DNA of 33,522 nucleotides, taken from positions 1 through 33,522 of the forward strand of contig CAMAVU010000013.1 in the NCBI GenBank assembly GCA_945861935.1, read 5' to 3'. Below the pieces are notes generated by a model. The model did not search any database. It saw only the letters and a list, made by a program, of their open reading frames with translations, and was not told where the DNA came from. Below are positions 1 to 33,522 of this stretch, piece by piece. The DNA is from Bifidobacterium breve. Its GTDB lineage: Bacteria > Actinomycetota > Thermoleophilia > Miltoncostaeales > Miltoncostaeaceae. The position numbers and the translations under genes were made by a program. Positions within the stretch are counted from its first letter, which is position 1, and each line of letters begins with the position of its first letter.

Positions 1-1
1 G

Positions 2-745
2 CTGGTGCTCGGGGTCCTCGGCAGGCGGACGCTCATCAGCCGCAACGTGCGCGCCGTGGTCGAGGCCGCCCGGGGCAAGCCCATCCTGTACTTCCCCGCC
101 CGCTTCGACCACTGGCATGTGCAGACGGGGGACGGGTGGGCGGCTCACGTGGCCGGCGCAATCGGGGTGAGCACGGATGCGCAGGCGTCGTGGTGGGGCG
201 GGCGTGGCATGGGGACGGTGCCGCACGGGCTCATCGCGGCGTATGGGGGCGACACCGTGCGGGCCGCACGGAAGTTCGCCGACAGGTTCGCCGGCGAACT
301 CAGGGTGATCGTGCTCGTGGACTACGAGAATGACTCCGTCCGCACGGCTCTTGAGGTGGCCGATGCGCTGGGCGACGACCTGTGGGGAGTGCGGCTCGAC
401 ACCTCCAACACCATGGTGGACCGGAGCCTGTGGCAGGAAATGGGCCGTTTCGTGCCCACCGGCGTGGTGCCCGAACTGGTGCACAAGGTGCGCGACGCCC
501 TGGACCACGCGGGGCACGGACGCGTGCGCATCGTCGCCTCGGGCGGCTTCGACGCCGAGAGGATCGCTGCCTTCGAGCGTGCTGGCGTGCCCGTGGACGC
601 CTACGGGGTGGGGTCGAGCCTGCTGCTCGGCTCGAATGACTTCACCGCCGACATCGTGCGCGTGGATGGGCGGCCCTGCGCCAAGGTGGGGCGCGAGGAA
701 CGTCCCAATCCGCGCCTCGAGGCAGTGGACCTCTCCGTGCGCTGA
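2..745 (+). CDS. nicotinate phosphoribosyltransferase, C-terminal part (5' end outside window)
   Basis: The product should convert nicotinate and PRPP to nicotinate mononucleotide in NAD salvage, in the cytoplasm. About 247 C-terminal residues are present and the reading frame is open from the window edge, so the start lies upstream; the GTG at 5 is probably internal. Family-type segments are visible: a PARFDHWH stretch near residue 30, a VSTDAQA stretch, the GTVPHGLIAAYGGD substrate-loop segment, VDYEND and VRLDTSN strands, and the IVASGGFD and YGVGSSLL phosphate-binding loops typical of the type II PRTase barrel. The short, compact C-terminus resembles the archaeal or Thermoplasma-type enzyme more than E. 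coli PncB. Quinolinate phosphoribosyltransferase is the nearest alternative but fits less well. The gene is co-oriented with the epimerase operon and separated from it by about 115 bases. Confidence 0.85.
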   Translation: MVLGVLGRRTLISRNVRAVVEAARGKPILYFPARFDHWHVQTGDGWAAHVAGAIGVSTDAQASWWGGRGMGTVPHGLIAAYGGDTVRAARKFADRFAGELRVIVLVDYENDSVRTALEVADALGDDLWGVRLDTSNTMVDRSLWQEMGRFVPTGVVPELVHKVRDALDHAGHGRVRIVASGGFDAERIAAFERAGVPVDAYGVGSSLLLGSNDFTADIVRVDGRPCAKVGREERPNPRLEAVDLSVR

Positions 746-845
746 TGCGCTTCCCGGTGGGGTGATCAGACCTCGTCCGCCATGTCGGCGCCGTCGTGGC
801 ACACGTGGAACGGACGGAACCCGTGGCAGCACCGGACCACTCCGT

Positions 846-851
846 TACAGT
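846..851 (+). promoter_or_regulatory. -10 element (TACAGT) for a leaderless epimerase-operon transcript
   Basis: TACAGT ends 8 bases before the ATG at 860 and no Shine-Dalgarno sequence lies between them. Transcription would start at or next to the ATG. No clear -35 is visible. Confidence 0.5.
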
Positions 852-859
852 CACACGTG

Positions 860-1294
860 ATGCAGTTGGGCCTCATCCACCATGTCGGGTACGTCGTGGC
901 GGACCTCGACGACGAAATCCCCGTGTACCGGGACACCCTCGGCATGGCGGTGGCCGTGCGCGAGGTCATGCCGGACCAGGGCGTCGAGGCAGCACTTCTG
1001 GGCGCCGGCCCCTCATACGTGGAACTGATCGCTCCCCTGACCGATGACACCGGTGTGGCCCGCTTCCTCGCCAAGAAGGGCCCGGGCATGCATCATGTGG
1101 CATTCGCCGTCGCCGATCTGCAGTCCACGCTGCGTGAACTGGCAGATGGGGGTGTCGAGGTGATCGACTCCGCGCCCCGGCGCGGTCTGGGCGGCCACAT
1201 GGTGGCCTTCCTGCATCCCCGGTCGACGGGCGGGGTGCTGACCGAACTCGTCGAAGACCACTCACAGTATGAGCACACCCGGCTGGAGGCCTGA
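860..1294 (+). CDS. mce: methylmalonyl-CoA epimerase (VOC/glyoxalase fold)
   Basis: This 144-residue protein should interconvert (R)- and (S)-methylmalonyl-CoA in propionyl-CoA/succinyl-CoA metabolism. It consists of two VOC half-domains. Metal-ligand candidates are His7/His8 in the opening IHHVGYVVADLD strand, the Glu of YVELI, the His pair in GMHHVAFAV and the Glu of LTELVED near the C-terminus. Length matches the family. The frame is open upstream to 782, but ATG 860 starts exactly at the first VOC strand and is preceded by a -10 hexamer, so it is preferred. Only three bases separate its stop from the radical SAM gene. Methylmalonyl-CoA mutase is not in the window. A generic lactoylglutathione-lyase-like protein is the alternative, but the epimerase-like sequence is strong. 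Confidence 0.87.
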   Translation: MQLGLIHHVGYVVADLDDEIPVYRDTLGMAVAVREVMPDQGVEAALLGAGPSYVELIAPLTDDTGVARFLAKKGPGMHHVAFAVADLQSTLRELADGGVEVIDSAPRRGLGGHMVAFLHPRSTGGVLTELVEDHSQYEHTRLEA

Positions 1295-1297
1295 CGC

Positions 1298-2932
1298 GTG
1301 AAGATCCGATACATCGAGCCGAAGCCCCGGGGGGCCACGATCTACGAGATCGCGAACCTCCCCAAGTTGGGGCTTCCCCTCCTCGCAGCGATCGCCCGCG
1401 AGAAGTACCCGGACGTGGACCAGCGCATCTACTGCGAGTTGATCCGCGACGTCGAGGTGGACTGGGACGACGTGCTGACGGCCGACCTGGTGTGCATCTC
1501 GACGACCACCAACACCACCCTCGACGGCTACCGCTACGCCGCTCGGTGCTGCGCCGCGGGCATCCCCGTGGTCTTCGGCGGCTCGCATGTCACGTTCATG
1601 GCGCGCGAGGCCCTGCAGCACGCCGACTACGTCATCCGGCGCGAGGGCCATGTGGGCTTCGCGCAGCTCCTCGACTGGTTCCATGGCGACCGCGACCCCG
1701 CTGGCCTCCACGAAATCCTGGGGCTGTCGTTCCGTGTGGGCGGCGAGCAGGTGGACAACCCCGAGGCCCCGATGGCGTCGGGCGACGATCTGGACGCACT
1801 GCCGTTCCCCGCGCTCGAGTTGCTCGAGGGCCACGAGCGGATGGTGACGCACCCCATCATGATGAAGTGGGGGTGCCCGTACGACTGCTCGTTCTGCAGT
1901 GTCATCAAGATGTTCGGCCGGAAACTCCGCACGCGCTCGGTCGAGAACATGATGGAGGAACTCCGCGGCGTGAACCCGGAGCGCGTCTTCTTCTACGACG
2001 ACATCTTCATCGTGGACAAGAAGCAGGCCAAGTCGCTGTTCCAGACGATGATCGCCGAGGGCCTCACCCCCCAGTGGACCGCGCAGATCCGCGCCGACTC
2101 GATCTTCTCGAGCAAGCAGACCTTCGAGCCCGACCACGAGTTGCTGGCCCTCATGCGCGATTCGGGCTGCTACATGGTGTACATCGGGTTCGAGAGCATC
2201 ACCCAGGAGGGTCTGGACTCCTACAACAAGAAGCAGAAGGTCGAGCACATCACGACCTCGATCAAACTGCTTCACGACTACGGCATCCGCGTACACGGGA
2301 TGTTCGTGGTGGGGGCCGACACCGACACGCCCGACACCGTTCGCGCCACGGTGGACTTCGCCATCGAGCACGGCGTGGACACCCTGCAGATGATGATGCT
2401 CACCACCCTGCCCGGAACGGCATTCGATGCGCAGATGCGAGCGGAGGGCCGTGTACTCACCGACGACTACTCGCTGTACGACGGGCACCACTGCGTCATC
2501 CAGCCCCGGCTCATGACGCCGTACCAACTGCAGATGGAAACGTGGAAGAACATGCTGCGCTTCTACTCCAAGAAGACGCCCTGGGAGCTCGGCCGCCGGG
2601 AGATGCGTGCCAACCTGTGGAACGTGCTGCGTCTTGTCACCGAGTGGAAGTTCGTCCGGAACCTCCCGAAGGCACTCCTCCTGTCGCTCGCCAAGAAGCC
2701 CTCCGAGAGCTACAAGGTCATCCGCACCACCGTCTCGCGCCGCGGCATGCGCACCATCTACGAGACGCTGGGCGTCGCCATCTTCCGGGCGTACGGGCGC
2801 AAGCAGTTGCTCAAGTTCACCGACCAGCCCGAGTCGATGGTGCATCTGGACCAGATCCGGCGCGTGCCGGCGTGGACGCCCCCGGCCGGGGTGCAGGGGC
2901 AGCCCTCGCCGTCGCTCACCGTCCTCTCGTGA
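1298..2932 (+). CDS. B12-binding-domain radical SAM protein
   Basis: This 544-residue protein has an N-terminal Rossmann-like domain of the cobalamin-binding type (about 1-150) and a radical SAM barrel. The barrel carries the CxxxCxxC cluster motif as CPYDCSFC at Cys193, Cys197 and Cys200, with a downstream YIGFES strand. I see no DxHxxG motif, so cobalamin may bind base-off through another residue or not at all. A roughly 120-residue Lys/Arg-rich C-terminal extension follows the barrel. GTG 1298 is three bases after the epimerase stop. The substrate cannot be read from sequence. Members of this class methylate or rearrange unactivated carbons in lipids, tetrapyrroles or natural products. The stop codon overlaps the start of the next small gene. 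Confidence 0.85.
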   Translation: MKIRYIEPKPRGATIYEIANLPKLGLPLLAAIAREKYPDVDQRIYCELIRDVEVDWDDVLTADLVCISTTTNTTLDGYRYAARCCAAGIPVVFGGSHVTFMAREALQHADYVIRREGHVGFAQLLDWFHGDRDPAGLHEILGLSFRVGGEQVDNPEAPMASGDDLDALPFPALELLEGHERMVTHPIMMKWGCPYDCSFCSVIKMFGRKLRTRSVENMMEELRGVNPERVFFYDDIFIVDKKQAKSLFQTMIAEGLTPQWTAQIRADSIFSSKQTFEPDHELLALMRDSGCYMVYIGFESITQEGLDSYNKKQKVEHITTSIKLLHDYGIRVHGMFVVGADTDTPDTVRATVDFAIEHGVDTLQMMMLTTLPGTAFDAQMRAEGRVLTDDYSLYDGHHCVIQPRLMTPYQLQMETWKNMLRFYSKKTPWELGRREMRANLWNVLRLVTEWKFVRNLPKALLLSLAKKPSESYKVIRTTVSRRGMRTIYETLGVAIFRAYGRKQLLKFTDQPESMVHLDQIRRVPAWTPPAGVQGQPSPSLTVLS

Positions 2933-3147
2933 CCCGGCGCGTCGAACTGGGCCTCGAGGGCGGAGGCGTGCTCGTCCTCACCGTGGACGACGCAGATGTT
3001 GCCGCGTTGCGTGGTGCGCTGGGCGGATCCGGCTTCCACGACGTGGTCTCCGACGAGGGCGACAACGCCCTCGATCTCGGCAAGGTCACCTACATGCGCG
3101 TCCTGCCCGGCGAGGTGACCGGGCGCATCGGGTTCACCGGGGCCTGA
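2929..3147 (+). CDS. 72-residue conserved-looking small protein, possibly DUF3107-like
   Basis: The GTG at 2929 overlaps the TGA of the radical SAM gene (GTGA), which indicates translational coupling. The product is an acidic, soluble-looking alpha/beta protein with no signal peptide. It has an N-terminal beta strand (RRVELGLE), a VDDADVAALRGAL helix, and a C-terminal KVTYMRV...GRIGFTG strand pair. The length and the ending 'Y-x-V...R-x-GF' recall the short actinobacterial DUF3107 family, but that is from memory and tentative. Its stop is immediately followed by the coding frame of the YchF-like gene, so it sits inside a four-gene operon. The overlap and intact frame argue that it is real; the function is unknown. 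Confidence 0.72.
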   Translation: MTRRVELGLEGGGVLVLTVDDADVAALRGALGGSGFHDVVSDEGDNALDLGKVTYMRVLPGEVTGRIGFTGA

Positions 3148-3148
3148 C

Positions 3149-4228
3149 CTGCAACTCGGGCTCGTCGGACTCACCAACGCCGGAAAGACCGCCCTCTTCA
3201 ACCTCGTCACCGGGGGTGAGGCGGAGGTTGCGCCGTACCCCTTCACCACGCGCGAGCCCAACGTGGGCGTGGCCGCAGTCCCGGACCCGCGCATTGACGC
3301 CATTGCCGACGTACAGGACATCCCCCGGCGTGTGACGGCGCAGGTGGAGGTGGTGGACATCGCCGGGCTCAGCCAGGGATCCGGGAGGGGCGAGGGTCTG
3401 GGCGGCGCCGCCCTCGGCCGCATCCGCGAACTCGAGGCCACCGTGCACGTGGTTCGTGCCTTCGCCAACGCCGGGGTTCCCCATCCCCTGGAGCGCGACG
3501 TGGACCCCCTGGCCGACGCCCGGGCCGTGGACGACGAACTCATCCTCGCCGACATCGGTCAGGTGGAGCGTCGCATGGACAGGGTGCAGAAGGGCGTGCG
3601 TGCCGGTGACAGCGCGGCGAAGGTGGAGGCCGCGGCGCTCGAGGCGATGACCGCACATCTGGCGGATGGACGGCCGGTGCGGACGATGGACGACCCGGAT
3701 ACCCGCGAGGTGGGCCGGGCCATGGGCCTGCTCACGGCGCGGCCCGTGCTCTATCTGGTGAACACCGACGACCCCGGCGACCCGCCGGCCGATGTCGCGG
3801 CGTATGCGGTCGAACAGGGCGCGCAGGCGCTGGCCTTGCCCGTGGGGGTCGAACTGGAACTCGCCCGGATGGATCCGGCCGAGGCCGCGGAGTTCGCCGA
3901 GGAGATGGGCCTGGGCACCACCCGGGGCGCCGACGCCGTCATCCGGGCCGGTTACCGCCTTCTCGACCTCATCACCTTCTTCACCGGCTCGGGGCCGCCC
4001 GAGGCGCGGGCCTGGCCCATCCCGCGCGGTACTCCGGCCGACCGGGCCGCCGGGAAGATCCACTCGGACATGGAGCGCGGGTTCATCCGTGCCGAGGTCG
4101 TCCCCTGGGACACGCTGGTGGAATGCGGCTCGTTCGCAAGAGCGCGCGAGCAGGCCCGCGCGCGTATCGAGGGCAAGGACTACATCGTGCAGGAAGGCGA
4201 CGTGATGCAGATCCGGTTCAACGTATGA
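3149..4228 (+). CDS. ychF: YchF/OLA1-type ribosome-associated ATPase, apparent CTG start
   Basis: The protein is about 359 residues (E. coli YchF has 363) and should bind ribosomes and hydrolyse ATP. It has the P-loop GLTNAGKT near residues 7-14, a switch region with YPFTTREPN, the G3 motif DIAGL, and a C-terminal TGS domain (IPRGTPADRAAGKIHSD to the conserved end GKDYIVQEGDVMQIRFNV). Two positions diverge from the usual family: P-loop Ser is Thr, and the nucleotide-specificity loop reads NTDD instead of the usual NxxE. In this frame there is a TGA at 3116 and no ATG, GTG or TTG before the P-loop, so CTG 3149 is the only plausible start. A GGGG run lies about six bases upstream. The first in-frame standard starts would delete the P-loop. 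Confidence 0.88.
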   Translation: MQLGLVGLTNAGKTALFNLVTGGEAEVAPYPFTTREPNVGVAAVPDPRIDAIADVQDIPRRVTAQVEVVDIAGLSQGSGRGEGLGGAALGRIRELEATVHVVRAFANAGVPHPLERDVDPLADARAVDDELILADIGQVERRMDRVQKGVRAGDSAAKVEAAALEAMTAHLADGRPVRTMDDPDTREVGRAMGLLTARPVLYLVNTDDPGDPPADVAAYAVEQGAQALALPVGVELELARMDPAEAAEFAEEMGLGTTRGADAVIRAGYRLLDLITFFTGSGPPEARAWPIPRGTPADRAAGKIHSDMERGFIRAEVVPWDTLVECGSFARAREQARARIEGKDYIVQEGDVMQIRFNV

Positions 4229-4254
4229 CGGCGGCAGTGCACGGCCGGTACAGT
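4225..4254 (+). promoter_or_regulatory. candidate promoter for the collagen-like protein gene
   Basis: ATGACG (4225-4230) and TACAGT (4249-4254) are separated by 18 bases. The start codon is 29 bases downstream with a GGGAG Shine-Dalgarno-like sequence before it. Confidence 0.45.
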
Positions 4255-4283
4255 GTCGTCACCGCCCGGCCAGGGAGCCTCCG

Positions 4284-5024
4284 ATGAAGCCAAGCCCCTC
4301 TCTCGTCATCGCCACCGTCGCCCTCGCCGTCGCCCTCGGGGGCACGACGTACGCGGTCACGTCCCTCCCACGGAACTCGGTCGGCCCCGCTCAGATCAAG
4401 AAGGGTGCGGTGACCGGACCAAAGATCCGAGGCGGGGCCGTCGGGTCATCCCAGATCAGGAACGGCTCCATTTTGGCGATCGACTTCGCACCCGGCGCAG
4501 TGGGCTCCCCGGCCGCCGGTGCCCAGGGCCCCGTCGGTGCGACCGGGCCAGGTGGGGCCACCGGGGCCACCGGGGCCGTCGGGCCGACCCAGGGGTTCGT
4601 CGCGGCCAGCGCGGGCGCGAGTGCGCTACCGGGCTCGGTCCGTGTTTCCAACTTCGTCATCGGGGGGAACCACCCGTTCACCACAACTGTCAGCGGGCGC
4701 ATCCACGTCGCGTTCTCCGCGTGGGTCACGGGGAACTGCAACTCGGGCGGGAGCCCTGGTGTCGCGGTCTTCATTGACCGCGACGATGCGGCGTCGCCGC
4801 CCGCCCCGGGGGTCTTCGTGTCCGGTGCCTACCGTGACCTGTCGGGCAATCCCCCCGGCCTGTTCGTCGGGGACTCCATCGCGATGACCGGCATCACCAC
4901 GAGCGCGGTCGCGGCAGGCACCCACACCATTGGTGCCCGCCTTACGTGTACCGCGAACGTCACGGCGGTCGGTGGCTCCACGTACGGCGCCGCCGGCTAC
5001 ACCGGGATCGTGCTGGGCGGCTAG
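4284..5024 (+). CDS. exported protein with SVGPxQI repeats and a short collagen-like region
   Basis: This 246-residue protein begins with a signal peptide or N-terminal anchor (SLVIATVALAVALGG, about 6-20). Next come imperfect repeats of the type NSVGPAQIKKGAV / SSQIRNGSI (about 31-70), then eight Gly-X-Y triplets at about 79-102, then a beta-rich domain of about 140 residues with two cysteines. The architecture is typical of surface proteins in Thermoleophilia, where the repeat stalk is very common; I know of no assigned function. The collagen-like part is too short for a stable long triple helix but may help trimerise the C-terminal domain, which could adopt a TNF/C1q-like jelly roll (inference). 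ATG 4284 has a Shine-Dalgarno-like GGGAG upstream and starts at the signal peptide. It precedes two more genes for exported proteins. Confidence 0.8.
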   Translation: MKPSPSLVIATVALAVALGGTTYAVTSLPRNSVGPAQIKKGAVTGPKIRGGAVGSSQIRNGSILAIDFAPGAVGSPAAGAQGPVGATGPGGATGATGAVGPTQGFVAASAGASALPGSVRVSNFVIGGNHPFTTTVSGRIHVAFSAWVTGNCNSGGSPGVAVFIDRDDAASPPAPGVFVSGAYRDLSGNPPGLFVGDSIAMTGITTSAVAAGTHTIGARLTCTANVTAVGGSTYGAAGYTGIVLGG

Positions 5025-5058
5025 CGGACCCCGCCGGCGGGCGGCGGAACTGGTGCGG

Positions 5059-5064
5059 TAACAT
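5059..5064 (+). promoter_or_regulatory. candidate -10 (TAACAT) for the secreted-protein gene at 5099
   Basis: TAACAT ends 34 bases before the GTG. An AGGAG Shine-Dalgarno sequence at 5088-5092 lies between, so this would be a normally led transcript. Confidence 0.4.
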
Positions 5065-5098
5065 CCTCGCGCGGTTCCCCTTCGGACAGGAGCGAGTT

Positions 5099-6385
5099 GT
5101 GCTTCGACGCCTTACCGTGATCATCGCCGTGCTCGCGCTGGGCCTGGCGGGCATCGCGACGTCCCAGGCCGGCGCTGCTGAGTTGTTCGGCCACCAGGTG
5201 ACCACGGGCTCGTACCTGCCGGGCGAGGTGGCCGTGGCCGGCCTCGTGCGGGTTACGGACCTCACGATCACCAGCACGGCGGGCGGTCAGGTGACAGCCA
5301 CGGGCACGCTCTACGCCGGCAGCAGCACGACGCCGGTGAATGTGGCGCTCACCTATACGGACGCCGACAACTGGACCGTGAACGTTGAGCGCAACGGCGC
5401 CGGTCCGGGCTATGTGCCCACCAGCACGACCTCGCTCGACATCAACGACGTGGACGGCACGATCACGAGATCCGCCGGCCTCATGAGCTACCAGTTGGTG
5501 CTGCACGGATACGTTCTCGGCGATGCCACCGTCGATATGACGGTGTACATCGACAGCACCGGCTTCGTGGCCACCACCATCGTCGAGGGCCTGCACATCG
5601 GTGGGATGACGCTCACGCACGCGAGCGTGGAGGTCTCGTCCATTGACGAGTTCGCGGAGTTGCAGGCATCGCTCGAGACCTCGGGCGGCAACTTCGACGT
5701 GGACATCAAGGCGACGAAGCCGGGCAACGCGACCCCCGGCCAGTACACGCTGTCCATCGACGTTGAGGGCGCCGAACTGAAGGGTGAATCCAACACGTTC
5801 CTGGTGAACTCATTCTCCTTCCACTACGACGTGACCACGCCCACAATCGGGTGCACGACCATCGACGCGCAGGCCGCGATGTCGGTGACCATGGGCTCCA
5901 CGACCTACTCACTGAACAACGTCCACGTGGTCGTCACGTGCGCCACGCTCACCACGTTCGAGTTCAGCGTGACCGTCTCGCACGTCCAGAAGTGGAACAA
6001 CGTCACGAAGACGGGAACGTTCAGCGTGGCCTGGTACGGCACGCCCGGCACGTTCCGACCCAAGTTCGCGAATCCGATCCGCTATCAGACCGGTTTCTTC
6101 GGAACCGTTGACCTCAGTGCGGGGCGGACATTCTCGAAGAAGTACAAGGGCCGGACCTTCCACCGCGACGTCACAATCGGCATCGGGTTCGGCGCCACCG
6201 TGTACCAGCCGAGAGCCAACGCCCAGTACCAGGGAGGTGCGGGCGCGGTCGGCTACTTCGACGCCGACCGCGTGTCAGGCGACATCGGCTGCGGGATCCT
6301 CGGCAGTGACTTCTCGTGCGAAGGGGAGATGCGCCTGAACCCGTCGTGGGCTGGGGTCTATCACTTCACGTGGGGGGGCCTGTAA
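5099..6385 (+). CDS. secreted beta-rich protein of unknown family
   Basis: I do not recognise this 428-residue protein. GTG 5099 is chosen because it follows AGGAG by six bases and begins a clear signal peptide (LRRLTVIIAVLALGLAGIA, cleavage probably after AGA near residue 28). The mature part is rich in Thr, Ser, Val and Gly with alternating strand patterns, which suggests an all-beta fold. Two halves can be distinguished: about 30-220, with dense threonine strands, and about 230-428, with aromatic-rich strands and four cysteines (two in the GCTTIDA and VVTCATL area, two in CGILGSDFSC) that could form disulfides. It ends in the aromatic stretch AGVYHFTWGGL. The stop overlaps the ATG of the PstS-like gene (TAATG), so the two proteins are probably made together. 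Confidence 0.78.
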   Translation: MLRRLTVIIAVLALGLAGIATSQAGAAELFGHQVTTGSYLPGEVAVAGLVRVTDLTITSTAGGQVTATGTLYAGSSTTPVNVALTYTDADNWTVNVERNGAGPGYVPTSTTSLDINDVDGTITRSAGLMSYQLVLHGYVLGDATVDMTVYIDSTGFVATTIVEGLHIGGMTLTHASVEVSSIDEFAELQASLETSGGNFDVDIKATKPGNATPGQYTLSIDVEGAELKGESNTFLVNSFSFHYDVTTPTIGCTTIDAQAAMSVTMGSTTYSLNNVHVVVTCATLTTFEFSVTVSHVQKWNNVTKTGTFSVAWYGTPGTFRPKFANPIRYQTGFFGTVDLSAGRTFSKKYKGRTFHRDVTIGIGFGATVYQPRANAQYQGGAGAVGYFDADRVSGDIGCGILGSDFSCEGEMRLNPSWAGVYHFTWGGL

Positions 6386-7449
6386 TGCGCATGATGGTCA
6401 GGAGCATCCTGCTCGCCGTGGCTGCGATGGGCGCGGTCGCCAGCGCTGCCACGGCAGCGCCGATCGCTGACGGGGCCGGGGCCGAGCTGCCTGCGCCCGC
6501 CTACAAGGCGTGGTGCACGGCCTCGCACCTGTGCACCTATGCCGTGCGGGATTCCGGAGCCGGGCTTCTGGACCTGAAAACGGGTACGGCCGACTGGGTG
6601 GGCGTGGACGAGCCGCTGTCGGCCAATCAGCAGCGCGAAGCCGGCGGCCCCGTGGCCTACTACCCCACGATGCTCGAGGGCATTGCGGTGGCCGTGCACA
6701 TCCCGGGTCTCGATGGCCATGACATCAACCTGCGCGGCACGACCATCGGCGAGATCTTCGCGGGGGTCATCACCAACTGGAACGACTCGCGCATCCGCGC
6801 CACCAACAAGCGCCACCCGATGCCCCGGAGCATGAGGATCACCCTCTGCGTGCCGAAGCACCCGTCCGGTACCTCGTGGGACTTCAGCGACTATCTGGCA
6901 AAGGTGAGCGGGCTCTACCGCACGCAGGTGGGGGGCGCCTCGATGCTGCCCCACTGGAAGGGGGCGCGCATCATCCGGACCGAGCATGTGACCGAGGTGG
7001 GCGAGTGTGTGGAGTCCCACCCCGGGGCGATCACCTTCCTGCCGTTCTCCGACGCCATGACCGAGGGGCTCTCGCACGACATCATCGCGGTCGGCAAGCG
7101 CGAGCAGGTGACGTATGGCCGCGGGGCGCACCGCACGGTCGTGGCACACGACGTGTTCATGCATCCGACGCAGGAAGACATCAAAGCGGCCGGACACTTC
7201 GCGGCCACCCGGATCTCGGGCGACCTCACGATCGACCTCACCAACAGCCGGGCAAAGGGCGCCTATCCGATCACCGTCGTGGCGTACGCGATCGTGCGCA
7301 AGGACAAGCCCATGACCACGGCGACCCGGAACACGCTGCGTTACTTCCTGGGAGCCACAGCGCAGGGGCGGCTGCCGGGCCTCGGGTCCGCACCGCTGCC
7401 GACGAGCCTGCTGTCCAAAGCCCGTGCGCAGTTGAACGCCGCGAGGTAG
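6385..7449 (+). CDS. PstS-like phosphate-type substrate-binding protein (orphan)
   Basis: This 354-residue exported protein resembles periplasmic phosphate-binding proteins of the PstS family. Matching landmarks are GAGAELPAPAYKAW at the mature N-terminus, VGVDEPLSANQ, the TIGEIFAGVITNWNDSRI segment, SGTSWDFSDYLAKVS (the PstS SGT anion loop) and SHPGAITFLP. A signal peptide spans about 1-24 (SILLAVAAMGAVASAATAA); there is no lipobox cysteine. The SGT loop is kept, but the usual Asp before it is replaced (CVPKHPSGT), so the ligand may not be phosphate. ATG 6385 overlaps the upstream stop. No pstC, pstA, pstB or phoU lies in the window, and the next gene downstream is on the other strand with three bases between stops. 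Confidence 0.82.
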   Translation: MRMMVRSILLAVAAMGAVASAATAAPIADGAGAELPAPAYKAWCTASHLCTYAVRDSGAGLLDLKTGTADWVGVDEPLSANQQREAGGPVAYYPTMLEGIAVAVHIPGLDGHDINLRGTTIGEIFAGVITNWNDSRIRATNKRHPMPRSMRITLCVPKHPSGTSWDFSDYLAKVSGLYRTQVGGASMLPHWKGARIIRTEHVTEVGECVESHPGAITFLPFSDAMTEGLSHDIIAVGKREQVTYGRGAHRTVVAHDVFMHPTQEDIKAAGHFAATRISGDLTIDLTNSRAKGAYPITVVAYAIVRKDKPMTTATRNTLRYFLGATAQGRLPGLGSAPLPTSLLSKARAQLNAAR

Positions 7450-7452
7450 CGG

Positions 7453-8319
7453 CTAGTCGTCGAGCGGGCTGGCGCCCTCGAGCCGCGCCTTGACGCCGGC
7501 CTCGAGGGCATTGGCGCGCCATAGGGCCAGGGCCTCGGGAGAGGCCTGACCGACATGGGCACCGGCGGGCGGGCCATGGTGCCAGCCGATTGCGTGCAGA
7601 AGCGCCAGACGGCGCTCATCGTCGAGGCCGACCGCCTTCGCGGCCTCATCCACCATCTGCTGACCGATGATGAGGTGCCCGAGCATCTTCCCCTCCTCGG
7701 TCTGCTCCACGGTGGCGGACCGCACCTCCCAGGTGCGCGCATGGCCGATGTCGTGCAGCAGGGCCGCGGTGACAAGCAGGTCGGAGTCGAGCCGCGGGTG
7801 CCAGGTGCAGAGCGACTGGCAGAGCATCGCAACGCCCACCGTGTGCTCCACCAGCCCGCCGAGGTAGGCGTGGTGGCCCGAACGGGTGCATGGCACCGTG
7901 CGCCAGGCCTCCGCGAGCACCTCGTCGCCCGTCATCCGGTCGAGCAGGGCGCGCAGCCCGGGCTCGTGCACCTCGTCGGCCAGACCGAGCACGAATCCCC
8001 ACATGTCATCGGGGTCGCGGTGGCTCCGCGGCAGCAGGTCCACCTCGGCATCAGCGGCCTCGGCCGGGCGCAGGGATCGCACGCGAAGCACGATCCGGCC
8101 GCCACGGTCGGTCACCTCGCCGGTGACGCGTACGCGGTCGCCCTCCTCGAACTGCCCGCCGAACCAGTCAGCCTCATCGAAGATGACGGCTGGGATGGTG
8201 CCGGTGGCATCGCCGAGGGTGAGGGCGAGATACGGCGATCCCTTGCGCGACATCCGGCGCTCCTTGCGCCGGACGGCGAAGACCCCCTCCACCGGACGGC
8301 CTGGCTCAAGGGTGGTCAC
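7453..8319 (-). CDS. OB-fold/HD-domain 3'-5' exoribonuclease, YhaM-like
   Basis: The 288-residue protein has an N-terminal OB-fold (about 10-90, SPYLALTLGDATGTIPAVIFDE) and a C-terminal HD hydrolase domain with the metal-binding HH and LLHDIGH motifs. This order is that of YhaM/CBF1, which degrades RNA and single-stranded DNA from the 3' end. The frame is open to a GTG at 8328, but GTG 8319 is preferred. A TAGGGT hexamer lies exactly seven bases before it, matching the leaderless pattern of the window, while GTG 8328 has no usable Shine-Dalgarno. The gene follows the helicase-nuclease gene in the same direction with an 11-base gap, so it may also be read from that transcript. It converges with the PstS-like gene. 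Confidence 0.85.
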   Translation of the reverse strand: MTTLEPGRPVEGVFAVRRKERRMSRKGSPYLALTLGDATGTIPAVIFDEADWFGGQFEEGDRVRVTGEVTDRGGRIVLRVRSLRPAEAADAEVDLLPRSHRDPDDMWGFVLGLADEVHEPGLRALLDRMTGDEVLAEAWRTVPCTRSGHHAYLGGLVEHTVGVAMLCQSLCTWHPRLDSDLLVTAALLHDIGHARTWEVRSATVEQTEEGKMLGHLIIGQQMVDEAAKAVGLDDERRLALLHAIGWHHGPPAGAHVGQASPEALALWRANALEAGVKARLEGASPLDD

Positions 8320-8326
8320 GGGCGCC

Positions 8327-8332
8327 ACCCTA
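8327..8332 (-). promoter_or_regulatory. -10 element (TAGGGT) embedded in the helicase stop codon
   Basis: On the minus strand TAGGGT ends seven bases before GTG 8319. Its first three bases are the TAG stop of the upstream helicase gene. Confidence 0.45.
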
Positions 8333-11296
8333 ACGGTCCTGCGCGGGGCACATCATGTTGAAGTCGCACGTGCGGCAGGCCCAGCCCGGCCGGGGCTCGA
8401 ACTCGCCCTCCGAGATCGCGTCGGCCACCTCGCGTACCACCTGCATGGCCTCGGCACGCTCCCGGCCGTCCGGGTGGACGCTTCGCATCTCGCCGTCGAG
8501 GACGTACTCCAGCACCGCTCCCCGGGGCTCGATGCCCCACGCATCGCGGGCGGCCTCGATGTACGTGATCAGCACGAGGCGTCCCGACTCGCTTTCGCGG
8601 AACGGGGCCCTGCCGCTCTTGTAGTCCACGAGTTGATGCCCGCCCTGCGGGTGGGAGTCGATGCGATCGATGCGGCCGTTGACCACATGCGGTCCCACCT
8701 TCAGCCTGAAGCCCCGCTCCACGCCCACCGGGCGCACGCCGGACTTCCCCACCCGGTCGAGGTACACCGGGATGTGCTGGCGCACGCGGTCCATGGCCTG
8801 CTGGCCCACGGCCGTACCGGCAGCGCCGCGCCGGGCCATCTCCGCAGCAAAGCGGGCGATCACACGGTCGGCACCGCCCACGGGGACGCCGTCCCGGAAG
8901 TGCGCCTCGAGGGCCGCATGAATGGACGTGCCGATGGCACGGTTGGGGTCCCAGCGCGGGGGCACCCGATCCACGGACGCGAAGCGGTAGGCCAGCGGGC
9001 AGGCCATGTAGCGGGCGATGTCGGTGGGGCTGAGTTCGAGGCCGGGACGGGCGGGGCGCGGCGGGCTGGGTGGTGGCTCCCCGGCGACCGACCCCGCCAG
9101 CACGTCCGCCCGCGCCGCCACCAGGGCCCGGGTGGCATCAGCGGCGTGCTCCACAAGCGCCAGTGCCTGATCGTCGCCAGTGGCCCCGGCCTCGGCGGCG
9201 CGGGCCACGGCCTCCTCCAGCCGGGCGCGCGCCGCGGCCACCGCGGCGAGCACGGCGCGGTCGGGCGCCGCACCCACCTCGGTACAGGGCGGGTCGCCCA
9301 GAGCGGCACGGGCCTCCTCGGCGAACGCCGATGGCCTCTGCCCCACGCCGGAGTCGCTGGCCCGATAGGCACAGAGATACAGGTGACGGCGCGCGCGCGT
9401 CATCGCCACATAGAGGAGCCTCCGCTGCTCCGCCGCATGGGCGTCCTTCCCCCTGGGGAGGGCCTCGGGCAGCAGGGCGTCGGGGATGTCGGTGCGGCCG
9501 CGGTCGCGGCCCGGGACGTTGGCATGCACGAGCCCCAGCACGAACACGGCGTCGAACTCAAGCCCCTTGGACTGGTGAATGGTCATCACCTGCACGCCCA
9601 GGCGCTCGGGTGCCCCGCCGGTGGCCCGGAAGCCCACCCCGGCCAGCCCATCGAGGCGCTGCACCAGAGCCGGGGCGCCCATGCCCGGGTTCGCGATCAC
9701 GATCTCATGGGCGAGGCGCTCGAGCGAGGCGAGATCGGCGAGACGCGCAGCCCCCTCGGCGCCGCCCAGCGCGAGCGCACGCACGCGGATGCCCGTGCGG
9801 TCAAGCACCTCGCGCACCAGATCGAGGGGGGCAGCCAGGGCCGCCGTGCGCCCGAGGTCGTCCAGAAGGTCACGTGCTCCCGGGCCCTCCGCCAGATCGG
9901 CGAGGGGCCCCGTGATGTGGGTGCCCGAGGCGGCGGCATCGCTCACCACCTGCGCGGCGGGAGCCCACGGCAGCCCGAGCACCGGGTCTGCCGCCAATCG
10001 CAGGTGCGCAATCGGGTCACCGGGGTCGGTGACCGCGCGCATCCATGCCAGCGCAAGGCGCACCTCGCGACGGTCGAAGAGGTCTGTGCCGCCATGCACC
10101 TGATGCGGAATACCCGCCCGCTCCAACTCGGTCACGACCGACCGGCCTTCCGTGCGCACGGCCTTCATCAGCACGGCGATCTCCTCGTACGGCGTGCCTC
10201 CCCCGGCCAGCCGCAGGATCTCCTCGGCCACCGCACGGGCCTGCCCCCCGGGGTCGGGCGCCACCCAGAACGCCGGTGGGGGACCCACGGCGTCGGGAAG
10301 CGCCCTCAGTACCTTGGGTTCGCGGGCGATGATGGGCTCGACCACCGCGTGCGCGGCGTCGAGGATGCCCTGCGTGGAGCGATGGTTCGTCTCGAGCCGC
10401 ACCACGGGCGCGTCGGGGAACCGGATGCGGAAGTCGGCCATGTTCTTGGCCGATGCCCCCCGGAAGCGATAGATGCCCTGGTCGTCGTCGCCCACCACCA
10501 CCAGCGAGTCGGAGTGCTGGCTGATCAGATAGAGCAGTTCGGCCTGTGCGTGGTTGGTGTCCTGGAACTCGTCCACCAGCACGTGGCGGGCCGCCGAGCG
10601 CGCGATGTCGAGCAGGTCGGGGTGCGCGGCCAGGAGGTCGATGGCGCGGGTGATCTGGCGGCCGAAATCCTCCCGGCCCAGCGCGGACAGCCACTCGTCG
10701 TGCAGGCGGAACGCACGCGCGAACTCCACCTCGCGCCGGGCCTCCGCGGCGTCGCGGCCGCTGCGCGCTCCGTCGAGCGTCGCCTGGGCCCACGACCCGT
10801 ACCGCACGGGGTCCACCCGTTCGTCGCGGCAGCGGTCAATGCGCTCGGTGAACCCCCGGACCACCTGCACGGGATCGGTGCGCAGGTCGTTGGTGGGGTC
10901 CACGAGTGCAAGGTCGGCCAGCCGGTCGAGCAGCACGAGCAGCCGCTCCTCGGTGCCCACGGGCTGCAGCACCGGCGCCAGGCCGCGGTCGGTGCCGAGC
11001 GTCCTGACCAGGTCGAGCGCGTAGGAGTGGAAGGTCGTGACCCTGAGCGTCTCGTGGCTGCCGGGGATCATCGCCTCGGCACGCTCGCGCAACTCAGCCG
11101 CGGCCTTCGCCGAGAAGGTGAGCGCCAGGATGTCGCCCGGGTCGGCGCCGCCGTTGACCAACCACGCGAGGCGGTTGCACAGCACTCTGGTCTTGCCCGC
11201 CCCCGCACCCGCCAGAACGAGCAGCGGCCCGCCCCCGTGGGTGACGGCCTCGCCCTGCGCGTCCGTGAGCGTCTCGGTCTCCAACGGACGCCCCAT
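8330..11296 (-). CDS. UvrD-family helicase fused to an Fe-S RecB-like nuclease
   Basis: This protein of about 988 residues should unwind DNA ends and cut them in recombination repair. The N-terminal superfamily 1A helicase has Walker A GAGAGKT (about 30-36), Walker B DEFQDT (about 242-247), GDDDQGIYRFRGA (about 269-281) and a QSKGLEFD motif. The last 230 residues form a PD-(D/E)XK nuclease with GRIDRID and VDYKSG. They also carry the four-cysteine Fe-S pattern of AddB: one Cys in MACPLAYRF, then CRTC...C near Cys974, Cys977 and Cys983. This makes it close to the Adn/Add-type subunits rather than plain PcrA. No partner subunit is in the window. ATG 11296 or GTG 11317 could be the start; neither has a clear Shine-Dalgarno. 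It is divergent from the DUF1015 gene. Confidence 0.88.
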   Translation of the reverse strand: MGRPLETETLTDAQGEAVTHGGGPLLVLAGAGAGKTRVLCNRLAWLVNGGADPGDILALTFSAKAAAELRERAEAMIPGSHETLRVTTFHSYALDLVRTLGTDRGLAPVLQPVGTEERLLVLLDRLADLALVDPTNDLRTDPVQVVRGFTERIDRCRDERVDPVRYGSWAQATLDGARSGRDAAEARREVEFARAFRLHDEWLSALGREDFGRQITRAIDLLAAHPDLLDIARSAARHVLVDEFQDTNHAQAELLYLISQHSDSLVVVGDDDQGIYRFRGASAKNMADFRIRFPDAPVVRLETNHRSTQGILDAAHAVVEPIIAREPKVLRALPDAVGPPPAFWVAPDPGGQARAVAEEILRLAGGGTPYEEIAVLMKAVRTEGRSVVTELERAGIPHQVHGGTDLFDRREVRLALAWMRAVTDPGDPIAHLRLAADPVLGLPWAPAAQVVSDAAASGTHITGPLADLAEGPGARDLLDDLGRTAALAAPLDLVREVLDRTGIRVRALALGGAEGAARLADLASLERLAHEIVIANPGMGAPALVQRLDGLAGVGFRATGGAPERLGVQVMTIHQSKGLEFDAVFVLGLVHANVPGRDRGRTDIPDALLPEALPRGKDAHAAEQRRLLYVAMTRARRHLYLCAYRASDSGVGQRPSAFAEEARAALGDPPCTEVGAAPDRAVLAAVAAARARLEEAVARAAEAGATGDDQALALVEHAADATRALVAARADVLAGSVAGEPPPSPPRPARPGLELSPTDIARYMACPLAYRFASVDRVPPRWDPNRAIGTSIHAALEAHFRDGVPVGGADRVIARFAAEMARRGAAGTAVGQQAMDRVRQHIPVYLDRVGKSGVRPVGVERGFRLKVGPHVVNGRIDRIDSHPQGGHQLVDYKSGRAPFRESESGRLVLITYIEAARDAWGIEPRGAVLEYVLDGEMRSVHPDGRERAEAMQVVREVADAISEGEFEPRPGWACRTCDFNMMCPAQDR

Positions 11297-11369
11297 GGTA
11301 CGCCCGCGCCCGGACACCGCATCGGGGGGGCAGGCGCCGAGGGGGACACCCGTGCGGACAGGTCGGCTG

Positions 11370-11375
11370 TAGGCT
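11370..11375 (+). promoter_or_regulatory. -10 element (TAGGCT) for a leaderless DUF1015-gene transcript
   Basis: TAGGCT ends eight bases before GTG 11384, with no Shine-Dalgarno between. Confidence 0.5.
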
Positions 11376-11383
11376 GCGGCCTC

Positions 11384-12628
11384 GTGACCGACGACTCATT
11401 CCAGGGCGCGCGCGTCCGTCCTTTCCGCGCCCTCACGTACGACCAGACCGTCGCGGGCCCTCTGCAGGATCTGGTGGCCCCGCCCTACGACGTGATCGGA
11501 CCGGGGTACCGGGATGAACTCGGCGGGCGCAGCGAGTGGAACGTCGTCGGCATTGACCTTCCCAGCATCCCGTACGACACCGTGGCGGAGACGATCGCCG
11601 ACTGGACCGCGCGGGGCGTGCTGCACCGGCACGACGAGCCCGTGATGATCGCGTGGACGCAGGAGTTCGACCTGCCCGACGGCAGTCACCGCACCCGCAG
11701 GACCATCATGGCGGTGGTGGGGGCGGAGCCGTACGAGACGCGCGTGGTGCGGCCACACGAGCGCACGCACGCCGGCCCCAGGGAAGAGCGGCTGCGGCTG
11801 ATGAACGCCACGAAGGTGCAACTGTCGCCCGTGTTCGGCCTGTACCCCGACGCGGCCGGGGAGGCATGGGCGGCGGCGGCCGTCAGCGGTGAGCCCGGGG
11901 CGACCATCACCGATGACGAGGGCACCGTTCACCGCCTCTGGACCATCACCGACCCCGCCCGCCTGGCCGCCATCGAACACGCCCTGGCGGGGCGCTGGAT
12001 CCTCATCGCCGACGGCCACCACCGATACGAGACCGCTCTGGCCTACCGCGACCAGCGCCGGGCCGAGGAGGGTGACGGCGACGGCGAGCGCGCCTACGAC
12101 AGCGTGCTCATGGGCCTCACCTCCCTGAACGACGAGGGACTGGTGGTGCTGCCCACCCACCGGGTGCTGAGGGAGTGGCCCGAGGGCGCCGGGGATCTCC
12201 TCACGGTGACGCCCGTGGAGAACTCGCTCGAGGCTCTGGAGGCCGCACTGGCCGCGGCGCCCCCCTCCCGGGTGGCCGCCGGGCTGGTGCTGCCCGACCG
12301 CGCGGCGCTGCTCACCGCACCGCGGGAGGGGGCGTCGGCGGCCGACCGGCTCGACCTCGCCGTGCTGGAGCGCGATCTGCTCGTGCCGGCCCTCGGCGGT
12401 GACCAAGCGCATCTGGCCCACGAGGGGCTGCTCACCTACACCAAGGACTCCCGTGATGCGTGGGACACGGTGCGCTCGGGCGCCGCTCAGGCCGCGCTGA
12501 TCGTCCGGCACATCCCCACCGAGCAGGTGGCGGCCGTGGCCGAGGAGGGCGGCATCATGCCCCAGAAGTCCACCTATTTCTTCCCCAAGTTACTTACCGG
12601 CGTTGCCTTCCAGCCACTGGCCGACTGA
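11384..12628 (+). CDS. DUF1015 family protein
   Basis: This 414-residue cytosolic protein carries the DUF1015 landmarks. These are the N-terminal RVRPFRALTYD and APPYDVIG, a central RPHERTHAGPREERLRLM segment, the ADGHHRYETAL motif and the near-invariant ending PQKSTYFFPKLLTG. The family is widespread in actinobacteria and Firmicutes, and its biochemical role is not established to my knowledge. The conserved His-rich DGHHR motif suggests a hydrolase or metal-dependent enzyme (inference). GTG 11384 is the start because it precedes the conserved RPF segment and sits eight bases after a -10 hexamer. Its 3' end overlaps the following phosphatase gene by 26 bases. Confidence 0.88.
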   Translation: MTDDSFQGARVRPFRALTYDQTVAGPLQDLVAPPYDVIGPGYRDELGGRSEWNVVGIDLPSIPYDTVAETIADWTARGVLHRHDEPVMIAWTQEFDLPDGSHRTRRTIMAVVGAEPYETRVVRPHERTHAGPREERLRLMNATKVQLSPVFGLYPDAAGEAWAAAAVSGEPGATITDDEGTVHRLWTITDPARLAAIEHALAGRWILIADGHHRYETALAYRDQRRAEEGDGDGERAYDSVLMGLTSLNDEGLVVLPTHRVLREWPEGAGDLLTVTPVENSLEALEAALAAAPPSRVAAGLVLPDRAALLTAPREGASAADRLDLAVLERDLLVPALGGDQAHLAHEGLLTYTKDSRDAWDTVRSGAAQAALIVRHIPTEQVAAVAEEGGIMPQKSTYFFPKLLTGVAFQPLAD

Positions 12629-13472
12629 CCCGGCGGACGCCGCCTGGGTGGACGTGCTCACCCGGGCCGCGGGTCGTGCTGCCGACGCCGTCGCGGCCAT
12701 TCCCCCGCAGGATCGCGGCACCGAGGTGGGACGTGGCGAGGGCGGCGACACCACGCTGGTCATCGACCGCGACTCCGAGGCCGCGATCATCCGTGTGCTG
12801 GAGGAGGCGCACACCCAGGGGTTGCGGTTCGACCTGATCTCCGAGGAGATCGGGTATCGGTCATTCGGCGGAGGCGGCGCGGTCGTCATCGTGGACCCGA
12901 TCGACGGAAGCCGCAACGCGCGCCGGGGCCTCCCCGAGTTCGCGGTGTCGCTGGCCGTGACCGACGGGCCGCGCCTGTCGGATACCCGTGTGGGCGTGCT
13001 GCGGCATCTGGGAACCGGCGAGACCGTGGTGGCCGTACGGGGCGAGGGTGTGCGGGTGGACGGCGCGCCCATCCACCGGCGTGACTACCGCGGCCTGTGG
13101 CTTGCGGTGGTCGAGGGGGCATCACCGCGCAGGCTGGAGGCGGCCATGGAGCACCTCGGGCACACCAGCCGCGTCCGCAGTCTCGGGTCGCTGGCGCTCT
13201 CGATCGAATACGTGGCCCTGGGCCGGCTGGACGGCCTCGCGGTCCTGCGCCCGGGGCGCGTGGTGGACATCGCGGCTGCCCTGCTGATCGCGCACGAAGC
13301 CGGCGTCATCGTCACCGATGAGCACGGCATGCCGCTGGATGCCACGGCCGACATGGAGTGGCGCGGCGCGATGGCGGTCGCCCGGGTCCAGGGGGATGTC
13401 CCCGCCCTCACGGCTGCGGTTCGCGCGGCGCTGGAGGCCGGCGCACGCCTGCCGCCTGCCGCCGCCCCGTGA
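12603..13472 (+). CDS. inositol monophosphatase superfamily protein, divergent
   Basis: The 289-residue protein has the metal-dependent phosphatase signatures of the IMPase/FBPase superfamily. Acidic ligands are in SEEIG and in VDPIDGSRN (usually DPLDGTTN), and there is a C-terminal VVDIAAALLIAHEAG helix with the third-site Asp. The substrate could be an inositol or sugar phosphate, fructose bisphosphate or PAP; the motif change from GTTN to GSRN prevents a firm choice. TTG 12603 is the longest start and lies inside the DUF1015 gene, giving a 26-base overlap. GTG 12648 is a shorter alternative just before the first helix. A second, more canonical IMPase is encoded at 31671-32480. Confidence 0.8.
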   Translation: MPSSHWPTDPADAAWVDVLTRAAGRAADAVAAIPPQDRGTEVGRGEGGDTTLVIDRDSEAAIIRVLEEAHTQGLRFDLISEEIGYRSFGGGGAVVIVDPIDGSRNARRGLPEFAVSLAVTDGPRLSDTRVGVLRHLGTGETVVAVRGEGVRVDGAPIHRRDYRGLWLAVVEGASPRRLEAAMEHLGHTSRVRSLGSLALSIEYVALGRLDGLAVLRPGRVVDIAAALLIAHEAGVIVTDEHGMPLDATADMEWRGAMAVARVQGDVPALTAAVRAALEAGARLPPAAAP

Positions 13473-13487
13473 GCGCCCCATCTGGCA

Positions 13488-13493
13488 TACGCT
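13488..13493 (+). promoter_or_regulatory. -10 element (TACGCT) for the small membrane protein gene
   Basis: TACGCT ends seven bases before GTG 13501, consistent with a leaderless transcript. Confidence 0.5.
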
Positions 13494-13500
13494 GACGCCC

Positions 13501-13848
13501 GTGGCCGATCGCGAGCACCACGAGCCGGCAACCGAGGCAGACATCGCCGAGGCCTACGCCCGTCAGGCGCGCCTCACACGCACGGTCGGGCGCGGCCTCC
13601 TCATGTTCGGGGTGGTGTGGGTGCCGGCCCTCCTCATCGTGCCCGCCGTGTTCAAAACGGGTGCGATCCTGTCCCTGGCGCTTGCCACCATCGCGGCCGT
13701 GTCGGTGATGATCGTCATCGAGCACTCCTGGATGAAGCCGCGTGCAGCCGCGAGGGAGCGCGATGGCCACCGCCCGCCGCCGCCGCGTGGATACGAGTCC
13801 GCCGTCAGGAGGCTGCTGAGGGACGCCCGCGACCGGGTGCAGAGGTAG
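13501..13848 (+). CDS. 115-residue membrane protein with two predicted helices
   Basis: I do not recognise a family. The N-terminal 30 residues are charged (EHHEPATEADIAEAYARQARL). Two hydrophobic helices follow at about 37-55 (GLLMFGVVWVPALLIVPAV) and 60-78 (ILSLALATIAAVSVMIVI), separated by a short FKTGA turn. A basic, proline-rich cytoplasmic tail of about 35 residues ends the protein (PPPPRGYESAVRRLLRDARD). GTG 13501 is chosen because a TACGCT -10 lies seven bases upstream and the phosphatase gene stops 29 bases before. It lies between the phosphatase and the ClgR-like gene with its own promoter. The role is unknown. Confidence 0.7.
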   Translation: MADREHHEPATEADIAEAYARQARLTRTVGRGLLMFGVVWVPALLIVPAVFKTGAILSLALATIAAVSVMIVIEHSWMKPRAAARERDGHRPPPPRGYESAVRRLLRDARDRVQR

Positions 13849-13911
13849 GGACGGGGCCACGCGATCGGTGAGGAGCCGACCGGACCCCGGGGCACCGGGG
13901 GGCGCGCGCGA

Positions 13912-13917
13912 TACGCT
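13912..13917 (+). promoter_or_regulatory. -10 element (TACGCT) of the clgR-clpP operon
   Basis: TACGCT ends six bases before GTG 13924, so the mRNA is probably leaderless. It overlaps the first ClgR-type operator. Confidence 0.55.
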
Positions 13918-13924
13918 CTCAGCG
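13914..13924 (+). promoter_or_regulatory. candidate ClgR operator 1 (CGC-N5-GCG)
   Basis: CGCTCTCAGCG matches the known ClgR core CGCYNANRGCG except for T at the central A. It overlaps the -10 hexamer and the GTG start. Confidence 0.5.
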
Positions 13925-14343
13925 TGCAGATGTCCGCTGAGAGCGAACAGTCCATCGGAGCGGTGCTCGGAAAGGCGCTTCGCGCCCACCGGGCGGACGC
14001 CCGACTGTCGCTGCGCGCGACCGCCGAGCGCGCGGGGATGAGCCCGGCGCACCTTTCGGAGGTCGAGCGTGGGCTGAAGGAACCGTCCTTCGGGGCACTC
14101 GCACGCATCGCCGACGCCATCGGCGTGGGGCCCGGCGAGTTGTTCCTTGACCTCGCCATCGCCCTCGGTACTGCCCCACCCCGGCCCAGCCGGCGACCGC
14201 TGGGCTTCGCGCCCGACCCGCACGACGAGATCGAGTGGGCGGCCGGACGGCTGCACCGCGAGGACCTGCGGGCATTCGCTGCCTTCGGGGCCTTCCTCGC
14301 GACACATCACCCGACACCCGACCAAGGAGCCACCACCGCATGA
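13924..14343 (+). CDS. clgR: XRE-family regulator, ClgR-like
   Basis: The 139-residue protein has an N-terminal helix-turn-helix (about 10-72: [13 protein letters not shown], then [23 protein letters not shown], then [17 protein letters not shown]). The recognition segment [12 protein letters not shown] is almost the ClgR signature LSEVERGxKEAS. ClgR activates clp protease and related genes in Streptomyces, Corynebacterium and Mycobacterium. Here the gene overlaps clpP by ATGA, and two ClgR-type operators lie at its own promoter, so autoregulation and co-control of clpP are likely. The C-terminal half (about 73-139) is Pro/Ala-rich with a predicted helix. It ends in ATTA rather than the AA degron described for Streptomyces ClgR, so proteolytic feedback is uncertain. 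GTG 13924 or ATG 13930 could start; the first fits the leaderless promoter. Confidence 0.83.
13935..13945 (+). promoter_or_regulatory. candidate ClgR operator 2 (CGC-N5-GCG)
   Basis: CGCTGAGAGCG matches the ClgR core CGCYNANRGCG at every specified base and is followed by AAC, also in the consensus. It lies within the first codons of the regulator gene, 21 bp centre to centre from operator 1. Confidence 0.6.
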
Positions 14344-14924
14344 GCCCACTCATCCCGATGGTCATCGAGCAGACCGCCCGCGGCGAGCGCTCGTTCGACA
14401 TCTACTCGCGCCTGCTCAACGAGCGCATCATCTTCCTGGGCACCCCGGTGGATGACCAGATCGCCAACCTGATCGTTGCGCAGTTGCTGCATCTCGAGAG
14501 CGAGGACCCCGACAAGGACATCTCGCTCTACATCAACTCGCCGGGTGGCTCGGTGTACGCGGGACTGGCCATCTACGACACCATGAACTTCATCAAGCCC
14601 GATGTGCAGACCATCTGCTGCGGCATCGGCATGAGCATGGGCGCACTGCTGCTGGCAGGCGGCGCGCACGGGAAGCGCATGGCCCTGCCGAACAGCCGCA
14701 TCCTCATCCATCAGGTGCTCTCGGGCTTCCATGGCCAGGCCACGGACATCGAGATCCACGCCCGCGAGACCCTCAATCTGCGCGCCCAACTCGACAAGAT
14801 CCTCGCGAAGCACACGGGCAAGACCGAGGAGCAGATCCACGCCGACTCCGAGCGTGACCGCTTCTTCACCGCCGCCGAGGCCGCCGAGTACGGACTGGTG
14901 GACCGGGTGATCGAAAGCCACTAG
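14340..14924 (+). CDS. clpP: ATP-dependent Clp protease proteolytic subunit
   Basis: This 194-residue serine protease should form the tetradecameric barrel that degrades unfolded or tagged proteins delivered by ClpX or ClpC. The catalytic triad is Ser99 ([12 protein letters not shown]), His124 (RILIHQ) and Asp173 (ERDRFF), close to the canonical 97/122/171. The conserved [18 protein letters not shown] segment is intact. The residues before the active Ser are CGIGMSMG instead of the common GQAASMG, a mild variation near the S1 pocket and oxyanion hole. ATG 14340 overlaps the stop of the ClgR-like gene. No second clpP and no clpX follow; a strong hairpin comes directly after. Confidence 0.96.
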
Positions 14925-14930
14925 GGCTCA

Positions 14931-14961
14931 GGCCACCCCGGGGACAGTCCCCGGGGTGGCC
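14931..14961. terminator. strong bidirectional hairpin after clpP
   Basis: A perfect 14-bp stem (GGCCACCCCGGGGA and its complement) with a three-base CAG loop lies between the convergent clpP and glycoside hydrolase genes. No T-tract follows, as is common in high-GC actinobacteria. Confidence 0.75.
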
Positions 14962-14966
14962 GCCCG

Positions 14967-16106
14967 TCATGGGCGCAGGGTGCCCGTTGGGCGCGTGGTC
15001 TGCGCCAGTTGCTGGAAGACGGTGTACGACGGCTTCCGGGCACCGGCGTTCGTGAGGAGGCCTCCCGGCCAATCCGGGTTGTCCTGCAACTGGAACCACA
15101 CCACCAGCGGTACGCGGCTGCTCTTCACGAACGGCACCTTGAAGATGTCCTTCATGTAGGCGGCCTGCTGCGTGGTCGTGAACGTGACCGTGCGGTAGGG
15201 CGTGGCCGCCGTCGTGTACGACGCCTCCGTGATGTAGATCTTCTTGGACCGCCCGCCGGGCAGCCTGTTCACCTCGGCCACGATCGTGTCGAGGGTGCCC
15301 CACGCGGGGACGGCCTCGGTCCTCGTGAGTGGCGCCACGGACGGGTAAATGTGCTGCGAGTACTGGCTGCCGGCCTTCAGGCCGTACTTCCTGAGGTCCT
15401 TGATCCAGTCGATGGTGCCACGGCCGCTCGCGTCGGACCTGCCCTTGGGTCCGGTGACGCCGGTGATCGGCACGGCCCGGGGGTTGGCGGCCTTGATGGC
15501 CGGCACGGCGACGTTCGCCATCTTCACGTACGTGGACGCCGCGACGGCCTTCCCGCCCGAGTACTGCGGATAGAGGTAGATCTGCAGGTTGGGCTCGTTC
15601 CAGATCTCGTAGAACCTCACGAGGCATGTTCCCCGGCCCGGGACGGTCGTGACGCCGTTGTAGCGGGTGGCGAGGGCCGACATGAAGTCGGCGAAGTCCC
15701 ACGGGTCGGTGGGGGCCTTTGAGTTCCAGACCACCCCCTTGATGCCCCGCTTGCCATCGGTGGCCCAGGCCGGGGCATTCCACACGGTGACGATCGGCTG
15801 CATGCCCACCTCGACCACGCCGCACAGGGTGGCGTCGGCCCACGACCAGGAGTAGGCGGGGTCGAGATGGTTGGCGCCGTCGGCTGGCCGCGTCGGCGCG
15901 GCCGTGGCCCAGAAGAGGTCGATTCGCAGTACCTCAGTCCCCGTGGCACTGGCCATCGCGATCCGGCCCGGGATGTCCGCCGCCTCGCTGGCCGCCATGC
16001 GGTCGTCCTGAAGGCCGATGGCGGCACCCAGTCCCACGGCCGGCATGGCCACCCCGAGTACACACGCACTGGCGGTCGCGATCAGCGTTGAAGCGGTCAG
16101 TCCCAT
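14967..16106 (-). CDS. exported glycoside hydrolase, clan GH-A type
   Basis: The 379-residue protein starts with a hydrophobic signal segment (LTASTLIATASACVLGVAMPAVG) and continues as a TIM-barrel glycosidase. The acid/base Glu is in EIWNEPN (about Glu171) and the nucleophile Glu is in YITEASY (about Glu294). WNAPAW and QHIYPS are substrate-cleft strands, and a WFQLQDN segment near the end is typical of GH39/GH5-like enzymes. The exact family and substrate (xyloside, glucan or other) cannot be fixed. ATG 16106 is preferred over a GTG at 16166: it has GGAAGAG upstream, a TAGCGT -10 28 bases before it, and begins the signal peptide. It follows tadA in the same direction but appears to have its own promoter. 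Confidence 0.8.
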   Translation of the reverse strand: MGLTASTLIATASACVLGVAMPAVGLGAAIGLQDDRMAASEAADIPGRIAMASATGTEVLRIDLFWATAAPTRPADGANHLDPAYSWSWADATLCGVVEVGMQPIVTVWNAPAWATDGKRGIKGVVWNSKAPTDPWDFADFMSALATRYNGVTTVPGRGTCLVRFYEIWNEPNLQIYLYPQYSGGKAVAASTYVKMANVAVPAIKAANPRAVPITGVTGPKGRSDASGRGTIDWIKDLRKYGLKAGSQYSQHIYPSVAPLTRTEAVPAWGTLDTIVAEVNRLPGGRSKKIYITEASYTTAATPYRTVTFTTTQQAAYMKDIFKVPFVKSSRVPLVVWFQLQDNPDWPGGLLTNAGARKPSYTVFQQLAQTTRPTGTLRP

Positions 16107-16134
16107 GCGTCTCTTCCGGTCGGGGTCGGGCGCG

Positions 16135-16140
16135 ACGCTA
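16135..16140 (-). promoter_or_regulatory. candidate -10 (TAGCGT) for the glycoside hydrolase gene
   Basis: On the minus strand TAGCGT lies 28 bases before ATG 16106 with a GGAAGAG Shine-Dalgarno between. Confidence 0.42.
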
Positions 16141-16181
16141 GCAACGGTCAGCGGAACATCGTCCACACCGGTTCCCCGGTA

Positions 16182-16643
16182 TCAACCCCCGCGCCGCTCC
16201 GCAAAGAATGCGCGCAGCATCTCCGCTGCCTCCACCGCCAGCACGCCGCCCTCCACGGGGATCCGCGTGGGCAGGCGCGGGTCGCGGAAGACGTCGATGG
16301 TGCTGCCCGCCGCGCCCGACACGGGCTCCGGCGCGCCGAATACCACCCGCTCGGGGCGCGCCTGCAGGAGCGCGCCCGCGCACATCGCACACGGCTCGAG
16401 TGTGACGTACACGGTGGCGCCCACCAGCCGCCAGCCCCCGAGGGCAATCGCGGCATCGCGGATGGCCAGTACCTCGGCATGCGCCGTGGGGTCCTGCCGC
16501 AACTCGCGCTCGTTGCACGCGCTCGCGATGACCTCGTCACCGCAGACCACCACGCAACCCACCGGCACATCCCCATGGGCGGGAGCGCGCCGGGCCTCAT
16601 CCAGCGCATGGCGCATCCACGCCTCGTCGCCGATCACGATCAT
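16182..16643 (-). CDS. tadA: tRNA-specific adenosine deaminase TadA-like
   Basis: The 153-residue zinc deaminase should convert adenosine 34 to inosine in tRNA-Arg(ACG). Zinc ligands and the proton shuttle are His55 and Glu57 in the TAHAE motif and Cys85 and Cys88 in PCAMC. The opening MRHALDEARRA helix and VPVGCVVV strand are typical of TadA. The ATG at 16643 overlaps the TGA of the DUF4430 gene (ATGA), so it is the last gene of an ABC-exporter operon, an unusual place for tadA. Guanine or cytosine deaminases of the same superfamily are alternatives, but the length and motif spacing favour TadA. Confidence 0.85.
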   Translation of the reverse strand: MIVIGDEAWMRHALDEARRAPAHGDVPVGCVVVCGDEVIASACNERELRQDPTAHAEVLAIRDAAIALGGWRLVGATVYVTLEPCAMCAGALLQARPERVVFGAPEPVSGAAGSTIDVFRDPRLPTRIPVEGGVLAVEAAEMLRAFFAERRGG

Positions 16644-17548
16644 GGCCCGATCCTGCCCGCCGCGCGCACCGGCGTGCCCGCCCCATCGAATGCGACCGCA
16701 TACCGCAGCGCAAGGACCGAGGGGTCAGCCGCGATGGTGGCGGCCGCGGCCCGCGCGGCGGTGATGTCGAGCCCGGCCACGGCGAGCAGGGCCCCGTCGG
16801 CCGGCCGTGCACCGGCGGGCACCAGCACCACCACGGCGCGCGCAGCCCCGACGGGCACCGGTGCCCCGCCCGCGGCGGGCATCAGCACCACCCGCCCCCC
16901 CGCGATGCCCCCGGGCAGCGCCATGCCCCCGGGGTCACCTCCCACCGCACGCCATGCCGGGTCGCGGAGGGCCAGCGATGCATCGGTGCCCACGCGTGCG
17001 CGGAAGGGACGATCGCCCGGCACCACGCGCGCGCCGGCGCGCTCCAGGGCACCCGCCAGCGGCGCATCCGCGGCCACCTCGGGTGCTGCACCACCCACCC
17101 CGTGCAGGAAGGGCTCGGGCCAGGAGCCCACCACGGCGCGCACGCGCGGCATCCCCTCCCACGCGCGGTGGTCCCACCAGGCGATGTCACCGTCGGACAG
17201 ATCGGCGGCTGCTGCCCCCACCGGCGACTCGAAGCCGTTCACGTAGAAGAACCAATCGGCGCTCGGGGACGACGACGATCCGCGGCCCAGCATCGACAGG
17301 ACGAACCCGCCACCGTAGGCCGTCTCCACCGGCGTCACGCCCATGAGCGCGGTCATCACGCTCCGCCCGGGCGCCACGTGCTCGTCCAGCAGCACCTCCG
17401 CACCATGGTCGGCGGTCGCCACCACGCGCGCTGCGGGCTCGCCCGCCGCCGGTCCCGCCGCGGCAGAGCGCCGCTCGCATCCCACTCCCGCGAGAGCCGC
17501 CACGGCGACGAGCGCGGCGGCGGCGGCGGCGGCTGCGCGCCTACTCAT
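16640..17548 (-). CDS. DUF4430-containing probable lipoprotein
   Basis: The 302-residue product starts with a very Ala-rich export signal (about 5-22) ending in ALAGVGC; Cys24 may be lipidated although the -3 residue is Gly, an imperfect lipobox. The segment around ADWFFYVNGFESPVGAA and LSDGDIAWWDHRAW matches the DUF4430 domain, which is related to the C-terminal domain of transcobalamin. The remaining 150 residues are Ala/Gly/Val-rich with repeated strands and no known motif. ATG 17548 overlaps the stop of the FtsX-type permease gene, and the stop overlaps tadA. The coupling suggests it is a substrate or accessory of the ABC system; ligand unknown. Confidence 0.72.
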   Translation of the reverse strand: MSRRAAAAAAAALVAVAALAGVGCERRSAAAGPAAGEPAARVVATADHGAEVLLDEHVAPGRSVMTALMGVTPVETAYGGGFVLSMLGRGSSSSPSADWFFYVNGFESPVGAAAADLSDGDIAWWDHRAWEGMPRVRAVVGSWPEPFLHGVGGAAPEVAADAPLAGALERAGARVVPGDRPFRARVGTDASLALRDPAWRAVGGDPGGMALPGGIAGGRVVLMPAAGGAPVPVGAARAVVVLVPAGARPADGALLAVAGLDITAARAAAATIAADPSVLALRYAVAFDGAGTPVRAAGRIGP

Positions 17549-20090
17549 AGTGCAGGGCGTCAAGCGGGTTGAGGCGCGCCGCGCGCCGCGCGGGAAGGAC
17601 GGCGGCGAGGATGCCGGCCAGGACGGCGACCACGAGGAAGATGGCCAACTGCAGCCATGGGATGCGGAACACGATGCCCTCGTCCTGCAGGCCCAGCGAG
17701 AACACCCACGCGAGCAGCACGCCGAGCACGATCCCGACGATGCCACCGATCCCCGAGGTGATGGTGCTCTCGTACCGCACCATGCGACGCAGTTGGGAGC
17801 GTGTGACGCCGATGGCACGGAGCATGCCGATCTCGCGGGTCCTCTCGGTAATCGACAGCACCAGGGTGTTGACGATCCCGACCAACGAGATGACCACGCT
17901 CATCATCAGGAGCGCGTACAGCAGGTAGAGGATCGAGTCCACGCGACTGCTGATCTCATCGCGGTACTCCGCGTTGGTGCGCACCTCGGCCGCGGGATAC
18001 GCCGCGAGCGCACCCGTAACCGCGTCCTTCACCCGGCCGGGGTCGGCGCCCGGGTCGAGGGTGGCGAGCATGAAGATGGGATCACGCGCGCTCACGACCC
18101 TGGCGATTCCGGTGTCGGATGCCATGAAGCCGCCGTTGAAGAGGATCTGGTCGCGATACAGGCCCACCACGCGGAACCTGGCCGTGTGCGTGGTGGCCGA
18201 GGTCGCCGTGAACGTATCGCCCATCGTCAGGCCCGCACCTCGTGCGAACTCCTCCTCCACCACCGCATCACCCGGGCCGAGGCCTGCGAGTGATGCCTGG
18301 GAGCCGGACACCCACTCCAGGGCCAGCGCGCGCGAGGCCTCATCGGGCTCCACCCCATAGATCATCCCGCGCTCGCCGCCATCCACACGGACCTGATCGG
18401 CGAGGACCGCCGCCACCTCTGCAACGCCGGGGGTACTGCGCACCGCCGTGGTGCTGCCTGCCGGGATGGGCTGGAAGTGCCTGCCCGCCACGATCAGGTC
18501 GCCGCGCAGGCTCCGGTCCATGGCACCGGTGACCGACTCCTTGAGGCCCTGGGCGAACACGGCGACGAAGGCGACGAGGCCGATCCCGATCATGAGGGCC
18601 GCCGCGGTCGCGGCCGTGCGCGACGGGTTGCGGGTGGCGTTCTGGCGGGCCAGGCTGCCCGATACCCCGGGCAGACGTTCGAGCGGCCACCCGAGGATGC
18701 GTGCCAGCCCCGGCACCGCGTACCGGCTGAGGCCGGCGATGGCGACGAACACCAGCAGGGCGCCGAGGGCCATGGTGAGCAGGCGCCGGGTCGCCCCCGC
18801 GTCGCCGGTCAGGGCCAGCGCGATCAGGGCGACGCCCAGAATGGCCACCACACCCGAGACAAGCGGTGCGAACCGCGCGAGGCGGCCCCGCGGGATCTCG
18901 GCACCTTCGCGCAGGGCGGCCACGGGAGGAACGCGGCTCGCGCGCAGGGCGGGGATGACGGCCGCGACCACACTCACGACCACGCCCACGAGCATGGCGG
19001 TGAGCGCGATGTCGAACGAGAACTCGGCCGCTGCCACTGGGATCCCCCCCGGCAGGAGGGCGTTGAACACCCACACGAGGAGCGCGGCGAATCCGTAGCC
19101 GCCGGCGATGCCCACGGCACCCGCTACCAGACCGATGACGAGGGCCTCGCCCACCACCGATGCCATCACCTGACGCCGACTGGCCCCGATGGTGCGGAGC
19201 AGGCCCAGTTCACGAAGGCGCTGGGCCACGGTGATCGAGAAGGTGTTGAAGATGATGAACGCACCCACAAACAGGGCGATGACGCCGAAGGCCAGGAGCG
19301 CCGGGCGCAGGAAGGTGTTGATCGCCTGATCCACCTGGGCGGCCTGCACGGCAGCGTCCTGCTCGCCCGTGAGTACGTCCACCGACCCCGGCAACTCCGC
19401 CGACAGGGTGCGGGCCAGGGCCGCGGGCGTGACACCCGGCGCGGCCTGCACCGCGATGGTGTTCGCGCGCCCCTCCAGGCCGAACCACCGCTGCACGTCG
19501 CCGATGGGCGCGACCACGATGGTCGCGCCACCGATGGAGGTCACGTTGGCGAAGGTGATGATGCCGGTGAGCGTCACGGGCATCACTCCCAACCGGGTGG
19601 CGACGCCCAGATGATCGCCGATCGCGAGGCCCTTCGACGTGGCGAGGGCCTCGTTCACGGCCACCTCGCCGGACCCGACGGGGTAGCGCCCCTCCGTGAG
19701 GTCCGTGGAGCGGAAGGGCTCGGGGGATGCCGAGAACACGAAGGACGGCGCGCCCGTGGACTGCGCGTACTCGCCGTCAATCACCGGCGACCCGAGCGCC
19801 GCGACCTCGGCCACCGCCTTCTCCACGCCCTCGACACCCTCGACGTGCGAAACCAGGGACTCGGGCAGGGTGGGGATGACCCATTGCATGGACTCGAAGT
19901 CCGTACGCGGGGTCACACGTACATCCACCCCCGAGTTGGCCGCCGTGAAGATCTCGTCGAAGGCACGGGTGATCTGGCTGGTCAGCACCAGCGTCCCCGT
20001 CACCATGGCCACCCCGAGCAGGATGGCGATCGCCGTCAGCGATGCGCGCAGACGGCGCTGCCGCAGGCCGGCGAGGATGAGGCGGATCAC
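17541..20090 (-). CDS. large ABC transporter permease with two FtsX domains
   Basis: The 849-residue membrane protein has an N-terminal helix (about 14-34, SLTAIAILLGVAMVTGTLV) and an extracytoplasmic MacB-type domain (about 40-260). A first FtsX domain (about 265-390) is followed by central helices (about 410-520), a second extracytoplasmic domain (about 530-720) and a C-terminal FtsX domain (about 725-849). LLRTIGASRRQV and MLRAIGVTRSQLRRM are the paired cytoplasmic coupling loops. Such duplicated permeases pair with LolD/MacB-type ATPases and mostly move lipoproteins, peptides or drugs by mechanotransmission. The GTG at 20090 overlaps the TGA of the ATPase gene (GTGA), fixing both the start and the partnership. 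Substrate unknown; the coupled lipoprotein gene downstream is the best hint. Confidence 0.9.
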   Translation of the reverse strand: MIRLILAGLRQRRLRASLTAIAILLGVAMVTGTLVLTSQITRAFDEIFTAANSGVDVRVTPRTDFESMQWVIPTLPESLVSHVEGVEGVEKAVAEVAALGSPVIDGEYAQSTGAPSFVFSASPEPFRSTDLTEGRYPVGSGEVAVNEALATSKGLAIGDHLGVATRLGVMPVTLTGIITFANVTSIGGATIVVAPIGDVQRWFGLEGRANTIAVQAAPGVTPAALARTLSAELPGSVDVLTGEQDAAVQAAQVDQAINTFLRPALLAFGVIALFVGAFIIFNTFSITVAQRLRELGLLRTIGASRRQVMASVVGEALVIGLVAGAVGIAGGYGFAALLVWVFNALLPGGIPVAAAEFSFDIALTAMLVGVVVSVVAAVIPALRASRVPPVAALREGAEIPRGRLARFAPLVSGVVAILGVALIALALTGDAGATRRLLTMALGALLVFVAIAGLSRYAVPGLARILGWPLERLPGVSGSLARQNATRNPSRTAATAAALMIGIGLVAFVAVFAQGLKESVTGAMDRSLRGDLIVAGRHFQPIPAGSTTAVRSTPGVAEVAAVLADQVRVDGGERGMIYGVEPDEASRALALEWVSGSQASLAGLGPGDAVVEEEFARGAGLTMGDTFTATSATTHTARFRVVGLYRDQILFNGGFMASDTGIARVVSARDPIFMLATLDPGADPGRVKDAVTGALAAYPAAEVRTNAEYRDEISSRVDSILYLLYALLMMSVVISLVGIVNTLVLSITERTREIGMLRAIGVTRSQLRRMVRYESTITSGIGGIVGIVLGVLLAWVFSLGLQDEGIVFRIPWLQLAIFLVVAVLAGILAAVLPARRAARLNPLDALHYE

Positions 20091-20833
20091 GTGCGGTCGA
20101 GACCCCGGACGGCGTCGAACACCTCGTCGGCGTCCATCCCCGCGCGATCGAGCACCACATGGCCGTCCGACAGCAGCACGACACGATCGGCGACGCTCGC
20201 GGCGGCGGGGTCGTGCGTGACCATCACCACGGTGCGGCCGCCCTCGTCCACGGCGCGGCGCAGCATCTCCAGGATCTCGTGCCCGCTCGCGGAGTCAAGA
20301 TTGCCGGTGGGTTCGTCGGCGAAGATCACCGTCGGGCGGGCCACGAGCGCACGGGCGATCGCGACCCGCTGCTGCTGGCCGCCCGAGAGCTCGGCCGGCC
20401 GGTGGCGGGCGCGGTCGGACAGGCCCACGTCGGCCAGCATCGCGTCAATGCGATCGTCGCCATCGCGGGTTCCGGCGATGCGCAGGGGCAGCGCCACGTT
20501 CTCGCGGGCCGAGAGCATGGGCAGGAGGTTGAAGAACTGGAAGATGAAGCCGACGGATGTCCGGCGGAGCATCGTGAGGTCACGATCCGAGAGCCCGGTA
20601 AGGGGAGTGCCGTCGAGCACGACGGAACCTGCGGTGGGCCGGTCGAGACCGGCCAGGCAGTGCAGCAACGTGGACTTCCCGGAGCCCGATGGCCCCATCA
20701 CCGCCGCGAACTGCCCGCGGGGGAACGTGATGGTCACATCCACGAGGGCGTCAATCGCCGCCTCGCCGTCGCCATAACGGCGGCCCAGGCCCTCCGCGCT
20801 CACCGCCGGCCCACGATCACCATCGCCCGTCAT
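20087..20833 (-). CDS. ABC transporter ATPase, MacB/LolD type
   Basis: The 248-residue ATPase has Walker A GPSGSGKS, Q-loop FQFFNLLP, signature LSGGQQQR, Walker B VIFADEPTGNLD and the H-loop His in VTHDP. The FNLLPMLSARENV segment is typical of the MacB/LolD group that drives FtsX-type permeases. ATG 20845 lies 12 bases upstream in frame, but ATG 20833 is preceded by GGAGGAG at ideal spacing, so it is preferred; either gives the same domain. It is the first gene of a four-gene operon (ATPase, permease, DUF4430 lipoprotein, tadA), each linked by overlapping stop and start codons. Confidence 0.92.
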   Translation of the reverse strand: MTGDGDRGPAVSAEGLGRRYGDGEAAIDALVDVTITFPRGQFAAVMGPSGSGKSTLLHCLAGLDRPTAGSVVLDGTPLTGLSDRDLTMLRRTSVGFIFQFFNLLPMLSARENVALPLRIAGTRDGDDRIDAMLADVGLSDRARHRPAELSGGQQQRVAIARALVARPTVIFADEPTGNLDSASGHEILEMLRRAVDEGGRTVVMVTHDPAAASVADRVVLLSDGHVVLDRAGMDADEVFDAVRGLDRT

Positions 20834-20856
20834 GTGCTCCTCCATGTCCGCGCGGC

Positions 20857-20862
20857 ACGATA
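20857..20862 (-). promoter_or_regulatory. candidate -10 (TATCGT) for the ABC-exporter operon
   Basis: On the minus strand TATCGT lies 23 bases before ATG 20833, with the GGAGGAG Shine-Dalgarno between. Confidence 0.45.
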
Positions 20863-20898
20863 GCGCGTGAACACGGGTTCCTGTTTGGGCGATGGGGA

Positions 20899-20928
20899 TT
20901 GCCGTTAGAGGCCTCGGGGCGCTAGCGT
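20899..20928 (+). promoter_or_regulatory. candidate promoter for fbpC
   Basis: TTGCCG (20899-20904) and TAGCGT (20923-20928) are spaced by 18 bases. The start codon is 12 bases downstream, so the leader would be at most a few bases. Confidence 0.45.
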
Positions 20929-20940
20929 GCTGGACCCGAG

Positions 20941-22014
20941 ATGGAGACCCTGCCTCCTCACATCGAGATGTGCCCAGCCGTGCCGACGCGGAGCGACCCG
21001 CGTGGGTCGGCTCTGGCGATCCGTGGTGTCGAGCGGGTGCTGGGCGGCAAACCGGTTCTGCGTGGCATCGGCCTCGATGTTCCCGCGGGCACCGTGATGG
21101 CCCTGCTCGGGCCCTCGGGCTGCGGCAAGACCACTCTGCTGCGTTGCATCGCGGGTCTCGACCGGCCCGACGCGGGCATGATCGCCGTGGACGACTTCAC
21201 CGTGTCCGGCCCGGACTGCTTCGTGACCGCCGAGAGGCGCCGCGTCGGCATGGTGTTCCAGGAACCCGCCCTCTTCCCCAACCGCACGGTTGGCGGGAAT
21301 GTGGGCTACGGACTTCCACGCCCGGAGCGAGGTGGCCCGCGTGTGGATCGTGCGCTCGCGCTGGTGGGACTCACCGGTACCGCCGACCGGATGCCCGCGA
21401 CCCTGTCGGGCGGACAGCAGCAACGCGTATCGCTCGCGCGGGCGCTGGCCGCCGAGCCATCGCTCATCCTCCTCGACGAGCCCTTCGCCGCCCTCGATGC
21501 TCCGCTGCGCGCCGGGCTCCGGGGTGAGGTACGGCGCCTGCTGGCCGCGGCCGGGGCCACGGCGGTCTTCGTGACGCACGATCAGGAGGAGGCCTTCCTC
21601 ATCGGCGATCAGGTCGCCCTGATGCTCGAGGGCCGCATCGCGCAGGTCGGCACGCCGGACGACCTGTACGAGCGACCCGCCAGCCGCGCGGTGGCCACGT
21701 TCGTTGGCGACGCCAATCTGCTCCCGTCCGAGGCCGTCGGATATGTGGCGCACACACCCGTGGGTGACGTGCCCCTCGCGCGCCCGGCGCACGGGAGAGT
21801 TGAGGTCGTCATCCGCCCCGAGTGCGTGGCCGCACGCCGCGGGAGCGACGCCGTGGTGGAGCGCGTCGAGTACTACGGACACGACGCCGTCATCGTCACC
21901 AGCAGCCGCGGCTGTCCCGTGCGATGCCGGGTCATGGGACGACCGCCGTACAACGTTGGCGACCGCATCGACCTGGAATACGTGGGCGAGCCGAGCGTGG
22001 CCTTCGCGCCGTAG
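20941..22014 (+). CDS. fbpC: ferric iron ABC transporter ATPase, FbpC-like
   Basis: The 357-residue ATPase has Walker A GPSGCGKTT, Q-loop VFQEPALFPNRTV, signature LSGGQQQRVSLARAL, Walker B ILLDEPFAALD and H-loop VTHDQEEAF. A C-terminal regulatory beta domain (about 250-357, with IRPEC and VEYYGHDAVI) is typical of the FbpC/PotA group. Iron is inferred from the neighbouring FbpA-like binding protein with a Tyr-Tyr pair; polyamine or thiosulfate uptake would be the alternatives. ATG 20941 follows a promoter but has no Shine-Dalgarno; the first 25 residues are an unstructured-looking lead. The order C-A-B differs from the usual A-B-C. Confidence 0.85.
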   Translation: METLPPHIEMCPAVPTRSDPRGSALAIRGVERVLGGKPVLRGIGLDVPAGTVMALLGPSGCGKTTLLRCIAGLDRPDAGMIAVDDFTVSGPDCFVTAERRRVGMVFQEPALFPNRTVGGNVGYGLPRPERGGPRVDRALALVGLTGTADRMPATLSGGQQQRVSLARALAAEPSLILLDEPFAALDAPLRAGLRGEVRRLLAAAGATAVFVTHDQEEAFLIGDQVALMLEGRIAQVGTPDDLYERPASRAVATFVGDANLLPSEAVGYVAHTPVGDVPLARPAHGRVEVVIRPECVAARRGSDAVVERVEYYGHDAVIVTSSRGCPVRCRVMGRPPYNVGDRIDLEYVGEPSVAFAP

Positions 22015-22021
22015 TGCATTT

Positions 22022-22037
22022 GTCTAATGGTTATGAC
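22022..22037. promoter_or_regulatory. AT-rich imperfect inverted repeat, candidate metal-responsive operator
   Basis: GTCTAATGGTTATGAC is an inverted repeat GTC-TAA / TTA-GAC with one extra base, just upstream of a TAGAGT -10 (22041-22046). It stands out from the GC-rich surroundings. It does not match the full IdeR/DtxR consensus. Confidence 0.35.
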
Positions 22038-22040
22038 CTA

Positions 22041-22046
22041 TAGAGT
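22041..22046 (+). promoter_or_regulatory. candidate -10 (TAGAGT) for fbpA
   Basis: TAGAGT in CTATAGAGT lies about 34 bases before the fbpA start. TTGTCT at 22020 is a possible -35, although the 15-base spacing is short. Confidence 0.4.
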
Positions 22047-22079
22047 GGCCCCCGTCCGTTCTGACCACGTCACGAGGAG

Positions 22080-23132
22080 ATGGAGTTGACCATCCGTCCG
22101 TGGGCCCTCATCGGCTCATCCATTGCCACCGTCGCATCGGTGTTCGTGCTGTCTGCGTGCGGGGGCCCGGCCGATTCCACCGCGTCCACCTCGGCCTCCA
22201 CGGGCGACTCGCTCACCGTCTACTCCGGCCGTGAGGAGGAGTACATGGCGCCGGTCTTCCGTGCATACGAGAAGGCGACCGGCATCACCCTCGACGTCCG
22301 GTACGGCGACTCAGCCGACCTCGCCCTCCTGATCGGTGAGGAAGGGGACGACACCCCTGCCGACGTCTTCATCTCGCAGAGCCCCATCTCGCAGTCGTAC
22401 GTCGACCAGCAGGACCTGCTGTCGGCGCTGCCGCAGGAGGTGCTCGACCGTGTCCCCAGCGGGCTGCGTGCCGCCGATGGCGACTGGGTCGGTATCGCAG
22501 GACGACAGCGGGTGCTCATCTACAACACCGATCTGGTCAAGGAGTCGGACCTTCCCCAGTCCGTGCTCGACCTGACCGACCCGAAGTACGCGGGCACGGT
22601 GGCGGTGGCGCCGTCCAACGGATCGTTCCAGGACTTCGTCGCGGCGCTCGACCAGCTGGAGGGCACCGCGGAGACCGACGCCTGGCTGAAGGGCATGGCC
22701 GCGAACGGAGCGAAGGCGTACGCCAAGAACAGCGCCATCGCCGACGCGGTGATGCGCGGCGAGATCGCGATGGGTCTGGTGAACCACTACTACGTCCTGG
22801 AGATCAAGGAGGACGACCCGGACGCTCCCGTGGCCGCCTACCGCTTCCCGGGCACAGACCCCGGCAGCCTGTTCCTCGTGGCCACGGCCTCCGTGCCGGA
22901 GGCGAGCGACGACCAGGAGCAGGCCGAAGCCCTGCTGGCGTACCTGCTCTCCGACGCGGGGCAGGGGCTGCTCGTGGCGGGCGAGGGCGAGTACCCGACG
23001 GTCATGGGCATCGCACCCGCAGAGGGCGCACCCTCTCTGACGGAGAACGACTACCCGGCATATGACCTGTCCGGCCAGACCGATCTGAAGGCGGTGGCCC
23101 AGCAGATCCGGGAGAGCGGCCTCGCGGACTAG
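22080..23132 (+). CDS. fbpA: ferric iron-binding lipoprotein, FbpA-like
   Basis: The 350-residue precursor has a lipoprotein signal with lipobox LSAC (Cys27), followed by a Ser/Thr-rich linker. It belongs to the class of binding proteins with FbpA features: LTVYSGREEEYMAPVF at the mature N-terminus and the NHYYV motif (Tyr237-Tyr238), where the tyrosine pair binds Fe(III). Periplasmic-type closure segments (VAVAPSNGSFQDFV, RFPGTDPGSLF) also match. ATG 22080 directly abuts GAGGAG, so the in-frame TTG at 22086, six bases from GAGGAG, may be the true start; the product is nearly the same. It lies 65 bases after fbpC with its own likely promoter and operator. Confidence 0.88.
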   Translation: MELTIRPWALIGSSIATVASVFVLSACGGPADSTASTSASTGDSLTVYSGREEEYMAPVFRAYEKATGITLDVRYGDSADLALLIGEEGDDTPADVFISQSPISQSYVDQQDLLSALPQEVLDRVPSGLRAADGDWVGIAGRQRVLIYNTDLVKESDLPQSVLDLTDPKYAGTVAVAPSNGSFQDFVAALDQLEGTAETDAWLKGMAANGAKAYAKNSAIADAVMRGEIAMGLVNHYYVLEIKEDDPDAPVAAYRFPGTDPGSLFLVATASVPEASDDQEQAEALLAYLLSDAGQGLLVAGEGEYPTVMGIAPAEGAPSLTENDYPAYDLSGQTDLKAVAQQIRESGLAD

Positions 23133-23155
23133 CCGTACGACGGGGGGTGCGTGGG

Positions 23156-23179
23156 GGGCCACCGCGATCGCGGTGGCCC
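23156..23179. repeat. perfect 24-bp palindrome spanning the fbpB start codon
   Basis: GGGCCACCGCGA is followed directly by its reverse complement TCGCGGTGGCCC. The fbpB GTG (23173-23175) lies in the right arm. In RNA it would form a stable hairpin between fbpA and fbpB. Confidence 0.7.
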
Positions 23180-24795
23180 TCACCGTGCCCTTCGTCCTGC
23201 CGTTCGCATACCTGCTGGTCCGGAACGCGGAGGACCTCGCGGGACTGTGGGGGACCCTCGCGGACAACAGTCTGGTCGGACCGCTGCTCCGGAGTTGTGT
23301 GCTCGGCATCTCCGTGGCAGCCGCCGCCGGGGTGCTCGGCACGGCTGCTGCGTGGCTGGTGGCGCGCACCGACCTGCGTGGCCGGCGCATCTGGGCCCTC
23401 CTTCTGTGCCTGCCGCTGGTCATCCCGTCGTTCGTGGGCGCAGTCGCGCTCATCGCCGCATTCGCGCCCGGCGGCATCGTGGAGGACATGCTCGGAATCG
23501 CGTGGCTGCCCGACATCAGCGGATTCCGCGGGGCGTTCATCGTGCTGACTCTGCTCACGTTCCCCTACGTGTTCCTGCCGGTCATGGCGCGGCTCAGGTC
23601 TCTGTCACCCGCACTCGAGGAATCCGCGCGGCTGCTGGGACGTCGCCCTCTCTCGGTGTTCCTCACGGTGGTCGTGCCGCAGGCGCGTGCGGCCATCGCC
23701 GCCGGCGCGCTGCTGGTGTTCCTGTATGTCATCAGCGACTTCGGCGCCGTCCAGTTGCTGCGCTACGACACGCTGACGCGCGCGATCTACTCGGACCGGC
23801 TGCTGGATGCCACCAGGTCCATGGCGCTCAGCCTGGTGCTGGGGCTGCTGGCCGTCGGCATCGTGGCACTGGAGCGGCGGTCGTCGCGGGTGGGTCTCCG
23901 TGACCATGCCCGGGGGGGGTCGCCCCTCATCGTGCCCCTCGGCGGTGCGCGGCGGGGCGTGGCCTACGGCTTCCTGACGGTGCTGATCGGAATCGCCCTG
24001 ATCGCCCCGATCGCCGTCCTGGCGTTCTGGGCCATCCGCGGGCTGGCCCAGGGATCGCCCGACGCAATGTCGGTCGTGGGTGACCCCGGCCTGATCGCCG
24101 GGCCCCTTCTCAGCACGGTGGGCGTGAGCGTGGTCGCCGCCCTCGTGACCACCGCCATCATCCTTCCCATCGCGTTCCGCACGGTGCGCCGCCCCGGGCG
24201 CCTGGGCGAGGCGCTGGCGGGAGTCGTCGTGGGCGGATTCGCCCTTCCGGGCCTCATCACCGCCCTCGCGTTGGTCTTCTTCACGCTGTCCGCGCCCGGC
24301 GCGATCGGTGCGCTCTACCAGACACTTCCGCTCCTCGTGCTCGCCTACGTGGTGCACCACGGCGCGCTGGCGCTGGGCGCCGCGCAGTCCGCAGTGGCCA
24401 GCATCCCGCAACGCCTCGACGACGCCGCGCGCATCATGGGCAAGGGCAGATGGCAGCGCTTCGCGGGCATCGAACTCCCCCTCATGCTGCCGGGCCTCGC
24501 GGCGGGCGCCGGCCTCGTCCTCTTGTCCACGGCGAAGGAGTTGCCCGCCACCCTGCTCCTGGCCCCGCCCGGCTTCTCGACCCTGGCCACCAAGGTCTGG
24601 CAGGCCGCGGAGATGGCCGCCTACGAGGACGCTGCGATCTTCGCCCTCGCCCTGGTGGCGATCTCGGGCGTGCTCACATGGTTCCTGGTGGTGCGCCCAG
24701 CCCTGCGCTCATGGGCGACCCCGGTGCCGGGCGCCGCGCCCACAGGACCGGAACCACCCACGGCAAGCCGTGCCCCGGAGCCGACGACCCCATAG
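23173..24795 (+). CDS. fbpB: ferric iron ABC transporter permease, FbpB-like (two fused domains)
   Basis: The 540-residue permease has two homologous halves of about six helices each, as in FbpB/SfuB. Each half carries an EAA coupling loop: EESARLLGRRPLSVFLTVVVPQ (about 150-172) and DDAARIMGKGRWQRFAGIELP (about 415-436). The last 25 residues are a hydrophilic Pro/Thr-rich tail. The only possible start between the in-frame TGA at 23086 and the first helix is GTG 23173, which has no Shine-Dalgarno and sits inside a palindrome, 40 bases after the fbpA stop. With FbpA and FbpC it completes an iron uptake system. A duplicated palindromic repeat follows the stop. Confidence 0.88.
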   Translation: MALTVPFVLPFAYLLVRNAEDLAGLWGTLADNSLVGPLLRSCVLGISVAAAAGVLGTAAAWLVARTDLRGRRIWALLLCLPLVIPSFVGAVALIAAFAPGGIVEDMLGIAWLPDISGFRGAFIVLTLLTFPYVFLPVMARLRSLSPALEESARLLGRRPLSVFLTVVVPQARAAIAAGALLVFLYVISDFGAVQLLRYDTLTRAIYSDRLLDATRSMALSLVLGLLAVGIVALERRSSRVGLRDHARGGSPLIVPLGGARRGVAYGFLTVLIGIALIAPIAVLAFWAIRGLAQGSPDAMSVVGDPGLIAGPLLSTVGVSVVAALVTTAIILPIAFRTVRRPGRLGEALAGVVVGGFALPGLITALALVFFTLSAPGAIGALYQTLPLLVLAYVVHHGALALGAAQSAVASIPQRLDDAARIMGKGRWQRFAGIELPLMLPGLAAGAGLVLLSTAKELPATLLLAPPGFSTLATKVWQAAEMAAYEDAAIFALALVAISGVLTWFLVVRPALRSWATPVPGAAPTGPEPPTASRAPEPTTP

Positions 24796-24840
24796 AGAGC
24801 GCTACCCCGGTGCCAGGCACGTAACCACGATCCCTACCCC

Positions 24841-24872
24841 GGTGCCAGGCACTTAACACCGTGCCAGACACC
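24841..24872. terminator. stem-loop in repeat copy 1, possible bidirectional terminator
   Basis: GGTGCCAGGCAC, an eight-base loop TTAACACC, then GTGCCAGACACC: 10 of 12 bases pair. There is no T-tract. Confidence 0.4.
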
Positions 24873-24925
24873 TTGCCCTGGCCTCCCTACCCCGGTGTCA
24901 GGCACTTAACCACGATCCCTACCCC

Positions 24926-24957
24926 GGTGTCAGGCACTTAACACCGTGCCAGACACC
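24926..24957. terminator. stem-loop in repeat copy 2, possible bidirectional terminator
   Basis: GGTGTCAGGCAC, loop TTAACACC, then GTGCCAGACACC: 11 of 12 bases pair. A C-to-T change relative to copy 1 repairs one mismatch. Confidence 0.42.
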
Positions 24958-24993
24958 TTGCCCTGGCCTGCCCGTGATGCCATGGGTGGTGGC

Positions 24994-25353
24994 TCAGTCG
25001 AGGTAGGTGTCCTCCGCCGTCCATGGTGGTGAACACGTGCAGAGGAAGGTGAGGTGGCCGATTCCGGTGTTCGTGATCTGGTGCCGGGCGCCCGGGGGGA
25101 TGAGGACGGCGTCGCCGGGCACGACGACTCGCTCCTCCCCGTCGATCTCCATCAGCGCCTCGCCCTCGAGCAGGTAGTACATCTCCTCGGCGAGCCGGTG
25201 GTGATGGCGGTCCGTGCGGCCGCCCGGCGGAAGGGTGGCCTCCGCCAGGCTGTGATGGGCCACGGGCGCCACCGCCAGGTCGAGCAGCGAGCGGATCGTG
25301 CTGCCGTCGGTGGAGGTGAAGGGAACAGCATCGCGGTGGGCGCGGACCTCCAT
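24994..25353 (-). CDS. single-domain cupin protein
   Basis: The 119-residue protein is a small beta-barrel cupin. The first cupin motif is present as RHHHRLAEEMYYLLEGEA, with the His cluster and Glu as metal ligands, and the second as PGDAVLIPPGARHQITN with its His. The ending LTFLCTCSPPW, with two cysteines, is common in cupins of this type. Such proteins can be dioxygenases, isomerases or ligand sensors, and no substrate can be named. The ATG at 25353 shares a base with the TGA of the thioredoxin gene (TGATG), so the two genes are coupled. Confidence 0.82.
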   Translation of the reverse strand: MEVRAHRDAVPFTSTDGSTIRSLLDLAVAPVAHHSLAEATLPPGGRTDRHHHRLAEEMYYLLEGEALMEIDGEERVVVPGDAVLIPPGARHQITNTGIGHLTFLCTCSPPWTAEDTYLD

Positions 25354-26093
25354 CAGTGGAAGGCCCGTGACAGCTTCTTGCGGTAGTCGGGCACTAAGGG
25401 GTGGGTGTCCCCGAGTTCCCGGAACTGGCCGATGAGCATCTTGCGAAGGTCGTCCTTGAGCACGCGGTCGGTGGCGGTCGTCGCGGCATCCACCAGGCTG
25501 GCGAACGCCTGCTGCCAGTCCTCGCGCTCGACCGCTGCGAGGCCGGACTGCACGTCGGGCAGGTCGCTTCCCATCACGCGGATACGCGCCAGCAGGCCCG
25601 CCGCGATGGGATCGTGCGACGCCGGGTTGAGCACCACCGCGGCCTCCTCGAGGTCGCGGTGGTGCAACAGGATGTGGCCCAACGCGATGCGGGCGTCCGT
25701 CCGTCCGGCGTCGCGAACGATGGCCTCACGCAGGCTGTCCTCGTCGCCTGCCTCGATCAGGGCGTCCACCTTGCTCGGGACGAGCGCGTCGAGGAAGGCC
25801 TCCATCCGGTCGTGCCCCACGAGGCCCACGAACTCCTCGACCATCTGGCCACCCCGGAAAGCCTTCACCGCGGGGATGCTCAGGATCTGGAACCTCCGCG
25901 CAAGCCCGGGGTTGGAGTCGATGTCCACCTTGGCCAGCACCATGTCGGGGGTCCGGCGGCCCACCGCGGCCTCGATGAGCGGACCCAGTTGGCGACATGG
26001 CCCGCACCACTCGGCCCAGAAGTCCACGACGACGGTGACCTCGTGGCTGCGCTCGATGACGTCCTGCTGAAAGGTTGCCTCGGTCACGTCCAT
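25353..26093 (-). CDS. thioredoxin-domain co-chaperone, CnoX/YbbN-like
   Basis: The 246-residue protein has an N-terminal thioredoxin domain (about 1-110) with active site WCGPC (Cys30, Cys33) and the cis-Pro in SIPAVKAF. An alpha-helical TPR-like region follows (about 115-246), with repeats around DARIALGHILLHH and a RKMLIGQF segment. This architecture is that of CnoX/YbbN, which holds oxidised or unfolded clients for GroEL. Unlike E. coli CnoX, the redox motif is a full CGPC, so reductase activity is expected, as in other bacteria. ATG 26093 is used because a TATCGT -10 lies six bases before it and the extra 13 upstream codons look non-coding. Confidence 0.85.
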   Translation of the reverse strand: MDVTEATFQQDVIERSHEVTVVVDFWAEWCGPCRQLGPLIEAAVGRRTPDMVLAKVDIDSNPGLARRFQILSIPAVKAFRGGQMVEEFVGLVGHDRMEAFLDALVPSKVDALIEAGDEDSLREAIVRDAGRTDARIALGHILLHHRDLEEAAVVLNPASHDPIAAGLLARIRVMGSDLPDVQSGLAAVEREDWQQAFASLVDAATTATDRVLKDDLRKMLIGQFRELGDTHPLVPDYRKKLSRAFH

Positions 26094-26099
26094 GACTCG

Positions 26100-26105
26100 A
26101 CGATA
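26100..26105 (-). promoter_or_regulatory. -10 element (TATCGT) for the thioredoxin gene
   Basis: On the minus strand TATCGT ends six bases before ATG 26093, indicating a leaderless transcript. It is divergent from the ettA promoter. Confidence 0.55.
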
Positions 26106-26133
26106 ACCCACAGCCGGGCGAGGGTGGATCACC

Positions 26134-26139
26134 TACCCT
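26134..26139 (+). promoter_or_regulatory. -10 element (TACCCT) for ettA
   Basis: TACCCT ends six bases before ATG 26146; no Shine-Dalgarno. Another ATG at 26141 is out of frame. Confidence 0.5.
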
Positions 26140-26145
26140 CATGTC

Positions 26146-27840
26146 ATGTCCTCACACGAATTCGTCTACCACATGCACAAGGTCCGGATGGCCTACCCGC
26201 CGGACCGGGTTGTGCTTGACGACATCACGCTGGCATTCCTGCCGGGCGCGAAGATCGGCGTGCTCGGCTCCAACGGCGCGGGCAAGAGCACCCTGCTGAA
26301 GATCATGGCCGGGGAGATCACCCCGAGCAACGGCGATGCCGCGCCCGGCGCCGGCGTGAACGTCGGCTACCTGCCCCAGGAGCCGATGCTGGACGAGTCG
26401 AAGGACGTCCGCGGCAACGTCGAGGAGGGCGTCAGCGCCCGGCGCGACCTGCTCACCCGGTTCGGCGTGATGAGCGCCCAACTGGGCGAGCCCATGGAGC
26501 CCGCCGAGATGGAGGCGCTCCTCGAGGAGTACCAGAGCGTGCAGGACGCCATCGAGCGCACGGGCTCGTGGGACCTCGATCGCGAGGTCGAGGTCGCCAT
26601 GGACGCCCTCCGCGTGCCCCCGGGCGACGCCGGCGTGGCCACGCTCTCCGGTGGTGAGCGGCGGCGGGTGGCCCTGTGCCGCCTGCTGCTGTCGGCACCG
26701 GACATGCTGCTGCTCGACGAGCCCACGAACCACCTGGATGCCGAATCAGTGGCCTGGCTCGAGCGGTTCCTCGACGAGTACGCGGGGACGGTGGTCGCCG
26801 TCACCCACGACCGCTACTTCCTCGACAACGTCGCAGGCTGGATCCTCGAACTCGACCGCGGCCGTGGCATCCCCTGGAAGGGGAACTATTCGTCGTGGCT
26901 CGAGCAGAAAGGGCAGCGGCTGGCTCAGGAGGAGAAGGAGGCCAGCAAGCGGCAGAAGGCCATCGCGCGCGAACTCGAGTGGGTGCGCACGAACCCGAAG
27001 GGTCGCCAGGCCAAGAGCAAGGCACGCGTGACCAATTACGAGCAACTGGTCGCAGCCGAGGCGGACATGCAGAAGCGCGGGGGGGCCGCGGACATCCGCA
27101 TCCCGCTCGCCCCCCGCCTGGGCGACAAGGTCGTCGAGGCCAGGGGTCTGTCGAAGGCCTTCGGCGACACCCTCCTGTTCGACGACCTCTCGTTCTCTCT
27201 CCCCCCCGGCGGCATCGTGGGCATCATCGGCCCGAACGGCGCCGGCAAGACCACCCTCGCCCGGATGATCACCGGGCAGGAGCAGCCCGACGCGGGCACG
27301 CTTGACATCGGTGAGACCGTGCGCATGGCGTATGTGGACCAGAGCCGCGACGCGCTCGATCCGAAGAAGACCGTCCATGACGAGATCGCGGGAGGGCGCG
27401 ACGTCATTGATCTGGGCGGCGGCAACGAGGTTCAGGCCCGTGCCTACACCGCGGCGTTCAACTTCCGCGGTTCCGACCAGCAGAAGCCCATCGGCCAGCT
27501 CTCGGGCGGCGAGCGCAACCGCGTCCACATGGCCAAAATGGTGAGCGGCGGCGGCAACCTGCTGCTGCTCGATGAGCCAACCAACGACCTCGATGTCGAC
27601 ACCCTGCGTGCGCTCGAGACCGCGCTTGAAACGTTCTCGGGCTGCGCCGTCGTCATCACCCACGACCGCTGGTTCCTCGACCGCGCCGCCACCCACATCC
27701 TCGCCTTCGAGAGCGACTCGAACGTCGTCTGGTTCGAGGGCTCGTACTCCGAGTACGAGGAGAACCGGCGCAAGCGGCTGGGGGGCGACGCCGACCGCCC
27801 CCACCGGATCCGCTACCGCAGGCTCACGACGCCGCGCTGA
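26146..27840 (+). CDS. ettA: energy-dependent translational throttle protein EttA (ABC-F)
   Basis: The 564-residue ABC-F ATPase acts on the ribosome E site and regulates the first elongation step according to ATP/ADP. It has two ABC domains. The first has Walker [10 protein letters not shown], signature LSGGERRR and Walker [12 protein letters not shown]; the second has [17 protein letters not shown] and [11 protein letters not shown]. The linker between them carries the charged P-site-tRNA-interacting region ([38 protein letters not shown]), which is the EttA signature, and there is a short arm region in domain one. Both H-loops read THDR. There are no membrane segments, as expected. It is divergent from the thioredoxin gene across 52 bases. 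Confidence 0.95.
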
Positions 27841-27875
27841 GGACGGTCAGGGCGACGCCACGCCCCACCGGGATG

Positions 27876-28829
27876 TCAGTCGTTGCAGGTGCCGACCGCG
27901 GTCCACGCACCGCCAACCTTCCATATGCCCGATGCGTGGAACTGGCCGTTCACTGAGATCGTGATGGTGCGCACGGTGCCGTCCAGGTTCAGGGCTTTGC
28001 TGGCGACAGCCAGCGTGCCCCCGATGCCCTTGGGACTGTCGAGCCCCACCCGGTAGCCGCCGTTCGCCGCGCCGGTGGCCTCAACGCCGCGGCCCACGAC
28101 CCGGCACGACGACAGGTCGAACGTGCGCGAGAACGTCGGGCCCGCGATGGTCACGGTGTCCCCGGTGCCCCCGCCGCCCCCGCTCGGATTCTTCCCCGAG
28201 CACGACGACGGCCGGTCCGGCCACGCCACGGCCAGAGCATCCGCGGTGCCGGGTCCGTAGCGGCCGTCGGCGGTGAGGCCCTCGTCCTTCTGGAACGCGA
28301 GGAGCGCGGCCTCGGTACCCGATCCGACGACGCCGTCCACCTTCCCCCGGTAGTAGCACAGGTCCGTGAGGGCGGTCTGGAGGAACTCCACGGCATCGGT
28401 GGAGTCCCCGCCCAGGGCAAGGTTGATGGCCGCGTGGGTCTGCGGCCCGGCGACGCCATCCACGGGCAGGCTGGCGGCGCGCTGGAATTTCTTGACGGCG
28501 GCCGTGGTCATGGGGCCGTACTCGCCGTTGATCGGGCCTGTGTAGAAGCCCAGATCCGTCAGGTCATGCTGCAGTTCCTCGTTGACCGTGATCACCGGGT
28601 TGGTGGCGGGCGTGGTCGTGGAGGTCGCCGTGGTCCCGGTCCTCGTTGTGGGGGTCGTCGCTGTGGGGGTCGTCGTTGTGGGGGTCGTGGGGGTGGTCGT
28701 CGTGGCGGTGGTCGGAGTGGTTGGCACGGTGACCGTCACCGTTTCCGTGCCGCCGAATCCGCAGCCGCCCGCAACCAGCGCGACGGTGGTCAGACCTGCA
28801 GCGATCGCAACGATGCGAGAGGACGTCAT
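27876..28829 (-). CDS. lipoprotein with Thr/Pro linker and two peptidoglycan-binding domains
   Basis: The 317-residue exported protein has a signal peptide ending in VAGGC (Cys23, probable lipidation). A Thr/Pro low-complexity linker follows at about 31-75. Then come two PG_binding_1-like domains (about 84-137 with LQHDLTDLGFYTGPINGEYG, and about 144-202 with YYRGKVDGVVGSGTEAALLAFQ). The C-terminal beta domain (about 215-317) has two cysteines and is of unknown family. It is probably tethered to the membrane and bound to the cell wall. ATG 28829 has GAGGTG upstream and starts the signal peptide; 16 further in-frame codons upstream look non-coding. Confidence 0.82.
   Translation of the reverse strand: MTSSRIVAIAAGLTTVALVAGGCGFGGTETVTVTVPTTPTTATTTTPTTPTTTTPTATTPTTRTGTTATSTTTPATNPVITVNEELQHDLTDLGFYTGPINGEYGPMTTAAVKKFQRAASLPVDGVAGPQTHAAINLALGGDSTDAVEFLQTALTDLCYYRGKVDGVVGSGTEAALLAFQKDEGLTADGRYGPGTADALAVAWPDRPSSCSGKNPSGGGGGTGDTVTIAGPTFSRTFDLSSCRVVGRGVEATGAANGGYRVGLDSPKGIGGTLAVASKALNLDGTVRTITISVNGQFHASGIWKVGGAWTAVGTCND
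28644..28688. repeat. 3 x 15-bp tandem repeat in the Thr/Pro linker
   Basis: Three units of CGYTGTGGGGGTCGT encode five-residue Thr/Pro blocks on the minus strand. The repeat is within the gene and could vary in copy number. Confidence 0.7.
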
Positions 28830-28903
28830 GCGGGCTTCACCTCGTGACATGGAGTGTCGTCTCCCACGGGATTCCATACTCCCATCGGTGCCCCTCCCCG
28901 GTG

Positions 28904-28909
28904 TACCCT
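28904..28909 (+). promoter_or_regulatory. candidate -10 (TACCCT) for the aconitase gene
   Basis: TACCCT is 58 bases before GTG 28968; an AGGAG Shine-Dalgarno at 28958-28962 fits a normally led mRNA. Confidence 0.35.
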
Positions 28910-28967
28910 CCTCCGTCGCCCGGCCGACGCGCGCGGGCCGCCGAGAGAACCCGCCCTAGGAGCCCCT

Positions 28968-31643
<2,676 letters not shown>

Positions 31644-31661
31644 CGCCCACCCGGCAGGGCG
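31644..31661. terminator. weak hairpin between convergent aconitase and IMPase genes
   Basis: CGCCC, an eight-base loop, GGGCG. The stem is only five bp, so this is tentative. Confidence 0.28.
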
Positions 31662-31670
31662 GGGCCGGGG

Positions 31671-32480
31671 TCAGGTGATGCCGTCGGCCGCGGCATCCAC
31701 CACAGCCCGCAGCGCCTGCCCCAGTCCGGGGCGCGCGGCCAGCGTGCCGGGGGCGCCCTCGGGGCCCACGGGCAGTTGCTGCACCTCGCCCCCTGCGGCG
31801 ATCACGATGACCGCGCCAGCGGCCACGTCCCAGGCATTGACGCCGAACTCGTAGTAGCCGTCGAGGCGGCCGGCGGCCACCCATGCCATGTCGAGGGCGG
31901 CCGAGCCGCCGCGGCGCATGTCCCGCACGTGCGGGATGACGCCCGACAGCCGACGGGCCTGGCGGCGGCGGCGCACCGCGTCGTACCCGAAGCCGCTGGC
32001 GATGAGTGCCGTGCTCAGGTCGTGACGGGGCTCCAGCACCAACGGCTCGCCATTCAGCAGGGCCGTCTCACCCCGCACGGCACTGAAGGTCTCACCCCGG
32101 ATGGGGTCGTGCACCACCCCCACCAGTCCACCGGCGGCGTCCTGGCACCCGATGCTCACCGCCCACTGGGGGTAGCCCCAGAGGAAGTTGGTGGTCCCAT
32201 CGAGCGGGTCCACCAGCCACAGGATCCCACTGCTCCCGCCCTCGGCCTCGCCGGACTCCTCGGACAGGATGGCGTCGTCCGGCCGCTCCGTGCGGATGAG
32301 GGACAAAATGATGCCCTCGGCCTCGCGATCGGCGTCGCTCACCAGATCGGTGGACGTGCTCTTGACGGTGAGGCCCTCCACGGGGCGCTCGAAACGGGCC
32401 AGCAAGCGCTCGCCGGCAGTGCGGGCGGCGCGCACGGCGAGGTTGAGCACCTCACTCGCGAGTTGCGGGTCGGTCGTCAC
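31671..32480 (-). CDS. inositol-1-monophosphatase family protein, SuhB-like
   Basis: The 269-residue protein has canonical IMPase metal motifs: LSEESGE, WLVDPLDGTTNFLWGYPQWAVSIG and the C-terminal NAWDVAAGAVIVIAAGGEV. Such enzymes dephosphorylate inositol-1-phosphate and related sugar phosphates; histidinol-phosphate phosphatase is an alternative in actinobacteria. GTG 32480 is preferred because TAGGAT ends eight bases before it and the opening helix follows at once (QLASEVLNLAVRAARTAGE). It is divergent from ispH across 52 bases and has clearer motifs than the other IMPase at 12603. Confidence 0.88.
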   Translation of the reverse strand: MTTDPQLASEVLNLAVRAARTAGERLLARFERPVEGLTVKSTSTDLVSDADREAEGIILSLIRTERPDDAILSEESGEAEGGSSGILWLVDPLDGTTNFLWGYPQWAVSIGCQDAAGGLVGVVHDPIRGETFSAVRGETALLNGEPLVLEPRHDLSTALIASGFGYDAVRRRRQARRLSGVIPHVRDMRRGGSAALDMAWVAAGRLDGYYEFGVNAWDVAAGAVIVIAAGGEVQQLPVGPEGAPGTLAARPGLGQALRAVVDAAADGIT

Positions 32481-32488
32481 GGGGCGGC

Positions 32489-32494
32489 ATCCTA
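32489..32494 (-). promoter_or_regulatory. -10 element (TAGGAT) for the IMPase gene
   Basis: On the minus strand TAGGAT ends eight bases before GTG 32480; leaderless pattern. Confidence 0.5.
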
Positions 32495-32519
32495 CGCACC
32501 GCCACATGCGGGGCCGCGC

Positions 32520-32525
32520 TAGCCT
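32520..32525 (+). promoter_or_regulatory. -10 element (TAGCCT) for ispH
   Basis: TAGCCT ends seven bases before GTG 32533; leaderless pattern. Confidence 0.5.
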
Positions 32526-32532
32526 CCCCGCC

Positions 32533-33465
32533 GTGACCGAGACCGTGAACCTCATTTCCCCCCGCGGCTACTGCGCGGGTGTCGACCGCGCGATCGAGAC
32601 GGTGGACCGGCTGCTGGCCGAGCGCGGAGCACCCGTGTACGTGCGCGGTGAGATCGTGCACAACCAGTACGTGGTGCGGACCCTTGCCGACAAGGGTGCC
32701 GTGTTCGTGGATACCCCCGAGGAGGTACCCGAGGGCAACCTGATCGTGCTGTCGGCCCACGGCAGCGCGCCCGACATCTACGAGCGTTGTGCCAGGCGTA
32801 ACCTCGAGGTGGTCGATGCCACATGCCCGCTGGTCAGCAAGGTGCACGCCGAGGTGCGCCGGTATGCCGGGCGCGGTGCCACGGTGCTGCTGGTGGGCCA
32901 CGAGGACCATGACGAGGTCATCGGCACCCGTGGCGAGGCGCCCGATCAGGTGATCCTGATCGAGGACGTCGCGCAGGCCGAGGCCGTCCAGGTTGCCGAC
33001 CCGGACAACGTTGCCCTTACCACCCAGACCACGCTGTCGCTGGATGACACGGCCGAGATCATCGCCGTCCTCAGGCGGCGGTTCCCCGCGCTGCAGGCCC
33101 CGACGTCCAGCGACATCTGTTACGCCACACAGAACCGGCAGGACGCCGTCAAGTCGGCCGTCGAGAATGAGGATGCGGAGCTGGTGCTCGTGGTGGGGTC
33201 GCAGAACTCATCCAACTCCCAGCGCCTCGTGGAGGTCGCCCGTGCCGGTGGCGCCGACAGCCACCTCATCGATAGCGCGGCCGACCTCGACCCCATGTGG
33301 CTGGACGACCACCCCCGCGTGGCCCTGACGGCCGGGGCATCCGCGCCCGAGGTGCTGGTACGCGAGGTATTGGACTACCTGGAAACGCGCGGCTATGCGC
33401 GCAGGGGCAACGAGGTCCCAACGGACGAGGGCGTCGTGTTCGCCCTCCCGCCGCAAGTACGCTAG
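32533..33465 (+). CDS. ispH: 4-hydroxy-3-methylbut-2-enyl diphosphate reductase
   Basis: The 310-residue enzyme makes IPP and DMAPP in the last step of the MEP isoprenoid pathway. The Fe-S ligands are Cys14 (PRGYCAGVDRAI), Cys98 (DATCPLV) and Cys196 (DICYATQNRQ). Active-site residues in GEIVHN (His43), SAHG (His76), GHEDHDEVIGT (His126, Glu128) and GSQNSSNS are present. GTG 32533 starts seven bases after a TAGCCT -10 and leaves the usual short lead before the first cluster Cys. The last bases of the gene contain the -10 of the next gene. Length is normal. Confidence 0.96.
   Translation: MTETVNLISPRGYCAGVDRAIETVDRLLAERGAPVYVRGEIVHNQYVVRTLADKGAVFVDTPEEVPEGNLIVLSAHGSAPDIYERCARRNLEVVDATCPLVSKVHAEVRRYAGRGATVLLVGHEDHDEVIGTRGEAPDQVILIEDVAQAEAVQVADPDNVALTTQTTLSLDDTAEIIAVLRRRFPALQAPTSSDICYATQNRQDAVKSAVENEDAELVLVVGSQNSSNSQRLVEVARAGGADSHLIDSAADLDPMWLDDHPRVALTAGASAPEVLVREVLDYLETRGYARRGNEVPTDEGVVFALPPQVR
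33458..33463 (+). promoter_or_regulatory. -10 element (TACGCT) at the 3' end of ispH
   Basis: TACGCT ends six bases before ATG 33470 and shares its last base with the ispH TAG stop. Confidence 0.45.
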
Positions 33466-33469
33466 CCCC

Positions 33470-33522
33470 ATGCGCAGTGCCCCATATCTCGCGGCCGCCC
33501 TGCTGGTGGCCGGGGGTTCACT
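33470..33522 (+). CDS. start of an exported protein (3' end outside window)
   Basis: Only 17 complete codons are visible. They encode MRSAPYLAAALLVAGGS, which looks like the beginning of a signal peptide or lipoprotein signal. ATG 33470 follows the ispH stop by four bases and a TACGCT -10 by six. The function cannot be judged. Confidence 0.5.
   Translation, partial: MRSAPYLAAALLVAGGS

Follow-up and report, generated by a model that had tools for sequence, protein, structure and literature searches.

A PstS-like protein with replaced phosphate ligands and its beta-rich exported neighbour in a genus of the Miltoncostaeaceae

Introduction

What does a PstS-like protein do when no pst transporter gene lies nearby and its gene overlaps that of another exported protein? 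This question is raised by a stretch of 33,522 nucleotides (hereafter the window), which is contig 13 of a genome of 1.60 Mb (96% complete) assigned to the Miltoncostaeaceae. The original prediction, made from the letters of the window, described a secreted trio: a collagen-like protein (P0001), a protein of 428 residues (P0002) and a PstS-like protein (P0003), of which the last two might form an extracellular scavenging or adhesion complex instead of feeding a transporter. Annotated by homology, P0003 would pass for a phosphate receptor and add to the phosphate-uptake capacity credited to these small uncultured actinobacteria, a label with which its ligand pocket disagrees.

Results

Gene layout at the locus

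Three consecutive export-type genes do occupy positions 4284-7449, as seen from the open reading frames and from the N-termini, which were read by eye and in each case hold a hydrophobic stretch without cysteine (Table 1). The stop codon of P0002 and the start codon of P0003 overlap as TAATG, with one base common to both. P0003 is flanked by P0002 and the HD-domain gene and is not encoded with pstCAB.

Table 1. Positions in the window of the genes, the repeat unit and the pocket codons discussed in the text
Feature	Position	Strand	Description
YchF GTPase gene	3149..4228	+	Left border of the variable slot, conserved (synteny)
P0001	4284..5024	+	246 aa, ATG start; exported-type with short Gly-X-Y tract; outside the conserved pair
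P0002	5099..6385	+	428 aa, GTG start, TAA stop; beta-rich exported-type; pair gene 1
Beta-repeat unit of P0002	5243..5689	+	Single copy, approximate coding region; ~residues 49-197
P0003	6385..7449	+	354 aa, ATG start; PstS-like Venus-flytrap, altered ligand pocket; pair gene 2
Glu34 codon	6484..6486	+	Aligns with ligand Thr10 of E. coli PstS; Glu in 7/7 pair proteins
Asp75 codon	6607..6609	+	Aligns with Asp56 of PstS; kept in 7/7
Pro157 codon	6853..6855	+	Aligns with ligand Arg135; Pro in 7/7
Ser161-Gly162-Thr163 codons	6865..6873	+	Align with Ser139-Gly140-Thr141; last is Glu in 5/7, Thr here
Val202 codon	6988..6990	+	Aligns with ligand Asn177; Val/Met in 7/7
OB + HD domain protein gene	7453..8328	-	Right border of the variable slot, conserved

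Conservation of the pair in a variable slot

P0002 was found in seven of 101 genomes (its own included), all of them within the genus, and a profile search likewise retrieved it from seven of the 20 genus genomes. Full-length orthologues of P0003 (55-100% identity) are present in the same seven; the other P0003 matches in the genus reach at most 43% identity, except for a stretch of 70 residues in G018 with 59%. In all seven carriers the two genes are adjacent with overlapping stop and start codons, sharing one base in four genomes and four bases in three. Neither gene occurs alone in any of the 20 genomes, if the P0003 relic in G018 is set aside. P0002 and P0003 are thus an evolutionary unit with overlapping genes, and the conserved co-occurrence for which the original prediction had proposed a search is seen in six relatives besides the genome of the window, so that its refuting case, in which no relative has the two together, does not apply.

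The pair lies between the YchF and HD-domain genes. For 15 of the 20 genus genomes this interval was readable from at least one side; G012 and G019 have the HD-domain gene at the end of a contig, and no such gene was found in G004, G007 and G016. The pair was found there in seven genomes, in one of which (G006) the contig ends inside P0002, and four genomes (G002, G005, G008 and G017) have an empty or nearly empty interval with gaps of ~10 to 250 bases. G010 carries acetyltransferase, PAS kinase and response-regulator genes (identified by eye), and genes of the same kind (identified by Pfam) stand beside the pair in G003. The interval is therefore a small variable slot. An eighth genome, G018, has a slot gap of ~208 bases and harbours a C-terminal relic of a P0003-type gene, which suggests that it once carried the pair and later lost it. 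Since 13 of the 20 genomes (several of which are incomplete) lack the pair, the genus can do without it.

P0001 does not belong to this unit. Five of the other six pairs have no such gene beside them, and for the sixth (G006) the side in question lies off the contig; moreover, P0001-type genes without the pair occupy the same slot in G011 and G014, in the latter together with a second open reading frame of no Pfam family. The trio was therefore rejected as a unit, and P0001 is a separate cargo of the slot. P0001 matches were found in 18 of the 20 genus genomes, with five in its own genome. The name collagen-like fits in so far as about eight Gly-X-Y triplets can be counted by eye, but no Pfam or NCBIfam family, the collagen repeat family included, matched P0001 at E up to 1, and the label is weak.

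P0002, a predicted exported beta-repeat protein

Searches with P0002 returned no Pfam or NCBIfam family up to an E-value of 1 and no PHROG up to 0.01, and a ten-member profile of its family had no hit among PDB sequences up to an E-value of 10. Nothing rose above the cut-offs when the Pfam search was run with ten family members and six longer or distant ones. The description of P0002 as a protein of no family, whose stop overlaps a PstS-like gene, therefore holds, and the clear match to an enzyme that would have spoken against the prediction was found neither in Pfam or NCBIfam nor among PDB sequences. One distant relative alone matched DUF748, with an E-value of 0.17 and far below the cut-off of that family. 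DUF748 is AsmA-like, and a likeness of P0002 to AsmA-like or repeating beta-groove lipid proteins is a candidate reading.

Structure models of P0002 were beta-rich. The first reached a mean pLDDT of 50 and was kept out of the searches; the second, with repeat rows added, reached 65. Over residues 31-200, AlphaFold2 pLDDT, taken in blocks of ten residues, was 66-86. At E 0.001 or better, Foldseek returned no match to the second model. A second look with VIA-align gave at best a Z of 11.2, to apolipoprotein B (rmsd 14.3 over 278 residues) and of 11.0 to BamA (rmsd 3.6 over 125 residues). The structure matches are weak and scattered over barrel fragments and apolipoprotein B, and the confidence of the model is low to middling. 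We take them as pointing to a predicted extended antiparallel sheet and not as a family assignment.

The repeat of the P0002 family spans ~130-150 residues and is present in one or three copies. Four relatives are longer, three of them with 710-725 aa and one, from G003, broken into two frames; all four have two extra N-terminal copies upstream of the single P0002-type copy. Outside the genus, the P0002 profile found three further genomes among 399 of the class (G124, G162 and G232), and an extended profile found three further among 396 of the phylum, one match strong (G482) and two weak and partial. No match to the P0003 profile was obtained in G162, G232, G124 and G502 (G162 and G232 are only 82-84% complete), and G482 and G730 gave two weak matches each, all on other contigs than the P0002 relative. 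In G162 and G124 no PstS-like gene adjoins the P0002 relative, and the contig of G232 breaks off directly behind it. The P0002 family would thus be wider and older than the pair, and P0003 would have joined P0002 within the genus.

P0003 descends from PstS

P0003 scored 71 bits against PF12849 (cut-off 27), as expected for a homologue with the PBP_like_2/PstS fold, and matched a PDB PstS over nearly its whole length (phmmer E 1.1e-28). Against the PstS equivalog TIGR00975 it reached 125.3 bits, below the cut-off of 205, and four further pair proteins scored 100-136 bits, so that all five that were scanned miss the cut-off. All three scanned paralogues pass it with 221-235 bits, including the two of the own genome (221 and 231), with which P0003 has four cysteines in common.

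In a tree of the seven pair proteins, 22 paralogues and E. coli PstS, the pair proteins grouped as a single clade with support 100/100, whose stem measures 1.49 compared to 0.05-0.47 for the other inner branches; the letter make-up is unusual in five of the seven pair rows, E. coli PstS and G015:C99 form long branches, and the end branch of E. coli PstS is longer than the stem of the pair clade. When the P0003 profile was run over 399 genomes of the class (five candidates scored in most), the seven pair proteins scored 630-662 bits; nothing else exceeded 315 bits, and the best match outside the genus had 248. Judged by its sequence, P0003 is a descendant of a PstS-type phosphate-binding protein and keeps its fold.

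The phosphate pocket of P0003 is altered

The residues that we take to be the phosphate ligands of E. coli PstS are Thr/Ser10, Phe11, Ser38, Asp56, Arg135, Ser139, Gly140, Thr141 and Asn177. P0003 keeps five of these nine (38, 56, 139, 140 and 141) and has replaced four (10, 11, 135 and 177). Among all seven pair proteins, position 11 is Leu or Met, position 38 is changed in three, and positions 56, 139 and 140 are kept (see Table 1 for the others). As controls, 28 of the 30 other PstS-like matches of the genus were tabulated. Thr/Ser10 and Phe11 were kept in 25 of the 25 that cover the position, Ser38, Asp56, Arg135, Ser139, Gly140 and Thr141 in 27 of 27, and Asn177 in 26 of 27. The two pieces left out, G016:C101 and G008:C7, are short, and the latter has an internal stop. 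Over the nine positions the net charge is -2 to -4 in the pair proteins versus 0 in E. coli PstS. The changed residue context of the anion loop that had been noticed in P0003 was thus recovered by counting the seven pair proteins against the 28 paralogues.

We also asked how these changes compare with the overall divergence of the clade. The 22 paralogues share 53 invariant columns, of which 31 are kept in all seven pair proteins and 22 are changed; of the seven ligand columns among the invariant ones, three are kept and four changed. A statistical excess of pocket loss was ruled out (P = 0.31 against all invariant columns). The pocket changes could therefore be part of a general divergence, and our argument turns on the identity of the replacing residues rather than on the number of ligands lost. 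In PstS chemistry, loss of Arg135 and a Glu at position 10 weigh against phosphate binding, and the two together, the Glu being fixed, make it unlikely that P0003 binds phosphate.

Both genes are under constraint

Nei-Gojobori dN/dS, computed with a script, between the window and G009 was ~0.34 for P0002 and 0.21 for P0003. Two other genome pairs gave 0.18 and 0.21 for P0003 and, for C-terminal parts only, 0.16 and 0.19 for P0002. P0002 and P0003 are both constrained, less than YchF (0.12).

A separate pst system

As predicted, the window holds no pst transporter genes: against PstB, with its cut-off of 343, the ABC genes at 17541-24795 did not exceed 146 bits, and no PstC or PstA match was found for them among the families listed. 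The separate pst system for which the original prediction had asked exists elsewhere in the genome. On G000:C62 the PstC model matched above its cut-off and the frame holds another permease match, so that pstCA is one open reading frame of 650 aa, and PstB follows, also above cut-off. The PstC model matched in 61 of the 61 genomes searched and exceeded its cut-off in 56. A PstS that keeps the ligands lies on G000:C61 and ends near the contig end; because PstS directly precedes PstC in G009 and other genomes, C61 and C62 probably join. The remade pocket and the missed TIGR00975 cut-off support the view that P0003 does not feed a Pst transporter.

Discussion

We hold with moderate confidence that P0003 is a neofunctionalised, non-phosphate Venus-flytrap protein that works with P0002, a beta-rich exported partner of variable repeat number; the ligand, the contact and the location are what we infer. 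The overlapping genes would yield two proteins that function as a pair. In P0003 the phosphate ligands are replaced by a largely fixed set (Glu10, Leu/Met11, Pro135, Val/Met177 and often Glu141), and phosphate binding and service to the Pst permease would have been lost. P0003 would act outside the membrane with P0002, which, as a predicted antiparallel beta protein, may display or hold it, and a cationic or amine ligand, or a side chain of P0002, would fit the acidic pocket. The likely role of the pair is extracellular solute capture or surface attachment, with capture or sensing slightly ahead since the Venus-flytrap fold is kept under purifying selection. More tentatively, the flytrap, once an anion receptor, may now receive a cationic ligand or serve as a docking socket for its partner and be displayed outside the membrane on a beta-scaffold of variable repeat length; the pair would be a transporter-free solute trap or sensor at the surface.

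Some observations were counted against the neofunctionalised pair: in the cases examined, P0002 relatives outside the genus have no P0003-type partner, Asp56, Ser139 and Gly140 persist in all seven pair proteins, and 13 of 20 genomes lack the pair. In titles and abstracts on PstS paralogues, orphan or neofunctionalised PstS, Thermoleophilia and Miltoncostaeales, from journals largely outside subscription, we found no such pair.

It is possible, though we think it rather unlikely, that the two are operon mates that never touch. P0002 would then stand alone as an exported protein of the surface, and P0003 would serve independently as a solute receptor, perhaps of another transporter, with nothing but a common transcript to join them. 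P0002 relatives in other families have no PstS-like neighbour where the neighbourhood is visible (G162 and G124), and the slot also takes unrelated cargo in other genomes. However, the 20 genus genomes never show one gene without the other, save for the relic in G018, and an overlap kept in all seven carriers favours matched amounts of both products.

That P0003 continues to bind phosphate or another oxyanion for the Pst permease, as a second PstS with a tolerant pocket next to the pst-linked one, seems improbable to us. It is homologous to PstS over nearly its full length and retains Asp56, Ser139 and Gly140 in every pair protein, and a PstS-type receptor outside the pst operon has a precedent in PhoX of Xanthomonas citri (PMC5439949). 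As far as that description goes, however, PhoX keeps its ligand residues (PMC5439949), while P0003 and its six orthologues lack Thr10, Phe11, Arg135 and Asn177. A Glu sits where the anion should be, the equivalog cut-off is missed, and two paralogues of the same genome keep the ligands. Least probable of all, and only a faint prospect, is a pair that decays under relaxed selection and is heading for loss: the 13 genus genomes without it (several incomplete), the relic in G018 and the split P0002 of G003 would fit, but dN/dS is 0.16-0.34, the replacement residues are fixed (Glu10 and Pro135 in 7/7) and the P0003 frame is open in all seven carriers.

If P0003 is indeed such a neofunctionalised protein, it is a natural case of a binding protein changing its job, for which the ligand-keeping paralogues of the same genomes serve as controls. 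In addition, the pair gives a first functional handle on the exported beta-repeat family of P0002, which has no name in the libraries searched.

Among known systems, P0003 is closest to PstS (E. coli PstS, TIGR00975, PF12849), with which it has near-full-length homology as well as Asp56, Ser139 and Gly140 in common. It differs from PstS in that it has no pst neighbours, its gene overlaps that of another exported protein and it scores below the equivalog cut-off. The long antiparallel strands of outer-membrane barrels and apolipoprotein B are predicted for P0002 too, a resemblance that is probably generic. PhoX of X. citri is a PstS paralogue that, like P0003, is not encoded with pstSCAB; unlike P0003, it keeps the phosphate ligands (PMC5439949). 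The ligands named for it in the cited account (PMC5439949) would be the equivalents of seven of the nine PstS positions, if we assume a shift of 24 in the numbering between PhoX and E. coli PstS.

Variable cargo between YchF and the HD gene

The interval between the YchF and HD genes (window 4229-7452, together with its counterpart in relatives) was found to be a small variable slot, in which cargo combinations differ from genome to genome. At least three kinds of cargo occur there, namely a collagen-like gene, the P0002-P0003 pair and acetyltransferase-PAS kinase-response regulator genes. The collagen-like protein P0001 (window 4284-5024) belongs to a multi-copy exported family with matches in 18 of the 20 genus genomes, and a phage tail-fibre family in PHROGs matches its residues 21-86 (E 1.5e-9). 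In the genus relative G003, the P0002 relative (L032:7353-9505) is encoded by two overlapping frames, the break separating its repeats from its C-terminal part; this break may represent a frameshift, an assembly error or a real split.

At the border of the slot, homology to YchF (window 3149-4228) starts at approximately 3149, while the first ATG, GTG or TTG in this frame in the ORF list does not appear before 3263. The gene may have an unusual start codon.

pst and PstS-like genes on other contigs

Features on other contigs of the source genome (G000)
Feature	Contig	Position	Strand
PstC and PstA, apparent single fused ORF (650 aa)	C62	L065:5588-7540	-
Third PstS-like protein	C1	L019:7343-8398	

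PstC-type matches inside long open frames (approximately 570-760 aa) were also seen in many, though not all, genus and family genomes. The third PstS-like protein has a cysteine of lipobox-like kind and all nine ligand residues. Its gene is distant from the pst genes, and its surroundings, judged by eye, resemble respiratory complex I genes.
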